This document shows positions 1 through 64,000 of a DNA stretch of 64,000 bases, piece after piece; the first letter of the stretch is position 1; every line of letters starts with the position of its first letter. Position numbers and translations under genes: made by a program. Under the pieces are notes generated by a model. The model was not told the DNA's origin, made no database searches, and saw only the letters and a list, made by a program, of their open reading frames with translations. The DNA is from Oligoflexia bacterium (lineage in GTDB: Bacteria > Bdellovibrionota_B > Oligoflexia > Oligoflexales > JAGOVF01): contig JAUILP010000001.1 of NCBI GenBank assembly GCA_030432875.1, positions 103,086-167,085 of the forward strand. Direction: 5' to 3'.

Positions 1-171
1 CACGCCACAAAAACGACAGGGAGTCTTTTTCCAGTCTATATTTTCTAGTGTAGGTGTCGCTTGGTCACGGGCAAACAAAATTCCCGGGATTAGGCTACTT
101 GCAGAAACCAGGGCTGCACTGATAGCCAATTCTTTTATAAATTCTCTCCTAGTTTTTTCCGCTATTTGCAT
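1..171 (-). CDS. napA: Periplasmic nitrate reductase catalytic subunit NapA, N-terminal fragment (cut by window edge)
   Basis: This frame is too short for the ORF track. Reading from an ATG at 171 to the left edge gives 57 residues with a twin-arginine signal (TRREFIKE) followed by a hydrophobic stretch. It ends in PCRFCGV, the start of the N-terminal Cys cluster that binds the [4Fe-4S] centre in NapA-type molybdopterin reductases. NapA reduces nitrate to nitrite in the periplasm and is exported folded by the Tat system. The napD-like gene directly upstream on the same strand supports NapA over other Tat-exported molybdoenzymes. Only about 7% of the expected protein is present, so catalytic residues cannot be checked. 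Confidence 0.72.
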   Translation of the reverse strand, partial: MQIAEKTRREFIKELAISAALVSASSLIPGILFARDQATPTLENIDWKKTPCRFCGV

Positions 172-207
172 TGTTGAATCCTATGTTTAAGAATTTAATC
201 TCATAAA

Positions 208-435
208 CTACACAGAAGCCCCAAAGGTCATCATTAAAGACTCGACACCGGGGAGATTTTCTATGGTCGATATTCGTATTTTTTCTGCTTGCGGATCCTC
301 ACTTTCGAGAGTAATTATCAGGACATTTTTATTTGTAGAGGGTAGAACTTCGCAGAAAGAATATTGAGCTAGAGATTTAATGATCTCTTCTTTGTTTTTA
401 GGGAGGAAATAGAGTAAGAAGCTTTTAATTACCAT
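208..435 (-). CDS. napD: NapD-like Tat-signal chaperone
   Basis: The small protein (75 residues from ATG 435, 84 from TTG 462) fits NapD, which binds the NapA twin-arginine signal and holds NapA in the cytoplasm until cofactor insertion is complete. The match is in overall pattern: an N-terminal strand (VIKSFLLYF), a central VLIITLES strand, and the C-terminal NLPGVESLMMTFGASV, close to the family's 'LPGVxSAxLVYxH' ending. It lies 36 bp upstream of napA on the same strand, in the usual D-A order. The ATG is preferred over the TTG because NapD proteins normally start directly with the first strand, but neither has a clear Shine-Dalgarno. Confidence 0.65.
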   Translation of the reverse strand: MVIKSFLLYFLPKNKEEIIKSLAQYSFCEVLPSTNKNVLIITLESEDPQAEKIRISTIENLPGVESLMMTFGASV

Positions 436-462
436 CGGTTGCCAAGATTTAAGGTCAATCAA

Positions 463-778
463 AACATACTATGTCAATAATTCTATACAAGAAATACTTA
501 CTATTCAATCACCTTTCTAACAACCTACATAGGGTGTATTAAAATTGAATGGAGTTAAGGGTGATTAAAACGCGCAAGAAGTAGAATTATGCATGAGGAA
601 GAGGCATAGTGATGAGGAGGCACATAATAAAAATTCAAAGACGATATTTTTTTTTGATAAATAACACAAAATCCATAATCAAATTATTGACTATGGACTT
701 TATGGATAGTTTAAGTGCTGATAGGGAGAAATTTTATCTGTTCTTTGCCATTTCTTGTCGTTTTTTTCCCAATAGGAA
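463..778. other. Intergenic region, no gene supported
   Basis: About 316 bp between two minus-strand genes. ORFs called on the plus strand from 609 onward run mainly antisense to the His/Met-rich lipoprotein and have no recognisable content. The repeat ATCCATAA...TTATGGAT (about 672-708) can pair but has no U-tract. I see no convincing terminator, promoter or RNA. Confidence 0.4.
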
Positions 779-1414
779 TTACCGCATTTTGCCTTTTCCT
801 GGCTTCATTTCTTTTTTTCCAGGTCCCATCTTTCCCATGTCTTTCTCTTGGCACGCCGCATCTTTACCGGCCATGGGGCAGGCATCAAGCATCTGGGTGC
901 ATTCTCCAGCAGGTTTTCCCGCTTTTAGGCAAGTTGCAACCTTGCCGTGAACTTCGGCCATTTTTGTATGCATTTCCTGTGTGAAATGCTCATGAGAATG
1001 GTCTTTTTTATTTTTACCCATACCGGCTTCTGGGGGCATTACCATAGGGCATTCCTTGGCAGATTTGCCTGATTTTAAACAGTTTGCTGCGTCCAGGTGG
1101 GCTTTAGCAAGCTTTTCATGAAGGGCGGGGTCTTTCATCTTAGCGTGGGCGCCGTGCATCCCTTTGGATTTCATGCCGTGGTGCCGCATGCCTTTTTTTC
1201 CTTTCATGTTCGCATTCATCGTTTGTTCCGCTTCTGCTTTGTTTTCAGTTGCGGCATTTTTTACAGTAGCCTCAGCGCTGTCTTGAGAAGTGTTGGAGGG
1301 GGTTACTGCAGCAGCCTCACCTTTAGGGGTTGAAGCTGCTTCTTCCGTAGTCGTACAGTTTAAAAAAAACGCAGATGAAAAAAATACAAAACCAAACGCT
1401 AATAATTTTTTCAT
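779..1414 (-). CDS. His/Met/Cys-rich lipoprotein with a duplicated Cys motif
   Basis: The likely start is the ATG at 1414, after AAAGGAAAG. It gives 211 residues, not the 276 of the ORF track, whose extension runs into the neighbouring gene. Residues 1-20 form a lipoprotein-type signal ending FFLNC; Asn before the Cys is unusual for a lipobox. Residues 21-65 are a low-complexity Ala/Glu/Thr linker. From about residue 66 the protein is very rich in Met, His, Lys and Gly. Two similar units, each an amphipathic helix ending NCLKSGKSAKEC (about 98-122) and TCLKAGKPAGEC (about 148-172), suggest an internal duplication with paired Cys. The composition suggests a surface or periplasmic metal-binding protein (copper, nickel or zinc), but this is inference and I do not recognise a named family. 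Confidence 0.7.
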   Translation of the reverse strand: MKKLLAFGFVFFSSAFFLNCTTTEEAASTPKGEAAAVTPSNTSQDSAEATVKNAATENKAEAEQTMNANMKGKKGMRHHGMKSKGMHGAHAKMKDPALHEKLAKAHLDAANCLKSGKSAKECPMVMPPEAGMGKNKKDHSHEHFTQEMHTKMAEVHGKVATCLKAGKPAGECTQMLDACPMAGKDAACQEKDMGKMGPGKKEMKPGKGKMR

Positions 1415-1518
1415 AAATACTTTCCTTTCGTGAAATTTCAAAATAAAGACGCCATGATACTTTAGCGCAAACGGACAAATTTTTATAGATAAATGAAGTT
1501 TAGCGTTTAAAGTTTGCG

Positions 1519-2802
1519 TCACACTTGGGCAATAATTTCTTCGAGGGCTTTGATAACAAGTTCGACGTGTTTCTGTGTTGTCGTGAAAGATGGGGTAAAC
1601 ATGATGCACTCACCTGTCTCTCCGGCTGCCAGTCCAATCACCGCTTTTTCGCGGAGTTTATCCATAGCTGTTGCTCCTTTTCCTGAGCTACCGAAATCGA
1701 TGCCCTGCATAAGTCCCTTCCCTCTAACCGTAACAGAGTGAGGTGCTTTTTTTGCAACCGCTACCAGCCCGGCATGGAAATTGTTTCCAAGGGTAAGTAT
1801 ATGCTCCATAAAATTTGGTTGGCTAATGCGCTTTAAAACATTTACCGCACACGAAGCACTTAGGGGATGCCCAAAAAAAGTTCCCGTATGGCGAGCTTCG
1901 CCTGTATTGGGGGGCCAAGCAGCCATTACTTTTTCCGTCCCGACAACTGCAGAAATTGGCATACCTGCTCCCAGGGCTTTTCCAAAACAGACGATATCCG
2001 CTTCAAACTCATCAGCGTAAGTTATACGCCCCGTTCTCCCCATGCCGCAGTATATTTCATCAAAAATAAGCGGAAGATCATTCTCTTTGGCTAGGCTAAC
2101 CAGATTGTGTAACCACGCTGGCTGTGCAATGTGGATGCCCGCACGACCTTGAACGGGTTCGATAATAATACCGGCTAATTTTCTTGCTGTTTTTTGCTGA
2201 CTTGCCCAAATAATTTCTTTTATATCGTCGATATTGCAGTTTAGGGGGAGCCAGTGGGAGAGGCCTGTGCCAGAACTTGAGCACCAAGACTCAAAGCCCT
2301 GCTTGAAAAACGAGCTTTCGGTTACGCGCAGGGCGCCAAAATCAACACCATGGTAAGCCCCCTTAAAAGCTAAAAATACACTGCCTCCTGTATAAAGAAG
2401 GGCTGTTTTGAGCGCGGTTTCAGCGGCCTGGGCGCCAGTTACTGCCAGTGATACGCGGCTAAAACGGGGAGGTAATGCCCTAAGAAGAAGCTCTTCCAAA
2501 AGGATTTTGGCTGTACTGGGGTAAAGATCTCCTAGGCCATGGAGAATTGGCGGAGGGTTTTTATGGTTTCCTACGGAATAAGCCTCAAAAAGCGTTTGCA
2601 CAAATTCAGGGGCGTGACCAAAAGAGAGAGCACCAAATCCCCCGCAAAAATCTAAATACTGTTTTCCGGTGACATCATAAATAAAATCACCATAGGCTTT
2701 TTCCATCACAATAGGATGGGTGGCTGGGATATAAGTCGCGTCGGAAACTTCACTTTTTTTAAGGCGTGCCAGCCAGGATTCATTAGAAGGGGTATTTTTC
2801 AT
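1519..2802 (-). CDS. Class III PLP-dependent aminotransferase
   Basis: The 427-residue protein has the fold-type I class III pattern. A Gly/Ala-rich cofactor region (VTGAQAAETALKTA) lies near residue 125. The phosphate and pyridine contacts are IIIEPVQGRAG and LIFDEIYCGMGRTG, and the PLP lysine is in CFGKALGAGMP. The family includes acetylornithine, 4-aminobutyrate and related omega-amino transaminases; the sequence alone does not fix the substrate. It starts 3 bp after queE stops, and its GGAG and AAGG Shine-Dalgarno bases lie in the queE 3' end, so the two are probably translated from one message. No known deazapurine step needs this enzyme, so the link with queE is positional only. Confidence 0.85.
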   Translation of the reverse strand: MKNTPSNESWLARLKKSEVSDATYIPATHPIVMEKAYGDFIYDVTGKQYLDFCGGFGALSFGHAPEFVQTLFEAYSVGNHKNPPPILHGLGDLYPSTAKILLEELLLRALPPRFSRVSLAVTGAQAAETALKTALLYTGGSVFLAFKGAYHGVDFGALRVTESSFFKQGFESWCSSSGTGLSHWLPLNCNIDDIKEIIWASQQKTARKLAGIIIEPVQGRAGIHIAQPAWLHNLVSLAKENDLPLIFDEIYCGMGRTGRITYADEFEADIVCFGKALGAGMPISAVVGTEKVMAAWPPNTGEARHTGTFFGHPLSASCAVNVLKRISQPNFMEHILTLGNNFHAGLVAVAKKAPHSVTVRGKGLMQGIDFGSSGKGATAMDKLREKAVIGLAAGETGECIMFTPSFTTTQKHVELVIKALEEIIAQV

Positions 2803-2805
2803 GCC

Positions 2806-3465
2806 TTAAACTCCGCGTTTCGTCGGTTTCCAAATATATTTGTGCATTTGTAACTGCATGCGTATATTTTTTAATTTTACGGATAGAACCCATTCAGCAA
2901 GAGCATCGGGCTTGACGAGGCCAAAGGCTGGGGAAAAAAGAATATGAGCTTTTTGTTCAAGATTGCGATTTTTGATGAGCTCTAGCGACCAGTCAAAGTC
3001 GGCGCGATCTGTAATAACAAATTTAACCTCATCAGTAGCTTTTAGAGCATCGATATTGGTATAAAGATTTTTTTCCATCATACCACTCCCTGGTGTCTTC
3101 ATATCTAATATGATGCGGACTCTCGGATCAATGGACTCAATGGGCAGAGCTCCGCTGGTTTCTATGAGGACGGTATAGTTTAAATCAGCGAGGGACCGTA
3201 GCAGAGAGATTGAACCGGGCTGCGCTAATGGTTCGCCACCCGTGAGTTCAACAAGATTGACGCCAAATTGGGCGACCTGAGCCATGATTTCTTCGTGAGT
3301 AAGTTTGGTTCCAGAGTGGAAGGCGTAGGCTGTATCACAATAACGGCAGCGCAGGGGGCATCCCGTCAATCTGATAAAAACACACGGAATTCCTGCGAAG
3401 GACGATTCGCCTTGGAGGCTCAAATAAATTTCATTAACGATAAGCTGATTTTCTTCATTTTTCAT
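2806..3465 (-). CDS. queE: 7-carboxy-7-deazaguanine synthase QueE
   Basis: QueE is the radical-SAM enzyme that converts 6-carboxytetrahydropterin to 7-carboxy-7-deazaguanine in queuosine biosynthesis. The 219 residues match the family length. Visible motifs are YLSLQGES near the N-terminus, the CPLRCRYC cluster (CxxxCxxC) for the [4Fe-4S] centre, and the SAM-binding ELTGGEPL. QueC, QueD and QueF are not in the window. It is the first gene of a two-gene unit with the aminotransferase. An upstream GGCGG is a weak ribosome site. Confidence 0.92.
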   Translation of the reverse strand: MKNEENQLIVNEIYLSLQGESSFAGIPCVFIRLTGCPLRCRYCDTAYAFHSGTKLTHEEIMAQVAQFGVNLVELTGGEPLAQPGSISLLRSLADLNYTVLIETSGALPIESIDPRVRIILDMKTPGSGMMEKNLYTNIDALKATDEVKFVITDRADFDWSLELIKNRNLEQKAHILFSPAFGLVKPDALAEWVLSVKLKNIRMQLQMHKYIWKPTKRGV

Positions 3466-3565
3466 ATTGATTGACCGCCATGCAAAGGTCTGGATATTGA
3501 TTAGGAGTATGTTAAAAGCATTTTTCTGTAAAGTAACTTTTATCGATTGTCTTGCGGCAAGTCGC

Positions 3566-3594
3566 GGTAGACCCTAGGTGCGCAGGGTTTTTTC
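3566..3594 (+). terminator. Candidate rho-independent terminator
   Basis: ACCCT AGGTGCGC AGGGT forms a 5-bp stem, extendable by G-U and A-U pairs, followed directly by six T. On the plus strand it has the classic stem/U-tract layout. The upstream sequence holds no gene in that direction, so the terminated transcript is unknown. Confidence 0.45.
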
Positions 3595-3660
3595 TGGATA
3601 AGTATTTATTATTGTGTTTAAAATGAGCGTGCCACCCCCTGTTCGAGCGCTATTCTTACG

Positions 3661-3687
3661 AGAGGAGCAATATGGGCTCTTTTTTTC
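3661..3687 (+). terminator. Candidate rho-independent terminator (wobble-rich)
   Basis: GAGC AATATGG GCTC followed by eight T. The stem can extend outward through alternating A-U and G-U pairs (AGAG against the first T residues). It is weaker than the 3566 hairpin but in the same orientation. Confidence 0.35.
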
Positions 3688-3842
3688 GGGATCAGGTGAT
3701 GGTACCCTACTTAGGGTTTGAACCGGCACCCGCGTTACCGTTGGTTCTCGTTAAAAGTAGATAGTTTAAACGATAAAGGAGTTCTCCAATTTACTTACAT
3801 GATAAATTTCCATCTGATTTTTTAAGCAAAGGCCCATTTCAA

Positions 3843-4778
3843 ATGACGATTGTTCAGCTGGGTGTTTCTTGGAAACTCCTGCAGACATATTACTTGGGAC
3901 TGGGTTTGCCTCTTATAACATTGAGTGTCTGGGGTATTTGGTATTTTGTGGCCCAAAAATCGAGAATGGCTGTAGAGATTGTTAGGGAAATCTTTAATAA
4001 GGCTGACGTAAATGGCATCATTAATACCCAGGGCCTATTTCAGCAAGTTTTGTCTTATTTATGGAGTTACATCTCTGTTTCATTGGTAGCCGTCGTTTTC
4101 TTTATTTTTCTTTACGAAATTCTTATCGCCTTAACTTTGTCGGTCTTAAAGGAACATAAAGCGCCAAATCTAAAAAAATCTGTAAAAAGCGCGCTAAGAG
4201 CGACGCCTTGGGCTTTGTTGGGCCTTGTGATCCTTGGACTATTTATTTTGGTATGGTTTAATGTCAATCAGTTTATTCTTGGGCCTTTAGCTGCACTAAC
4301 GGTACCGCTGGGAATGATGTTGGCTATGGCTATTTTTTTGATGGTCAATGTCATCATGCAAGACGACAATCTCCGCCTATTTGAAGCGACGGCTTATGCT
4401 GCAAAGCTTTGGTGGGCCCGCCAACAGCGCTACACAAAAACGACTATAGTTTTATATGTTATCAATTGTATTTTAATTGCCTATTTTTTCCTTGGTATTA
4501 TTCAGAGTGGAACTGAATACCTTAGCATCATTAACCTTCATTCTTTGGGCCTTGGTGAAAGTTTGGGTCAAACTTTCCCGTCCATTTTCGACCATATTTC
4601 GGTTATCATTGAGGGTTTTGCTGTTTCAATAGCGCTTATTTTCTTAGTCTTTTGTTCGGTCCATATTTATTTGCTTCTCGCCAAAATTAGGCTGTTTTAT
4701 AGCTTTAGCCGGGTCTATCATGATTTGGGAGCGAAGAAAATGCGAGACGAAGTCGAGCGTTTTCTTGATGAAAAATAA
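3843..4778 (+). CDS. Integral membrane protein of unknown function
   Basis: The 311-residue protein has about six or seven hydrophobic segments, for example near residues 17-38, 72-100, 118-145, 147-170, 200-222 and 250-280, and a basic C-terminal tail. I do not recognise the family; no catalytic or transport signature is visible. The ATG at 3843 lacks a Shine-Dalgarno. A strong AAAGGAG at 3775-3781 sits 7 nt before an in-frame ATT at 3789, and the frame is open between them, so translation may start there and add 18 residues. The next gene begins 35 bp downstream, so the two may be cotranscribed. Confidence 0.75.
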   Translation: MTIVQLGVSWKLLQTYYLGLGLPLITLSVWGIWYFVAQKSRMAVEIVREIFNKADVNGIINTQGLFQQVLSYLWSYISVSLVAVVFFIFLYEILIALTLSVLKEHKAPNLKKSVKSALRATPWALLGLVILGLFILVWFNVNQFILGPLAALTVPLGMMLAMAIFLMVNVIMQDDNLRLFEATAYAAKLWWARQQRYTKTTIVLYVINCILIAYFFLGIIQSGTEYLSIINLHSLGLGESLGQTFPSIFDHISVIIEGFAVSIALIFLVFCSVHIYLLLAKIRLFYSFSRVYHDLGAKKMRDEVERFLDEK

Positions 4779-4813
4779 AAGATAAATATTAGTTTTTATT
4801 TAGGGGAAAAATT

Positions 4814-5158
4814 ATGGGTATGACGATATTTCTCTTAATTATTTCTAACCTGTTTATGACTTACGCTTGGTACGGGCATTTAAAAGATTTCGGTACCAAG
4901 CCGCTTATTTTTGTAATCCTATTGAGCTGGGTTGTGGCTTTTTTTGAATATTGTTTTCAGGTTCCCGCGAATAGAATTGGCTACAAGTACTTTACTGTTT
5001 ATCAATTGAAGCTTGTCCAGGAAGTGATTACACTTTCGGTCTTTACTCTGTTCGCTACTTTTTATTTTGGGGTGAAGCCAACAATAAATTTTTTGTGGGC
5101 CGGAATGTGCTTGATTGGTGCGGTATTTTTTATATTTCGTGATATCCCTAAAATTTAA
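4814..5158 (+). CDS. DUF486 / DMT-type small membrane protein
   Basis: A 114-residue protein with four predicted membrane helices that reads as a DUF486 (DMT family) member. The family signatures FMTYAWYGHL, FEYCFQVPANRIGY and QLKLVQEVITL are all visible. The family is related by fold to small multidrug-resistance-type transporters, but its substrate is unknown. AGGGGAAAA upstream is the ribosome site. It follows the unknown membrane protein on the same strand and converges with the lipoate-ligase-like gene. Confidence 0.85.
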   Translation: MGMTIFLLIISNLFMTYAWYGHLKDFGTKPLIFVILLSWVVAFFEYCFQVPANRIGYKYFTVYQLKLVQEVITLSVFTLFATFYFGVKPTINFLWAGMCLIGAVFFIFRDIPKI

Positions 5159-5231
5159 AAACCTTACTTGCCCTGATTTCCCGCGAGTGAAAACACTTTA
5201 ACACCGCAGAGAAATTTTCTGTCGAAGTGAG

Positions 5232-5933
5232 TCATTCGTTTGTAAAAATGGTGTTATTTTTTTGAGCTCTTGCATAAAGGTTGGGGAGCTGATCTTTCTC
5301 AGGTTCAATAAGAAGGTCTCTGAGTTCGGTGCGTAAAAAATGGCTTGCTTTTTTTTGCATCTGTACGACAAACTCTTCCGGTCTAGTGGTGACAAGGCCC
5401 GCATCAATAAGGCCAGTAAGAAATTTTTCATGTGATTTTCCGGCTCTATATGCAGGCTCCCTTGAGGGGTGAGGCAAGACGTTTTTAATCAACGTTTGAT
5501 CTACCGTTAGCAGTATAGAAGCTTGATAAAGTAAATAATTGCGGCTGCGAAAAATGGAAGTTCCTGCAATTTTTTTTCCTTGCCAAACAATATCGCTGAT
5601 TCCATCTTGACTAAGTTCCGCACACTTGCTTTCAAGAGCAGAAAGAAAATTTATTAGTGACGTGTTAATGCGACTAAAATATTTGCTATTATTAAAATGG
5701 TCTTGAACCCATGTTCCGAGACTAAATACAATACATCCCGGATAGAGAATTACAGCGCCCCCACCGCCTGCGCGCCGCGCCACCGGGATGTTGTGGCTCT
5801 TGCAGTACTCTAGGTTGACTTCTCTCTCGGGATCATTACTCGCGCCCACAACAGCAATGGGGGTGACGGGGAGGAATATATTTGTAGCAAACGCCTCATG
5901 GCTGCGAAACAGAATTTGATTGTCTATCCACAT
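5232..5933 (-). CDS. Lipoate-protein ligase A family protein
   Basis: The 233-residue protein belongs to the biotin/lipoyl ligase fold. Motifs are ARRAGGGGAVILYPG, the family's RRxSGGGAVxHxxG lipoyl/adenylate loop with Ala for Ser and Tyr for His, and DIVWQGKKIAGTS, which contains the catalytic lysine of the GKKIxG motif. Such enzymes attach lipoate to E2 and GcvH proteins; some paralogues are octanoyltransferases or amidotransferases, so the substrate is not certain. It starts 21 bp after mgtE on the same strand, so the two are probably cotranscribed. Confidence 0.82.
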   Translation of the reverse strand: MWIDNQILFRSHEAFATNIFLPVTPIAVVGASNDPEREVNLEYCKSHNIPVARRAGGGGAVILYPGCIVFSLGTWVQDHFNNSKYFSRINTSLINFLSALESKCAELSQDGISDIVWQGKKIAGTSIFRSRNYLLYQASILLTVDQTLIKNVLPHPSREPAYRAGKSHEKFLTGLIDAGLVTTRPEEFVVQMQKKASHFLRTELRDLLIEPEKDQLPNLYARAQKNNTIFTNE

Positions 5934-5954
5934 ACCCAGGAAACCTTTTTGTGT

Positions 5955-7337
5955 CTAATTCTTGATAAACGCGTTAATCCATATGGCGACATTCACAAAG
6001 ATTAGCACCCCAATTAAATCCACTAAGGAGGCAATGAACGGAGATGAACTAATCGCAGGATCGAGTTTGATTTTTTTAAAGAGAAAGGGTAATAAGCCGC
6101 CAAGGAGAGCCCCACATAAAACAACGCCAACAAGCGTAAAGAATACGATAAACATCACATGAGTTTCATAGCCCCAGGTATAGCTTCGAATCATCCCTAA
6201 AATGCCCAAAATAAGCCCAAGGCCGAGTCCTGATACCAATTCCCTGAAAGCAACCCTTTGCCAATCAGCTAAATCCATCTCCCTAATCGCAAATCCCCGA
6301 ATAACGAGTGACGCTGACTGAGTACCGGAATTGCCCCCCGAAGAGATAATCAGGGGTAAAAAATAGATGAGATAGCTCAAATCACTGATGGTTTTATCAT
6401 AATGCTTCAGCGCCGCACCAGTTAAAAGTTCTCCCAAAAACAACACGCTGAGCCATCCCGCTCGTTTTCTGAGAAGGGTTAAAATTGGTGTGGCAAAATA
6501 GGAGTCTTCAAGATTTGCTTGTCCACCAAACTGCTGAATATCTTCGGTTGCTTCCTCTTCAGCAATATCAAAAACGTCATCTGAAGTTACGTAGCCCACC
6601 AAAATATTGTCATCATCTAAAACCGGAAAATGACTTTGGTCATATTTTCTAAAATAATCAACAGCCTTTATCTGTGGGTCGTCCGCATTTAAAGTGACAA
6701 CATCAGTAAACATGACCTCTTTAAGGAATTTTGAAGGGGGGTCTGTGGTGATTAAAATAGCGGGATGCACTTCCCCTAACAGGCGTCCCTGTTTATCCGT
6801 GACAAAGAAAAAATCAATATCCTGAATATCGGTATGATTATAACGCCACCTAATAAAGGAAAGTGCTTCATTGACGGTCATCGTTTCAAAAAGAGTCAGA
6901 AACTCGGTGTTGGATAAGCGCCCGACAGAATCTTCCGGGTAACTAAGCAGGCGCCAAGCGATGCGGCTTTGGTCGGGATCGAGCTTAGCTAGAATTTTGT
7001 CGCGAATGTCGGCGTCTAGTTCTTCAAGGAGTTTGGTGCGATCATCCGGCTCCATGTCATTTATGATAGCGCCCATAACAACATCAGGGAGTTCGTTGAG
7101 CAATTTTTCTTGAAGATCAATGGATAGGTATGGGAACAGTTCCGGACGACGATCGCGACTTAAGGCTCGGAGGATTATGACCATATCCTGTACCTGAATG
7201 TCTTCACAACTCTCAGCGAGATCCGGGATACGAATGTCTTGAAGAGCTTTTCGCAGAGATTTGAGATCTCTTGCCGCGATAAAGGCAAGCAAGTCTTCAG
7301 GGGAGATTTTTTTTAATTCATCCTTCTGTTCTTGCAT
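5955..7337 (-). CDS. mgtE: Magnesium transporter MgtE
   Basis: The 460-residue protein has the full MgtE order: N-terminal superhelical domain (about 1-130, with LLEELDADIRDKILAKLDPD), two CBS domains (about 140-265, with DQSHFPVLDDDNILVGYVTSDD) and five membrane helices from about residue 290. The pore segment signature FLPLIISSGGNSGTQS is intact. MgtE is a homodimeric Mg2+ channel that closes when the cytoplasmic domains bind Mg2+. The length matches the family. No Mg2+ riboswitch is seen in the 69 bp upstream. Confidence 0.95.
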   Translation of the reverse strand: MQEQKDELKKISPEDLLAFIAARDLKSLRKALQDIRIPDLAESCEDIQVQDMVIILRALSRDRRPELFPYLSIDLQEKLLNELPDVVMGAIINDMEPDDRTKLLEELDADIRDKILAKLDPDQSRIAWRLLSYPEDSVGRLSNTEFLTLFETMTVNEALSFIRWRYNHTDIQDIDFFFVTDKQGRLLGEVHPAILITTDPPSKFLKEVMFTDVVTLNADDPQIKAVDYFRKYDQSHFPVLDDDNILVGYVTSDDVFDIAEEEATEDIQQFGGQANLEDSYFATPILTLLRKRAGWLSVLFLGELLTGAALKHYDKTISDLSYLIYFLPLIISSGGNSGTQSASLVIRGFAIREMDLADWQRVAFRELVSGLGLGLILGILGMIRSYTWGYETHVMFIVFFTLVGVVLCGALLGGLLPFLFKKIKLDPAISSSPFIASLVDLIGVLIFVNVAIWINAFIKN

Positions 7338-7406
7338 TATTAACCTTCTTAGACAATTAAAATCCTAAATCACTTTTTAGCGTATTGGCGTCGCTATTCC
7401 TTGTTC

Positions 7407-8441
7407 TTAAAGGCAGAATGACTGGAGTTCCTGCTGCGGACTAGCATGGCTGATTTTTAATTTTTTGTCGAGTAACACCATAAACTCTTTTAAATTTTTG
7501 GATTTGCTACAGGTATAAGCATTTTGCCATTCTTTTTTATTAAATTGATATAACGCTGAAGCCATAATTGAGGCGTTATTCCAGTCATCTCGCTGAGCAT
7601 AATCATAAGTTTTAAATGATGGTTTGAGCGGTGGCTTGAGATGCTCTGCGATTATAGCTGCTTTTTCAGCGAGAATCGCCTTTTTTTCTCTTCCGGATGT
7701 TTTTGCGTAAAGGTTATTCAAAGACTCTTGGAGATGGCGAATCCAATTTGAAAAAATGAGCTCATCTTCATTGCGTGCCTTGAGAGCTTTTATAGAGTCG
7801 GAATCATTTTCTTCGCTCAAATAGGCGGTCGCCATTTGGTAGCCGATAAATTCAGCAAATTGTTCATTGAAGTCAGCGTCGCCACTGATCCACATGGTGC
7901 GATGGGCGAGTTCATGGAAAAGGGTTTCCGCGATTTTATCTCTGTCCTTGTCAATCATCGTGCTGAGGATTGGATCGCTAAACCAGCCCAAACTAGAAAA
8001 CGCGCCAACTCCCCCGATGCTGACATCAAAATCATCTTTCTTTAACCTGAGCGCCTCTTGTCGGGCATCCTCCAAATCATAAAACCCAAGATAAGGAACA
8101 GAACCCACAATAGGAAACCACCAGGTTTTTAGCGTCATAGAGTTCCAGGGAGCTGCCTGGACCACGTAGCTGATTTGTGGCTCCTTGAGCTTTATGTAGT
8201 AGGTATAGGCGTCCCCTATTTTAAAATTCATTTTTTCCGCAAATGACAGCATTTTTTTTACTTCTAACAGTTTTTTCGCTTCGGCAATTTTCTGTGGGTC
8301 TCCGCTGCGAAGGTTGTCGGCAATAACTTGGTCCACTGGGGTGCGAGTGTTGATGAGGGCATTAAAACTGAGACCTTGTTTCAGTAGATAGCAGCCGCTC
8401 AGCAGCGAAGAAAAAATTAAAGCTGTTACGAATTTTAACAT
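7407..8441 (-). CDS. Predicted lipoprotein aminopeptidase (COG4324/PF10023 type)
   Basis: The 344-residue protein starts with a lipoprotein signal, SSLLSGCYLLKQG, with Cys at about residue 17. The metalloprotease motif LFHELAHRTMWISGDADFNE, followed by FAEFIGYQMA, is typical of the predicted aminopeptidase family: HExxH provides two zinc ligands and a downstream Glu the third. The early region (PVDQVIADNLRSGDPQKIAEAKKLL) also matches that family's N-terminus. It is probably anchored on a periplasmic membrane face. It lies 69 bp upstream of mgtE on the same strand; function in peptide turnover is inferred from family only. Confidence 0.82.
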   Translation of the reverse strand: MLKFVTALIFSSLLSGCYLLKQGLSFNALINTRTPVDQVIADNLRSGDPQKIAEAKKLLEVKKMLSFAEKMNFKIGDAYTYYIKLKEPQISYVVQAAPWNSMTLKTWWFPIVGSVPYLGFYDLEDARQEALRLKKDDFDVSIGGVGAFSSLGWFSDPILSTMIDKDRDKIAETLFHELAHRTMWISGDADFNEQFAEFIGYQMATAYLSEENDSDSIKALKARNEDELIFSNWIRHLQESLNNLYAKTSGREKKAILAEKAAIIAEHLKPPLKPSFKTYDYAQRDDWNNASIMASALYQFNKKEWQNAYTCSKSKNLKEFMVLLDKKLKISHASPQQELQSFCL

Positions 8442-8875
8442 TTAACTCCCGTTTTTTTCTGTAATTTCTCAAAAAAGCAACAGCCTGCAGTGTATCCCCC
8501 TGTGCTCCTCGGCCCATTTACCGAACGTAAGCTGCGTTATGGTGCAGGGCGATGGCTTGCCTCCCAACGGTTTTTTTGAAATTACTCTTTTTTTACCGTC
8601 TCACCACAAAAATCGCTCGGGAATAAGTGGCAAATTATTCGACATGTTGTCCAAAAAAAACAGGCATTCCTACCTATTGGTTTTTTGAAAGTGTAATCAT
8701 TATAGCATATTGAGCTTTGGCAAGAAAATTGCTTCTTTATCGGAAAATCATGATGCCGAAACTTGGTCCTCGTGGCTGAAATTATAATTTGATTTGTCAA
8801 CTTGAGGGTTGTTGAAAATCATTTTTGGGTTGGGCGTCCTGAGTTTAGAGGTTCTATCAATAACGCTTACATAAA
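8442..8875. other. Divergent intergenic region, nothing recognised
   Basis: About 434 bp between the aminopeptidase and an exported protein, transcribed away from each other. A 72-codon minus-strand ORF (8582-8800) has no ribosome site and no recognisable content. Runs of T and A are frequent, but I found no clear -35/-10 pair, RNA or repeat. Confidence 0.4.
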
Positions 8876-8890
8876 GTGGAAAAGCTGTGT

Positions 8891-10090
8891 ATGGAAATGG
8901 TTTTCTTGAAAATTTGCCATAACGAAAAAGCCTTCAATTTTTTGAAACCGGACTTGCTGATAAAACTCAGTCTGAGTCTTGTTTTTTCAATGATGATAGG
9001 TCTACAGAGTGCTGACGGCAATACTCAAGGGGATCAGGGAAATGCTGAGCTAATTAATCAGCTCAAAAGCCAGAAAGCCCCCAAAGGTAATACTGAAATT
9101 CATCCATTAGTCAAAGTACATGATCAATTTTGGCACAGACTTCGCGGCCATCAAACGGGAGGTAACGGTGCGCTCAGAAAATTAAGAGCTTCTACGCAGC
9201 AACAGATTTCTGACAAAGCATTTAGCGCCTATATAGGCAATTTAAGGGATTTGCCGGAGCCTCCAGAAAAAAAAGGGCCGCTAATGTCCTATTTGCGCGG
9301 TGAAAGTCAGTATGTTGTACAGGCTATGGTGATTGACAGTATTCCTTATTATCAGGAGCTAAAAAAAGGCTTTGATTTTAAGTTAGACCTTGGCGCAGTG
9401 TTTACAAAAGCCATTACCTTGGCGAGTAATCCAACTTCTTTGGGGGATTCACTAATGTCTCCTACCCCTTCTCAACGAATATTCAGGGGAAAGAAATATG
9501 GACTGATCCTTCAAGATATTTCACCTCCCAGTAAATTTAACGAATACCAATTTGTGAGTGCCTATAATGATGAGGCTTGGCAGTACTTTGATACGGTAGC
9601 AAACAAAGCCGATGTTCAGTACACTATTGGCCCAGAAGTGGAGGATTTTTATAAACCTTACTCTAGCAATGGTCCGATTCCCTTTGCTCCGGTTTGCCGT
9701 AGTCCAGTAATTTGCAATTTTCAGGATGTTTTTCTCGACACACGGCTAGATATAAAGGCCTTACCCAATTTTGGCGGCGTTGAAGGTTCGCTGCAGCAAA
9801 GCACCCCAAAAGGGGTCAAAAATATGCCTTTGAGTTATATCGTAAGGCAGCAAAGTGGATTTTTAGAGGCAAGAGCAAATGAAGTTAATTATAAGCTGCA
9901 ATGGCAATACTTTTTAACGTGGCCGCTGTATCAGGATATTGTTTTGAGTCAGCAAGTCGATAAAGACCGAAAATTCGTCAAATCAAATCTAAATTTTGGC
10001 CTTAGCCCCCTGCATCTCTCAGGAAATTTTAGGGTGAATTTTGAGCACGTTTCCAAAAAGATCCAAGTTGAATGGAGAAATGTTTTTTGA
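8891..10090 (+). CDS. Exported protein of unknown function
   Basis: About 400 residues with a hydrophobic segment, LLIKLSLSLVFSMMIGLQS, that fits a signal peptide preceded by a long N-region of about 23 residues. The ORF track starts at a GTG (8876). The ATG at 8891 is equally possible, and neither has a good Shine-Dalgarno. The mature part has mixed strand-like segments and a Pro-rich stretch (SNGPIPFAPVCRSP) with two Cys nine residues apart. I do not recognise the family. It stands alone, 188 bp before the PilZ gene. Confidence 0.65.
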   Translation: MEMVFLKICHNEKAFNFLKPDLLIKLSLSLVFSMMIGLQSADGNTQGDQGNAELINQLKSQKAPKGNTEIHPLVKVHDQFWHRLRGHQTGGNGALRKLRASTQQQISDKAFSAYIGNLRDLPEPPEKKGPLMSYLRGESQYVVQAMVIDSIPYYQELKKGFDFKLDLGAVFTKAITLASNPTSLGDSLMSPTPSQRIFRGKKYGLILQDISPPSKFNEYQFVSAYNDEAWQYFDTVANKADVQYTIGPEVEDFYKPYSSNGPIPFAPVCRSPVICNFQDVFLDTRLDIKALPNFGGVEGSLQQSTPKGVKNMPLSYIVRQQSGFLEARANEVNYKLQWQYFLTWPLYQDIVLSQQVDKDRKFVKSNLNFGLSPLHLSGNFRVNFEHVSKKIQVEWRNVF

Positions 10091-10278
10091 CGAAGCTTTA
10101 AAAGGCTATGAATAAATGATTTTTTTAAGAATTTACTGCAATTTTTTGCTTATCCCAAAATTAAAATCTCGCTCAAGAAGTGTTTTACCTAAATACAGTA
10201 TGTTAGACTTATAGAAGGTCACGCTTTCATGAGCAGGGTAACATAAATTGATTCTCCATTTACTTTACGGATGGCAAC

Positions 10279-10656
10279 ATGTCTTCCACAGAAATTGTTA
10301 GTGATTCGCAGCAGAGAGATGCTCGCTTTATATCTCATGCTCTGGTAGAAATTAAAAAAAATAAATTGTGGCCCTTTGGGACCATGAGCGCTGTGCTGCT
10401 GGATATTAGCGTCAATGGTTGTAAGGTCGAATTAACCCAGGACGTAAGACTTAAAGTCGGCGAACAATACTGGATTAGCATTCCCCTTATTCCTCTAAAA
10501 ATTTTTGCGCCCGATTATCTCATTTTAAAAATGGAGTGCCGTTGGTTTGATGAAGAAAAATACCGTTTTGGCTGTGTATTTATGCAGTTAGAATTAGAGC
10601 ATAAAGATATTATCATTAGAATTATCAATAACGCTAAAAAAATTAATATCGCCTAA
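10279..10656 (+). CDS. PilZ-domain protein
   Basis: A 125-residue single-domain protein with the PilZ signature: an N-terminal Arg pair (QQRDARF) and the DISVNGCKVE turn, matching the family's (D/N)xSxxG. PilZ domains bind cyclic di-GMP through these elements. The Arg spacing is RxxR, not the classic RxxxR, so binding cannot be taken for granted. No output domain is attached, so it would act by contacting a partner. In related predators and gliders PilZ proteins affect motility, but no motility gene is nearby. Confidence 0.75.
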   Translation: MSSTEIVSDSQQRDARFISHALVEIKKNKLWPFGTMSAVLLDISVNGCKVELTQDVRLKVGEQYWISIPLIPLKIFAPDYLILKMECRWFDEEKYRFGCVFMQLELEHKDIIIRIINNAKKINIA

Positions 10657-10891
10657 ACTAAATCTCTGTCTTTCTGCTTTCCTACTAAAATCAATTCTTG
10701 ATTCAAAATCTATTTGTTAAGTCAAAAAAATATTTGAAGCTCGTTAGGTCTCTGTATTTAAATTCAGATGCAGCTCCAGTTTTCCTAAAAACTTTAAGCT
10801 TGTTTCAACCTAGCTTTGCACTCATAATGGCAAAGATGTTGGTCTAAGAGCGCATTACAAAACTATAATGTTTTAAAAGAAGGATACAATT

Positions 10892-12217
10892 ATGAGCATG
10901 CGCAAATTTTATACAAAGGCCCATAAGGGCAATGGTAAACCCGTCTTGATCGATGGGGCGCGAACGGGCTTCGTCAAGGCGTTTGGTGCTTTTCAAAAAT
11001 CTGATGTCCTTGAGCTATTTTCACGAGTTGTCGATGGTCTTATCCGTAAATCTGGCATTGATCCCTTTGAAATAAACGAAATAAGTGCGGGCGTTGTGGC
11101 TCCTCAGTCCAAAAATGGCAATGTTGCGCGCGATGCGATTATCAATTTGGGATTACCGAATCATATTCATGGGTATACCGTCAATAGAGCGTGTACGTCG
11201 AGTTTACAGTCAATTGCCGAAGCTCAGCGATCAATTATTTCTGGCAATCCTCATGTTATTATTGCTGGAGGTGCTGAGTGCATTAGCGATGTCCCTATTG
11301 TGTTTTCCCGGAAAGCGCGGGAGTTTTTGGCTTCACTTAACTTTGCCAAATCTCCGACGGATAAACTTAAGCTTCTCAAAACCTTCAATCTTAAATCATG
11401 GCTACCCGAACAACCCGCTATAAAAGAACCACTCACGGGGTTTACTATGGGTGAACATGCAGAGATGATGGCGAAAGAAAATGAAATATCCCGAGAAGAG
11501 CAGGACCGGTTTGCCTTGGCTTCTCATCTCAATGCGGCCAAAGCCCAAAAATCGGGTTATTTCTTAGAAGAGATTCTCCCTATATGGGTCTCCCCAAAGT
11601 TTGGCGAGTGTGTTGAAGCTGATAACATGGTGAGAGAGACGACTTCTTTGGAAAAACTTTCGACTCTTAAGCCCGCATTTGACAAAAAGTACGGGACCCT
11701 AACAGCGGGCAATTCTTCGGCGTTAACTGATGGCGCTAGTGCGGTTATTATTGCTGATGAGGGTAGAGCGATAGAGCTTGGTTTAAAGCCAAAAACGCGG
11801 ATTGTTGATACGGTTTTTGTGGGTATCGATCCCAATGATCAGCTGTTGATAGGACCTGCAGTCGCGATTCCTCTACTTCTTAAACGAAATGGCCTTACAA
11901 TAGAAAATATCGATTTGTTCGAAATTCATGAGGCTTTTGCTGCCCAGGTGCTCAGCTGTGTTAAGGCTATGGGGAGTGCTGCTTTTTGCGAAAAAAACTT
12001 TGGCGATAGCAAAGCGTTTGGCGAAATACCAGGTGAAAAACTTAATGTCAATGGGGGAGCTATTGCGATAGGCCATCCTTTTGGTGCTACTGGCGCTAGG
12101 CTTGTGATGACCCAGGCCAATGAACTGAAGCGACGAAAAGCGCAATATGGAGTCGTTGCTATTTGTGCGGCGGGGGGTATGGCTGGGGCTATGCTTCTTG
12201 AAAACATAATCGATTAA
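10892..12217 (+). CDS. fadI: 3-ketoacyl-CoA thiolase, FadI type
   Basis: The 441-residue thiolase cleaves 3-ketoacyl-CoA in beta-oxidation. The nucleophile is in [10 protein letters not shown], the second pair is the His of [10 protein letters not shown] and the His of [12 protein letters not shown], and the proton-donating Cys is in [12 protein letters not shown]. Length and the region around [14 protein letters not shown] follow FadI more closely than FadA. AAGGAT precedes the ATG. It stops 24 bp before the fadJ start, so the two form the usual FadI-FadJ operon encoding a multi-enzyme complex. Confidence 0.92.
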
Positions 12218-12241
12218 AAATTCTCATAAGTGGAGTTTACC

Positions 12242-14401
12242 ATGGGAAAAAATATATCCTTGGAATACAAAAAAAACATCGCCGTTCTGACCTTTAATAA
12301 TGAGAGCGGCGAAATGAATGTTCTTTCAGAAGTTGTCCTTAGGGAGTTCTCTACTCACCTGGCTGAAATTAAAGACAACAGTTCGTGCAAGGGGTTAGTG
12401 ATTATCAGTGGTAAGAAGGATTTCATTGTTGGGGCCGACATAAAAGAAATTGAAAAGTTAAAATCGGAACAAGAAACCAAGGAGGCGTGTTTACTTATTC
12501 AGGAGATGTTTACGGACGTGAGTAAGCTAAAAATTCCTACGGTGGCAGCCATAAACGGCAATTGCCTCGGCGGTGGACTTGAACTTGCTTTAGCATGTAC
12601 CTGGCGCATTGGCACCAATAATAAAAACACAGTGCTGGCACTCCCGGAAATTCAGTTGGGATTATTGCCTGGTGCCGGTGGGACGCAAAGACTTCCTCGT
12701 TTGATAGGCATTCAGAGCGCTTTTGATATGATTTTAACGGGAAAACGCGTTCGTGCGGACAAAGCTCTGAAGCTTGGTTTATTAGATGCAAAAGTACCAG
12801 AAAAAGAACTTCTCGAATATGCGCTACAGTTTGCCTCTAAGAAAAAAAATATTACTGATAATCAAAGCTACAAGAAAAAAACGCAGCCCATGGAAGAAAT
12901 TAGCCACTGGGCTCTTGAGGGCAACTTTTTAGGCCGTCGTCTAATCGAGAAAAAAGTCAAAGAGATGGTTGATAAAACAACAAAGGGGTTTTATCCAGCG
13001 CCCTACAAAGCAATAAAAGCAGTTCTTCGGGGAATGGAGATGTCTTTAGAGGAAGGCTTAAAGCTTGAGGCTCAGTTATTTGCTGAACTCAGTACAACCA
13101 AAGAAAGTAAGAGCCTAATTCACCTCTTTCATAGCGTCACGGAAGCGAAAAAACATGATTATAAAGATGAGGCGAAGAAAGTCCTTGGTGACAACCTTGT
13201 TCCTCAGGACATCGGTATTCTCGGTGCGGGATTTATGGGAACGGGGATAGGCACGGTGCTGGCGGATAAGAATATTCGCGTGATGTACTCGGAATCAAGC
13301 CAAGAAATGATGGGCAAATCATTAAAATATTCCTATGACTATTTTGCCGGAAAATTACGCAAAAAAAGAATCAAACCATTTGAACTCGGCAAAAAAATGG
13401 CCTTTTTATCTCCCGGACTCAGTCCTAAGGGCTTTCACCGGGCTCCCTTGGTAATTGAGGCCGTGAATGAAGACTTGGGCTTAAAGCAAAAGCTTCTCGC
13501 GGCATATGAGAAAAATGCTCCCGAAAACTGGATCTTTGCCACTAATACATCGGCCATTCCGATTTCTCAAATTGCTTCAGGATGTGAGCATCCCGAACAA
13601 GTTCTGGGTATGCATTTTTTCTCACCTGTAGAAAAAATGCCTCTTTTAGAGATTGTTATTACAGATAAAACTGCTGGTTGGGCCACGGCGCGAGCGGTTG
13701 CGGTGGGGCATAAAATGGGAAAACAGGTTATAATCGTCAAAGATAGCCCTGGATTTTATACTACGCGAGCTTTGTCCTTTTATATTGCGGAAGCAGCACA
13801 GATGTTGATGGAAGGGGTGCCTATGGATCACATTGACAAGGCACTGTTAGACGCGGGTTTTGCGGTTGGTGCGATTACATTAATTGATGAAGTTGGTATT
13901 GATGTTGGCTCCCATGTGCTTAAAACCATGACCGAAGCATTTGGAGACCGTATTTCCACCCCGGCTAACCTAAAAGCAGTTTTAGATTCAGGGCGAAAGG
14001 GGCGCAAAAATCAAAAGGGCTTTTATCTTTATGAAGATGGTAAAAAAACAACTCCGGATAACGAAGTTTATAAATTATCTGGGGTGACACCCAATAACAT
14101 GCTGGATACAAAAGTCATTGTTGACCGCTGTATTTTGGCATTTGTGAACGAAGCAGCCCGGTGCCTAGAAGAGGGTATTTTACGGCATGGTTATGATGGC
14201 GACATCGGGGCCGTTTTTGGTCTTGGTTTCCCAGCTTTTTGGGGAGGGCCATTCCGTTATGTCGATCATTTGGGAGCTAAGGAAATTGTCGAACGCTTAG
14301 AGGGATTAACGGATAAGTATGGCAAACGATTTACACCGGCAAAAATTCTTAAGGACTACGCTAAAGGCAATAAAAAATTCTTCCCAGAGGAGTCTAATTA
14401 G
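12242..14401 (+). CDS. fadJ: Multifunctional enoyl-CoA hydratase / 3-hydroxyacyl-CoA dehydrogenase FadJ
   Basis: About 719 residues from the ATG at 12242, chosen over the GTG at 12230 because TGGAG lies 7 nt upstream of the ATG. The N-terminal hydratase domain shows the oxyanion-hole regions KKDFIVGADIKE and NGNCLGGGLELALA and the catalytic LPEIQLGLLPGAGG. The dehydrogenase half starts near residue 310 with the NAD-binding ILGAGFMGTGIG and carries the catalytic His in LGMHFFSPVEKMPL. Two C-terminal dehydrogenase repeats follow. Together with FadI it completes hydration, oxidation and thiolysis of fatty acyl-CoA. Confidence 0.93.
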   Translation: MGKNISLEYKKNIAVLTFNNESGEMNVLSEVVLREFSTHLAEIKDNSSCKGLVIISGKKDFIVGADIKEIEKLKSEQETKEACLLIQEMFTDVSKLKIPTVAAINGNCLGGGLELALACTWRIGTNNKNTVLALPEIQLGLLPGAGGTQRLPRLIGIQSAFDMILTGKRVRADKALKLGLLDAKVPEKELLEYALQFASKKKNITDNQSYKKKTQPMEEISHWALEGNFLGRRLIEKKVKEMVDKTTKGFYPAPYKAIKAVLRGMEMSLEEGLKLEAQLFAELSTTKESKSLIHLFHSVTEAKKHDYKDEAKKVLGDNLVPQDIGILGAGFMGTGIGTVLADKNIRVMYSESSQEMMGKSLKYSYDYFAGKLRKKRIKPFELGKKMAFLSPGLSPKGFHRAPLVIEAVNEDLGLKQKLLAAYEKNAPENWIFATNTSAIPISQIASGCEHPEQVLGMHFFSPVEKMPLLEIVITDKTAGWATARAVAVGHKMGKQVIIVKDSPGFYTTRALSFYIAEAAQMLMEGVPMDHIDKALLDAGFAVGAITLIDEVGIDVGSHVLKTMTEAFGDRISTPANLKAVLDSGRKGRKNQKGFYLYEDGKKTTPDNEVYKLSGVTPNNMLDTKVIVDRCILAFVNEAARCLEEGILRHGYDGDIGAVFGLGFPAFWGGPFRYVDHLGAKEIVERLEGLTDKYGKRFTPAKILKDYAKGNKKFFPEESN

Positions 14402-14446
14402 TCTCCGGCCTCAATTGGCAAAATTTTTCAAGAGGGCTCGTGAACC

Positions 14447-17209
14447 GTGGTGATCTTAAGGGACTGTGTTTTTTGGCATAAAAGACATCACGGTAGCTGC
14501 TTTTTGTGGTTATTGGTTCTAGCCCTTATAGCGAAGGGCGGCGCGGCCTTTGCACAGGTCAATATCGATTTTTCCTATTTAAAAATTTCTGAAAATCAAG
14601 AAGCACAGCCACAAACGATTGAAGGGCAAATTAAAATATCCGGATGGTCATCGCCGAATGGATTTTGCCTTTATTTGCCTTATAACGACCCCCAGTACGG
14701 CCAAAAAAGGCTGTTTGCGCGCCGATTTGAATCTTCCGCGCAGTACCAAAAAAACAGATTTCAAGGCGGAAAAATTGATCTGGTGGGTATGTATCCCTTG
14801 GATAACGATGTTCAGAAACTCACCGATTACCTAGTGTTTATCAACCCCGCAGCAGGCGGAAATTTACTCAATGAAATTAATTTAGAGTTTAAGGCCACCG
14901 TTCCAAGGCTTGTGAGTAGCTCAGATCAGATTTGGTTTTATGACCTGTTTTATCCCGTTCCGCTATCGCAGTGCCCTAAAGATATTCTTGATTCTAGCTA
15001 TTATTCTCTCTATTCCCGCAACAACATAACCGCAAACTTAGAAATCCCTAAGGGCTGGAGTTTTGCTGGGCCGGAAAGTGACTTTAGTGAAGTAGATAAA
15101 ATGGCACTGCGCTGGCAGGGTAACCATTTAGCATTTGCTTTAACAAAAGTTCACAAGTTGGAGGTGATAAAAATAAATGATATCAATATTCGCCTTTTTT
15201 ATTTTTCCGAAAACTTCCGGGATATCATTCCCACTATTGAGTCGGCACTGCTGTCGCATACAAATTGGCTTGGCGATTTCCCGTTTCCCTCTCTAACGAT
15301 TATTGAAACGAGTGAACTCGAACGCGTAGATATTCAGGGAATGGTGCTTATTAATACCCCGCATCAAAGTTTGTTTAAATCTTTGCAAAAAAACTGGCTA
15401 AACTGGTCGGACTGGGTGATGACCTATTTACTCGCGACGCAGTGGTTGGGGGCTTCTGTTCAAGTAGAGTCTCAAGATGATTGGTGGCTGCTTGCGGGAC
15501 TTGCTGATTTTGTTACAGAGGAATCTCTAAATTCTGAGCCCCTTAAAAGTAAAAAAACCTTTTTTAAAAATAACTCCAAGTTGGATTTCATTACTACAGA
15601 TTATAAAGAGATGAATGATATTTTATCTGCGACGTTAAAGCGACGTTCTCCAAAGGAGTTTTTGGTCAATAAGGATTTAACGTCGCGACCACTTAAGAAA
15701 CAAAGCCCCTTAAATTATTTAAAGCACGTAGCAGCCTTACATCAAATTAAAAACATAGGCGGTTCTGAGAAATTCTCAAAATTTTTAAAGGCCTTTACTC
15801 GGCGTCACCAGACATCTTTTGTTCGGCCAAAAGATTTTATTCAACAATTTTTTCTTGAACCGGTCATTTATGAACCTAAAGACATGAACTTTCTATCTGA
15901 ACACACGGTTGATTGGTGGGAATCTAAAACCTGGCCTGATTTGTCCCTCAATCAATTTTCCAGTATTCAGACAAAAGATGGGCACTGGCTAACGCGCTGC
16001 GAGGTCGGTTTTAATACGACGTTCCAAGTGCCTTTTATGCTTAGGATAGAGGGTATGACAGGAGAGCGAAGCGACTTTTTTTTCGAAGAACCATCATGGG
16101 ATAGACGCGATAAGGTTTTGATAGAAGTTACTACCGATTTTCAGCCTAAAGAGGCAATTATAGATCCTGACTATTATTTTTATGATTCCAATCGTTTTAA
16201 TAACTCAAAAAAGCTTCCAAATTTTTATTTTTTGCCTGGCAATTTTAAACATTTATCTGATCAAAATTATTCCGTTATTTGGCTGCCTTATGCCTTTAGG
16301 CGTCCGGGGGAGCCTTTTTCCCTATCGGTAGAAGCGGCAACTTTTAAATTCATTGATCATGTGTTTGCCTCTAAAGTTGACTTTGCTCCCTCAGAAGATG
16401 TCATCGCCTGGGAGTTTATGATAAACCGAAAATATCCCCATCTAAATTTTAATACAATAACATCTGCCTCACGCGACTTTTATGGCCTCACGCGTTACAC
16501 CGTTGGAGTGGAAAGTCCACTAATAAACGCGGATGCCTATGATCTTTCTCTCGATACCAAGATTAATCACCTTGTCATCCTTGGAAAGACCTCTTTGAGT
16601 CATGAGACGTTTGAGCTGGGCCTGCGTTTGACACCTGCTCTGGGTGAGCAAATGTGTAAGATTCCGGTGGTCTTTGGTAGCGAGCAGTCCTTTTCTATGT
16701 TGCCGCAAGACTTTAGATACCAAAAAGCTAGACTCAGTGCCATGTTAGCCTGTTCATTTTCGCCTTATTTGGATACTGCGCTGAGAGGGTTCTGGGGTAA
16801 AATAAATTTTGCCGGAGAGTTACCAACAAATATCGCTTTTAACGTGGAAAACTTAGAAGAAGCGCGCGTTCGCTTAGATGCGCCGCGGGATTATCTGGCA
16901 AATGATATTACGTCCCTTGGTTTTGATTTGTTCTTCCCGTTTAATTTTGCCCTGCCCATGAACACGCCAATATTGACCCGTATGCTAAAGTGGCGAGCTT
17001 ACTATGACCAAGGTCTTTCCACTTCACCTATAAACCGGAGATTTTCGGCTGCTGGTGGGGGTCTATTGCTCCCCATTGGCGGGCAGCTATCAGGCGTTAA
17101 TCCGATATCGATTACGCAGTTATCGCTTTTGGCGGTGCTATATAAAAAAATAAATGAGGAAGAATCGCGGCAGATTTCTGTTATATTTGACTTCGCCGCA
17201 GATTTATAA
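14447..17209 (+). CDS. Large exported protein: M1-peptidase-like domain without zinc ligands plus C-terminal beta-rich region
   Basis: The 920-residue protein has a signal peptide (FLWLLVLALIAKGGAAFAQ). Residues about 230-390 align with the gluzincin core of M1 aminopeptidases. Where active enzymes have HExxHQW this protein has YLLATQW, and where they have WLDEGxAxY it has WLLAGLADF. All three zinc ligands and the catalytic Glu are therefore absent. The last 300 residues contain repeated alternating hydrophobic strands, compatible with an outer-membrane beta-barrel or a C-terminal beta domain. It is probably a non-enzymatic surface or assembly protein. GTG start (two adjacent GTG codons) with AGAGGG upstream. 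It follows fadJ after 45 bp, but no functional link is evident. Confidence 0.7.
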   Translation: MVILRDCVFWHKRHHGSCFLWLLVLALIAKGGAAFAQVNIDFSYLKISENQEAQPQTIEGQIKISGWSSPNGFCLYLPYNDPQYGQKRLFARRFESSAQYQKNRFQGGKIDLVGMYPLDNDVQKLTDYLVFINPAAGGNLLNEINLEFKATVPRLVSSSDQIWFYDLFYPVPLSQCPKDILDSSYYSLYSRNNITANLEIPKGWSFAGPESDFSEVDKMALRWQGNHLAFALTKVHKLEVIKINDINIRLFYFSENFRDIIPTIESALLSHTNWLGDFPFPSLTIIETSELERVDIQGMVLINTPHQSLFKSLQKNWLNWSDWVMTYLLATQWLGASVQVESQDDWWLLAGLADFVTEESLNSEPLKSKKTFFKNNSKLDFITTDYKEMNDILSATLKRRSPKEFLVNKDLTSRPLKKQSPLNYLKHVAALHQIKNIGGSEKFSKFLKAFTRRHQTSFVRPKDFIQQFFLEPVIYEPKDMNFLSEHTVDWWESKTWPDLSLNQFSSIQTKDGHWLTRCEVGFNTTFQVPFMLRIEGMTGERSDFFFEEPSWDRRDKVLIEVTTDFQPKEAIIDPDYYFYDSNRFNNSKKLPNFYFLPGNFKHLSDQNYSVIWLPYAFRRPGEPFSLSVEAATFKFIDHVFASKVDFAPSEDVIAWEFMINRKYPHLNFNTITSASRDFYGLTRYTVGVESPLINADAYDLSLDTKINHLVILGKTSLSHETFELGLRLTPALGEQMCKIPVVFGSEQSFSMLPQDFRYQKARLSAMLACSFSPYLDTALRGFWGKINFAGELPTNIAFNVENLEEARVRLDAPRDYLANDITSLGFDLFFPFNFALPMNTPILTRMLKWRAYYDQGLSTSPINRRFSAAGGGLLLPIGGQLSGVNPISITQLSLLAVLYKKINEEESRQISVIFDFAADL

Positions 17210-17236
17210 CCTTCGATAAAGGTAGTCCAATCAGAC

Positions 17237-18067
17237 ATGGTGCCAACCGAATTTTTTAATAAACACGTAGTCATTTCTGATCTTCATATAAAAAACGCGA
17301 CTGATCAGAGGTATCGACTTCTGCTCAGGCTTATTGACGATTTATGCTCGCCTAAAAATCGGCCAAAAACCTTAATACTTCTTGGTGACGTGTTTGATTT
17401 CTGTTTTGGCTATAGCAAAAGTTTTAGAAAGGAATTTTCCCATTTAGGGGAGAAACTAAGTGCCCTTGCGCTGTCAGGGGTGCGCGTTTTTTTTTTAGAA
17501 GGAAACCATGAGTTTGCTCTCAAAAATTTAGGGTGGCCTGAAATTGATTTTGTGACCCAAGATGTCTTTTTTATAGAAACAAGTGCAAAACAGGTTCAAA
17601 AAATAGGTTTATGCCATGGCGATCTCATCAATGCCCCCTGGCATTATTATATTTTTCGTCGGTTCATAAAGTCAACGACGGTGATTTGGGCAGCAAGGCT
17701 TTTGCCCGATAAAATATTTAACGCTCTTTGCAATAGACTAGCGGACAGCTCGCGGGCTATGGAAAAATACCGAAGCATTAATCACCAAAAGCTGCTTTCC
17801 GAAGCGGCAAAATGGCTTGAGCGGGAAGAAGTGCTTTTGGGGATAATGGGCCACTTTCATGTTCCCTATGCAGAAACAGTTACCCTTGGGCGATCAGGGA
17901 AAGACGGGCAGATATTTTGTTTGCCGAGTTGGACGCTTCCGAATGCCCTGGTTTTTGATGATGAGCACAATTTTTACCGAGTTTATATCACAGAAGAGGG
18001 TTACAACTCGGAGCCTGTTTCAAAATATTTGTCAGAAGAAAAACCTAGGTCTACACCGATCGGTTAA
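17237..18067 (+). CDS. LpxH-like metallophosphoesterase
   Basis: The 276-residue protein has all five calcineurin-type metal motifs in order: SDLHIK, LLGDVFDF, EGNHEF, CHGDL and GHFHVP. This order and spacing fit UDP-2,3-diacylglucosamine pyrophosphatase (LpxH), which makes lipid X from UDP-diacylglucosamine in lipid A synthesis. FRRFIKSTTVIWAARLLPD in the middle resembles the LpxH lipid-binding insert region. Other phosphoesterases of this group remain possible. It starts 27 bp after the large exported protein on the same strand. Confidence 0.78.
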   Translation: MVPTEFFNKHVVISDLHIKNATDQRYRLLLRLIDDLCSPKNRPKTLILLGDVFDFCFGYSKSFRKEFSHLGEKLSALALSGVRVFFLEGNHEFALKNLGWPEIDFVTQDVFFIETSAKQVQKIGLCHGDLINAPWHYYIFRRFIKSTTVIWAARLLPDKIFNALCNRLADSSRAMEKYRSINHQKLLSEAAKWLEREEVLLGIMGHFHVPYAETVTLGRSGKDGQIFCLPSWTLPNALVFDDEHNFYRVYITEEGYNSEPVSKYLSEEKPRSTPIG

Positions 18068-18275
18068 CAAATTAAGGAGGATTGTCATCTTTTAGCCATC
18101 TTAGATAATCGGTGTGTAGAAAAAATTTGATAGAGATTTGCGAGACAACAAGAAAATACTTTGAATGCTTTGCTGAATCCGATTAAAGTATTGCTTCGAT
18201 ATAGATATTTAAAATGAAATTCACTCAGCTTCGCGTTAGCGGGTGCTTTCTTTGATGATGAATAAGGCGGTGGCG

Positions 18276-18650
18276 ATGAACTGGATTATTTGGTTTCGTA
18301 TGGGTGCTTTAAGCGGATTTTTGGGGGTACTCCTTGGGGCGTTTGGGGCGCATGCCGCAAAAAAATATCTTGGCGATCATGAATTAGAGATTTATAAACT
18401 CGCGTGTAGCTACATCCTTTGGCATACGGCAGCCTTGCTCGCGCTCGGCGCTTTAGCCACTAGAATTGATTCTCGCTGGGTTACGGCTAGTGGAATTTGC
18501 TTCAGTTTGGGTTTACTACTGTTTTCTGGTTCTCTTTTTTTGCTGTCTTTTTCTTGGCTCCCAAGATCATATGGGTTTATAACTCCAATAGGAGGGGCAT
18601 TGCTTCTTGCCGGGTGGATTCTCATGGTGTGTGCGACTATTTTTACGTAA
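18276..18650 (+). CDS. DUF423 membrane protein
   Basis: About 124 residues from ATG 18276, which has AAGGCGG upstream; the track's GTG at 18243 is less likely. Four membrane helices are predicted. The family signature GALSGFLGVLLGAFGAHA is followed by HTAALLALG and FSGSLFLLS, as in the DUF423/YgdD family. No biochemical function is known for it. It stands alone between a plus-strand phosphatase and a convergent matrixin gene. Confidence 0.87.
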   Translation: MNWIIWFRMGALSGFLGVLLGAFGAHAAKKYLGDHELEIYKLACSYILWHTAALLALGALATRIDSRWVTASGICFSLGLLLFSGSLFLLSFSWLPRSYGFITPIGGALLLAGWILMVCATIFT

Positions 18651-18734
18651 TGGAGAAGGCCTAAGCTTAGAAAAATACTCGGTATAATATCGCCAAAATT
18701 TAGGGTCAAACGTCTAAAATAGAATGCTAGCGGG

Positions 18735-19634
18735 TTAGTGAGACTCTAAAAGATTTAGCGGATGGTCATCAGGTGTCGTACCACCGACTTCAGTCTCACC
18801 GTTATATGCCTGATCCAGCTCATTATTTGCCGAGAAAACAATGTCTTCATAGACTTTTTCTACATCACAAGAAGAACCTTCACAGCCGTATATGCTTTGA
18901 AGATGCCGAATGTCATTCTGAGAAACGCGGCGGTTGGTGAGGCCTTCACCAATATAAAGACTTGGAACCATGATAGAGCCTGGGTCTTCACTTTCACTCA
19001 CATGGGTTAAACCAAGCAGGTGGCCGAGTTCATGAATGGCAAGCGAAGTCATATCAACGACCTCGAGATTGTCGCGCGCTTTCATTTTAAAAGCATCACC
19101 CAGGAGATAAAAATTTGAATTAAACCTAATATCAGCGGTTTCAATGGTGTTAGCATCACTTAATAGGTAATTCCAAATTGTTGTTGCTAAAACAAAATTT
19201 TCTTTTCCGGTTTTACCCCAGTTGTAATCAAGATAGTGCCCATTTACACGGTCATTTAGGGAACTATATAGGTCTTTAAAGGAATCTCCATGAACGCCAT
19301 CATGTACACCAACATAATTAAACAATTTTTTACCAACGACTTTTTCCCAAAGCGCCATGGCATTGCCGAGACCTTTGCGCTGATCAGCTGTTAAGCTAGG
19401 GTCGACACGAAAATTAATCGGAATTTTTTGCCAACCATTGCGTGCATGAATTCCACTAGTTAAAGCTGTTTTTATTTCGGAATTGCTAGCAGTCGTGCCC
19501 GGCTTTAGGCGAGAATCCTGAGTATCATCTTCGAGAGATGCTTTATAAAGCTGCGCACCGCAGGATACAAATTGAGAAAAAAGACCCAAAATTGCACATA
19601 ACGCTACCAAATATTTTATGCCAGGGTTTTTCAT
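18735..19634 (-). CDS. Matrixin-type (M10) zinc metalloprotease lipoprotein
   Basis: The 299-residue protein has a lipoprotein signal ending SQFVSC (Cys 25). The long zinc motif HELGHLLGLTH (HExxHxxGxxH) is followed by a Met-turn region, GSIMVPSLY, as in metzincins. The substrate-side strand KIPINFRVDPSL near residue 75 is typical of matrixin domains. No cysteine-switch propeptide is seen. It probably acts on extracellular or surface proteins from a membrane anchor. It is the only gene in its transcription unit and converges with the DUF423 gene. Confidence 0.88.
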   Translation of the reverse strand: MKNPGIKYLVALCAILGLFSQFVSCGAQLYKASLEDDTQDSRLKPGTTASNSEIKTALTSGIHARNGWQKIPINFRVDPSLTADQRKGLGNAMALWEKVVGKKLFNYVGVHDGVHGDSFKDLYSSLNDRVNGHYLDYNWGKTGKENFVLATTIWNYLLSDANTIETADIRFNSNFYLLGDAFKMKARDNLEVVDMTSLAIHELGHLLGLTHVSESEDPGSIMVPSLYIGEGLTNRRVSQNDIRHLQSIYGCEGSSCDVEKVYEDIVFSANNELDQAYNGETEVGGTTPDDHPLNLLESH

Positions 19635-19746
19635 AGAGTACTCACGTTAAAGGTCGAAAAATATATTCTACTTATCGACACGGCGGAGTGAAACTTAAGA
19701 AAAACCCAAATAAACATGAAAAATTGAGTAATAACAATATGCTACG

Positions 19747-20283
19747 CTACTTGTTTTCGACGTTTTCGACGCCCAACAACTCGACATCAAAGATAAGGGT
19801 AGCGTTAGGAGGGATAACACTACCAGCACCAGATTCCCCGTATGCTAAAGATGCGGGAATTGTTAAGGTTCTTTTTCCGCCAATTTTCATGCCTTGAACC
19901 CCTAAGTCCCAACCCTTAATGACAGAACCTGCGCCGAGGACAAATTTAAAGGGGTCATTTCTATCCACTGAGCTGTCAAACTTTGTCCCATCTAAGAGTT
20001 TTCCTGTATAGTGTACGGTCACGAGCGATCCCGCCGTTGCTTCTTCACCTGTTCCGACTACGATATCTTCGGTTTTTAATTCTTGGGTATCTGCACTAGG
20101 CTCACCACTTGGTGTAGCATTATCGCTCATATCTCCCTCGACTTCTTGCGTTTCATTACCGGAGGTCATAGCATTTTCTGTTGTTTCGGCTTTTGGTTTA
20201 AACATGAAAAACACAACGCCAGCAACGATAATGATGACACCGATCGCGATAATGTAGTAATTTTTGTTATTCTGGGTTTCCAT
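19747..20283 (-). CDS. Membrane-anchored FKBP-type peptidyl-prolyl isomerase
   Basis: The 178-residue protein has one N-terminal membrane helix ([19 protein letters not shown]), an acidic Thr/Glu-rich linker to about residue 68, and a complete FKBP domain. The active-site residues are in [34 protein letters not shown] and [15 protein letters not shown]. The topology puts the isomerase domain in the periplasm, where it would help fold exported proteins. It is divergent to the isoaspartyl peptidase gene across 59 bp. Confidence 0.92.
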
Positions 20284-20342
20284 AATAGCCTTTCAAAAAA
20301 ATATGGTTATAAATCAAAAAATAAAAAGGGCAGATATATAAT

Positions 20343-21260
20343 ATGCAAAAGGCTTTTGGAGTTAGCAACGAAGATTTATTATTATTGCATGGTGGGGCTG
20401 GACCCGCAGATCCAAAAGGTAAAAAACTAATCGCCGCAACCCGCGCGCTACAGGACTTTGGTCTACAGTTAGCCGCCTTGTATCATAGAAGAAAAAAAAC
20501 TTCAGGGGTCACTTTTGTTGTGGAAGGACTCAAGGCGATGGAGCGGTCGCGACTATTTAATGCGGGCATTGGCTCATGTATACAAGCTGACGGTGTCGTT
20601 CGTGTAACCGCCGCTATAATGGATGGTGAGAAACAAAGACTGTCGGGGGTAGTAAATGCCGAATCTATTCTACATCCAAGTGTTGTCGCCCAAAATTTAC
20701 AGACTCATCCAGATAGAGTTCTTGTAGGCTTTGGGGCAGAAAGATATGCCCGTTATTTAGGTCTTCCGGTGACGAACCTTTATACCGAGGCCGTTTTAAA
20801 AAATTGGCTTAAGATGAGATCCAAAGCTGTGTCTGATGAGATCTTAGATACGGTTGGCTGTGTCGTGCGACTAGGTAATAAGTTATATTCTGGCACCAGC
20901 ACAGGAGGTCGCATGAATGTAGAACCAGGAAGAATGAGCGATGCCGCAACATGTGCGGGGACTTATGCCTCTAAATACGCCGCGATCAGCATGACCGGTA
21001 TTGGCGAAGAAATCAGTGATGATGGGGTTGCATGCCGCCTAGAAACACGTATTCGAGATGGTTTAAGTGCCCGAGAAGCGGCTGAAAAAACCTTTGCCGA
21101 AGCCTTAAAGCGTAAACGACAGTATGGGTGGATTTCGGTCGCTCGGGAGACGGCATCCAGGGGCAAAAAAGAGGCACAGTGGAGTGTGTGCTTTACAACT
21201 GATGCCATGAGTTTTGTCGTCGTTGATTTAAAACATAAAAAGATTGTTTGCCATTCTTAA
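20343..21260 (+). CDS. Isoaspartyl peptidase / type 2 asparaginase
   Basis: The 305-residue protein is an Ntn-hydrolase precursor. LLLHGGAGPA near the N-terminus and the LFNAGIGSC loop match the alpha-subunit region. Autocleavage is expected before the Thr in LDTVGCVVRLG, followed by SGTSTGGRMNVEPGRMSDA, the usual beta-subunit substrate loop. The enzymes hydrolyse beta-aspartyl dipeptides and asparagine. The usual Gly before the Thr is Asp here, as in some members. The ribosome site is weak: AAGGG lies about 14 nt upstream. Confidence 0.88.
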   Translation: MQKAFGVSNEDLLLLHGGAGPADPKGKKLIAATRALQDFGLQLAALYHRRKKTSGVTFVVEGLKAMERSRLFNAGIGSCIQADGVVRVTAAIMDGEKQRLSGVVNAESILHPSVVAQNLQTHPDRVLVGFGAERYARYLGLPVTNLYTEAVLKNWLKMRSKAVSDEILDTVGCVVRLGNKLYSGTSTGGRMNVEPGRMSDAATCAGTYASKYAAISMTGIGEEISDDGVACRLETRIRDGLSAREAAEKTFAEALKRKRQYGWISVARETASRGKKEAQWSVCFTTDAMSFVVVDLKHKKIVCHS

Positions 21261-21335
21261 TGGCTGTCACAATGTTTAAATCTCAATTTCTTTTAGCGAT
21301 ACACAGTGAAAGCAATGCTTTTCTGCGTGCTCCTT

Positions 21336-22292
21336 TCAATGTACGTAGCTTTCAAGAAATTTAAGATATAGATCCGTTAATTCTGCAAAAGCTTTATTTT
21401 CTTGTTCTTTATCTGGGGTTAACAGTCTTGGGCTCGTAATATTTATTTCCGTGATGAGTCCATTGATCATGTCCATTCCACAAAACATCACGCCATTTTT
21501 GGCGAGTTCTTTAGCAACCTTGCTTACTAAAATATGTTCCTCTGCTTTGGGTTGATAAGGGAGAAGCGTTGCTCCTTGACCGGTGTTGGCGAGAAAATTC
21601 CCTGGCTCGGGTTTCTTTAAACACCAAGATACAGGTTGCCCAAATGCAGTAAAGACTCTAACTTCACCCTCAAAAATCTCAGGCATAAAGGGTTGGATGA
21701 GAACATATTTACTTCCATTTTCACACGCCTCACCAATGGCTTTTCGTGCGTCCTCTTCGCCGGATTTACTACCGACTTGCAAGCGCATCACGCCCCTCCC
21801 CCCGTACAAATTTAATGGTTTTAAGACGGCATCTTGGCCTGGGAGCGTTTTGATATAGCTTAATATTTGATCTGGATTACAGGAAACATAGCTTGGTGCA
21901 GAGGCTTCGGGAAAGAAAAATAGAGCCAGTTTTTCATTGTAAGTACGTAGGGCTTCAGGATCATTCAAGGTCAGGGTCCTGCTGTGGTTTAGGAGCCAGG
22001 TTAGACCGATATAATTTAAGTCAAATGGCGGGTCTATGCGGACATGAATGGCGGAAAAAGCGGAGCTTGGTAAAAAACTAGGGGGGGCAATATTGATATG
22101 CTGCGGAGAGTCCCCAAAATTTACTGGCGATACATTGGCCATAAGGCTGTTTGGAAAAGTGAGAGAAAAATTCTGTCTTTCAGTAAAAAAAACCTGATGG
22201 TTATTTGCCTGCAGCTTAAACGCAAATTTAAGTGTTGTATCCATTTCTTTGTTCAGTTTGGTTATGGGGTCAATGATAAAAAGGTGCTTCAT
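21336..22292 (-). CDS. gshB: Glutathione synthetase, GshB type
   Basis: The 318-residue ATP-grasp enzyme joins gamma-glutamylcysteine and glycine. The N-terminal FIIDPITKLNKEMDTTL, the ATP loop AVLKPLNLYGGRGVMRL, the EGEVRVFTAFGQPV strand and the C-terminal GLITEINITSPRLL follow GshB. The Gly-rich loop is YGGRG, where many GshB have YGNGG. Together with the glutathione S-transferase at 56.4 kb it suggests that the cell makes and uses glutathione. It is divergent to pgk. Confidence 0.88.
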   Translation of the reverse strand: MKHLFIIDPITKLNKEMDTTLKFAFKLQANNHQVFFTERQNFSLTFPNSLMANVSPVNFGDSPQHINIAPPSFLPSSAFSAIHVRIDPPFDLNYIGLTWLLNHSRTLTLNDPEALRTYNEKLALFFFPEASAPSYVSCNPDQILSYIKTLPGQDAVLKPLNLYGGRGVMRLQVGSKSGEEDARKAIGEACENGSKYVLIQPFMPEIFEGEVRVFTAFGQPVSWCLKKPEPGNFLANTGQGATLLPYQPKAEEHILVSKVAKELAKNGVMFCGMDMINGLITEINITSPRLLTPDKEQENKAFAELTDLYLKFLESYVH

Positions 22293-22406
22293 ACGACGCT
22301 CTCTTTGATAAAGATTTTTTGAAATCGTTCATTGCTATTTCGTCAATTTACTTTTTGTTGTAACCTGAGGCAAGGTCTAACCTTCAGACAATAGGTGGAG
22401 TATATG

Positions 22407-23594
22407 ATGAAAATAAGAAGTATCACTGATTTAGATTTGACAAATAAAAAAGTTTTTTTGCGTCTAGACTTAAATGTTCCTATTAAAGATGGCGTGATTT
22501 CCGATGATACAAGGATTAGAGCGGCATTGCCGACAATTATGTATATTTTAAAACACACCTCGACTTTGGTGATTTGTAGCCATCTGGGTCGCCCAAAGCC
22601 AGAGAACAAAGCTATATATAGTTTAGAGCCCGTAGGGGCCCGTTTGGCGGAGCTTATTAACAAAGAGGTGGTGCTTGTTAATGATTATGGTGAGGGAGAG
22701 CTGGGTACGGCCTTAATCGCCAAAAAGGATGATCAAGTTCTTCTCCTCGAAAATTTGAGATTTTATCCCGGGGAGACCAAAAATGAAGCGGAATTTTCTC
22801 AGCATCTGGCCCGATTTTTTGACACTTATATCAATGATGCCTTTGGCTCGGCTCATAGGGCTCACGCCTCAATCGTGGGCGTCGCAGAATTAATACCCCC
22901 GAAGAGCCGCGCAGCTGGTTTTTTGATAGCTAAAGAAGTTCAGGCTTTAACTCCGCTTCTCGAAACCCCCAAATCTCCTTTCTTGGTTATTATGGGAGGA
23001 GCCAAAGTTTCCGATAAAATCGGCGTCATTTTAAATTTACTCAATAAGTGTCACCACATGCTTATTGGTGGTGCTATGTCATACACATTTTTACATTATT
23101 TGGGCCACAAGGTAGGAAGCTCATTAGTTGAAATGGATCAACTCAAACTGATTGATTCGATATATAAGACCGCCAAGGCCCGCAATGTCATTATTGATGT
23201 CCCCGTAGATCATATGGTCGCCTCTGAATTTAAGGAGGGAAGCCCAGCAACCTTAATTGATGGGCCAGATATACCGGCAGGTCTCATGGGACTTGATATC
23301 GGGCCAAAAACCATTGAGCGCTATGTGGGGGCTATCAAAGCATCCGCGACGATATTATGGAATGGACCCATGGGAGTGTTTGAGTGGGCTGAATTTTCTC
23401 AGGGTACAATGGCTATTGCGCAGGCTGTGGCAGCATCGACCGGTTATACCGTTGTTGGTGGAGGAGATTCAGTGTCAGCCGTTAATAAAGCAAAAGTTGC
23501 CGATAAAATAACCCATATTTCTACTGGTGGCGGAGCCTCATTGGAATTTCTTGAAGGGATTGCTCTCCCAGGTATAAAAGTTCTTCAGAGCTAA
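22407..23594 (+). CDS. pgk: Phosphoglycerate kinase
   Basis: About 395 residues from the ATG at 22407 (a second ATG at 22404 is also in frame), 6 nt after AGGTGGAG; the track's GTG lies inside this Shine-Dalgarno. Motifs are RLDLNVPIKDG (substrate aspartates), CSHLGRPK, LLENLRFYPGE, NDAFGSAHRAHAS, and the nucleotide-binding WNGPMGVFE and VVGGGDSVSAV. The enzyme transfers phosphate from 1,3-bisphosphoglycerate to ADP in glycolysis. tpiA follows in the same direction, so the two form a glycolytic operon. Confidence 0.96.
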   Translation: MKIRSITDLDLTNKKVFLRLDLNVPIKDGVISDDTRIRAALPTIMYILKHTSTLVICSHLGRPKPENKAIYSLEPVGARLAELINKEVVLVNDYGEGELGTALIAKKDDQVLLLENLRFYPGETKNEAEFSQHLARFFDTYINDAFGSAHRAHASIVGVAELIPPKSRAAGFLIAKEVQALTPLLETPKSPFLVIMGGAKVSDKIGVILNLLNKCHHMLIGGAMSYTFLHYLGHKVGSSLVEMDQLKLIDSIYKTAKARNVIIDVPVDHMVASEFKEGSPATLIDGPDIPAGLMGLDIGPKTIERYVGAIKASATILWNGPMGVFEWAEFSQGTMAIAQAVAASTGYTVVGGGDSVSAVNKAKVADKITHISTGGGASLEFLEGIALPGIKVLQS

Positions 23595-23653
23595 GGCAAA
23601 CAAAGAAAACTTTTTCTACTAACCTTTTTCACCAAATGAGAAGGAAAAAAGAG

Positions 23654-24433
23654 ATGCGTAAACGTATTTTAGCGGCCAACTGGAAAATGAACGGCTCTAA
23701 AGCAATGCTTAAACCATTTTTCGATCAATTTTTCAAAATTATCGACATGAGCTCGCTTTCATCTCCACAGCACAAGCTTTATTTTGGTATGCCATACCTC
23801 TATTTAGAGGGGGCAAGGTCTTATATTTTGAATGGGAAAATTACCTTGTCTGCGCAGAATTGCCACTGGGCAGAATCTGGAGCTTTTACAGGAGAAATTT
23901 CCCCTGTGATGCTGCAAGATTTTGGCATTAATACGGTGATTATTGGTCATAGCGAACGGCGTCAGTTTTTTAATGAGACAGAAGAAACATTAGACAAAAA
24001 ACTGCATATTCTTAAAAAATTAAATATGCAGGTAATATACTGTATCGGCGAATCCTTAGAACAAAAAGAAGCCAAAGAGACGCTAAAAGTTCTTCAGATG
24101 CAGCTAAAAACCTTGTTTACAGCATTACCAAACAAATCTGATTTAGAGCGGGTAGTCCTCGCCTATGAACCTATCTGGGCCATAGGGACAGGACTTGCGG
24201 CAACGCCAGAGCAGGCGCAGGAAGTTCATCGCTTTATTCGCGGAACGATTGCCGAGGCCTATGATATTGATAGCGCAGAGAAAATTTCTCTTTTATATGG
24301 CGGTAGCTCTAATGCGAGCAACATAGTTTCATTGTTGGTACAGCCCGATATAGATGGCTTTCTTGTTGGTGGTGCCGCTTTAAAGCCAGAAGAGTTTGGT
24401 CGTATGTGGCGAGACCTTAGCCAAACGCCATAA
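23654..24433 (+). CDS. tpiA: Triosephosphate isomerase
   Basis: About 259 residues from the ATG at 23654, which has AGAAGGA about 9 nt upstream; the track start at 23636 overlaps this site. Motifs are AANWKMNGS (catalytic Lys), IIGHSERRQFF (catalytic His), LAYEPIWAIGTGLAAT (catalytic Glu and loop 6) and LLYGGSSNASN. It interconverts dihydroxyacetone phosphate and glyceraldehyde 3-phosphate as a homodimer. It follows pgk and is followed by a strong hairpin. Confidence 0.96.
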   Translation: MRKRILAANWKMNGSKAMLKPFFDQFFKIIDMSSLSSPQHKLYFGMPYLYLEGARSYILNGKITLSAQNCHWAESGAFTGEISPVMLQDFGINTVIIGHSERRQFFNETEETLDKKLHILKKLNMQVIYCIGESLEQKEAKETLKVLQMQLKTLFTALPNKSDLERVVLAYEPIWAIGTGLAATPEQAQEVHRFIRGTIAEAYDIDSAEKISLLYGGSSNASNIVSLLVQPDIDGFLVGGAALKPEEFGRMWRDLSQTP

Positions 24434-24448
24434 CAAGATAAAAGTAAA

Positions 24449-24475
24449 ATGGCTCGAATTATAAATTCGAGCCAT
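24449..24475. terminator. Perfect 12-bp hairpin after tpiA
   Basis: ATGGCTCGAATT - ATA - AATTCGAGCCAT is a perfect inverted repeat starting 16 bp after the tpiA stop. No U-tract follows on either strand, so it may be an mRNA 3'-end stabiliser or a factor-assisted terminator and not a classical intrinsic one. Confidence 0.55.
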
Positions 24476-24704
24476 GTATACAAGGGAGGGTCATCACTAC
24501 TTCCTTTATAGTACCAAATTTTTATGAGAAATGGGTAAGGAATAATCTCCCTCGGCGTCTTGTTAACGCTAGTGTACGCTTATCTACTTAAGATCAATAA
24601 TTAATATTGTGTTTTTTGCTTTTTTTGCCTATATTTTCCTAGATTTATCAAAATATACCATATAAAACAATTGATTAAAGTTGTTGGTTCAAGGGGGTTG
24701 CCGC

Positions 24705-26138
24705 ATGTGGCAAAAATTTAGGGGCTTATTTTTTAATAGTTTGCTTTTTTTTATTCTTTTAGCTCCTTTTTGGGGTTGCGGTAAAAAAACTGAGATATCC
24801 CCGGAAAAAAATGAAGCGCATTTAAAAATTATTGGCGGCAACGATGTCGGAGCAGATGAAGTTATAGCAAAAACTACGGTAGCTTTGGTCAATGTACGCC
24901 CCAACAAAGACGAATCGTTTTGTTCAGGTACGCTCATCGCCGACAACGTAGTTCTCACAGCGGGCCACTGTGTTGAAGAGATCGTGCGTCCCATAGACAT
25001 TCCTGCTGAGTCGAAAAAAGCCTGTCCCGAAAACTTTGACCCCATTGAACTCCGTGTTGGCTTTGGCAATAAATCTTTAATTGGCGAAGCAATTATAGAA
25101 GATCCGTTTGAATCCGCAGATCCTCGGCGCAAATACCGTGTGAATCCTGAACTAAAGCTTAGAAAAGTTAAAAAAATAGAAATGCATGCGAGATATAGCT
25201 TTAACCCCCTAGGTGATCAGGGAGAGGCAGAGCGCGTTATCAATGATATCGCTTTAGTCTTTCTCGCAGAAAAAGCTCCTGGAGACGCTATTGTTATGCC
25301 TATTTTAAAAAACCGCAATGTCTTGAAGAGCGGTACTCGTGTCACTGTTGCTGGGTTTGGGGTGACCTATGCTCAGATGCGTTATTATAATGACGGAACA
25401 AAATGCGCAGCACCACTAGGAATCGTGAAATACGCCAAAGGACAGGGGACGCTTCGCAAAAAAAACATCAATTTGCGCAGCGTTAGAAGCGGTGGCGCAG
25501 ATGGTGGAGCTGAGCTTATTTTAGATGAGGGTACTTGCTGGGGAGATTCTGGTGGGCCCACCTTTATAACTGTAGGTAATCAATCTTATGTTACTGGTGT
25601 AAGCTCACGCAGCGAAGGTATAGCAGCTGAAGATGATGCTGCATTTAAAAAAATAGGCGAGGGCGTCTATAAAGTGGTTCAGCGAGGATGTGTCGGAAAT
25701 AATATCTATACTGATGCTTCGAGTTTTACCCATTGGATAAATGAAAAGCTTAGAGCTAACATTGGAAAAACACTTTCCCAGATAAAGATAGGTCGAGTTG
25801 AACCGCTGCCGGTAGAAAAAAAGACAGATTCTACCGATTCTAGTGTTAGTGGCGAGCAGGATAAAAAGGTTGAACCAACAACGTCATCGAGTGAAAGTTC
25901 CGTGGTAGTAACTGACGGAAAATGTCCTACCGTTATTCCATCTTCATTCACCTGCGCCGACTCTTCAGGGTGCGCTGCATTTGCCAATCTAGGAAAAGAT
26001 TCTATTGGCAAACTAAAACCTGGGATCTCTTTTGATGTGAAAAAGCTGTCCTGTCAAATAAGTACCGGTGATATTTGGTTGCAGGTCTCTTCTTCTAAGG
26101 GTGATATTTGGATTGTCTCCGGCCAAAAATACAAATAA
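24705..26138 (+). CDS. Secreted trypsin-like (S1) serine protease with C-terminal small domain
   Basis: About 477 residues from ATG 24705, with AAGGGGG 7 nt upstream. The signal ends LLAPFWGCGKK, possibly a lipoprotein type. The mature enzyme would start at IIGGNDVG, like activated trypsins. The catalytic triad is His in LTAGHCVE, Asp in INDIALVF and Ser in CWGDSGGP. After the protease domain (to about residue 365) comes a Ser/Thr/Glu-rich linker and a final Cys-containing domain (about 410-477) with repeated short beta strands, possibly SH3-like. It is probably an extracellular or surface protease. Confidence 0.88.
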   Translation: MWQKFRGLFFNSLLFFILLAPFWGCGKKTEISPEKNEAHLKIIGGNDVGADEVIAKTTVALVNVRPNKDESFCSGTLIADNVVLTAGHCVEEIVRPIDIPAESKKACPENFDPIELRVGFGNKSLIGEAIIEDPFESADPRRKYRVNPELKLRKVKKIEMHARYSFNPLGDQGEAERVINDIALVFLAEKAPGDAIVMPILKNRNVLKSGTRVTVAGFGVTYAQMRYYNDGTKCAAPLGIVKYAKGQGTLRKKNINLRSVRSGGADGGAELILDEGTCWGDSGGPTFITVGNQSYVTGVSSRSEGIAAEDDAAFKKIGEGVYKVVQRGCVGNNIYTDASSFTHWINEKLRANIGKTLSQIKIGRVEPLPVEKKTDSTDSSVSGEQDKKVEPTTSSSESSVVVTDGKCPTVIPSSFTCADSSGCAAFANLGKDSIGKLKPGISFDVKKLSCQISTGDIWLQVSSSKGDIWIVSGQKYK

Positions 26139-26195
26139 ATTTTGGGAGTATTTACGCTCTCTCGAGTCGAGCACCGTAGTATATACTAGGCAAAT

Positions 26196-26226
26196 GAGCT
26201 GCGGAGCACGGGCGGCAACGCAGCTC
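26196..26226. other. GC-rich 8-bp hairpin between protease gene and galE
   Basis: GAGCTGCG and CGCAGCTC are perfect inverted repeats with a 15-nt loop that is itself GC-rich. It could be a factor-assisted terminator of the protease gene; no U-tract follows. Confidence 0.3.
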
Positions 26227-26321
26227 TGACTTGTGCATTTAAAGAAGTTGATTTTTTTTCTTACCAGCCTAGCCATTATTCAGTAGACTCTAAGGCAGAT
26301 TATACTTACTAAGGACTAGTC

Positions 26322-27308
26322 ATGATGCAAAAAGAGATTTTAGTCACTGGGGGGTGCGGGTATATTGGTAGCCATGTCGTGCGTCAATTATCTCAAGCGG
26401 GCTACCGTGTTGTTGTTATCGACAACTTGTCCACAGGCTTTGCTGATGCTCTACTCAATAAGGAGCTTTTGTATCGAGAGGATATTGCTAATGAACAGGC
26501 TCTAAAAGACATATTTTCTCAACACCAATTTAGCGCTGTGCTCCATTTTGCTGCGTCTATTTCTGTTCCCCAGTCAGTGCAGCAACCTTTAAAATATTAT
26601 GAGAATAATACAGCCAACACCTTGAAGCTTCTCAAAAACTGTGTTGAATTTGGGGTGCCTCGTTTTGTTTTTTCTTCAACTGCCGCTGTGTATGGGGAAA
26701 AATACTTGGAACCTGTGCGTGAAGACTTTCCCCCGGCCCCCACGAATCCTTACGGAATGTCCAAATTGATGGATGAATATATTTTGAGTGATGTCGCAAA
26801 AGCCCATAATCTAAATTATGTCATCCTGCGATATTTTAATGTGGCCGGAGCCAATGTCGATGGTCTCCTAGGACAGCGCACACCTGAGGCGACTCATCTC
26901 ATCAAAGTCGCCTGCCAGTTTGAACTAAAAAAGAGAAACGCTCTATTTGTGTTTGGAAGTGATTATAATACCGAAGATGGCACGGGGGTGCGTGATTATA
27001 TTCATGTCGAAGATTTGGCCCAAGCTCACCTTGAATCTTTGAAATACCTAGAGCTTGGTGGAGATAGCACCATCCTAAACTGTGGCTATGGAACGGGATA
27101 TTCTGTGCTCGCCATTATAAAAGCATTAAGCAAAATTGTTGGGCATGAAATCAAAGTTACCATGGGGCCGCGCCGCGCGGGAGATGTCGATTCGCTAACC
27201 GCAAATATCGCAAAAATCAAACAAATCCTGCCGAATTGGCAGCCCCAATATGACAATTTGGAAATTATTTTAAGGTCAGCCTATCAATTTGAGAAACAGT
27301 TGTGCTAA
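26322..27308 (+). CDS. galE: UDP-glucose 4-epimerase
   Basis: The 328-residue short-chain dehydrogenase-type epimerase interconverts UDP-glucose and UDP-galactose. The NAD site is VTGGCGYIGSHVV. The catalytic Ser and Tyr-Lys are in FSSTAAVYGE and NPYGMSKLMDEY. ILRYFNVAGAN and GTGVRDYIHVEDLA are family signatures. The product probably supplies sugars for surface polysaccharide. The next gene overlaps its end by 20 bp. Confidence 0.93.
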   Translation: MMQKEILVTGGCGYIGSHVVRQLSQAGYRVVVIDNLSTGFADALLNKELLYREDIANEQALKDIFSQHQFSAVLHFAASISVPQSVQQPLKYYENNTANTLKLLKNCVEFGVPRFVFSSTAAVYGEKYLEPVREDFPPAPTNPYGMSKLMDEYILSDVAKAHNLNYVILRYFNVAGANVDGLLGQRTPEATHLIKVACQFELKKRNALFVFGSDYNTEDGTGVRDYIHVEDLAQAHLESLKYLELGGDSTILNCGYGTGYSVLAIIKALSKIVGHEIKVTMGPRRAGDVDSLTANIAKIKQILPNWQPQYDNLEIILRSAYQFEKQLC

Positions 27309-28611
27309 TTTCAATGATGGTACACCTAATTCCAAATTTTTAAGAGCCACCTGGTTGCGCCGCCTATACTTTAAAATTCAGCTGCCGAGTTATTTAGATG
27401 GGGCCTTTTACTGCCTCATGGTCGGACTTGGTGAAATATATTTTGTTTCTGCGGCTCTTGATGCAGGCTTAAATGAAAAATTCGCAGCCAGCTTGGCTGT
27501 TACGCCAATTCTTATCGCCTCCATTTTACAAATGTTCACACCCCTTGTGGTTAAAATACTAGGAGGATTAAAGCGAGCGATTGTAGGCGCAGCATTGCTG
27601 CAAGCCTGCACTATGTTTTATCTAGGAGTGCTCATCGTTAGTGGCTTTCCCCCATCTCTTTTAAAGGGGTTATACCTCCTCGGGTGCGTGCTCTATTATG
27701 TTTTCGATCGTTTTGCTGGGACACTGTGGAATGCATGGATAGCACAAATTATACCCCTAAAAAAACGTACTGATTTTTTCACTAAACGCACGGCGTCACA
27801 TTTTGTCGTGGAACTGTTGGCATTGGTGGGTGCTGGAAAAATACTTTATGGGCAAAACATAGAAGAAACAAGTCAGCGGTATTTTTTTGCCATGTTTATC
27901 GCAGCGGGTCTTTTTCGTTTTATTTCGTCTTATTATTTGTGGCTTCAACCAGAGGGTAAACAAAAACGTGAATCTTTAAAAAACCATCCCGTTTTTAAAA
28001 GAGGGACGAGTTTTTCGCGGCAAAATCATCCTCAAAAAAAATTTTGGCCGATGCTGGTGTTCCTTTTTTTGGTCAATTTCACGACATTCATTTCCGCTCC
28101 ATTTTTTAATCCCTTTCTTCTTAGCCAATTAAAAATGCACTATGAGGATTTTACCTTACTCACCATTGCCCTTTTTGTGAGTCGAATTGTTACCAGCTAT
28201 TTGTGCGGCTTTTTTGTTAAGAAGTGGCGAGAAAATTCACTTATGATCATAGCGGCACTGCTGCTAACGCCGATGCCTTACTTGTGGACTTTGAGTGAGC
28301 ATCTCTACTGGTTTGTTCTTTGTCAGATAGTTGCTGGTGCTGCCCTCATGTGTTATGAGCTTGGAGTTATGTTAGGGCTCATGGACCGCGTTAATCATCT
28401 GCAGCGGGTCCATTTTTTGAACTGGTCAAATTTTATCAATGCTTTGGGTATGGTGCTTGGGCTCGTTTTAGGATCCTATCTCCTTGGCACAGGAGAACTG
28501 ACAAAGGATTCTTATTATTCAGTTTTTATCATAGCAGCCTGGCTACGCTTTTTGATCATTTTGGTGCTGCCCCTCTGGACTCGGGGGAGCAAAATTGCCA
28601 GGAGCGCCTGA
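27289..28611 (+). CDS. MFS-type transporter
   Basis: Up to 440 residues with about ten to twelve membrane helices and short charged loops, for example KILGGLKRAIVG and FFVKKWREN. The layout is that of a major facilitator transporter; the substrate is unknown. The start is uncertain. The track uses TTG inside galE and there is no ATG until well into the first helix, so initiation at a TTG or GTG near 27289-27360, coupled to galE, is likely. Its last 69 bp overlap trmFO on the other strand. Confidence 0.7.
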   Translation: MRNSCANFNDGTPNSKFLRATWLRRLYFKIQLPSYLDGAFYCLMVGLGEIYFVSAALDAGLNEKFAASLAVTPILIASILQMFTPLVVKILGGLKRAIVGAALLQACTMFYLGVLIVSGFPPSLLKGLYLLGCVLYYVFDRFAGTLWNAWIAQIIPLKKRTDFFTKRTASHFVVELLALVGAGKILYGQNIEETSQRYFFAMFIAAGLFRFISSYYLWLQPEGKQKRESLKNHPVFKRGTSFSRQNHPQKKFWPMLVFLFLVNFTTFISAPFFNPFLLSQLKMHYEDFTLLTIALFVSRIVTSYLCGFFVKKWRENSLMIIAALLLTPMPYLWTLSEHLYWFVLCQIVAGAALMCYELGVMLGLMDRVNHLQRVHFLNWSNFINALGMVLGLVLGSYLLGTGELTKDSYYSVFIIAAWLRFLIILVLPLWTRGSKIARSA

Positions 28612-29976
28612 ACTCGTGTCTAAAAACGAAGTAAATGCATTGCGAGCAACAGCGCACATTAATTCTTTACGCTCATGCTTGCGGTGTCGCCCTAAAGTGA
28701 TGTGGTTTCCTAAAACGCCGAAGTTGGTATTCATCGGCTGAAAGTCTTTACCACCATGCTGGGTAACATAATGAAGAAGAGCTCCACTCATAGTATTCGG
28801 AGGTGGCAGTACTTTGTCTGTTTTCAATATGCACGCTTTGTGGGCTAGGCTTCGCGCAGCAAGGAGCCCCATAGAGGCGGACTCTAAATATCCCTCAACT
28901 CCCGTGATTTGCCCCGCAGCAAAAACATGAGGGGCAACTTTAAGGGATAAATCTGGGTTAAAGACCTGAGGTCCATGGAAATAAGTATTGCGATGGATCG
29001 AACCATAGCGGTAAAATTCAACGTTTTTTAAAGCGGGAAGCAGCGAAAAAACTCTCTTTTGTTCCGGCCATTTCATTTTTGTTTGAAATCCCACCATGCT
29101 GTACATGCTACCCGCCATATTTTCTTGGCGAAGCTGTATAACGGCATAGGGAATCGCATTGGTCGTTGGGTCAATAAGCCCAACAGGTTTCATCGGGCCA
29201 AAGCGCAGGGTCTCATCACCACGCTCAACCATAACTTCAATGGGAAGGCAACTCTCGAAATATTTGACGTCTTCGAACTGATGGAGCGGTATTTTTTCTG
29301 CCTGTTTAATTTCTGAAATAAATTGGTAGTACAGCTCTTTATTCAAAGGAATATTGAGGTAAGCATCATCATCACCTTTATCGTAGCGATTTGCTTTATA
29401 AGCGTGCTTAAAATCGATGCTTTCCGTAGCCAAAGTGGGCGCTATCGCATCAAAGAAGTATAGCCGATTGTCAGAGCCAACACGGGAAACAATGTGCTGA
29501 AACAAAGCATTTGAAGTTAAAGGTCCCGTGGCAATAACCCAGTACTCATTGTGGGCACTTAAGGTATCATTATCTGGAATTTCACTAACTTCTTCATCCA
29601 TACGTGAAAAGTTAGAAAACGCACTGAGGTAACCAGAAATTGCTGCGGAAAATGCCTTGCGATCTACAGCGAGGGCTCCTCCGGCAGGCACACGCGACTC
29701 CATCGCTGCTTTTAGTACCAAAGAATTAAGCTGGGCCAGCTCAGATTTTAGGAGGCCCGAGGCACTCATGGGGTCAAGGCTTTTAAGGGAGTTTGAGCAA
29801 ACGAGCTCTGCCAAATCGCCAGTAGTATGGGCAGGCGTTAGTGTTTTCGGCCTCATTTCATGGAGGATGACTTTAAGCCCAAAGCTCAGTAGTTGAAAGG
29901 CGCACTCAGATCCTGCTAAGCCGCCGCCAATAACATGGACAGTAGGTGGTAGGTTGCGATGATTAATCTTGAGCAC
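28543..29976 (-). CDS. trmFO: Folate-dependent tRNA (uracil-54-C5-) methyltransferase TrmFO
   Basis: The 477-residue flavoprotein makes ribothymidine-54 in the tRNA T-loop using methylenetetrahydrofolate and FAD. Motifs are the FAD fold VHVIGGGLAGSECAFQL, LHEMRPKTLTPAH, ELVCSNSLKS (with a catalytic Cys), VPAGGALAVDR and ITGVEGYLESASMGLLAARS. GTG start. Its first 14 bp overlap the small upstream gene, indicating coupled translation. It converges on and overlaps the MFS gene; the final 15 or so residues (Pro/Gln-rich) lie in that overlap and are probably dispensable. Confidence 0.94.
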   Translation of the reverse strand: MLKINHRNLPPTVHVIGGGLAGSECAFQLLSFGLKVILHEMRPKTLTPAHTTGDLAELVCSNSLKSLDPMSASGLLKSELAQLNSLVLKAAMESRVPAGGALAVDRKAFSAAISGYLSAFSNFSRMDEEVSEIPDNDTLSAHNEYWVIATGPLTSNALFQHIVSRVGSDNRLYFFDAIAPTLATESIDFKHAYKANRYDKGDDDAYLNIPLNKELYYQFISEIKQAEKIPLHQFEDVKYFESCLPIEVMVERGDETLRFGPMKPVGLIDPTTNAIPYAVIQLRQENMAGSMYSMVGFQTKMKWPEQKRVFSLLPALKNVEFYRYGSIHRNTYFHGPQVFNPDLSLKVAPHVFAAGQITGVEGYLESASMGLLAARSLAHKACILKTDKVLPPPNTMSGALLHYVTQHGGKDFQPMNTNFGVLGNHITLGRHRKHERKELMCAVARNAFTSFLDTSSGAPGNFAPPSPEGQHQNDQKA

Positions 29977-30172
29977 TATCTTTGAGTTCTAAAGTCACAA
30001 GAGAAAGGAGTTGGCTGGATACGCCAATAATATCTTTGTACTGACAGCCTTCATCTTGAAGCTGCTTATAAATAGAGGTGGCCAGTGCCTTTACGGCCTT
30101 ATCGTGCATAGTGCTTGAGGCCGCTGCCCTAGAACTAACAGGTTGCTTGACAGCTTGAGAATCAACTTCCAT
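29963..30172 (-). CDS. Small conserved-looking helical protein upstream of trmFO
   Basis: 69 residues from ATG 30172, which follows AAAGGAAAG; the track's TTG lies just before that site. It has an Ala/Ser-rich N-terminus and a helical part, MHDKAVKALATSIYKQLQDEG, followed by VSSQLLSLVTLELKD. I do not recognise a family. It overlaps trmFO by 14 bp and the good ribosome site makes it a real gene. It has no Cys and no membrane segment. Confidence 0.65.
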   Translation of the reverse strand: MEVDSQAVKQPVSSRAAASSTMHDKAVKALATSIYKQLQDEGCQYKDIIGVSSQLLSLVTLELKDSAQD

Positions 30173-30388
30173 ATTAGTCTTTCCTTTCAAAATTCAAAAA
30201 CAACACGAAATCGTGTGGATTAATTTTTATACTAATTCTAGTCTAAGCCCATAACGTGTAAAAATAGAGCTAATAGCAAATTTTTACCTAAAAGTAAGGC
30301 TTTATTCTAGCAAATAATGATTAAGTGTGCGAGTTTAATGATAAGTATTTAATATGATAGTGATAAAATTAGATTATAGGGGGTGAGC

Positions 30389-31267
30389 ATGGAAGTGGTT
30401 GTGTTTCTGGTAAAATGGATACCCAAAAATCTGGTCAGTTATATAATAGGCCTTTTTTTTCGACTATTTGTTCCCTACCCCTTGAATTATCCTTACCTTC
30501 GAATTTTGGCTTTTTTATTTCGTGTGGATTTGAGTGAAGCCGATAAGCCGCTGATTATGTATCACAGTTTTGAAGAACTTTTTACAAGAAAACTTAAACC
30601 AGGGTCAAGGCCCTTGGCTACGGGACAAGAAATAATCAGTCCCGTCGATGGTACTTTAATACATCTGCATACCATTAAAGAAGATACCGTCGGGACGATG
30701 CTCAATGTAAAGGGCGTAAAATACGATCTTGCAACCCTGATTTATGGGACCCATCCATTACCTCCCGCGGGAGGGTTTAAGCCAAAAGGCTTCTTTACAA
30801 TATATTTAGCCCCACATAATTATCACCGGGTACATGCTCCTGTTAAGGGAAAGCTGGTTTCAATTTTATACCATCCTGGCACATTATGGCCAGTAAACGC
30901 CCCTTTCGTGAGCAGGGTTCCCCATTTATTTAGCCATAACGAGCGAGTAACCTTTAGCATTAGTACAAAACAAGGTCTTTTTCATGTTATAATGGTGGGA
31001 GCTCTAAATGTTGGAAGGATTTCATCACCATATTTCCCTACATTTATAAGCAATAGTTTGCTGCGCCAAGTAAACTTAAGTAAGATGAGCCTAGATATCG
31101 ATGTCAAGGAAGAGAGTTTAGAGCAGGGAGATGAGCTGGGGACATTTATGCTTGGCTCAACAGTCGTGGTCGTGTGGGAAAATAAAGAGATTTTTGAAAA
31201 CCCAGAGACTTTGCCTTCTTTGCCCCACAAAATTAAGATGGGTGAAGGGATGCTCTCGGAAACGTGA
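30389..31267 (+). CDS. psd: Phosphatidylserine decarboxylase
   Basis: About 292 residues from ATG 30389, with AGGGGGTGAG upstream. The enzyme makes phosphatidylethanolamine. Visible motifs are FTRKLKPGSRPL, ISPVDGTL (catalytic Asp), FFTIYLAPHNYHRVHAPV (catalytic His) and the self-cleavage site FMLGSTVVVVWE, where the Ser becomes the pyruvoyl cofactor. Most enzymes have FxxGSTVV, so the site is intact. It is membrane-associated; an N-terminal hydrophobic segment is present. Confidence 0.93.
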   Translation: MEVVVFLVKWIPKNLVSYIIGLFFRLFVPYPLNYPYLRILAFLFRVDLSEADKPLIMYHSFEELFTRKLKPGSRPLATGQEIISPVDGTLIHLHTIKEDTVGTMLNVKGVKYDLATLIYGTHPLPPAGGFKPKGFFTIYLAPHNYHRVHAPVKGKLVSILYHPGTLWPVNAPFVSRVPHLFSHNERVTFSISTKQGLFHVIMVGALNVGRISSPYFPTFISNSLLRQVNLSKMSLDIDVKEESLEQGDELGTFMLGSTVVVVWENKEIFENPETLPSLPHKIKMGEGMLSET

Positions 31268-31365
31268 GTAAAGGTACTTAAAACCTGTCCGTCCTGACTA
31301 TTCATTTGTGGATGTGATGCCTTAAAACCAGAAATTAATGTTTTTTATGAAGATTGGAGCAGGAC

Positions 31366-32796
31366 ATGCAAGAGATAATAGAAAAAAAGACTAAACTCAT
31401 TTGGTCACTTGATTGTCGCGTATTTTCTCCTGTTTTAGTTCATGACATACTTGAGGAAAAGTGGGATGGCGTCCGACTTGTTTATGATAAAAAGAGCGCG
31501 TCATTTTTGCTGGATTTTCTACAAAATCTCAAGGGACAAAAGCCGCAAGATAGAACCCCATTTTCCATGCTATTAGATATCGCACAAAATGTTCGTGCAA
31601 ATATTGGCGAGTCTTCACCGACGCTAGAGGTTAAATATGGTGAAGAAGTCATGCTTTATAAAAAAGAACAGAAAAACAAAGATGGCATTTTTATTAATAC
31701 TGAGGATTGGGATTCTCTTTTTTCACAGGATGCCGCAATCTATCTTGGTTACGGTGATGTTATTTTAACGCCTAAGAAATTAAATAATGACGGGATTTTG
31801 TGTGAAGTTAAACAAGGTGGCACTATAAAAAGCAATCAAGAAATCCATGTACCGCTGACGCGAAAAAATCAGGAAATTGAGCCACTACTCAAAATTAATT
31901 TGAAGGAGTTTTTAAGCCTTGGTTGCAACTATCTCATTATTCCTGGGGGGCTAGGGGTTAGTGACATCAATAAATTAAAGAGTCATGTGCAAAAACTTAC
32001 CGATAAACCGGTTTGGTTTCTTCTTAAAGTCGATAGCATTGAAGTGCGTAATCATCTAGCAGATTTGATAGATTCTGTGCATGGGGTTTATATATCACGT
32101 AAAGAAATTTCTCTTACAGCCTCCCCCGCAATCGTGCCAATTCTCACGAAGGAAATCATCCAGTTTTGTTCCAATAGAGGAAAATTGGTTATTACGGCAA
32201 GCGACATGCTTGCCTCAATGAGAGATAAAGCAAGCCCGACAAGAGCCGAAGTTTCGGATATTGCCAATTCAGTTTCTGATGGTACGGACGCTGTCGTTTT
32301 GTCTGAGGAGCTAAGCTATGGCAACCACCATGTTGCGGCACTTCGTTTAATGCATACAATTGTCACCAATGCGGAGGCTGATATTTTTAGTGAAGCGAAT
32401 TGGCAGCGCCAGACGCCGCCTGTAAACACAGAAATAGATGCGATTGCTCTAGCGGCCTTTCAAACGGCAAAACGCATAAACGCCAAAGCGCTTGTGTGTA
32501 TAACGATAAATGGCAACACGGCGCTTCATCTCTCAAGTTTTCGTCCCCCTATTCCTATCATAGCTGTGACCTTTAAAAAGGAGGTTGCCCGGGTTTTATC
32601 GATGGTGCGAGGCGTGTCCTGTTTATGCCTTGATATTAATCCGACCATCGATGAGGTTTTACCCAAAGTAAATGAGATCTTAAAAAAAGAAGAAGCTTGG
32701 TTGCGGGTGGGTGATTCTATTGTTTTTGTAGCCTTATCGCTTTCGCCGCTAGGTACCGAATCCAGCAATTTAGTTACGATTCAAAAAATCACCTAA
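31366..32796 (+). CDS. Divergent pyruvate-kinase-like protein, probably altered or inactive
   Basis: About 476 residues from ATG 31366, with GGAG 6 nt upstream. The overall pyruvate kinase layout is clear: LVITASDMLASM then SPTRAEVSDIANSVSDGTDAVVLSEE, and a C-terminal regulatory-type domain. Key residues differ. TKLIWSLD replaces TKIICTIGP, VRLVYDKK replaces ARLNFSHG (losing the K+-site Asn and Ser), LLKVDSIE replaces KIENxEG (Lys kept, metal Glu now Asp), and YISRKEISLT replaces VARGDLGVE (metal Asp now Glu). It may be a pseudoenzyme or have another phosphotransfer role. It is followed 12 bp later by the CYTH gene. Confidence 0.75.
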   Translation: MQEIIEKKTKLIWSLDCRVFSPVLVHDILEEKWDGVRLVYDKKSASFLLDFLQNLKGQKPQDRTPFSMLLDIAQNVRANIGESSPTLEVKYGEEVMLYKKEQKNKDGIFINTEDWDSLFSQDAAIYLGYGDVILTPKKLNNDGILCEVKQGGTIKSNQEIHVPLTRKNQEIEPLLKINLKEFLSLGCNYLIIPGGLGVSDINKLKSHVQKLTDKPVWFLLKVDSIEVRNHLADLIDSVHGVYISRKEISLTASPAIVPILTKEIIQFCSNRGKLVITASDMLASMRDKASPTRAEVSDIANSVSDGTDAVVLSEELSYGNHHVAALRLMHTIVTNAEADIFSEANWQRQTPPVNTEIDAIALAAFQTAKRINAKALVCITINGNTALHLSSFRPPIPIIAVTFKKEVARVLSMVRGVSCLCLDINPTIDEVLPKVNEILKKEEAWLRVGDSIVFVALSLSPLGTESSNLVTIQKIT

Positions 32797-32808
32797 AGTA
32801 CTTAAAAA

Positions 32809-33390
32809 ATGGAAAAAGATTTAAAGTTTATTGAAATTGAGCATAAATTCCTGGTGGATAGCTCCTTTGATCGCCTACTATTTGAAAAAAAAATCCTAGC
32901 CTTAAATTTTTTAGAAAAAAAGACCAAAATTACTGTTGATGACACTTATATCGTGACCGCGGCCTACCCCCGCTATATTTATCGGCATCGCATTGATGCG
33001 GAGTTACAGCAGTTGAGCCTTAAATCAATGGGCGAGGATAGTGAAACTCGGGTTGAAGTGAACCTCAATTTACTGCCTCAAAGTACAGGCAATCAACTTG
33101 AGAATGCCCTTGCCTTTTTACAAGGACAACAGATTAGGGGTGTTTATCCTCTGCGGAAAAAAGTGTGGGCTTACTATTTTCCTGATATGGAAATCGTATA
33201 CTATGAGGCATCCTATAAAGAAAAAACGCTGAATTGCGTCGAGTTTGAGAGCAAATATCAGGGCACACAGCGGGAGTCTATAAACGCTATAGAACGGTAT
33301 GAGAAACTGTTGGATTTTCATCCGACTTCTAGGTCTCATAAATCATTATTTGATCTGTTGGTTTTGCCGGAATTAAGCGATTTTCTCTAG
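32809..33390 (+). CDS. CYTH-domain protein
   Basis: The 193-residue protein carries the CYTH signature EIEHKFLV (ExExK) at its start. Charged strands follow: RYIYRHRID, LSLKSMGED, SETRVEVNLNL and FPDMEIVYYEASY. CYTH enzymes form a tunnel that binds triphosphates with Mg2+ (thiamine triphosphatase, inorganic triphosphatase, class IV adenylate cyclase). The basic and acidic residues are mostly in place, so catalysis is plausible, but the substrate is not known. The short gap to the pyruvate-kinase-like gene suggests cotranscription. Confidence 0.7.
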   Translation: MEKDLKFIEIEHKFLVDSSFDRLLFEKKILALNFLEKKTKITVDDTYIVTAAYPRYIYRHRIDAELQQLSLKSMGEDSETRVEVNLNLLPQSTGNQLENALAFLQGQQIRGVYPLRKKVWAYYFPDMEIVYYEASYKEKTLNCVEFESKYQGTQRESINAIERYEKLLDFHPTSRSHKSLFDLLVLPELSDFL

Positions 33391-33826
33391 AGGTTTTTGC
33401 ATCTAGCTGGTCTGCTGCTTTCTAAAACCCTTTTCAACTTTCCAGGGCTACCAAAGCAAATGCTCTGTCACCGTATTTGGAACATTTTGTCTAACAAAGC
33501 CTTGAAAATAGCAAAGGTGCCGAGCTTTTTCTTTAAAGTTACATTGCCCATAAATACCTGTTTATAAAAGTGTTAGGTATATTATCTTAAGATTAATGGC
33601 ATGAAATTTCCGCCCTCCGAGTCTAAAATATAGTTTACAAAAATGTAAATAAAACAGTTATCATTTTTCAAACTAGATCTATATTCCATTTCCGTATTGT
33701 CCTATTTTGAAAAGGTTAGGCAATTAACCGCAAAACTGAAAGGATATCAAAATGTACGGTCAATTATTAGCGAAGTTAACTTATTACGACTTATTGTTAC
33801 CCAGATTACTCAAGAAAGGAATGAGC
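33391..33826. other. Intergenic region with conserved promoter segment
   Basis: The stretch holds an imperfect inverted repeat (ATACCT...AGGTAT, about 33554-33580) and, nearer the next gene, the 73-bp segment shared with the vWA operon (33633-33705). An in-frame ATG at 33752 with its own AAAGGA site could extend the next gene by 25 residues. Confidence 0.5.
33633..33705 (+). promoter_or_regulatory. Upstream control region of the exported-protein gene, shared with the vWA operon
   Basis: It begins with the near-palindrome GTTTACAAAAATGTAAAT (TTTACA-AAAA-TGTAAA core). Aligned without gaps to the upstream region of the vWA operon (38068-37996, minus strand), it matches at about 55 of 73 positions by hand count. 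The match includes AGATCTATATT and a -35-like TTGTCC that lines up with TTGACA in the other copy. The operator lies about 50 bp upstream of the -35, as for an activator site. The -10 is unclear. Confidence 0.6.
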
Positions 33827-34408
33827 ATGAAAAATACATTTAAATATTTAGGCGGAATTATTTTGGCATCAACGCTATTATTTTCAAATCTCTATGCAGG
33901 AGCCCCTATCCCTATTCTTACATGCCCAACAACAGAACGACCGTTGGGGCAACAGAAATTGGATGTTGGAGAGCAACTAAAAAACTTTATCAGTGAAGAT
34001 ATTCTAGAAGGTTTTTTAGAAAGAATGGACGGAGAATTTTCCATCGAACTTAGGTCCTCTCTCATTACAGGGTCAGGTACTGGCTGTAGTAGTACGAGGC
34101 ATATTGCTTTAGAATTTTCCATTGATGCTAATAAAATTGAGGCGTTAGTTTCTCCTAAGTCCAGTGAAGTTTCCGCGTTAGTTGTTATTAATTGGCTGGA
34201 AAATACCAAAATAAGGACAATGATTAAGCAATTAAAGATAACTCGTCCCTTTAGTGCTTCTTGGTATAGCAATTTTTACATAGAGCCTTCAAGTTCTTTA
34301 TATACCCACCTCCTTGAAGGTCAATTCATTACAATAACCATTAAAGATCTACCTCTGTGGTTTGCTCATGGGCAACAGTTTGAGTTTAATGATAGGAGTT
34401 TTGAATAG
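33827..34408 (+). CDS. Small exported protein of the TIGR02147-linked cluster
   Basis: 193 residues from the ATG at 33827, with AAAGGA about 6 nt upstream; the track start at 33752 also has a ribosome site. The signal peptide is KYLGGIILASTLLFSNLYAGA. The mature protein has alternating strand-like segments (FSIELRSSLITG, IALEFSIDANK, GQFITITIKD) and two Cys (ILTC and GTGCSS). I do not recognise a family. It is probably a periplasmic or secreted beta-rich protein. Its promoter region is shared with the convergent operon. Confidence 0.7.
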   Translation: MKNTFKYLGGIILASTLLFSNLYAGAPIPILTCPTTERPLGQQKLDVGEQLKNFISEDILEGFLERMDGEFSIELRSSLITGSGTGCSSTRHIALEFSIDANKIEALVSPKSSEVSALVVINWLENTKIRTMIKQLKITRPFSASWYSNFYIEPSSSLYTHLLEGQFITITIKDLPLWFAHGQQFEFNDRSFE

Positions 34409-34435
34409 TCCAAGGAAAGATAATTCCGTTATGAT

Positions 34436-34474
34436 TGTTACTGAAGTTACACTTCTCCTGTAGCTTCAGTAACA
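34436..34474. terminator. 16-bp hairpin between the convergent units
   Basis: TGTTACTGAAGTTACA and TGTAGCTTCAGTAACA pair over 16 bp with one wobble and a 7-nt loop. It starts 28 bp after the exported-protein stop and has only a short T-run downstream (GCGTTT). A factor-assisted or bidirectional terminator is likely. Confidence 0.6.
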
Positions 34475-34719
34475 GCGTTTAATCTCTCATGATAAGTTGA
34501 GTAAATAGATCCAAGTTTATCAATTCAATTCAATTTAATGTGAATCAGCTCAGCTTCAAATTAAACTAACCTTTTTACATCAATTAATTTTGTCGCCAGT
34601 AATTTTGGGTCTTTTTAGCTAAAATAAAGTTCATGAATTGATTTTTAGCAATTTTTCAACCGTAAATTAAAGACTCTACTGACTGAAGAAACAGGCGAAA
34701 CAAAATCGTGAGGAGGGGT
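34475..34719. other. AT-rich spacer ahead of the 23-codon ORF
   Basis: AT-rich sequence with repeated AATT motifs (AATTCAATTCAATTT). Possible promoter elements for the short ORF downstream are present but none is clean enough to name. Confidence 0.35.
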
Positions 34720-34791
34720 ATGACCAAATTGGCATCATTTTTTGAGATGATTTCTTCAAAGTTTAAAATATTAGGAATTTTTAACACCTAG
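34720..34791 (+). CDS. Possible 23-residue amphipathic peptide
   Basis: This short ORF is not in the track. Its ATG at 34720 is preceded by GTGAGGAGGGGT, a very strong Shine-Dalgarno complement but with short spacing (3 nt from AGGAGG, 6 nt from GAGG). The peptide is Lys- and Phe/Ile-rich with net charge about +2, and hydrophobic residues recur every 3-4 positions, as in membrane-active or signalling peptides. Its stop codon overlaps the stop of the convergent TIGR02147 gene in a CTAG. It could equally be a leader or a chance ORF. Confidence 0.4.
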   Translation: MTKLASFFEMISSKFKILGIFNT

Positions 34792-35591
34792 ATGCCAAAC
34801 CAATCAATATTAAGACAGTATAATACGCTTGGCTTAGACTTTCCGACGCTTTTGGATAGATCTTCAATAAATTGTGTTAGCTCTCTCTTTATTCTTTTCG
34901 CATCTGCTGAAGAAATGCACATCGGGGCGGTGAAGAAAAGGTTGGAATTATCTGCTAGCTCCATTTTATTAAACCCTTTGAGGCGCCATTGAATTTGACG
35001 CCACCTTATATGATGGGAAGTCGCCTCTAAGTGAAAGCGTTGGGTAGTTGGTAATATGCGTCCAGCTTGCATAATGACAAAACCATTTTCAGAGAGAAAG
35101 TCACAAATATCACTGGCTTTCGCAATGCTTAGTTTAAAATATTTTGCTAAGGCATCTAGGGTCTGGAGGTCTTTTATTCCTACCGCGATTCTAAACGCGG
35201 CGTAGAGGCAGTCGGAGTAGTAGCGATTTTTGACACTCTCACTTAGGTGTATATTTTGGGGTAAGCGGTGCTGCAATTGCTGCATTTGTAGCTGATAGCC
35301 TTCCAGTTCTTTTTGATAGTATTGGGCGAGTTTATAGGATCCTGCGCGAGCCTTACGTAGCATCAGTAGAAAAAACTGAGATTCCTTCGGTGTTAACGCT
35401 AGGTATTCTGTTAAATCAAGGCCCTGTTCTTCTGTTAAATTTCGTTCTCCTTTAAAAACTAAACTGATTGCAACAGTACTCATGTTTAAGGCTAGAGCTA
35501 TTTTCCGAAATTGCCCGTAGCCTTTTTTAGGCATCGAATCAATTTTTTTTTTAACAAATTCTTTATAATCGTCGAAGTCAAAAATATTCAT
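34788..35591 (-). CDS. TIGR02147-family regulator
   Basis: The 267-residue protein matches the TIGR02147 family. MNIFDFDDYKEFVKKKID opens a helix-turn-helix-like N-terminus (RKIALALNMSTVAISLVFKGERNLT), then the family phrase YLALTPKESQFFLLMLR. The C-terminal half carries a winged-helix-like segment (AKYFKLSIAKASDICDFLSENGFV) and ends with a strand giving SVLYCLNIDWFGI. The family is thought to be transcriptional regulators; ligands are unknown. Its start overlaps the lipoprotein gene by 4 bp (translational coupling), so regulator and surface proteins are made together. It is the best candidate to bind the shared operator. Confidence 0.85.
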   Translation of the reverse strand: MNIFDFDDYKEFVKKKIDSMPKKGYGQFRKIALALNMSTVAISLVFKGERNLTEEQGLDLTEYLALTPKESQFFLLMLRKARAGSYKLAQYYQKELEGYQLQMQQLQHRLPQNIHLSESVKNRYYSDCLYAAFRIAVGIKDLQTLDALAKYFKLSIAKASDICDFLSENGFVIMQAGRILPTTQRFHLEATSHHIRWRQIQWRLKGFNKMELADNSNLFFTAPMCISSADAKRIKRELTQFIEDLSKSVGKSKPSVLYCLNIDWFGI

Positions 35592-37252
35592 TTAACAGAG
35601 TTCTCATTGATTTTTTCATCGAGTTCACAATGAACATAGATTTTATCTTTTAGCTCCCCTTGTGGCTCTAAGGAGCTGTCCTTAATTAAATAGGTAAACG
35701 ATGGATGAAGGGAGTCAATTAACAGTATCTGATATTGGTGTTCACCTGTTTTAAATGTGTACTCATCCTGACGCATTCCAATTAATGTCCGCGAAGCAGT
35801 GGGAGAATTAGCATTAACTTCAACTGAGAGGAGAGTAAGGGGCGAAGGATATTGTCGTTCTATTTCTTCGAGCTTAATCTCAATTTCACCAAGTTTTAAA
35901 AATTTCGGCTTATTTTCTAACACTATGTCGGCTGCAATCTCCATGAAACCATCTTTTCCTCCCAAATGAAGGAGCTGGCAGCTAGTCATTTTTCTGGTTG
36001 CAGAATTTATTTTTAGCCGAATGAAACTATTGGAGAAGTTTTTAGACTCTAGAAAAGTGATGTAAGAAGATTTTTTCATTGAATAAATACTATTAGGCAT
36101 TTCTTGCTCTCCCAATAATTGTAGCACCTGATCCTTCAGGAGCCGTAATCGTAGGTATATGCTCGGCAAATCTTGTAATACTAATTGGTATTCATGAGGC
36201 GTTAAAGAACGTCGGTTTATTCCTGCACTAAAACACTCTATGAAATTGAAAATTTTTAACTGATTAAGGGTATGGTTAAGAGAAGAAGGAAAGAAGAGCG
36301 AGTCACCAAGAATGATTTCCTTATCGTGGATTACTTCAGGAACTTTTAATAATAGTGGACACAATGTCTGACGAGATGTCGACCAATCGGCTAAACTTAA
36401 AAATAATTCATTGATCATGACATCAGGCTGTTGATATAGCTGAACCAAAGTATTCTTTATGTTATCGTCAAGAATAAATATCTTCTGTTCGATAAACATA
36501 TTTTGCACAGACTGTGATGTAGGTTCATCATAATCGTAAAAGTGGGCGATTTCATGTACGACAAGGCTAAGGAGTTGTTTAGGTAAACTTTCAGCTGAAA
36601 GTTGCGTCAGTCGTTGTAGGCTTAAACAAATATGACCTTGTTGATTAATACTGGCGGTTTTTTCAGCTAAACCGTCTAAACAGGCAGAGCTTTGCAGGTG
36701 AAAGCTTAGTTGTTCACTGGATAAAACGGTAAAAATATTCTCGTACCGATATTTATTGCCATAAATGAAGGCTTGAAGAACCTTAAAGTTGCCGGGATAT
36801 ATAGGGCCGATAGCTTTGGGATTATGAGGATCAAGGTCATTTAGTAGAACATCAAGCCGACGAAATATTTTCAACAGCTCCTCTGGTAAGGTAGCCATCA
36901 AAATACGCACTTGCTCTTCTGTGGCAAAAATAGGATCGCCACCTGATGTGTCGATCATTCCGCCCCCCTCGTTATTCTCGGTATTCTTACTTGCTATAGT
37001 CAGGTTTGTATTGCCTCGAGTATGACCAGGTAATGAAAAAAGGTCTGACGCCTCATCTGGGCCCTCAGAAATGGGGGTTGGAACAATGATTAAGTTATCG
37101 TTTTGGGATGGTGTATGAGGACTCTTATTTTCATTATAAACTGTGGGCGGTGGCTGTCGTTGTGGTCTCAGACAAGAACATGCTAACAGCATCATTAATC
37201 CCGCGAGAAAATAATTAACCCATTTAGAGTGCGAGCATTTTTTTGAGGTCAC
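35588..37252 (-). CDS. Lipoprotein with HEIAH zinc-protease motif
   Basis: About 554 residues from the GTG at 37252; the track ORF starts further inside the vWA gene. The signal is NYFLAGLMMLLACSC, with a lipobox ending LLAC or LACSC. A Pro/Asn/Thr-rich linker follows to about residue 100. LLSLVVHEIAHFYDYDEP in the middle is a classic HExxH site with an Asp-rich tail. The rest, with YQLVLQDLPSIYLRLRLL, a TSCQLLHLGGKDG segment and beta-rich C-terminus, is not recognised. It overlaps the vWA gene by 29 bp and the regulator by 4 bp, so the three form one operon. It may process a surface partner. Confidence 0.72.
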   Translation of the reverse strand: MTSKKCSHSKWVNYFLAGLMMLLACSCLRPQRQPPPTVYNENKSPHTPSQNDNLIIVPTPISEGPDEASDLFSLPGHTRGNTNLTIASKNTENNEGGGMIDTSGGDPIFATEEQVRILMATLPEELLKIFRRLDVLLNDLDPHNPKAIGPIYPGNFKVLQAFIYGNKYRYENIFTVLSSEQLSFHLQSSACLDGLAEKTASINQQGHICLSLQRLTQLSAESLPKQLLSLVVHEIAHFYDYDEPTSQSVQNMFIEQKIFILDDNIKNTLVQLYQQPDVMINELFLSLADWSTSRQTLCPLLLKVPEVIHDKEIILGDSLFFPSSLNHTLNQLKIFNFIECFSAGINRRSLTPHEYQLVLQDLPSIYLRLRLLKDQVLQLLGEQEMPNSIYSMKKSSYITFLESKNFSNSFIRLKINSATRKMTSCQLLHLGGKDGFMEIAADIVLENKPKFLKLGEIEIKLEEIERQYPSPLTLLSVEVNANSPTASRTLIGMRQDEYTFKTGEHQYQILLIDSLHPSFTYLIKDSSLEPQGELKDKIYVHCELDEKINENSVK

Positions 37253-37949
37253 GTGAAATCTCGAGTGTTGAATTTGTGTAATCATCTTGGCAGACGCCGT
37301 ACCATTTCCCCTGGGTCTGCTCAATAAAATCTATAATTACGTCACTAGCCGAAGCAAAAGGGGGGCAGTTAACGTCGGTATGAGCAACAAAGCCGTAGGC
37401 ACGCACATCTTTGCCAATTCTGTATTGATAAAACTCAAGCAATTTTATCAAGCTTGCCGCAGTAGTTTGAGAATCGGTATATTCATCTTCATCGGTAATA
37501 TATATTATCGCCATTTTCGATGCTTCACAATTGCCTGAAGAAGGTTTGCAAAGTTTTTCATCTAACATATCATCCAGAAGCATTTGCGTTTTTTTTAGGC
37601 CTCTTTCATAGGCGTCTCCGACTTTATTTTGTAGGACATTTTGTTCAAATGAGGTGTCATAATTAGAGGAAGCCGCTGAAATTCGTGGGCTAGATAGATC
37701 TTTGGTATCTGTCGTAATAAAGGTGATGTGCCAATCACTTTTGCCAATGTAAGCCAGTAGCGGATGGAGCTGCGAAGCCATGTTTAGTTGCCACTTACCC
37801 ATCGAATAGGAATTATCCACTACTATAACGATTTCAAGGCTATTACGGGGCAGAAGATTTTCGATTCCTGTTTGGCTCATAGCTAGATTGAAAGTCGCAA
37901 GAGGCAAAAAACCGCATAAAGTTAACTGTGCTAATAATCGACGGGACAT
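37224..37949 (-). CDS. Exported von Willebrand factor A-domain protein
   Basis: About 241 residues from ATG 37949, with AAAGG 8 nt upstream. The N-terminus MSRRLLAQLTLCGFLPLAT fits a signal peptide, with a twin Arg that could also be a Tat signal. The vWA domain begins IVIVVDNSYSMGKW, giving an intact MIDAS DxSxS. Further metal-site elements are the Thr region (ITFITTDTKD) and IIYITDEDEYTDS. vWA domains bind proteins through the metal ion. It is the first gene of the operon whose promoter carries TTGACA and TATAAC. Confidence 0.85.
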   Translation of the reverse strand: MSRRLLAQLTLCGFLPLATFNLAMSQTGIENLLPRNSLEIVIVVDNSYSMGKWQLNMASQLHPLLAYIGKSDWHITFITTDTKDLSSPRISAASSNYDTSFEQNVLQNKVGDAYERGLKKTQMLLDDMLDEKLCKPSSGNCEASKMAIIYITDEDEYTDSQTTAASLIKLLEFYQYRIGKDVRAYGFVAHTDVNCPPFASASDVIIDFIEQTQGKWYGVCQDDYTNSTLEISRDLKKMLAL

Positions 37950-37974
37950 TGTAGTGACCTTTCTTCTTTGGGGG

Positions 37975-38004
37975 GTTATATCCAATATTCGCAGGATATG
38001 TCAA
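37975..38004 (-). promoter_or_regulatory. Sigma70-like promoter of the vWA operon
   Basis: On the minus strand TTGACA (38004-37999) is followed by an 18-bp spacer and TATAAC (37980-37975). A start near 37968 would give a 19-nt leader before the ATG at 37949. Confidence 0.6.
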
Positions 38005-38068
38005 GACGAAAGAAAAATATAGATCTGGCATGAAAATTGTTAACGACTTGATTAACATTTTTGTAAAC
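37996..38068 (-). promoter_or_regulatory. Shared upstream control region of the vWA operon, with operator-like near-palindrome
   Basis: On the minus strand the segment opens with GTTTACAAAAATGTTAAT (38068-38051), identical at 17 of 18 positions to the copy at 33633. Similarity continues for about 73 bp to the -35. The operator lies about 47 bp upstream of the -35, the same distance as in the other copy. Confidence 0.6.
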
Positions 38069-38184
38069 AAAAATTACTATTTTACAGCGCTTTGGGTTGA
38101 GAAAAACAGTGGCAAAAAAATTAAAATTATCTCTCTCAATGCGAACCCCTGAATCGCGATGTGTTTTCCCAAGGGCAACATCTC

Positions 38185-38988
38185 CTAGCAAATAAAATCA
38201 GGTGTGTTGCTTAAGTCAACATCTTCTATCGCATAAAAACCAGGTTTTTGCTGTATAAGCCAAGAGCATAAGGTCAGGGCCCCGCGGGCAAAGAGTGTGC
38301 GAGAATAGGCGCGGTGCGTAATAATGATTTCTTCTTCTTCTCCCATCAGGCGTAACGTATGCTCTCCAAAAACACCCCCCCCACGGAGGGCGTGCATGGG
38401 TTTTTGAGGGACCGGGATCTTTTTCTTTTCGCCAGCTTTAACTAAGGCCTCTTGTAAAATAAGAGCTGTTCCACTGGGGGCATCTTTTTTTAGTCTGTGA
38501 TGTGTTTCGATGATTTCGTAATCAAAACCCTGTTTTATGAGGGCTAAGGCTAAAGGAATGCCAAGACTTAGCATGAGAGAAATTCCTTGTGAAGTATTTG
38601 CTGCTACCAAAACTCGGTGATTTTCCTTGGCGCTAAAATCACGCCAGGCTTTTATGGCGCTTTTGTCTAAGCCAGTTGTTGCGATGAGAATTGTTTTTTC
38701 TTCTATTGAGCGAGAAGCCAGAGCTGACAACAGTTGGGCGTTGCCGACTGGCAAACTCACGTCAATAATGATCTCAGATTCAAGTAATTTTTCGCCAAAA
38801 GCAATTTCATTGAAGGGCGTTTTTTCAGCCAGATGTTCCTTGCCGGTAAATAAAAACCGAGAAGAGTTTCCGCCGAGCACAGAAATTTTTGATGTCCAGG
38901 CTGGGTCTTTAAGGAGCTCCACGATATTTTGGCCTAAACGCCCAGTAAAGCCACTTATCCAGAGTTTTTGGGGTTTTGTATTTTTCAT
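38185..38988 (-). CDS. dapB: 4-hydroxy-tetrahydrodipicolinate reductase
   Basis: The 267-residue enzyme reduces the DapA product with NAD(P)H in lysine and diaminopimelate synthesis. The nucleotide-binding region is WISGFTGRLGQNIVE, followed by IIDVSLPV. The catalytic segment ETHHRLKKDAPSGTAL holds the His pair, the Lys and the substrate loop, all intact. RGGGVFGEHTLRLMG and ITHRAYSRTLFARGAL are family features. It follows dapA after 32 bp and ends the lysine block. Diaminopimelate also feeds the murein made and recycled by ddl, ldcA and mpl nearby. Confidence 0.95.
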   Translation of the reverse strand: MKNTKPQKLWISGFTGRLGQNIVELLKDPAWTSKISVLGGNSSRFLFTGKEHLAEKTPFNEIAFGEKLLESEIIIDVSLPVGNAQLLSALASRSIEEKTILIATTGLDKSAIKAWRDFSAKENHRVLVAANTSQGISLMLSLGIPLALALIKQGFDYEIIETHHRLKKDAPSGTALILQEALVKAGEKKKIPVPQKPMHALRGGGVFGEHTLRLMGEEEEIIITHRAYSRTLFARGALTLCSWLIQQKPGFYAIEDVDLSNTPDFIC

Positions 38989-39020
38989 AATCGGAACTCA
39001 TTTATCTCATTTTAGAAACA

Positions 39021-39983
39021 TTAAACATTGGAGGAAATTTCAGTATCGTCGCTAAAATTATGCCTGGAACTTCTTTGCTGCATGGCCGTAACTTTCAAAA
39101 GTTCCTCAGTGTCTTGCAAAATTTTTAAGAGCTTTGGGGCTGACTCAGCAGAAACCTGGCATAATGGAAGCCTAAGATTGGCCTCACATAGCTTTAGTAA
39201 TGACAGTAAAAACTTAATGGGTCCCGGATTAGACTCGATAAACATCGCCTCAGCCATGGGCAGAAGTGTTTGGTGATATTTTTGTACAACGTCAATATTC
39301 TGAGAGCACCAAGCCTTATGGGCAGAGACATATTCGCCAGGATAAAAATTCGATAAGACACTGATAAGTCCATGGCAGCCTGCAATTAGGCTAGGAAAAT
39401 ATAGGAGATCATCACCTGACAAGATTTGTGCTTTGGTTAATCGAGTTAAGTGAGAAATATAATTTACTTCCCCACTCGCTTCCTTTATCGCCTCAAGGCC
39501 GAGCTCATTAATGATTTGAGCCAAATCGTGTACAGGAAGTTTTTGGCCGGTTCGTGACGGAACATGATAAAGACAAATAGGGACGGAAACTGCTTTTTTG
39601 ATACTTTCAAAATGTTTTAAATGTCCTTCCTTACTGGGTTTATTGTAAGGGGGGGTGACGATTAAGAGAGAATCCGCTCCTGCATCACAAGATAATTTAG
39701 AAAGCTCAATTGATTGCTGGGTATTGCTTGACCCGCTACCAGCCATAATGGCCATCGTGCTTCCCACTAAAGCACGGGCTTTTTTAATGAGGCTTAGTTT
39801 TTCTTGGACGCTGAGTGTTGGCGATTCTCCGGTCGTGCCTGCTATAACGATGCCATCGATTCCGGCATCGCGCTGCCGGAGCACTAGCCGTTCAAAGGCA
39901 GGCATATCAAGGGAAAAATCCTCATTAAAGGGGGTGACAATCGCGGTCCAAATTCCTTGAATTTTTGCTGCGTGATGTTTCAT
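39021..39983 (-). CDS. dapA: 4-hydroxy-tetrahydrodipicolinate synthase
   Basis: The 320-residue aldolase condenses pyruvate with aspartate semialdehyde. The sequence has GIWTAIVTPFN, GTTGESPTLSVQE (substrate pocket), YNKPSKEGHLKHFE and LYHVPSRTGQKL, with the catalytic Tyr in LYHVPSRT. The Schiff-base Lys is in LEAIKEASGEV. AGGA 7 nt upstream of the ATG. About 25 C-terminal residues (MQQRSSRHNFSDDTEISSNV) extend beyond the usual end and are polar and unstructured-looking. It is cotranscribed with dapB. Confidence 0.95.
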   Translation of the reverse strand: MKHHAAKIQGIWTAIVTPFNEDFSLDMPAFERLVLRQRDAGIDGIVIAGTTGESPTLSVQEKLSLIKKARALVGSTMAIMAGSGSSNTQQSIELSKLSCDAGADSLLIVTPPYNKPSKEGHLKHFESIKKAVSVPICLYHVPSRTGQKLPVHDLAQIINELGLEAIKEASGEVNYISHLTRLTKAQILSGDDLLYFPSLIAGCHGLISVLSNFYPGEYVSAHKAWCSQNIDVVQKYHQTLLPMAEAMFIESNPGPIKFLLSLLKLCEANLRLPLCQVSAESAPKLLKILQDTEELLKVTAMQQRSSRHNFSDDTEISSNV

Positions 39984-40148
39984 TAAAAAATCCTAATCAA
40001 GCGATGGTATTTTATTAAAATTAAATGCTAACAGTTAGAAATTCGTGTCTTTAGTGACTTAAAAACAAACGCACATCCATTTAAAAATTAATACTTGTCT
40101 GTCAGTTTCACGTTTTTTACATCTATTATTTATCTTCGATTGCATATG

Positions 40149-40367
40149 TTAAGCGGTTTTAGGGGCGTCGGGAAGCTTTTTTTCTGGAGTAGCAGGAATT
40201 TCCCTCTCAGGGCGTGGTATCCAATCTGGTTCTTCAAAGGGCAAATAAGGGCGAAGTTCGGGGTGCTTACTAAAGGGAGCTGTTTTGAGGCCACAGCTTG
40301 CAAGGCATAGGAGACCTATACTGGATAGGATAAAGGCTAGCTGTTTGGAACAAAAAAATTTATGCAT
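40149..40367 (-). CDS. LptM/LppL-like small lipoprotein
   Basis: About 72 residues from ATG 40367 (the track extends 9 more). The lipobox is LLCLASCGLK, and the mature start CGLKTAPFSKHPELRP is close to the CGxKGPL pattern of LptM (YifL/LppL), a small lipoprotein that assists LptD oxidation in Enterobacteria. Its position next to dap genes and an argH-like gene matches the common argH-lppL-lysA-dapF arrangement. The rest is Pro/Glu-rich. The function is inferred from these features. Confidence 0.6.
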   Translation of the reverse strand: MHKFFCSKQLAFILSSIGLLCLASCGLKTAPFSKHPELRPYLPFEEPDWIPRPEREIPATPEKKLPDAPKTA

Positions 40368-40579
40368 AAACATAAAAAACCGAAGGGTAAACACTTTGAA
40401 ACATTATTTTGTGGGCAATTCGTCGCCCTAAAAACCCTGTCATATACCGGCTAATCATAGAAGTCCCGTGCGCACCTAAAATATAACACCCGCTCAGTCG
40501 TTACAAAAAGGCAACATTCTGCTGATGTCAATTTTCCTGGCTTTATGACAAACAAGGACAACGGTATCCTGTCATAAAT

Positions 40580-41836
40580 TTAGGGTTTTGGATAGGCCTG
40601 CGCAAATTTATCCATAAGTTTTTTAATGATTTCTAGGTTCTTGGCTTTCTTCGAAGTATATAAGGCGTTAATGGTATCGACTTTACCATAATCTGATAAT
40701 GTTCTTAGGCTTTCTGCACTAAGATGAGGGCTGATTTTGACAAGCTCTCCCGAAATAAGAGCATCTGGGGTGATGTTATTGACCTGGCAATAATTTTCAA
40801 CCGCGTTTGCCGCATGCTGCGCTTTTTTTATACTGATTTGTTTATTAAACATCTGCATTGCGACTCGTCTTTTTAAAGATTCGGGAAGTTTATTTTGTGG
40901 CGAGGGCTGTTTAAACTGACTAAATTGTCGGCACAAGGATTTCATATTTTCTTTTATATGAGTCGTGACATCGATGAGGGTAAATAAAATGATATTGTAG
41001 TGTAGACGCTTTTGCTCCAAGGCATTTAGATCGCGACTAAACATATCCCGAACACCAATGAGTCTATGAACCTCGCTGTGGGCAAGCTGCAATAGTACTT
41101 CTATTTCTGCTAAGTGCTGTGGCGTAGCGGTGAGGTTGCGACCGATCTGGTGGAGCATTTCAGCCAGTGATTCGCCAAGAATTGTGAAAACAGAAAAAAT
41201 ATCTAGTCGGCTTAACGTGGCGCGTTCATTTGCTTCTTCAAGGCTAACTAATTGAGAAAATCCCAGCGACCGGGAAACTTCCTTATCAAATATTTCATCG
41301 TCTTCAGAGTGTATGACCATTTGATGCCAGGTAAAACATTCGGTATTTTTAGCGCATTCTTCCAGGCGGTCATGAAGAGCAGCAAGCCCTTGGGCTTTAC
41401 CGAGTAAAAAATCAGAAAGTAGGGTGCGGTTCTCACAGGACTCATTGTGATAAATATAAAAAAACCTGTTGAAGTGCAGACGCGAAGTTTCTAGTAGAGA
41501 TGCGCTCATCTCAGCAAATACCGCGGCAAGTTCTCTAATCAAGGGTCTTAAGCTATAGCAGGTCATATTATTGTGTAAGCCCAGGGAACCGTATCTGGTT
41601 TGAAGTAAGGCAATGAGATCATTTTGCTTTTCAAGTAGGTAGTGGCTTAAAAAGGTTGGAGACCGAGCATTCATAAGGTTGAAGGAGTTTAATTCTAGGC
41701 GCAAGTCATCGCTATTTTTTTGGGTAATTTGCCCTGTAGACATCAAGTGATCTGCAAAAGCGAGTAGCATTTCACTCGTTTTTTGGTTGTCATATTTAAT
41801 GAGATTTTCGTACGAATGGGCATTTGAAAAAAGCAT
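40580..41836 (-). CDS. Argininosuccinate-lyase-like protein without catalytic motifs
   Basis: The 418-residue protein follows the argininosuccinate lyase fold along most of its length. EIFDKEVSRSLGF and LAEMLHQIGRNL match the ArgH central helices. The C-terminal KKAQHAANAVENYCQ, LKK-type and NALYTSKKAKNLEI segments match the ArgH tail. The three signature sites are gone: LHNNMTCYSLRP where ArgH has LHTGRSRNDQ, no GYTHLQ-like segment, and LLQLAHSEVHRL instead of the GSSxMPQKKNP loop with the catalytic Ser. It sits upstream of an LppL-like gene and dapA, the position normally taken by argH. It is probably a catalytically dead derivative with a new role. Confidence 0.6.
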   Translation of the reverse strand: MLFSNAHSYENLIKYDNQKTSEMLLAFADHLMSTGQITQKNSDDLRLELNSFNLMNARSPTFLSHYLLEKQNDLIALLQTRYGSLGLHNNMTCYSLRPLIRELAAVFAEMSASLLETSRLHFNRFFYIYHNESCENRTLLSDFLLGKAQGLAALHDRLEECAKNTECFTWHQMVIHSEDDEIFDKEVSRSLGFSQLVSLEEANERATLSRLDIFSVFTILGESLAEMLHQIGRNLTATPQHLAEIEVLLQLAHSEVHRLIGVRDMFSRDLNALEQKRLHYNIILFTLIDVTTHIKENMKSLCRQFSQFKQPSPQNKLPESLKRRVAMQMFNKQISIKKAQHAANAVENYCQVNNITPDALISGELVKISPHLSAESLRTLSDYGKVDTINALYTSKKAKNLEIIKKLMDKFAQAYPKP

Positions 41837-42130
41837 ATTTCTTCCTAACGTTTAGAAATGATCCTATGTCTGGAATGCATAGTGCACAGTGACAGATAAC
41901 CCGGTTCAAAGAGCCGATTGACTTTTTCGCAACTGGGCTCGGTTATAATCCCTTGGCCTTAAAGACTAGCCAAGAATTATAAAATCAGCTTCATAATGCT
42001 ACCCATCGATACTGTGCCCGTTTTACCTTTAGCTTCTATTTTAACGCATGCCAATACAAAAAGCCAAAAACCCCTTAGTGAAAAGCGGCAGCTCATCGGG
42101 GCAACGTTTTAGGAGACAGTTGATCTTAGT

Positions 42131-43252
42131 CTAGTTGCTTTTAGTCAGCAGTTTTTCCGTGGCATCCATAACCTCTTCGACACTCACTTGGCGGAAGCAT
42201 TTAAGAGGCTTATCGCAAGATTTTTGCCAGCAGGGAGAGCAGGCGACTTTTGCTAAAATTTTAATGCCATTGTCATATAAATCAACTTCTTGGGCACAGC
42301 TTACGCCAAACCAGGCAATCACCGGCTTTTTTAAGGCAATGGCAATATGCATTCCCAAAGAACATCCAGAAAACACGAGGTCTGCCGCAGCTATCCATTG
42401 CACCCCTGAGCGCAGTCCTTGATCTGTTGGGGTATTGATAACGCCATCATCATCGAGAAAGGCAGATTTAATTTCGTTTTGCCTTTGCTGATCTTCTTTG
42501 CCTCCAAGTAAGGCCACGCAGTGGTTCGGGAATTTCGCGCGCCATGCTGAGACTAGGTTGATGGCATCAGGCACTTCAAGTTTTTTGTAAGGAAATAAAA
42601 CGGAACAGCCGGTATTATATCCAATTATTCCTTGAGTATTACCAATAAGCGCTTTTCTACGCGACTCTACCTCCTCTTTCTCTGAGGGGGTGAGTTCCAA
42701 AATATATGGGTCCCTCTGCCAAGTTAGGGACATGGATTCCGTAATTTGTTGGGTCTCTGGTTTTTGATTTTGAAAAAACTTCATGTCATTGTTTAGGCCC
42801 AACTCATATTGGTAGTCAGCTTCTGGATTGAGTGGCTTTATTACGCCCGTTGGCGTTAGTCCAAACCCAAATTTTTTAGAAGCCTTGCAGGTCTCAGCCA
42901 AAGCCCCCGCGGCCAGGGACTTATCAACAGCATAAAGGAGATCAAACTCGAGATATTGCAGTGTGGCAACCTCTTCACTAGAATAGAGGATTAAGCGGTC
43001 AATAAGGGGGTTGTTTATTAGTAAAGCTTTGGTACTTGGCATGGTGACCCATGTAATGTGGCTCTGAGGGTATTTTCTTTTTAAGGCGGGTAAAAGACAG
43101 GTACTTCGGAGGACGGCTCCCATGGCTTCTAGGCTAATAATTAAAATGCGCTCTTTTACCGGGTCATGGTGGGGGCAGCTAAGGCAGCTTGGGAGTTTAT
43201 AGCGGCAGGGTTTATAACCCGTAAACAAGCGGCAATCAAACTTATACTTCAT
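42131..43252 (-). CDS. Glycosyltransferase family 9 protein with N-terminal Cys cluster
   Basis: The 373-residue protein has the GT9 (heptosyltransferase) layout: ILIISLEAMGAVLRSTCLLPALKRKYP at the first Rossmann domain and VFSGCSLGMHIAIALKKPVIAWFG at the sugar-nucleotide domain. It is preceded by a Cys-rich segment (CRLFTGYKPC...CLSCPHHDP) typical of a GT9 subgroup, and ends with another Cys set (CSPCWQKSC...CF). A metal or Fe-S cluster is possible but unproven. It probably builds LPS core or another surface glycan. It stands alone and is divergent to ldcA, 60 bp apart. Confidence 0.82.
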   Translation of the reverse strand: MKYKFDCRLFTGYKPCRYKLPSCLSCPHHDPVKERILIISLEAMGAVLRSTCLLPALKRKYPQSHITWVTMPSTKALLINNPLIDRLILYSSEEVATLQYLEFDLLYAVDKSLAAGALAETCKASKKFGFGLTPTGVIKPLNPEADYQYELGLNNDMKFFQNQKPETQQITESMSLTWQRDPYILELTPSEKEEVESRRKALIGNTQGIIGYNTGCSVLFPYKKLEVPDAINLVSAWRAKFPNHCVALLGGKEDQQRQNEIKSAFLDDDGVINTPTDQGLRSGVQWIAAADLVFSGCSLGMHIAIALKKPVIAWFGVSCAQEVDLYDNGIKILAKVACSPCWQKSCDKPLKCFRQVSVEEVMDATEKLLTKSN

Positions 43253-43312
43253 ACATTTTCTCTAAATAAGGTAAGATATCAAAACAACGAAACCATCAGT
43301 CCTGAGAAGAAT

Positions 43313-44233
43313 ATGTCTTCAACATTAGCGATCCTGTTCCCCGGAAGTCAAGAGTGTAGCTATGATTTTGCAATAATCCAGCATTTTGTGCAAAAGCAAG
43401 GTATTGATCTTATTCAATTCGCACCAAGTCCGCCTGTAAAAAATCTTGATTTATGTCAAACGATTCCTGTGTCTCAGCGCTTAAATTACTTACTTGAGGC
43501 GCTTTTTTACACGGATGTATCAATGGTATGGTCTGGTCGCGGGGGATATGGCGTGAGCGATTTATTGCCCATGATCCCGTGGGCTAAGTTAAAAAAAATA
43601 CCCCCTAAGAAAATTATCGGGTTTTCTGATATCAGCGCCCTACATTCGGCTTTTTACGCAAAACTAGGTTGGCCTGGAATCCATGGGCCAATGGCCTTTA
43701 CGCCTTACTGGGACAAAAGTAGCCTAAAGTCAAAAAAAGATTTTTTAAAATATCTAACAGGCTTTTATGATCAGATAAGCCTTCCTCTGCAGTATATTCA
43801 GGGTGGACAACGCAAAATTTTCCCTAAAAAAAAAATGAAGGGAAACTTATTTGGTGGTTGTTTCAGCGTCTTGACTAATTTAATTGGGACCCCCTATTTT
43901 CCCAAATCCTTGGCAGGGAATATTCTCTTTTTTGAAGATATAGGAGAATCGCCACCCCGCATATTGAGGTATCTCAATCAGTGGTGCCAGGCGGGGGTGT
44001 TTAAAGGCGTGTCAGCAGTTATTTTGGGGCGCTTTGTTGGTTTAACCCAGGATCACGAACAAAACGCAAAAATGGAAAAATCTTTGATTTCTGAAATTGC
44101 TTTGCGGTTATTTCCTCTCCCAGTTTTTAGATCAAAACAGTTCGGCCATATGGCATCACAAAAATTTATTCCGATAGGTCAAGAGGGTGTTATAGATTTT
44201 GAAAAAACATTTCAGCTAACTTTTAAGGGATAA
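43313..44233 (+). CDS. ldcA: LD-carboxypeptidase (peptidase S66)
   Basis: About 306 residues from ATG 43313, the usual family length; the track ORF runs back into the GT9 gene. The enzyme trims the terminal D-Ala from murein tetrapeptides. Motifs are WSGRGGYGVSDLLP, IIGFSDISALHSAF with the nucleophilic Ser, FEDIGESPPRI with the catalytic Glu, and FGHMASQ with the His. It acts in the cytoplasm on recycled anhydromuropeptides. mpl follows in the same direction after 56 bp, so its tripeptide product can be reused directly. Confidence 0.9.
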   Translation: MSSTLAILFPGSQECSYDFAIIQHFVQKQGIDLIQFAPSPPVKNLDLCQTIPVSQRLNYLLEALFYTDVSMVWSGRGGYGVSDLLPMIPWAKLKKIPPKKIIGFSDISALHSAFYAKLGWPGIHGPMAFTPYWDKSSLKSKKDFLKYLTGFYDQISLPLQYIQGGQRKIFPKKKMKGNLFGGCFSVLTNLIGTPYFPKSLAGNILFFEDIGESPPRILRYLNQWCQAGVFKGVSAVILGRFVGLTQDHEQNAKMEKSLISEIALRLFPLPVFRSKQFGHMASQKFIPIGQEGVIDFEKTFQLTFKG

Positions 44234-44289
44234 TCAGCTACAATTGTCAGCGAAAGCATTCGTAAAATTATAGGCTAAAAGGGATTTTT

Positions 44290-45738
44290 ATGACGGTAAA
44301 AAAACGCTTGTTTTTTTCTGGTATAGCGGGAACAGGAATGGGTTCAGTTGCAGGTCTTTTTCAGGCCCTGGGTTATTTTGTCGCGGGTAGCGATAACGCA
44401 ATTTATCCACCAATGTCGACTATGCTTGAAAAGCTGGGGATCAGAGTTTTTAGCCCCTACTCTGAAAAAAATATAGATGAATTTAAGCCTGATTTAGTGA
44501 TAGTGGGCAACGCGCTTTCGCGAGGGCATCCGGAGGCTGATTATGTCATGCGCAAACAAATACCCTTTACGAGTTTCCCAGCTTTATTGGGCGAAGAAAT
44601 ATTGAGTAAAAAAGAAACAATCGTTGTCAGCGGTACGCACGGTAAAACAACAACGACAGCCTTGATTTGTCATTTGCTTGAAGGTCTTGGTCTAAACCCA
44701 TCCTATCTTATAGGCGGAGTGCCCAAAGATAAGGAACATAGTTTTCATGTGGGTGATGGCCCCCTGTTTGCTATTGAGGGAGATGAATACGATACGGCCT
44801 TTTTTGATAAAGGGCCAAAATTTTTGCATTACCGGCCTAAGTACTTAATCGTCAATAACATTGAGTATGATCACGCTGATATATATGCCAATATCGAAGA
44901 AATATATACACAGTTTATTAAGCTAATGCGCTTGGTAGATGAGCCAAAAAATATCATTGCCAATATAGATAATCCAGGCGTCAGGGAAGTTCTGACGCGT
45001 ATGGACTATTGGGACAAAGTGACAAGCGTTGCAACTTTAGGCGAACAGGGAGCTGCGACATTCACATTCAAAAGGCGTTTGGATACTGATGCTGATGAGC
45101 GGTGGAGCGGTACTATCCATCACGAAAATCATGGTTCAGCTGCACTCAATTTGTCCATCCCTGGAGAGCACAATTTAGCTAACGCTGCCATGGCCTATTC
45201 GTTGCTCATGAGGTTGAAAGAAGCGGGAAGCCTTAACATTAGCAAAGAAGCAGATCATAAATTGGGGGATCTATTTAAGAGCTTTGCCGGCGTAAAAAGG
45301 CGGATTGAGTTGGTTGCAAAAAATTCTGGAATTTTTATCTATGAGGATTTTGCTCATCACCCGACGGCAGTTGCCGAGGGGCTTAAGTCCCTTAGATTTG
45401 CTCACCCACAAAAACGGTTGCTGGTCGCTTTTGAACCCAAAAATGCGACGAGCCGACGAAATGTTTTTACGCATGAGCTGGCAAAAAGCTTGGGTTTGGC
45501 AGATGGCATATATATTGGAGCATGTCCTCTTGATTTGCGTATTCCAGAAGAGCAGAGAATGGACACCAAAGTTCTCGGCGATTTAATCGGATCTAAAGCA
45601 AAAATATTTGACGACAACCAACATTTGTGGAACTCTTTAAGGCTGGATATCAAAAAAGAGGATATAATTGTGTTCATGTCGTCCTCAAGTTTTGATGGAA
45701 TGCAAAAAAATGCAGCTGAGTATATTCAGGCCCTTTAA
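44290..45738 (+). CDS. mpl: UDP-MurNAc:L-Ala-gamma-D-Glu-meso-DAP ligase Mpl
   Basis: The 482-residue Mur-type ligase attaches recycled tripeptide to UDP-MurNAc. The sequence opens FSGIAGTGMGSVAGLFQALG. The ATP loop is VVSGTHGKTTTTALI. Also visible are VNNIEYDHADIY, IPGEHNLANAAMAY and FAHHPTAVAEGL. The EGDEYDTAFFDKGPKF segment separates Mpl from MurC. Together with ldcA it forms the recycling route for murein, and dapA/dapB supply the DAP for new synthesis. Confidence 0.94.
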   Translation: MTVKKRLFFSGIAGTGMGSVAGLFQALGYFVAGSDNAIYPPMSTMLEKLGIRVFSPYSEKNIDEFKPDLVIVGNALSRGHPEADYVMRKQIPFTSFPALLGEEILSKKETIVVSGTHGKTTTTALICHLLEGLGLNPSYLIGGVPKDKEHSFHVGDGPLFAIEGDEYDTAFFDKGPKFLHYRPKYLIVNNIEYDHADIYANIEEIYTQFIKLMRLVDEPKNIIANIDNPGVREVLTRMDYWDKVTSVATLGEQGAATFTFKRRLDTDADERWSGTIHHENHGSAALNLSIPGEHNLANAAMAYSLLMRLKEAGSLNISKEADHKLGDLFKSFAGVKRRIELVAKNSGIFIYEDFAHHPTAVAEGLKSLRFAHPQKRLLVAFEPKNATSRRNVFTHELAKSLGLADGIYIGACPLDLRIPEEQRMDTKVLGDLIGSKAKIFDDNQHLWNSLRLDIKKEDIIVFMSSSSFDGMQKNAAEYIQAL

Positions 45739-45863
45739 CGAATTCTCATTGGGCGTTAATTAAATTTGTTGCTTTTTTTAAAATTTCCTTTTATCGTCAC
45801 GAGTCATACGTATATTTGTTTTTTAGTTTCTACTTTATATGGATAAACAAAGGAGTGAGTTTT

Positions 45864-46373
45864 ATGGTACTTTTTAAAAAAATTTCCCTTACTGCATTGG
45901 CTTTAGGTCTGACCGTCTCTATGGGTGCCTGTACTGACGATGAAAAGAAACCTGAAGAGCCTGTTCAAGCAAGTGCTGCCGAAGATGCTGCTCAAGTCAT
46001 TGATGAAGAGCCTGCACCTGCTGCTTTTGTGGCTGAGGCTGTTTATTTCGATTTTGATGATTATAGCTTGAGAGCTGATACCCAGGAAAACCTCAATTCA
46101 TTAGGCGCTCATTTAAAAGAGGCCGCTGGAACATCTGTTCAAATTGAAGGCCATTGCGACGAGCGTGGTTCTAATGAATATAATTTGGCCCTTGGTGAGC
46201 GTCGTGCTAACTCAGTGAAAAACTACTTAGTGCAACTTGGTGTAGAAGCTGGTAGCTTGAATACTATTAGTTATGGTGAGGAAAGACCTGCTGCTGAAGG
46301 TCATGATGAGTCAGCATGGAGTAAAAACCGTAGAGCAGAGTTCATCTTAAATATGAGCGCTCCCGGTTCCTAA
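45864..46373 (+). CDS. pal: Peptidoglycan-associated lipoprotein Pal
   Basis: About 169 residues from ATG 45864, with AAAGGAG 8 nt upstream. The lipobox is SMGAC, and a Pro/Glu/Ala-rich spacer follows. The OmpA-type domain includes VYFDFDDYSLRAD, VQIEGHCDERGSNEYNLALGERRAN and WSKNRRAEFIL, the murein-binding signature. Pal links the outer membrane to the cell wall with TolAB/QR; the tol genes are not in the window. An intrinsic terminator follows. Confidence 0.92.
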   Translation: MVLFKKISLTALALGLTVSMGACTDDEKKPEEPVQASAAEDAAQVIDEEPAPAAFVAEAVYFDFDDYSLRADTQENLNSLGAHLKEAAGTSVQIEGHCDERGSNEYNLALGERRANSVKNYLVQLGVEAGSLNTISYGEERPAAEGHDESAWSKNRRAEFILNMSAPGS

Positions 46374-46394
46374 TCTTTTTGTTTTTGTTTATAT

Positions 46395-46425
46395 AAGGCG
46401 TAGATTTTATCTGCGCCTTTTTTGT
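46395..46425 (+). terminator. Rho-independent terminator of pal
   Basis: AAGGCGTAGA - TTTTA - TCTGCGCCTT forms a 10-bp stem with one wobble, followed by TTTTGTTTT, 21 bp after the stop codon. Confidence 0.85.
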
Positions 46426-46438
46426 TTTGCCTCAAATT

Positions 46439-46466
46439 ATTGCAAATTTAATAAAATGCTTATAAA
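46439..46466 (+). promoter_or_regulatory. Sigma70-like promoter upstream of a possible RNA gene
   Basis: TTGCAA (from about 46440), a 15-bp spacer and TATAAA (46461-46466), with a predicted start near 46473. TATAAAGTTAAA occurs again in the second promoter 200 bp downstream. Confidence 0.4.
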
Positions 46467-46472
46467 GTTAAA

Positions 46473-46620
46473 GCATATGGGTGGGGTGTGGTGAAATTTT
46501 GTATAGAGGTTTTTCCTCCCTACCATAGGAAAACAGAGTGCTGTTGGAGCGTGGTTCGGGTAGTTCGCTTTGTGTTGTAAAAAAAATATGAAGTTTGTGC
46601 CTATGCGCTACGTATTCATG
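46473..46620 (+). ncRNA. Candidate small structured RNA in the 6S RNA position
   Basis: The segment lies between pal and rny. In many Deltaproteobacteria the 6S RNA gene lies just upstream of rny, and the promoter-like element ahead of this segment fits a separate RNA. The ends can pair (GCATATGG with CCTATGC) and an internal GAGG-TTTTT-CCTC hairpin is present. The length of about 140 nt is short for 6S RNA, and I cannot show the central bubble or conserved core. The support is mainly synteny. Confidence 0.3.
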
Positions 46621-46646
46621 TCATAAAAACGGATGTGCTTGGGATT

Positions 46647-46674
46647 TTGACGTTTATAATATTTTATGTATAAA
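46647..46674 (+). promoter_or_regulatory. Sigma70-like promoter upstream of rny
   Basis: TTGACG, a 16-bp spacer and TATAAA (46669-46674). A start near 46681 gives a leader of about 160 nt before the rny ATG. Confidence 0.5.
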
Positions 46675-46841
46675 GTTAAATTTATCAGACATAAGTTGGT
46701 GCGTGGTCTTAAAAATAAACAATTTTGTTGATGTTTTTGGTCTGCGATAGATCGTTCTGATATATCCTTGTCCCGCATCTTTTTTTATGGCTCTTTTGAA
46801 ACTATAAGAGTTCATAAAACTCAGAAAAGGGATTTCTAGTT

Positions 46842-48419
46842 ATGTTTACCGCTGAAAGCTTAGGGATTGTTGCTCTCATTTTAATGGGCCTTTTTATAGG
46901 TCTTTTTATTTTTGGTGTCTACGCTAATAAAAAGCGCTTGGCAGCGACGTTTGAAGCAGCGCAAAAAGAATCAGCGCGGCTGATGGAAGAAGCGCGAAAA
47001 GAGTCCGATCGGATTGTCCGAAACGCAATTAGAGAAGCAAAAGAAGAAAACCAAAATAGGCGTAAGCGTCTTGATCAAGAGCATCGTCAAAAGCAAACCG
47101 ACATTCAAAAAATAGAACAAAAATTGAAAGCAAGGGAAGGTGCTCTTGAAAAGAAACTCCTTCATATAGAGAAAAAAGAAAAAGAAATAGAAAAAATAGA
47201 AGAAAACTTAGAAAGTGAAGAGGCTAAATATAGAGGGCTGATGAAGCAAGCTGAGCAAACGATCAACGAGACTCGGCATGTTTTAGAGGCAACAGCAAAT
47301 ATGTCCAGTGATGAGGCTAAAAAGCATCTCTTAAAAATCATGGAAGAAAAAGCGCGTGAGGAAATTAAAGAAAAGCTCACCAATATTGAAGAAGAGATGA
47401 AAAAAGAAGCCGAAATTAAGGCTCAGTCTATAGTGAGCTTAGCCGCGCAACGTGTTGCAAGTGAGTACGTAAATGATTCAACAATATCTGTAGTATCTCT
47501 CCCTAGTGAGGATATGAAGGGACGTATAATTGGGCGGGAAGGTCGCAATATAAGAGCGATTGAACAGGCAACTGGTGTCGATTTGATTATTGATGATACC
47601 CCGGAAGCGGTCATTATTTCCTGCTTCAATCCTATCCGCAGAGAAATCGCAAAAATTGCCTTAGAAAAACTAATCGCAGATGGCCGTATTCACCCGGCGA
47701 GAATTGAAGAAACGGTGCAAAGGGTGACGGAGGATTTTGATGTTACGATTAGGGAGGCCGGTGAGCAAGCGGCACTCGATTTAGGAATCACTGATTTGGC
47801 TCCGGATCTTATTTTTCAACTAGGCAAATTGCGCTTTAAGGTAACTGGAGGTCACTCCGTGTTACAGCATTCAGTAGAGACGGCGCGTATTTGTTCTATT
47901 ATGGCAGCAGAGCTCGGTATGCCTCAACGTAAAGCTAAAAGGGCTGGCTTACTCCATGATATCGGTAAGGCTGTAGAACATGATGTCGAGGGGCATCATG
48001 CAGATATTGGGGCAAATCTCTGCGAAAAAATAGGCGAAGACCCCCAGATCGTAAAAGCAATTAGGGCCCATCATAGTGAAGAAACGGCAGAGCTTGACTC
48101 GTTGTCTGTTATTCTTCATGCCGCAAACTATTTGTCTGAACAAAGACCCGGAGCCCGAAAAGATGCTCTCGAAAGCTATATTAAGCGCCTAGATGATATG
48201 GAGAGCCTGGTAAAGCAAAATGATAAAATTGATCAGGTATTTGTGATGCAATCTGGTAAGGAAATCAGGGCAATCGTCACATCCACCAACGCCCGGGATG
48301 ATGATATTATTCATTTGGCAAACGATGTCGCCTCTAGATTGCGCAAAGAAATGTCCTTTCCTGGACAAATTCGAGTTTCTGTAACTCGGGACAATAAGTT
48401 TATGGATTTTGCCAAGTGA
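46842..48419 (+). CDS. rny: Ribonuclease Y
   Basis: The 525-residue endoribonuclease starts mRNA decay. It has an N-terminal membrane helix (VALILMGLFIGLFIFGVYA), a long coiled coil (about 35-190, rich in Lys/Glu/Arg), a KH domain (MKGRIIGREGRNIRAIEQATGVDLIID) and an HD domain (LLHDIGKAVE, with DVEGHHADIG). All HD metal residues are present. AAAAGGGA upstream of the ATG. The following ymdB start overlaps its stop by 4 bp. The RNase Y-YmdB pair is conserved in many phyla. Confidence 0.96.
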   Translation: MFTAESLGIVALILMGLFIGLFIFGVYANKKRLAATFEAAQKESARLMEEARKESDRIVRNAIREAKEENQNRRKRLDQEHRQKQTDIQKIEQKLKAREGALEKKLLHIEKKEKEIEKIEENLESEEAKYRGLMKQAEQTINETRHVLEATANMSSDEAKKHLLKIMEEKAREEIKEKLTNIEEEMKKEAEIKAQSIVSLAAQRVASEYVNDSTISVVSLPSEDMKGRIIGREGRNIRAIEQATGVDLIIDDTPEAVIISCFNPIRREIAKIALEKLIADGRIHPARIEETVQRVTEDFDVTIREAGEQAALDLGITDLAPDLIFQLGKLRFKVTGGHSVLQHSVETARICSIMAAELGMPQRKAKRAGLLHDIGKAVEHDVEGHHADIGANLCEKIGEDPQIVKAIRAHHSEETAELDSLSVILHAANYLSEQRPGARKDALESYIKRLDDMESLVKQNDKIDQVFVMQSGKEIRAIVTSTNARDDDIIHLANDVASRLRKEMSFPGQIRVSVTRDNKFMDFAK

Positions 48420-49222
48420 CACGGGGCGTTTTTTTCGGAGATATTGTCGGGAGGACGGGACGTAAAGCCTTAGCCCACTATATGCCGATGCTTATAAAAA
48501 AATATAAGCAGGATTTTACCGTGATAAATGGTGAAAATAGTGCGGGTGGTTTTGGCTTAACCCGCAAGGTCTATGATGAATTCATGGCCATGGGAGTGAC
48601 GGCCCTTACAATGGGAAATCACTGGGCCGATAAAAAAGAAATTTATGAATTTATTAGAAATGTAAGTAATATAGCACTTCCTGCAAATATGGGGAACATC
48701 CCTCCAGATTATCCCAAAATAGTCTCACTCAAACTTAAAAACAACAAAACCATTAATATCATAAATTTAATCGGCAGAGTTTTTATGGGAACAGGAAGTT
48801 CCAGTCCTTTTTTGATGGCAGATCAGGTGCTCATGGAGCTCCCAAGAGACGGCATAAATCTCATAGACATGCACGCCGAAACTACGAGTGAGAAAAATGC
48901 GTTACTCCATTATGTAGCGGGGCGGGTAAGTTTTCTTTGGGGTACTCATACGCACATACAAACGGCAGACGAGCGAATATCAATGGGTCATACTGGGTAT
49001 ATTACTGATATTGGTATGACCGGGGCCTATGATTCCGTCATAGGCATTAAAAAAGAGCAATCTTTGGCGCGATTTTTAGGCAGCTCAGGAAGCAAGTCTT
49101 TTAGTGCTGCGGAAAAAGATCCGTGGGTCTGTGGTGTTGTCGTTGATTTTAATGACCAATCTGGAGCCTGTTGCGACATTCAGCGCTTTCGCTTGCGTAT
49201 GGATGAGGATTTAACTTGCTAA
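48416..49222 (+). CDS. ymdB: YmdB-type metallophosphoesterase (TIGR00282)
   Basis: The 268-residue protein starts at a GTG that overlaps the rny stop. Metal ligands are in VFFGDIVGRTGRKAL, NGENSAGGFGLT, TMGNHWADKKE and HTHIQTADERI. YmdB proteins are phosphodiesterases active on 2',3'-cyclic nucleotides and are functionally tied to RNase Y. The middle part lacks the NxxGRxF... order in full (NLIGRVFMGTGSSSPF is close). Cotranscription with rny is clear. Confidence 0.9.
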   Translation: MTRGVFFGDIVGRTGRKALAHYMPMLIKKYKQDFTVINGENSAGGFGLTRKVYDEFMAMGVTALTMGNHWADKKEIYEFIRNVSNIALPANMGNIPPDYPKIVSLKLKNNKTINIINLIGRVFMGTGSSSPFLMADQVLMELPRDGINLIDMHAETTSEKNALLHYVAGRVSFLWGTHTHIQTADERISMGHTGYITDIGMTGAYDSVIGIKKEQSLARFLGSSGSKSFSAAEKDPWVCGVVVDFNDQSGACCDIQRFRLRMDEDLTC

Positions 49223-49315
49223 AATGATTTTTTACCGTCAGTTTATTGGGTACCCGAGTTTTTAGAGTGTAAGTTTCTGTTTGATTGGTCTTTTTAAGGA
49301 AATTTTGAGGAAAAA

Positions 49316-51001
49316 ATGAAAATGAGACTACAGGTTTTTAGCAAAAGAAGTCAGAATCTCCTCCTAAGTTGTTTTGTTATGGTGATTTTTTTAATATCTC
49401 AGCGTGGACACGCCTTTTATTTAGATGGCAAAGGCCACTATGCGATCCGAGGTGAAACCCTTACCAATCCGGGTTTTTCTAAGTCTAGAGGTATGCATCA
49501 AGGCTTTAACCAGAGTTTTTCGCTTGATGGTGAAGCGCGATTTAATGACCAATCAAGCTTTTTTCTTGATCTCGGCCTCTTTGATAAGGATGAGAGTTCT
49601 TATTTAGGTGATACTGCAAAACCCAGTGACTGTGCGCCAAGGCGCGATCCAATCACGGGAGAAATAATCTCAAATTGTGACGGACGTGTTCAGGATCAGG
49701 ATATGCCTGGGTATAAAAATCGCTACCCATTTGCGCGAGGTGCCTATATTCGTTATGCTTTTGACTATTGTATCTTAGAGGCCGGTCGTAGGCCGCGCAA
49801 CTGGGGGATGGGCATATTGCACAGTAGCGGCAAAAAACCCTTTACCAATAATCCTTCTTATTTTGATGGCGCTAGCTGTATTTTAAATCCCCAAAAATCG
49901 CAAACGATCGGTTTTTCCGTTGGGTACGATAAGCTTCAGGAAACTGGCGAGAGTTTTACCAATCCTTATGATTATCCCATACCAGACATAGCGGCCCAAA
50001 ATGAATATCAGCCGGGTTCATATGGTACCGGGCGTTCAAGTGATGACATAGATCAAATATATTTTAGTTTAGAATATGATGATCGTTCAGAAAAAAGCTC
50101 AAGTTCATTTGCCAAAAATATCGGTATTTATTTTTCTAATTCATGGTCGAGCAAAAGCGCAAATTCTGTCGCTTCAGATGTAAAGTTTTTAGATTTATTC
50201 ACCGCATTATATTTCCCGTCCTTTACCTTCCGCAATGAGTTTGTCTTTCGCATGGGGCGTTCTGGCGCACCACAATATGTTGAACTAGGGGGCGCACGGC
50301 TTGATGAGGACTTATTGCCGACGCGCAACAATGTTGATACCCTGGCTTTCGCCGGTGATTTGGTATGGACTATGAGCCAAAATGGTGCTTATGTTGGACC
50401 AAAGGAATTTCGCCAAGGAAATTATTCTGAACATCTTTTAAAGTTTGAATATGCATTTGCTCCAGGGGATGCAGACTCTTATTATGTCGATGAATATAAT
50501 AAGGCAGACCCCACCCAAAGTCAGGCCTATGTTAGCAAGCGTGATAAAAAAGCTACAGCATTTCAGTTTCATCCAAATTATAAACCAGCGCTCATTCTCT
50601 TTAATGGCATGGAGAGTACTTCTGACCTCAACTTTACTAAAGGAGGCTTTTATGATGATCGTTTAGTCAACGTTATGGTCTATACGTTGGGTTATCATTA
50701 TAATAGCGTGGCTTCCGGTGATTTTGGCGTAAAACTTATTTCTGCAAAGTTACTCAACACAGCTCCCGCAGAAATGAAAGATGTTTATCTAGCTAATGCT
50801 TGGATGAAGCGCCCCGTAGGATATGGTAGTAATAACTTAGGTCATGAACTTGATTTAATGTACAAATACCACTGGGGTAGAGATGTTAATTTAGGGGTGG
50901 CGATCGCTTATGCGATGGCTGGAGATGCTTGGGATGTTGAAATAGACAAATCTCCATCAGATAGTTTTTTACTTCAATCTCAAATAAGTTTTTCTTTTTA
51001 A
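49316..51001 (+). CDS. Predicted outer-membrane beta-barrel protein
   Basis: The 561-residue protein has a signal peptide (LLLSCFVMVIFLISQRGHAF) and a mature part with many amphipathic strands. It ends in QISFSF, an aromatic-terminated strand typical of BAM substrates. Polar, Asp/Asn/Gly/Tyr-rich loops (e.g. KPSDCAPRRDP with a Cys pair, YGTGRSSDDIDQ) separate the strands. I do not recognise a named porin or transport family. AAGGAAATTTTGAGG upstream of the ATG supports the start. It stands alone and converges with the sulfatase gene, 5 bp apart. Confidence 0.75.
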   Translation: MKMRLQVFSKRSQNLLLSCFVMVIFLISQRGHAFYLDGKGHYAIRGETLTNPGFSKSRGMHQGFNQSFSLDGEARFNDQSSFFLDLGLFDKDESSYLGDTAKPSDCAPRRDPITGEIISNCDGRVQDQDMPGYKNRYPFARGAYIRYAFDYCILEAGRRPRNWGMGILHSSGKKPFTNNPSYFDGASCILNPQKSQTIGFSVGYDKLQETGESFTNPYDYPIPDIAAQNEYQPGSYGTGRSSDDIDQIYFSLEYDDRSEKSSSSFAKNIGIYFSNSWSSKSANSVASDVKFLDLFTALYFPSFTFRNEFVFRMGRSGAPQYVELGGARLDEDLLPTRNNVDTLAFAGDLVWTMSQNGAYVGPKEFRQGNYSEHLLKFEYAFAPGDADSYYVDEYNKADPTQSQAYVSKRDKKATAFQFHPNYKPALILFNGMESTSDLNFTKGGFYDDRLVNVMVYTLGYHYNSVASGDFGVKLISAKLLNTAPAEMKDVYLANAWMKRPVGYGSNNLGHELDLMYKYHWGRDVNLGVAIAYAMAGDAWDVEIDKSPSDSFLLQSQISFSF

Positions 51002-51006
51002 TATGG

Positions 51007-52941
51007 TTATTTATTTTCTTCAGCATGGTTTTGGTCGTGGATAAAAAATCGATGTTGAAGGAAATATTCTTCTAAATTTTCCTGCCCTTTAATATCGCGA
51101 AAAAACGTTTTGTGCGCGAGCTCTGGACAATAGAGTCGACTCTCAAGGTCGCTATATACCTTTAGGCGAGCAGGCTCAGCAAACAAGGGGTCCGCTTTTA
51201 CGTCAGTTTGCAAATCAAGAATATATGCCATAAATGAAAATATACTGCCGTGGCTCACAAAGGCAGTAACTTGATGCTTATTAATCTTCATTGCCGCGCT
51301 TTCTCCAATGCCTCCCGAGACGATAAGCGGTACATGAGATAATAATTCTTCTTCATAATTTGGGTTAGATGGCGATATAAGATCATTGCGATAAGGCTCG
51401 GCTAAATGTCCGTGGTCTCCAGAAACGATGAGCAAAGTTTTTTCCCAAAGCTGTTTATTTTTTAAGTCATTTACAAATTCACCAAGAGCAAAATCCGCGT
51501 AACGCGCGGAAGCATAACTCGGATGCCCGGAAATTCGACCACTTAAATCCTCTAAGCTAGCCGGGCGATCATCCGGAACAGTCCAAGGAATATGATTGCT
51601 GATGCTGAGTATTAGTCCTACGAAATATTTTATGCTGCCATCAAGCGTGGAAAGCCTTTCAAGCTCCCGAGCTGAACGTGAAAATAAAACGCGGTCGCTT
51701 ACCCCCCAGCCGGTTCTGCTTTCTTGATCAGAAAAATCATCGCCACTAAGAAATTTTTCCAAACCTTGATTTTTCCAAAATTTAACTTGGGAATCAAATT
51801 TTGGTTCGCCTCCGTGGAACCAAAAAGAGAACCCTCCCTGACTTTTTATGAGCTTAGGAATGCAGGCAACGCTTTGGTTTGCTAATTGTGAGGTGCCTCG
51901 CATCAGGGAATAATACTCACCGCCGATATGGCTGCAAAAAGTTGCCTCCTGCGCCGCCCGCGTTATTTTTGCGGTAGAGTACGCGCGAGTAAAAAAGATG
52001 CCTTTTTCACCTAATGCGTCGAGGGTTGGTGTGAGGGATATTTGGGTAGGAGATTTACCGACATCATAAAATCGTTGCGATTCCAAAAGTAAGACAATAA
52101 TCAGAGGCCTTTTATTGGTCCTTATGCTTTCCTCGAATCCAATTTTTAGCTGTTTGCCAAGCGGGGTGAGGGTGAAGCTTTGCGGGGTAAGCGCTTCCTG
52201 CATAATACTCGCAGGTGATGAAGGCTCCTTGGGCGAAAATCTTTTACCAATTATTTGGCTCAATGTGGACAGCTCTTTAAAATTCAGGGGTTTTAAGCGC
52301 GAAATGGGGTTGGCCAAGTCTACAGCAAAGGATTCAATAACATTAGATCTCAGCTTTTCAGGGACGAACCAGCGCCAACGGTAAATTAGATTGAAGCTGT
52401 GACTACCTAGGCTAATTAAAAAACTCGCGACAAAGCCAAGTATGTAAAACGGTAAGTGGCTCGATTTGACGGCTAGACTCCATCTTCTTAAGATTAATAC
52501 CCAAAAAAATGCCATGGCAAAAAAAGAAATGGTGGCACTGGTTAAGGCAGACGAGCCGTTGGCGCGAATAAAATCGGTGTCAATTAAATATTCAAGATGA
52601 GCGGGTATAAATTGGTGATGAAAGAATTCGACATAATTTAGGTGAAATCCAAGCATAGTCGTGACGAGGATTATCCAGGCCCAAAATAAAAAAAACGCCA
52701 ACTTTTTTTTGGGTTTTTTGTGAAATAATTGAAAGAGGCTTAAAAGAATACATATAAAAATGCTTAGTAAACACGAAATCCACAAATCGCTTGCTAAGCC
52801 GACAATGATACTTGACATACCGGAAAACGAGGGAAAAAGAGGTTCTTCGCTCAGGGTTTTAAATACTAAGAAGCGATGCGTCATGAAAATCGCAAAAAAG
52901 TATAAATAGCTAAAGAAAAAATACCTAAAAAACAGTATCAT
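51007..52941 (-). CDS. LTA-synthase-like sulfatase membrane protein
   Basis: The 644-residue protein has five N-terminal membrane helices (to about residue 190) and a periplasmic sulfatase domain. Visible are IIVLLLESQRFYDV (metal Glu), AYSTAKITRAAQEATFCS (the nucleophile Thr or Ser region), FWFHGGEPKFD, GLILSISNHIPW and IVSGDHGHLAEP. This layout is that of LtaS, OpgB and EptA relatives, which transfer phosphoglycerol or phosphoethanolamine. In a diderm it may modify periplasmic glucans or LPS; the substrate is not known. Confidence 0.83.
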   Translation of the reverse strand: MILFFRYFFFSYLYFFAIFMTHRFLVFKTLSEEPLFPSFSGMSSIIVGLASDLWISCLLSIFICILLSLFQLFHKKPKKKLAFFLFWAWIILVTTMLGFHLNYVEFFHHQFIPAHLEYLIDTDFIRANGSSALTSATISFFAMAFFWVLILRRWSLAVKSSHLPFYILGFVASFLISLGSHSFNLIYRWRWFVPEKLRSNVIESFAVDLANPISRLKPLNFKELSTLSQIIGKRFSPKEPSSPASIMQEALTPQSFTLTPLGKQLKIGFEESIRTNKRPLIIVLLLESQRFYDVGKSPTQISLTPTLDALGEKGIFFTRAYSTAKITRAAQEATFCSHIGGEYYSLMRGTSQLANQSVACIPKLIKSQGGFSFWFHGGEPKFDSQVKFWKNQGLEKFLSGDDFSDQESRTGWGVSDRVLFSRSARELERLSTLDGSIKYFVGLILSISNHIPWTVPDDRPASLEDLSGRISGHPSYASARYADFALGEFVNDLKNKQLWEKTLLIVSGDHGHLAEPYRNDLISPSNPNYEEELLSHVPLIVSGGIGESAAMKINKHQVTAFVSHGSIFSFMAYILDLQTDVKADPLFAEPARLKVYSDLESRLYCPELAHKTFFRDIKGQENLEEYFLQHRFFIHDQNHAEENK

Positions 52942-53062
52942 AGCTTTTCAATTATATGGGTTAATGGTGTCATGACTACGGATTATATCCGAAATAGTTG
53001 ATCTACAGTGCCATTAATTTTTACTTTTTAGAAGAATAAAACTTTTTGAGGGAGGGGGCGTG

Positions 53063-54364
53063 ATGGAGGAAATTGCGCAGGACATCATTGCGGATATTGA
53101 GGTTTGGGCCACGGTTTTTTTTGCTTTGGCGATAGTGCATACATTTTCTGTTAAATTTTTCAATAATTTGGCATCTAAAGCCCGGCATGGAAGTATTTCT
53201 GAAAATTTATACCACCTTCTTGGCGAAGTAGAGGTGGTCTTTGGTATTTGGGCCGGAATTTTCATTACGGCTTTTTGTATCCGGCATGGCTCGAAGACGG
53301 GACTTCTCTATCTGGAAAATCTTCATTTTGCTGAGCCTATTTTTGTATTTATTGTCATGTGCATTGCGAGCACAAGGCCAGTTTTAGTGGTTGCAGAAAA
53401 AATGCTAAAGGCAATTTCATCGCTTCTCCCCCTACCAAGTCAGCATTCTTTTTACCTCACAACGCTAGTTATCGGTCCAATGCTAGGGTCTTTTATTACC
53501 GAACCTGCAGCAATGACGGTCACTGCGTTAGTGCTTAAAGACTCTTTTTTTAAATCAAAAAAAATGTCCAATAAGTTTAAATATGTCACGCTGGCCTTGC
53601 TGTTTGTTAGCGTATCCATTGGCGGGGTTTTAACCCATTATGCGGCCCCCCCGGTGGTTATGGTTGCGTCAAAATTTGGCTGGGATACCCAGTATATGTT
53701 CACCCACTTTGGCTGGCGAGCTCTCATCTCTGTATTTGTCGCCGCATCGCTAACCGTCGCTTTTTTTTGGAAGGAGCTTGGGCAATTGCCAAGCCCAAAG
53801 ACGGCTTTAAAAGCACATGCCGCGACAAAGGAGAGCAACCCTCTGTGGGTCGCCATAGTCCATTTCCTCTTTTTAGCTTTGGTGGTGACGTATCATAAAT
53901 ATGTTCATTTTATCGCGCCGCTATTTTTGTTTTTTATTGGTTGGCACAAGGTTACAGAAGAACACCAAAGTGCTTTGAAGATAAGAGAGTCATTGCTTGT
54001 TGGTTATTTTTTAGGGGGGCTTATCATACTCGGCTCTTTGCAGGCCTGGTGGATAAAGCCTGTCATTAGTGGACTGGATCACCTCGCCTTATTTTGGGGA
54101 GCAACAGGATTAACAGGAATAACGGACAATGCCGCTTTAACCTATTTAGGTTCCTTGGTGCCAAACTTAAGCGAAGCGACGAAATATGCGCTTGTTTCCG
54201 GTGCGGTAACAGGAGGTGGCTTAACGGTTATTGCTAATGCTCCTAATCCAGCGGGATATAGTATTTTGAATGAAGAATTTGGTAAGGGTGGTATCAATCC
54301 GCTGTGGCTTTTTTTATGTGCCGTACCCTTTACGCTTTTGGCGGGATTTATGTTTTTACTGTAG
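53063..54364 (+). CDS. Putative Na+/H+ antiporter (PF07399 type)
   Basis: About 433 residues from ATG 53063, after GGAGGGGG. Roughly ten to twelve membrane helices. GPMLGSFITEPAAMTVTAL, GGVLTHYAAPPVVMVASKFGW and ATGLTGITDNAALTYLGSLVP, with GGGLTVIANAPNPAG, are features of the putative Na+/H+ antiporter family. Conserved Asp/Asn in the membrane helices are consistent with ion exchange. It precedes ddl by about 60 bp, but the two are unrelated in function. Confidence 0.85.
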   Translation: MEEIAQDIIADIEVWATVFFALAIVHTFSVKFFNNLASKARHGSISENLYHLLGEVEVVFGIWAGIFITAFCIRHGSKTGLLYLENLHFAEPIFVFIVMCIASTRPVLVVAEKMLKAISSLLPLPSQHSFYLTTLVIGPMLGSFITEPAAMTVTALVLKDSFFKSKKMSNKFKYVTLALLFVSVSIGGVLTHYAAPPVVMVASKFGWDTQYMFTHFGWRALISVFVAASLTVAFFWKELGQLPSPKTALKAHAATKESNPLWVAIVHFLFLALVVTYHKYVHFIAPLFLFFIGWHKVTEEHQSALKIRESLLVGYFLGGLIILGSLQAWWIKPVISGLDHLALFWGATGLTGITDNAALTYLGSLVPNLSEATKYALVSGAVTGGGLTVIANAPNPAGYSILNEEFGKGGINPLWLFLCAVPFTLLAGFMFLL

Positions 54365-54425
54365 AATAAATTGATAGAGGAAACGTAAGTCGTACTAGGG
54401 CATTTTGGCTTTGGGATATGTGGAG

Positions 54426-55526
54426 ATGAAAAAACAAAAATTAGTCGTACTTTATGGTGGGAGATCGACTGAGCACGAGGTCTCTTGCCGCAGTGCTGCG
54501 ACAGTTTTGCGGCATGTAAATTTTGCTAAATATGATGTTTTTTTCTTTGGCATCGACAAGCTCGGCGTATGGCACTGGCTGCCTCATCAGCCCATTATGG
54601 CAAACGTTCCAATTTCTTTACCTATCAAAGCTGATGACTTGACTCAAACAGAAAAAATTCTCTCTGAGATAGGATTATTTGCCCATCGTGGTGTTCAGCA
54701 AACTCCTGACAAACCCGTTGTATTTTCGCTTATTCATGGCAATGGCGGAGAAGATGGCAAAATGCAAGGATTTCTTGAGCTTTTAGAGGTTCCTTATGTT
54801 GGGCCCGACGTCATGGGTTCGGCAATGGCCATGGATAAACATGTGGCCAAGATTCTTGTGGAAAAGCAAGGGGTAAGAGTTGGACCTTATTTAGCGGTTC
54901 GTCTTGAGGAATGGGAAGCACATAAAACAGCGATAAAAAACACGATAACAGAAAAGCTAACTTTTCCGCTTTTTATAAAACCTGCACGTGGAGGGAGTTC
55001 GGTAGGCATTAGCAAAGTTGCCGCCATTACTCAGTTAGACGAAGCAATGGCCCTCGGCTTTACTTTTGACGATAAGCTCATTATTGAAACAGGTTTGTCC
55101 GCAAGAGAAATTGAATGTGCTGCCCTGGGTGGTTATTTTCCTAGTGTTTCCTCGCCCGGTGAGGTTGTGCCTAAGCTTGATTTTTATACCTATGAGGCAA
55201 AATACCTTGATCCTGAAGGGGCTGTTGTCAAAGTTCCTGCAGATGATCTTTCTGAGGCCGAAATTAAAAGGCTAAAAGAGATGACGCTGACTTGTTTTAA
55301 TGCCTTAAATTTGTTTGGTATGGCACGGATTGATTTTTTTGTTGATAAAAAATCACGTGAAATATTCTTTAACGAAGCAAACACAATTCCTGGATTTACT
55401 TCTATCTCACAGTATCCTATGCTTTGGGCTGCCGAGGGAGTGAAGCCTCCCGATCTTATTGATCGACTCATAGAGACTGCTATGAATCGTGCCCAGCGCC
55501 GCGTTGGGATGCATGTTTTTATTTGA
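54426..55526 (+). CDS. ddl: D-alanine--D-alanine ligase
   Basis: About 366 residues from ATG 54426. ATP-grasp enzyme making the D-Ala-D-Ala end of the murein precursor. Motifs are VLYGGRSTEHEVSCRSA, SLIHGNGGEDGKMQGFLEL, MDKHVAKILVEKQGV, FIKPARGGSSVGISKV, MARIDFFVD and FNEANTIPGFTSISQYPMLW. The sequence follows the D-Ala type; the residues that change specificity to D-lactate are not evident. With ldcA, mpl and dapAB it forms a cell-wall precursor set in this half of the window. Confidence 0.95.
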   Translation: MKKQKLVVLYGGRSTEHEVSCRSAATVLRHVNFAKYDVFFFGIDKLGVWHWLPHQPIMANVPISLPIKADDLTQTEKILSEIGLFAHRGVQQTPDKPVVFSLIHGNGGEDGKMQGFLELLEVPYVGPDVMGSAMAMDKHVAKILVEKQGVRVGPYLAVRLEEWEAHKTAIKNTITEKLTFPLFIKPARGGSSVGISKVAAITQLDEAMALGFTFDDKLIIETGLSAREIECAALGGYFPSVSSPGEVVPKLDFYTYEAKYLDPEGAVVKVPADDLSEAEIKRLKEMTLTCFNALNLFGMARIDFFVDKKSREIFFNEANTIPGFTSISQYPMLWAAEGVKPPDLIDRLIETAMNRAQRRVGMHVFI

Positions 55527-55654
55527 GGGGAAAAGGATTCCATAGCCCGAGGTTGAGCCGAAAATTATGCATTGAATGCAGAAAAATAATATACACACCC
55601 CCAACATTGGTTGAGGGTTACCTTGAATTTTTTTTGTTAAGAAATGTAAGGTCT

Positions 55655-56323
55655 ATGGTCGCAAAAGTTCGTGCCATTATACTTGATTTTGATGGAGTCA
55701 TCGTTGATAGCCACAGCGCCCATATGGCCGCGTGGCACAAAGCCTATTTAGATTTATTTGGAGCGCAACTGCCAAGTTCTGACCAGATAATCGGACGAGC
55801 GGGAGTAGATATCGCCGCATTTTTAGCAGAAAAAATGCAAGCGCCCGAGCGTTCGCGTGAATTGTACCAATATAAATCCCGCCTTGTTTTTGAGGCATAT
55901 ACTCGCATAAACCTACTTCCAGGGGTTCGGGAGTTTATGGGCGAAAGCATGCGCGTCGGCCTGCCCTATGCCATTGGTAGCAATGCAAGAAGTGCTTTTA
56001 TAGATAGTCTTCTTAAGCGGCATTCTCTAAGCTCTTCCATAATAGTAGGTTTTGACCAGGTAAAACGCCCCAAACCAGATCCAGAGCCTTTTGTTAAGTG
56101 TGCCCAAGGCATGAAGATAGAAAAAGAGTTTTATCATGAAATTGCTGTTTTTGATGATAGCCCTATAGGGCTTAGAGCAGCATATCAAGCAGGTATGATT
56201 CCCGTTGGTGTCGAGGGGCAGTTTAATTCTGAGCAGCTTATTGATCACGGGGCTAAGTATACCGTAACAAATCTCCTTGACGCTCTAAATAAAGGCTGGA
56301 TCAAGGCTTTGCCTCAATCATAA
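55655..56323 (+). CDS. HAD-superfamily phosphatase, beta-phosphoglucomutase-like
   Basis: About 222 residues from ATG 55655; the track adds 44 residues that overlap the ddl end. HAD motifs are ILDFDGVIVDSHSAH (nucleophile Asp), AIGSNARSAF (motif II), KRPKPDPEPF (motif III Lys) and AVFDDSPIGLRAA (motif IV). A helical cap between residues 15 and 80 points to the phosphoglucomutase/phosphatase subgroup. Substrate unknown. It follows ddl by about 130 bp. AAGG immediately before the ATG is a close-spaced ribosome site. Confidence 0.82.
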   Translation: MVAKVRAIILDFDGVIVDSHSAHMAAWHKAYLDLFGAQLPSSDQIIGRAGVDIAAFLAEKMQAPERSRELYQYKSRLVFEAYTRINLLPGVREFMGESMRVGLPYAIGSNARSAFIDSLLKRHSLSSSIIVGFDQVKRPKPDPEPFVKCAQGMKIEKEFYHEIAVFDDSPIGLRAAYQAGMIPVGVEGQFNSEQLIDHGAKYTVTNLLDALNKGWIKALPQS

Positions 56324-56357
56324 AATTTAATCCTTCACAAAAAGAAAAGAGTAAATC

Positions 56358-57014
56358 ATGAATCAAAAAATACAGCTCTATTCCCTAGCAACACCCAATG
56401 GACAAAAAGTTTCTATTGCCTTAGAAATGATGGGTATTCAGTATGATGCTCATACAATAGATATCCGAAAGGGAGAGCAGTTTAGCGAAGATTTTTTAAA
56501 AATTAATCCCAATGGAAAAATTCCAGCCATTGTTGATCCTATAGGCGATGCGGGCAATCCTTTAGCGATAATGGAATCAGGGGCAATTCTTCTTTATTTG
56601 GCAGAAAAAACAGGCCAGTTTTTGCCGAAAGCTATAGGTTCAAGAAGTCGCGTGCTTCAGTGGCTTTTTTTTCAAGTCGGTGGTGTCGGCCCGATGTTTG
56701 GACAGTTTGGTCATTTTACCGTTTACGCAAAAGATAAAGGCGATCTATCTTATCCGATTGAACGCTACACCAACGAAGTTAAGAGACTTTTAAAAGTTCT
56801 GGATAACCAGCTTGCTAAGACCGCGTTTTTAGCAGGTGATGAGATTTCTATTGCGGACTTTGCTACTATGCCCTGGGTTCTTGGATTAGATAAATTTTAC
56901 AAAGCGAAAGCCATCCTGGGACTAGATGAACATTCCCATATTACGCGCTGGCTCGCGGCGAATTTGGCATTTCCTGGGGTTGAAAAAGGTCTTGGCGTAT
57001 GTGGTATGCAATAA
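56358..57014 (+). CDS. Glutathione S-transferase family protein
   Basis: The 218-residue protein has a thioredoxin-like N-terminal domain and an all-helical C-terminal domain. LYSLATPNGQKVSIALEMMG, FLKINPNGKIPAIVDP and AIMESGAILLYLAEKTG are GST signatures. ATPNGQKV resembles the YfcG/YghU (nu class) subgroup with disulfide-bond reductase activity. Glutathione can be made by the cell if gshA exists elsewhere (gshB is in the window). Confidence 0.88.
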   Translation: MNQKIQLYSLATPNGQKVSIALEMMGIQYDAHTIDIRKGEQFSEDFLKINPNGKIPAIVDPIGDAGNPLAIMESGAILLYLAEKTGQFLPKAIGSRSRVLQWLFFQVGGVGPMFGQFGHFTVYAKDKGDLSYPIERYTNEVKRLLKVLDNQLAKTAFLAGDEISIADFATMPWVLGLDKFYKAKAILGLDEHSHITRWLAANLAFPGVEKGLGVCGMQ

Positions 57015-57598
57015 TTTACCTAAATTTTGAGTTGCCTGAAGATTTTCAAATACCTTTGGTTTGGTCCATTTCTGTTCTAGCAAGCGCTACTTTTAGGGGG
57101 AGGCCGTTTGGATTTTTTCTGTTGTGAAAATGACTTCGCGGAGAATTTGTGCGTACAATCACTAAAGCTTTAATTATTTTGGGTGATTTTACCTGTGTTT
57201 AGGCTTGGTGCCGCTCTGGTATAAAACCACCTAAAGATCCTTCTTAATTTTTACCGCCCCGCTATGCTGCCAAAATATTTAGGTGTTTCCTGCTGCCGTC
57301 CTCTGTCTTCGGGCAGCCTCCAATCGATAAACTTTTAATACAACAATTTGCTTAGTGCTATGCGTGAATTTAACGCATAATGCCTTATAATTGTTGATAT
57401 TATTTCCAGGTCAGTCTTATTCGACCCAATGTCAAAATATATATTGAGGCGATAATTTTCTAATGATTATTGTCTTTTCCTATGATATTAGGGGGACTGA
57501 AAGTAAGGTGGTGGTTCTTTTTCCCGGTTATTTTGTCATTTTTTTAATCGTTGATAAAAAAAATGTGATTTTCTATTTTTTTTAAGGGGGCAGCAATT
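57015..57598. other. Long intergenic region with several inverted repeats, no gene supported
   Basis: About 584 bp ahead of the SH3b-LRR gene. TATGCGT - 7 nt - ACGCATA (57359-57379) is a perfect 7-bp repeat. Two GCTGCC copies (57266 and 57292) can each pair with one GGCAGC (57312), as in an attenuator-like switch. No promoter or known RNA could be assigned. AAGGGGGCAGCAATT is the ribosome site of the next gene. Confidence 0.4.
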
Positions 57599-59278
57599 AT
57601 GGTTTTTGTGCGTAAAAAACTTCAATTTGAATTTAGTCAGATCCTTGTGATGAGCCTCTTAATTGGTGCCATCTCCTTGTTGCTTCCAAACACTTTATTG
57701 TTTGCTCAGAGTGAGGATTTTTCTGGCGTTGTCGATAGAGATTGTCAGCAAGCAGTGGTGAGCAATTTAAGTAATGATCTCACTGTAAATGTTCGGACTG
57801 GTCCTGGCATCTCATTTACTAAAGTCGATGCGAACAAAGGTATGCTCCCTGATGGTCATGTTGTTTTCATAAAAGATATTGTTGACGGTGATGTGGTTGT
57901 TGATAAAGATCTTAAGCAAACTTCTAAGCTTTGGGTTTTAATAGAGTCAGCCACCTACAAAGATAATAATGGCCGACCTATGGCAGGTTTTGTAAGTCAG
58001 CTTTATCTCACCTGTGTTCAGAAAAATGTGGTGGAAACTTATGAGGTCTGCCTTGATGTTGAGCAGAGCGAAGGCAATTTGGTGCAAGCTCTTAAAGACT
58101 TAACGGGACAGGCTGAATGCCATTTTGCCATAGAAAATGCTCTGGATCTTGAAGAGTTGGATTTGTCTTATCGTCAAATAACAGATATCAGGCCACTTGC
58201 TTATCTCACTGGACTCAAACGACTCAATCTTGGTGGCAATCCCATCGAGGATTTGTCGCCCTTAACCATGTTAACTGATTTGCAGTCATTAGATATTAGT
58301 GGGTGCCGACTACCTTCGATTGAGGGGGTTCAGTTCTTATTTGGGTTGATTGAATTAAAGGCTGGAGCCTTTGTGGCACCAGATGGCTTCATTGATTTAA
58401 ACTATTTAACCGATATTAGTTTATTAGCACAATTGCCCCAATTAGAAGTGCTTGATTTAGGCTATAATAATTTAACGGATATCACGAGTTTAAGGGCTCT
58501 AACTCATTTAACACATTTAGTGCTCAAGCATAACTATGGATTAAAAGATATTAGTGCTCTATCGGAACTCACCCAAATACAAGTTTTGGATTTGTCTTAT
58601 GCCTATTCTATTTCGTCCTTAAGGGCTCTGGATAGACTTAGGAAATTAAGTACGCTGCATGCTGATGGCCTCGTTATAAAGGATGAACGCCAGCTTTCTG
58701 GTCTTGTCTCGTTGAAAGAACTTCATTTAGAATCTGCGACTATTAATGACCGCGTTCTGATGTATTTACCTCCAAACTTACGTGTTATTGATTTGTCCTG
58801 GACAAACCTAGGCATTATTACTAGCCTCAGTCGTTTGAAAAATCTTGAGGTATTAAAGCTGCAGGGCTTAGATGAACAAACTCTTTTAAGTCTACCAATG
58901 CTGCCAAAATTGCGGGGTTTGGACCTAAGTTATAGCTTTATATCTACTTCACAGGTACTTCGCCGCATCGCTACCAATACAAACTTGAGCATGCTGAGCT
59001 TGGAGACTAATGAAATTACAGGTGTTGCTGAACTTAAGGGTCTAAACCATCTTGAGCATTTAAATTTGGAAAACAATTTGATGGTTTCTACTGATAGTCT
59101 AAGAGGTGGCTTTAAGTCTCTTCAAAATGTTTGGCTGAATGACAACCCACTTAAAGTCATGAGTTGTCCTTTTGCTGATCGATCAATATGCCATTTTGAA
59201 CCTCGAAGGGATGCTGAATCGTGTCCGTCTGAGTTTTATTGTCAAAATGCTTGGGAAAATGCTTGGAAGGAGCTTTAA
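57599..59278 (+). CDS. Exported SH3b + leucine-rich-repeat protein
   Basis: The 559-residue protein has a signal peptide (LLIGAISLLLPNTLLFAQ), a bacterial SH3 domain (about 40-145, with LTVNVRTGPGISFTKV) and a run of about a dozen LRR units of 22-24 residues from about residue 180. The repeats follow the internalin-like LxxLDLSYNxITDIxPL pattern, e.g. LKRLNLGGNPIEDLSPL and LEVLDLGYNNLTDITSL. A short Cys-containing C-cap (MSCPFADRSICHF) closes it. LRR arrays bind other proteins and SH3b domains often bind cell-wall peptides. It could act at the surface in recognition. Confidence 0.88.
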   Translation: MVFVRKKLQFEFSQILVMSLLIGAISLLLPNTLLFAQSEDFSGVVDRDCQQAVVSNLSNDLTVNVRTGPGISFTKVDANKGMLPDGHVVFIKDIVDGDVVVDKDLKQTSKLWVLIESATYKDNNGRPMAGFVSQLYLTCVQKNVVETYEVCLDVEQSEGNLVQALKDLTGQAECHFAIENALDLEELDLSYRQITDIRPLAYLTGLKRLNLGGNPIEDLSPLTMLTDLQSLDISGCRLPSIEGVQFLFGLIELKAGAFVAPDGFIDLNYLTDISLLAQLPQLEVLDLGYNNLTDITSLRALTHLTHLVLKHNYGLKDISALSELTQIQVLDLSYAYSISSLRALDRLRKLSTLHADGLVIKDERQLSGLVSLKELHLESATINDRVLMYLPPNLRVIDLSWTNLGIITSLSRLKNLEVLKLQGLDEQTLLSLPMLPKLRGLDLSYSFISTSQVLRRIATNTNLSMLSLETNEITGVAELKGLNHLEHLNLENNLMVSTDSLRGGFKSLQNVWLNDNPLKVMSCPFADRSICHFEPRRDAESCPSEFYCQNAWENAWKEL

Positions 59279-59323
59279 TAGGGGCTTAGCCAAAAGGCTG
59301 TTGCCCATAATACAGACGTCTAG

Positions 59324-59355
59324 GAATGTTAAATATTAATTACGATTTAACATTC
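59324..59355. terminator. 11-bp hairpin downstream of the SH3b-LRR gene
   Basis: GAATGTTAAAT - 10 nt - ATTTAACATTC is a perfect inverted repeat. No U-tract follows. An upstream smaller hairpin (AGCC-AAAA-GGCT at about 59287-59300) is also present. Either could stop transcription. Confidence 0.4.
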
Positions 59356-59482
59356 GGAGTTTATAAGAAGATGTCGTAAAAGTTAGGCCTAGATGCCATG
59401 CGGAAAAGTATAGAATAAAAAAATCCAGTTTACCGTTAAGCACCACTGGTTATTTGATAAAGCTCAAATTTTTGCCTGCGAG

Positions 59483-60352
59483 TTAATCTAACGGCAAATC
59501 TATTAAAATATTCTCTATAATAGCTCGTTGCTGGGGGGTTATGGGTTCTCGGACCTTTGTTTCATAAGTCCCTTTTGCATTTGGTTTATACTTAATGCCA
59601 TAAACCCAGTCCGACACCGCCTCGGGCCAGTATTCTTGGAAGCCTCCCGTTATGGCGTATTCTGAAAGATAAGGTCCTCTAGGTAGAGCAGAGGAAGGAA
59701 ATATTGGGTTAATGCGGGCGGGTTTGCTTAAATAGCTGAGCCGAGCCAAGTTAAAGTCAATGGCATGGGCAATTTCATGTACTACCGTGCCACGAATAAA
59801 ATCATCTGTGATCAGTGGATTATCTGAAAACAATTCATCATAAAATTCGATACCCAATCCGATAAAGGTACAGGCGGCAAATTGCGGACATTTCCACAAA
59901 TAGCCTTTACTCTTGCGAGTAATGCGTTGCCTACCCATCAATGCTTTTAAGCGCGCCAGTCCGCCAACTTTTTCGGCCAAATCTACCGCTCCTTGTCCAA
60001 TATACTGTAGATCATGAAAAGACCATAAACCGGTGGGATATAATCCTGCCTCACCCAGTACCGCAACTAAAATCGCAGGATCGTAAAACTGAGCAGTAAT
60101 ACGCGTTAGCTCGTTAAAATCGCCCGTAGCGTAGCCATGTGCCGCATTATTACGAGCCCTACAGCAGCCTTCGGATTTGCATTCAGTAATAAGTCCCTCA
60201 AAACCAGTAATCGTTAATCCTATTGCACGAGCCATTTCAGGGTTAAGGCTTTGGTCACTACAACTTAGGGGGGCTTGGGCAAAGGTCGCAAATGTGGGTA
60301 AAAAAAATCCAGTAAGAATGCTAAGCCATATATTGGTTAAATTCATCCGCAT
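59483..60352 (-). CDS. Exported HEIAH zincin of unknown family
   Basis: About 289 residues (start uncertain among GTG 60364 and ATG 60352 or 60346). The signal peptide is NIWLSILTGFFLPTFATFAQA. IRGTVVHEIAHAIDFNLARL is a complete HExxH site, and YWPEAVSDWVYG downstream offers a Glu as third ligand. A Cys-rich early segment (CKSEGCC) suggests disulfides. The core VVHEIAH is identical to that of the cluster lipoprotein at 36.5 kb, but the rest differs. It converges with the SH3b-LRR gene. Confidence 0.75.
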   Translation of the reverse strand: MRMNLTNIWLSILTGFFLPTFATFAQAPLSCSDQSLNPEMARAIGLTITGFEGLITECKSEGCCRARNNAAHGYATGDFNELTRITAQFYDPAILVAVLGEAGLYPTGLWSFHDLQYIGQGAVDLAEKVGGLARLKALMGRQRITRKSKGYLWKCPQFAACTFIGLGIEFYDELFSDNPLITDDFIRGTVVHEIAHAIDFNLARLSYLSKPARINPIFPSSALPRGPYLSEYAITGGFQEYWPEAVSDWVYGIKYKPNAKGTYETKVREPITPQQRAIIENILIDLPLD

Positions 60353-60508
60353 GCAGGTTCTCACATTAATAGTTGATGGTTTGGCTGACTTTGGAAGAAA
60401 AACCGTTTTATACGAGATGCAGCCCTCATACTAAAAACGACCCCAAAAAGCAAATTGTATAAGTAAAGCTGTTTAATATCATATAGTTATATTGTGGTCG
60501 AGAAAATT

Positions 60509-60540
60509 ACTGCGGTGGTTTTTTACACCGCAGTTTGTTT
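60509..60540 (+). terminator. 9-bp hairpin, possible terminator
   Basis: ACTGCGGTG - GTTTTTTA - CACCGCAGT, followed by TTGTTT on the plus strand. No plus-strand gene ends just upstream, so the transcript it would terminate is unclear. Confidence 0.4.
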
Positions 60541-60650
60541 CAGTTGCTTTAATGTAAAAAAGGTAAATTAAAGGGACAAACGGAAAAAAAAATTAGCTTC
60601 GCCAGAATATGAGTCCGGAATGGAGGGATCTATCCTATGCTTTGTCAAAC

Positions 60651-60680
60651 AAAAAAAGCTCTGATTTTGAAATCAGAGCC
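60651..60680 (-). terminator. Rho-independent terminator of the tRNA-fMet gene
   Basis: On the minus strand GCTCTGATTT and AAATCAGAGC pair over about 9 bp with a tiny loop, followed by seven T. It lies 13 bp after the tRNA 3' end. Confidence 0.8.
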
Positions 60681-60692
60681 AGTATTTAGATT

Positions 60693-60769
60693 TGGTAGCG
60701 GGGGTAGGATTTGAACCTACGATCTTCGGGTTATGAGCCCGACGAGATACCAAGCTTCTCCACCCCGCG
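60693..60769 (-). tRNA. Initiator tRNA-fMet (CAU)
   Basis: The 77-nt gene folds as a standard cloverleaf with an encoded CCA. The anticodon arm is TCGGG-CTCATAA-CCCGA: anticodon CAU on a stem with three G-C pairs, the initiator hallmark. The first base pair is a C1/U72 mismatch; E. coli has C1/A72. The D-stem has the A11-U24 pair of initiators, and the T-arm is GTAGG-TTCAAAT-CCTAC. It is the only tRNA in the window. Confidence 0.96.
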
Positions 60770-60801
60770 TCAATAATAAACAAAATAAGTGGATAAAGGA
60801 C

Positions 60802-60830
60802 TTTATAGGTGCGAATTAAGTTATTGTCAA
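60802..60830 (-). promoter_or_regulatory. Promoter of the tRNA-fMet gene
   Basis: On the minus strand TTGACA (60830-60825), exactly 17 bp spacer, TATAAA (60807-60802). A start near 60795 gives a leader of about 26 nt. It lies just after the stop of the HAMP-like gene. Confidence 0.85.
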
Positions 60831-60835
60831 TGCTT

Positions 60836-61456
60836 TTATGGGTTCTTCTCTTTAATTAGCTTTAGCTTTGCATAAATTTCTTTGTAGTATTCATCGGCTT
60901 CATCGACCCAACCGTCTGGTAGAGGTGATTTAGAAAGAATGGCATCGAGCGAGCGGTCAAATTCTTCAATCATTTGTTGATCCAACTCTCTGCGCGAAAG
61001 CCTCTCGCCGATTTCATTTAATTTTAGCGCGAGCTCTTTAAATTGGTCGCTTTCTCTCAGCTGCAAAGGGACCGGTTTTTTATTTTGGAGAAGAGTATCG
61101 AGGAACCTGTGAATAGATACCAAGGGTCCATAAATCTGGTGAGTATAATGTATAGATGTGTAAAGAGTTGATAAGATAAACGCAATTAAAACGATGATGC
61201 CAGCCCCGATGGGGAAGGAAAACTTCATGAGCATCGATCGATTTTCTTCTGGCTGAAGCGAAAAGTAATACGACATGGCTTGATAAATATCAACAATGTA
61301 GTATCCGAAGATGCCCAGTATAAGAAGGGCAAAAAGAATATTTATCCCCAAAAAGATGACCCCGATTTTAACTTGCTTATAGGGCTCAACTAAAAGAGAT
61401 TTTACGCCATATCTACGGCTCATCGCGGTCATGTTCCAAGAAGATTTTTTTTTCAT
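60836..61456 (-). CDS. Two-helix membrane protein with HAMP-like region
   Basis: The 206-residue protein has two membrane helices (about 31-55 and 78-100) with a short periplasmic loop. The following segment (HYTHQIYGPLVSIHRFLDTLLQ and ESDQFKELALKLNEIGERL) resembles a HAMP linker. The C-terminal 50 residues are charged and helical, with no kinase, cyclase or methyl-acceptor domain. Such stand-alone proteins occur in Bdellovibrionota and Myxococcota with unknown role. It follows rsmE after 63 bp, with the tRNA promoter beyond its end. Confidence 0.68.
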   Translation of the reverse strand: MKKKSSWNMTAMSRRYGVKSLLVEPYKQVKIGVIFLGINILFALLILGIFGYYIVDIYQAMSYYFSLQPEENRSMLMKFSFPIGAGIIVLIAFILSTLYTSIHYTHQIYGPLVSIHRFLDTLLQNKKPVPLQLRESDQFKELALKLNEIGERLSRRELDQQMIEEFDRSLDAILSKSPLPDGWVDEADEYYKEIYAKLKLIKEKNP

Positions 61457-61519
61457 AAGTGGTTATATCTTAAAACAGACGGGAGAAAATATCCAGAATT
61501 TAGTGCAAAACAATTAACC

Positions 61520-62245
61520 CTATCTAAGGATTAGGGTTAGAGCAGCTAGGGCTACAGTAGCAGTTTGGGCTCTTAGGATGTGTTGTCCAAGGGACAGGCC
61601 TGTGAAGTTTTTAGAGAGCAATAAGTCCACTTCCTGTCCATGGAGCCCTCTTTCGCTTCCGATGACAAATACAAATTTTTCGGACTTTTTTAAGGAAGGG
61701 AATTTTTCAAGACTCCCCTCAGAGTCTAAAAAAAACTTGTTTTCAGTGAGTGTAGGCTCTAAGGATGCTAAAAATGAGGATAAGTCTGGAAAAAGATTGA
61801 GCTTCGGAGCTCGGGAGCGTTTGCATTGCTTGATGGCAGCCATGATTATGCGTTCCCAGCGCTCCTGGGTTTTCTTTTCTTTCATGTGTTTAACGGGCGT
61901 GTCTTTTTGATTAAAAATAGAGATCCTATCGATTGAAAGTTCTACAAGCGAAGCGAGAATTTCGTCAATTTGTCCGGGCTTAAGGGCGCCGATAGCAATG
62001 TGGATATTATTTGAGGGTTCCGGGGTGGAAATTAGCTCGATGGGCTTTATGAGGCATATTTTTTCACTGGGGATGTACTCACTGTATGTTCCCACAATGT
62101 GCTGACCATTTAAATCAGTAACTTCAAGAGTGCTGCCTAGTGGAAGCTTTAAAACCTTGCAAAGATGAAATACCTCATTCTCGTCACCGATTTGCCACAA
62201 ATTTGTCTTTAAGGGTTTTCCCAAAAAACGGTAAGTGTGTTTCAT
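61520..62245 (-). CDS. rsmE: 16S rRNA (uracil-1498-N3-)-methyltransferase RsmE
   Basis: The 241-residue SPOUT methyltransferase modifies U1498 of 16S rRNA. Features are the N-terminal HLCKVLKLPLGSTLEVTDLNG (PUA-like), AIGALKPGQIDEILASLVEL, ERIIMAAIKQCKRSRAP and the SAM-binding knot FVIGSERGLHGQEVDLL with LSLGQHILRAQTATVALA. Most RsmE have IGPEGG where this has IGSERG, a mild deviation. Its start overlaps the prmA stop closely (1-bp gap), so it is translated as part of the smr-prmA-rsmE operon. Confidence 0.9.
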   Translation of the reverse strand: MKHTYRFLGKPLKTNLWQIGDENEVFHLCKVLKLPLGSTLEVTDLNGQHIVGTYSEYIPSEKICLIKPIELISTPEPSNNIHIAIGALKPGQIDEILASLVELSIDRISIFNQKDTPVKHMKEKKTQERWERIIMAAIKQCKRSRAPKLNLFPDLSSFLASLEPTLTENKFFLDSEGSLEKFPSLKKSEKFVFVIGSERGLHGQEVDLLLSKNFTGLSLGQHILRAQTATVALAALTLILR

Positions 62246-62246
62246 T

Positions 62247-63206
62247 TTAGTTTTTTGGTTTAAGCACTAATGCTAACCAGTCTCCCTCTTCATTGCGTTC
62301 ATGCAGAAAAAAGCTGTGTTTTTGGGCTAAAGCAAGGACGTCATTTTCCTGTTCAACAATAATCCCAGAAACAATGAGAGCGCCTTGGGGGCTAACTTTT
62401 TTAACGAGTTGCGAAAAAAGCTCCGAAATAACTGGCAACAGAATATTAGCAAATACAATATCAAAGGTTTTAGGGGCGGGTTTGATACTATCGACTTCTT
62501 TAACGCTGCCCAGGGTGACAAAAAGTTCAGCGTCGTTTGCTTTGGCATTTTCTTGAGCAGCTAAAATGGAATCTGGATCAATATCAGTGCCGACAACTGT
62601 TGATGCTCCTTTTAATTTGCTTGCAATGGCAAGGACCCCAGTGCCTGTTCCCACATCGAGCACATGAAAGGGCTGGGTAGGGGAATTTATTTTATGCTCA
62701 GCATACCAGTGGGAAAAACTTTTTAAACAGAGCTTAGTTGTCGCGTGTGATCCAGTTCCAAAAGCCATGCCTGGGTTTATCATGATGGACAAATCTTCAG
62801 TGTGTGGACTCTTACTTTCCCAGGGAGGGTAGATAAAGAACTCGTTAATCCTGAGGGGCTTAAAGCTATCTTTCCAGCCCTCCTGCCAGTCCTGGGTTTT
62901 GATTGTAGAGAGTCGACCAGAAACCTTCCCTTGAAAAGTTTCTTCAATACCTTTCTTGAGCAGTAAGAGTTCTTTCTCGTCATAGCGGTACAAGGTGATA
63001 TTAGGGGCGGTCTGGAGGGCACCCAAATAGGTTACCAAGTTTTCATCATGTCCCCAGTCATAATCTATTTCGATGTCACTGATATCCCCCTCGACAAAGC
63101 TTTCAAAACCGTGAGACACGAGATATTTTTTAACTTCCTCTCGCAGATTCGCGGGTCTTTCTGTGCCAAGAATGAGGTCAAGTTGATAAGTAAGTGGGTG
63201 CGACAT
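62247..63206 (-). CDS. prmA: Ribosomal protein L11 methyltransferase PrmA
   Basis: The 319-residue methyltransferase trimethylates L11. The catalytic domain shows INPGMAFGTGSHATTKLCL, FHVLDVGTGTGVLAIASKLKGAS (SAM site), VVGTDIDPDSILAAQENAK and FDIVFANILLPVI (the NILxxP motif). The N-terminal third is the substrate-recognition domain and is diverged. It shares one base with the smr stop region and precedes rsmE by 1 bp; the pairing of prmA with rsmE is common in bacteria. Confidence 0.95.
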   Translation of the reverse strand: MSHPLTYQLDLILGTERPANLREEVKKYLVSHGFESFVEGDISDIEIDYDWGHDENLVTYLGALQTAPNITLYRYDEKELLLLKKGIEETFQGKVSGRLSTIKTQDWQEGWKDSFKPLRINEFFIYPPWESKSPHTEDLSIMINPGMAFGTGSHATTKLCLKSFSHWYAEHKINSPTQPFHVLDVGTGTGVLAIASKLKGASTVVGTDIDPDSILAAQENAKANDAELFVTLGSVKEVDSIKPAPKTFDIVFANILLPVISELFSQLVKKVSPQGALIVSGIIVEQENDVLALAQKHSFFLHERNEEGDWLALVLKPKN

Positions 63207-63682
63207 TATTTCTTTCCTTTAAAAACAAAAACGACTTCAAAATACCCACGAAGCGGGATTCCGTCAAGGGCTGTCTCCCAGGGGGGATCATCAATTGTTT
63301 TAATAAAAGAAGAAAACCGTGAATTTATGAAAACAAATATGTCGCGAAACAGGACGCCCCGTCCCTCGGGACTATGCAGCCCTTTCCCGGTAATAATGCG
63401 CACTTTTATTTCGGAATGCTTAAGTTTGATACCGGAGATGAAATTCACTATCACTTCTCGGGCTTCAGAAACACTGAAGCCGTGAAGATCTATTTCCGTG
63501 TAATTGGGCGACGAGGCTTTACTGGGGTGCTTTTTATGCTTACGGGACTGTTCTCGCCCTACAAAGCGACCTTTGATTTCCTTTTTGACATCTTCAGGAG
63601 TAATAGTGGCCACGGCATCCAAAAAAGTGTCGATTTCAGATTGGTCTAGATCATTTTTTTTTGTTTTTCTGGGGCGTGACAT
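63206..63682 (-). CDS. Smr-domain protein
   Basis: About 158 residues from ATG 63682; the track adds 25 residues without a ribosome site. The C-terminal Smr domain shows IDLHGFSVSEAREVIVNFI, VRIITGKGLHSPEGRGVLF and a trailing FEVVFVFKGK. LHGxxxxEA and GKGxHS are the conserved motifs. Smr proteins nick or bind branched DNA or RNA. The N-terminal 60 residues are Lys-rich and unstructured. It is the first gene of the smr-prmA-rsmE operon. Confidence 0.85.
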   Translation of the reverse strand: MSRPRKTKKNDLDQSEIDTFLDAVATITPEDVKKEIKGRFVGREQSRKHKKHPSKASSPNYTEIDLHGFSVSEAREVIVNFISGIKLKHSEIKVRIITGKGLHSPEGRGVLFRDIFVFINSRFSSFIKTIDDPPWETALDGIPLRGYFEVVFVFKGKK

Positions 63683-63833
63683 TGGGTAACCGTCTAATAA
63701 TAATAATTTAAAAAAAATATCGTTTTTTTTATTCCTGCTCTTGACAAGCACACTCAAATTCGCGATTATTGTTAGTCCATAAGCCCATCATCTAAAAACT
63801 GCATTTGCAAGAGTCATGCTACTTAGGGGTTGT

Positions 63834-63905
63834 CTGTCCACAGGTTGTACACAAAAAACTGATTATAACTTATTGGAGTTTAAGGGAAATGTCAAATTAT
63901 CCACA
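63834..63905 (+). promoter_or_regulatory. Cluster of DnaA-box-like 9-mers
   Basis: TTATCCACA at 63897-63905 is a perfect consensus box. TTGTACACA (63845-63853) and CTGTCCACA (63834-63842) each differ from consensus at two positions. All face the same way within 72 bp, with AT-rich sequence between. This could be a DnaA-regulated promoter or part of an origin; no dnaA, dnaN, rpmH or gidA is in view. Confidence 0.4.
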
Positions 63906-64000
63906 AGTTGACCCTGTGGTTTTCCGCCAATTGACGGATTTGTCTATGAGCAAGTCGTTTCTTGTTCCTGAGTTTCTCCTTTGGTACTGGTTTAAGAGCG
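63889..64000 (+). CDS. N-terminal fragment of an unknown protein (runs off right edge)
   Basis: The ATG at 63889 follows TAAGGGAA and TTGGAG, a good ribosome site. The 37 visible residues include the hydrophobic/aromatic phrase SFLVPEFLLWYWFKS. I recall a similar 'FLxxEFLxWLWxxSE' phrase in some DNA-associated (RdgC-like) proteins, but I am not sure and the fragment is too short to assign. It is not DnaA. A perfect DnaA box lies in its first codons. Confidence 0.45.
   Translation, partial: MSNYPQVDPVVFRQLTDLSMSKSFLVPEFLLWYWFKS

Follow-up and report, generated by a model that had tools for sequence, protein, structure and literature searches.

A gene in the window (the whole analysed stretch of DNA, 64,000 nt) encodes a true descendant of argininosuccinate lyase (ArgH) that has lost its active site and is maintained by selection; we regard this as almost certain. 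That it descends from argH in place and was retained as a non-catalytic scaffold or regulator tied to a lipoprotein is, taken as a whole, a reasonably probable reading, and its last element, the scaffold or regulator tied to the lipoprotein, is a tentative one. Most relatives carry the dead ArgH joined to a small lipoprotein of the membrane, so the cell envelope seems to have taken over an old enzyme of metabolism for a non-catalytic purpose. Together with its relatives, the protein forms a pseudoenzyme family that is new and has an unusual fusion; searches of open-access literature found no bacterial ArgH pseudoenzyme of this kind. The features are listed in Table 1.

Table 1. Positions in the window of the pseudo-ArgH gene, its altered motifs and its neighbours.
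Feature	Position	Strand	Description and evidence
ArgH-derived pseudoenzyme	40580..41836	-	418 aa, all-helical; ORF, HHalign, AF2 model and Foldseek
ArgH C-terminal tail (ASL_C2-like)	40595..40882	-	residues 319-414; PDB profile matches to ASL tail
Residues 81-90 (RYGSLGLHNN), at ArgH VGDLGKRLHTGRSRNDQ	41567..41596	-	substrate-binding motif deleted
Residues 128-133 (IYHNES), aligned to ArgH GYTHMQ	41438..41455	-	ArgH alignment
Residues 234-246, deletion site of catalytic-serine loop GSSxMPQKKNP	41099..41137	-	ArgH alignment
LptM/LppL-like lipoprotein	40149..40394	-	81 aa from GTG; lipobox LASC|G (...LLCLASC|GLKTAP), Cys codon 34
Perfect 9-bp inverted repeat TTTATGACA..TGTCATAAA	40542..40578	.	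in 185-nt gap
dapA	39021..39983	-	next gene downstream, conserved neighbour; TIGR00674 over cut-off, synteny
dapB	38185..38988	-	conserved neighbour; TIGR00036 over cut-off, synteny
Glycosyltransferase family 9 (heptosyltransferase-like)	42131..43252	-	upstream neighbour; PF01075

Descent from argininosuccinate lyase and loss of the active site

Profiles were required for the comparison with ArgH because searches with the single pseudo-ArgH sequence gave no useful match. The 418-aa ORF stayed below the cut-offs of TIGR00838 and PF00206, the ArgH models of Pfam and NCBIfam did not match it even at E ≤ 10, and no library recognised pseudo-ArgH above its cut-off. BLASTP against the ArgH of the same genome was empty, and scanning the named genome collection with this one protein retrieved no relative. 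A phmmer search of the PDB returned weak matches only, nearly all to the tail of delta-crystallin. Relatives were found when the named collection was scanned with a profile from a 10-row subset alignment. The A1 profile, which comprises 19 rows, was scanned over 43 Oligoflexales genomes and detected the ArgH-like domain in 35 of them. Homologues within the order shared 21–28% identity, and the window copy had only about 25% identity to its nearest relative. The matches opened outside the class were ordinary ArgH (eight loci, 510–650 bits with the argH profile).

The original prediction that ArgH-type helices and the C-terminal tail are kept was supported by HHalign, which aligned the family to the ArgH sequences of the class with an E value of 1.9e-15 over 375 columns, the full ArgH length. 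The value was still 4.8e-15 when the window sequence was left out. PurB (E 0.16) and FumC (E 0.24) showed no relationship to the family profile and were rejected as sources of the fold, and reversed-profile controls (E 0.35–0.38) led us to reject a chance similarity of helical proteins. The family profile also matched true ArgH in other genomes. In the PDB its only convincing matches were ASL/delta-crystallin (E 1e-8 to 1e-3). The best conserved part is the C-terminal tail, which carries GELVKISPHLS. The comparison with Pfam that had been suggested gave a divided answer, with no match for the single sequence and weak matches to ASL_C2 in 4 of the 19 members (best E 0.0084).

Structural modelling, proposed as another check, agreed with the profile alignments. 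The AlphaFold models were built with just 11 sequences, and the model of the window protein reached a pLDDT of 83 and a pTM of 0.74. Its 50 best matches in the PDB were exclusively ASL/delta-crystallin chains (best E 1.2e-11), and a model of a fused relative also matched these proteins, with E values down to 4.3e-10. The TM-scores were moderate (about 0.5–0.67), a level to be expected when an eroded homologue is modelled as a single chain. According to the models, the pseudoenzyme retains the ArgH fold.

The substrate-binding motif, the segment with the catalytic histidine and the mobile loop had all been reported missing from the window protein, and this proved true for the entire alignment. 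In 19 of 19 aligned members HTGRSRNDQ (HT(G/A)RSRNDQ) falls into a gap, the mobile loop lacks its GSSxMPQKK portion with the catalytic serine, and the TH of GYTHMQ is replaced, by H-N in the window and mostly by S followed by D or G in the family. The position of the catalytic histidine is not conserved: it is N131 in the window and mostly D, G, V or A in relatives, and His130 is a private residue of the window protein. A search for the pattern GSSxMPxKxNP in the fetched relatives found no occurrence, and TSDRDF of ArgH shows no conservation in the family. Polar residues that are invariant in the family include R81, N123, R277, E364 and K397. Judged by its sequence, the protein looks non-catalytic. 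Together with the profile alignment and the predicted fold, these deletions bear out the proposed descent from argH with loss of the catalytic motifs.

Purifying selection acts strongly on the ArgH-like domain in the relatives. The ratio dN/dS, determined by the Nei-Gojobori method between MAGs of relatives, as the window copy has no close relative, was 0.051 for the pair L124/L125 and 0.089 for L126/L127, both unsaturated. Another pair, with dS near saturation, gave about 0.04. A decaying pseudogene is excluded in the measured lineages by the values of 0.05–0.09. The lipoprotein tail was less constrained than the ArgH part, with a dN/dS of 0.2–0.4. The assumption that the gene was kept as a non-catalytic protein is in line with this selection and with the conservation in the order.

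A further ArgH-tail protein was found in a sister order of the same class, presumably Silvanigrellales. In the genomes of its family f12 the protein is unfused, has 348–432 aa and is encoded convergently with scpA and near a GT9 gene. The profile of this protein matched the tail of pseudo-ArgH with an E value of 9.4e-9 over 141 columns and true ArgH more weakly (4.2e-5). A Pfam scan of one such protein yielded no match. The sister-order protein probably goes back to the same event as pseudo-ArgH, or else to an independent one. The loci L168, L169 and L178–L182 encode such proteins, which evolve fast and carry an ArgH-like tail of the form DEEI..P.I..E.L..AR...R.SD..FPLS next to a convergent scpA.

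Gene neighbourhood and lipoprotein fusion

In the Oligoflexales the usual gene order is ldcA - mpl - pal - RNase Y - ymdB - outer-membrane-type protein - [pseudo-ArgH + lipoprotein] - dapA - dapB; RNase Y, ymdB and the outer-membrane-type protein were identified by reading the sequences. Outside the class, two genomes showed the order argH - CGxK/CGxR lipoprotein - lysA - dapF, with dapA as the next gene in one of them, and in a third genome a CGxK-type lipoprotein ORF adjoins argH. Since argH precedes a CGxK-type lipoprotein, lysA and dapF(-dapA) in other phyla, the pseudoenzyme holds the ancestral place of argH, as had been supposed from the window. The LppL-like lipoprotein predicted downstream is present and is LptM-like. 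The predicted lysine genes are dapA and dapB; lysA itself is located elsewhere in this genome, on contig C126.

Some neighbouring genes deserve mention in their own right. A protein of about 520–560 aa that appears exported and outer-membrane-protein-like is encoded directly upstream of pseudo-ArgH in most relatives (L086:9623-11275, minus strand, and equivalents), and it belongs to no Pfam family. On the minus strand of the window, positions 35588-37324 encode a lipoprotein-like protein of 578 aa with the zinc-metallopeptidase-like motif HEIAHFYDYDE, and this ORF overlaps that of a 253-aa von Willebrand A-like exported protein (37224-37985). LysA matches lie inside frames of about 850–1000 aa in G002:C148, G012:C213, G013:C75, G018:C35, G007:C76, G004:C1 and G033:C13. 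These may be LysA fusion proteins; LysA of other members of the order has 420 aa.

The original prediction had missed that the lipoprotein, a separate ORF in the window, is translationally fused to the dead ArgH domain in 33 of the 35 genomes that carry the domain. In the fused frame, the ArgH tail is followed by one hydrophobic segment and then by CG-x-K...RPxIPF. All 33 non-redundant fused proteins have K/R residues ahead of the segment and, like the window lipoprotein, CG after it. The K/R residues and the lipoprotein cysteine suggest that the ArgH domain faces the cytoplasm and the lipoprotein part the periplasm. No internal start with a Shine-Dalgarno sequence was consistently present before the lipoprotein part in ten fused genes. 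The A1 profile found the window lipoprotein as columns 413–473 (E 2.7e-7). The models NF047847 of NCBIfam (E 0.0086) and PF13627 (E 0.086) matched weakly, each in two family members, and neither matched the window lipoprotein ORF.

The two unfused cases are the window genome and G017. In G017 the two genes share an ATGA overlap, and in the window 185 nt separate the ORFs. Neither the gap nor its inverted repeat is a dispersed repeat with another copy in the window, and promoter- or terminator-like sites in the gap were no more frequent than in shuffled sequences. Fission is likelier than primitive separation, as both genomes belong to families that are otherwise fused; repeated fusion is less likely. 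Three further genomes (G003, G004 and G021) have the lipoprotein part without the ArgH domain, which shows that the domain is dispensable there, and five genomes of the order have neither.

Possible role and alternatives

The ancestral argH - lipoprotein - lysA - dap cluster was probably the starting point. The substrate-binding motif, the catalytic histidine and the loop with the catalytic serine would have been lost in the ancestor of the Oligoflexales, perhaps in that of the whole class, and selection for a non-catalytic role would have retained the fold. Most lineages lack a stop codon after the ArgH tail, and the frame runs on into the LptM-like lipoprotein through a single hydrophobic segment that would double as the signal sequence of the latter. 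The likely product is an ArgH-fold scaffold anchored at the inner membrane. It may stay tethered to the lipoprotein, or signal peptidase II may release the lipoprotein, which would then travel to the outer membrane. The window genome makes the two halves separately. Most likely the protein serves maturation of the lipoprotein, or couples it to diaminopimelate and envelope synthesis, as a scaffold or regulator that is probably oligomeric. A bolder version takes the frame as a two-compartment polyprotein throughout the Oligoflexales, which yields an inner-membrane ArgH-fold regulator and, via signal peptidase II, an outer-membrane LptM-like lipoprotein, and so couples the amino-acid/DAP state of the cytoplasm to assembly of the outer membrane (LPS translocon). 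We consider this version improbable.

Several observations weigh against the scaffold or regulator tied to the lipoprotein. The unfused forms of the window and G017 show that a permanent tether is unnecessary, and the order includes the three genomes that dispense with the ArgH domain and the five that lack both parts. The main rival is a pseudoenzyme that regulates DapA and DapB in lysine/diaminopimelate synthesis, the fusion being a by-product of adjacency. The existence of unfused forms fits this explanation, as do the stable dapA-dapB synteny in the order and the ancestry of the cluster with lysA, dapF and dapA. It is nevertheless unlikely, because the fusion partner in 33 of 35 genomes is the lipoprotein and not DapA, the ligand-binding motifs are deleted, and the homologue in the sister order adjoins scpA instead of dapA.

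The three genomes that retain the lipoprotein alone, together with the loss of the catalytic parts, would also agree with a fossil ArgH that is read through as an oversized signal peptide or carrier and whose sole function is to permit synthesis of the lipoprotein. The stronger constraint on the ArgH part (0.05–0.09 versus 0.2–0.4 for the lipoprotein tail) and the persistence of unfused ArgH-like domains in the window and G017 make this quite improbable. A new active site on the ArgH fold that serves some other reaction could account for the invariant polar residues R81, N123, R277, E364 and K397, but all three catalytic segments of the superfamily, including the mobile loop with the catalytic serine, are deleted or unconserved, and we give such an enzyme very little chance. 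A helical look-alike unrelated to ArgH, or a decaying pseudogene, might be suspected from the single sequence without ArgH match in Pfam and NCBIfam; this is already contradicted by the profile and fold matches, the purifying selection and the open frame in 35 genomes, and is extremely unlikely.

The preferred reading, a non-catalytic scaffold or regulator linked to the lipoprotein, has a precedent in delta-1 crystallin of the bird lens, in which the ASL fold was recruited to a structural role. This protein (1i0a, 1hy0) was also the best fold match of our model in the PDB. Delta-crystallin is counted among the enzyme-crystallins (PMC10211241) and assembles as double dimers (PMC4701392). By analogy, it shows that the ASL fold can be reused. 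Delta-crystallins are lens proteins that retain most of the ASL sequence, whereas the bacterial family is far more eroded, is membrane-linked and has a separate origin; it parallels the lens protein and goes much further. Compared with ArgH itself (TIGR00838; fumarase/aspartase superfamily), the family shares the full-length profile alignment, the predicted fold, the tail and the ancestral position, but it lacks the HTGRSRNDQ and GSSxMPQKKNP loops and the catalytic histidine and is mostly fused to a lipoprotein. Here a whole lineage appears to have retained a core biosynthetic enzyme for another job without its chemistry; the case is a natural one, it is bacterial, and its origin can be traced to the place of argH in an ancestral cluster.

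ATP-grasp-ArgH fusions of the PRK02186 type are known, and like ArgH-ArgA fusions they are working enzymes. The ArgH-ArgA fusion occurs in marine gammaproteobacteria (PMC1382215). ArgH is part of a fusion in these cases as well; here a dead ArgH is joined to a lipoprotein. LptM, a small free-standing lipoprotein that acts in LptDE maturation, helps LptD to mature in E. coli and was found to be virtually absent outside Proteobacteria (PMC10567701). The lipoprotein described here resembles LptM (YifL; PF13627, NF047847) and LppL of the lysA-dapF locus in the CGxK start, the Gly after the lipobox Cys and the dap neighbours, although the model matches are weak. It differs in that it usually has an N-terminal ArgH-like domain, and an LptM-like role is putative. 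A cytoplasmic domain joined via a lipoprotein signal raises the question of how large an N-terminal domain lipoprotein processing tolerates.

Arginine synthesis in the order

The suggestion that arginine would have to be imported does not hold for the window genome. The search for a second argH and for argG, which had been advised, found both: a complete argH (449 aa; HYGRSRND and GSSIMPNKRNPD) adjoins argG on contig C95, and this intact pair represents a different ArgH lineage. Eighteen genomes of the order have argG, and the same 18 have argH. Of the 35 genomes with the pseudoenzyme, 18 also have argG/argH, and in 17 no intact argG/argH was detected; a dependence on this pair was rejected. 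These absence calls rest on draft genomes, and in G026 one contig end carries part of an ArgH. Since the pseudoenzyme occurs both with and without argG/argH, it is not in itself a marker of auxotrophy. The domain was absent more often from genomes without argH (8 of 25, versus 0 of 18 with argH; Fisher p 0.013), a difference to which we give no weight because it is confounded by kinship, small genomes and incomplete assemblies. As annotation libraries miss the family, predictions of auxotrophy based solely on the argH locus would be wrong here.

The ArgH proteins of the order did not form one clade in the tree, and the starred branches force at least two changes. ArgH of the window genome, of the GSSIMPNKRNPD type, grouped with those of G001, G033 and G056 as a divergent group on a long supported branch (2.8 changes per column). 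The tree, with its long branches, is read for grouping and not for the direction of transfer. A parsimonious explanation would be loss of function of the ancestral argH and re-acquisition of argGH in some lineages. A loss and later return of arginine synthesis is suggested by the patchy argG-argH pairs and by the presence of more than one ArgH lineage.

We also observed an 891-aa protein (L120:6254-8929, minus strand, in G051; also in G044:C3) with an ATP-grasp-ligase-like N-terminal part and a C-terminal ArgH. GRSRND and GSSMMPQKKNP are intact in its ArgH part, and the genome also has a separate normal ArgH.
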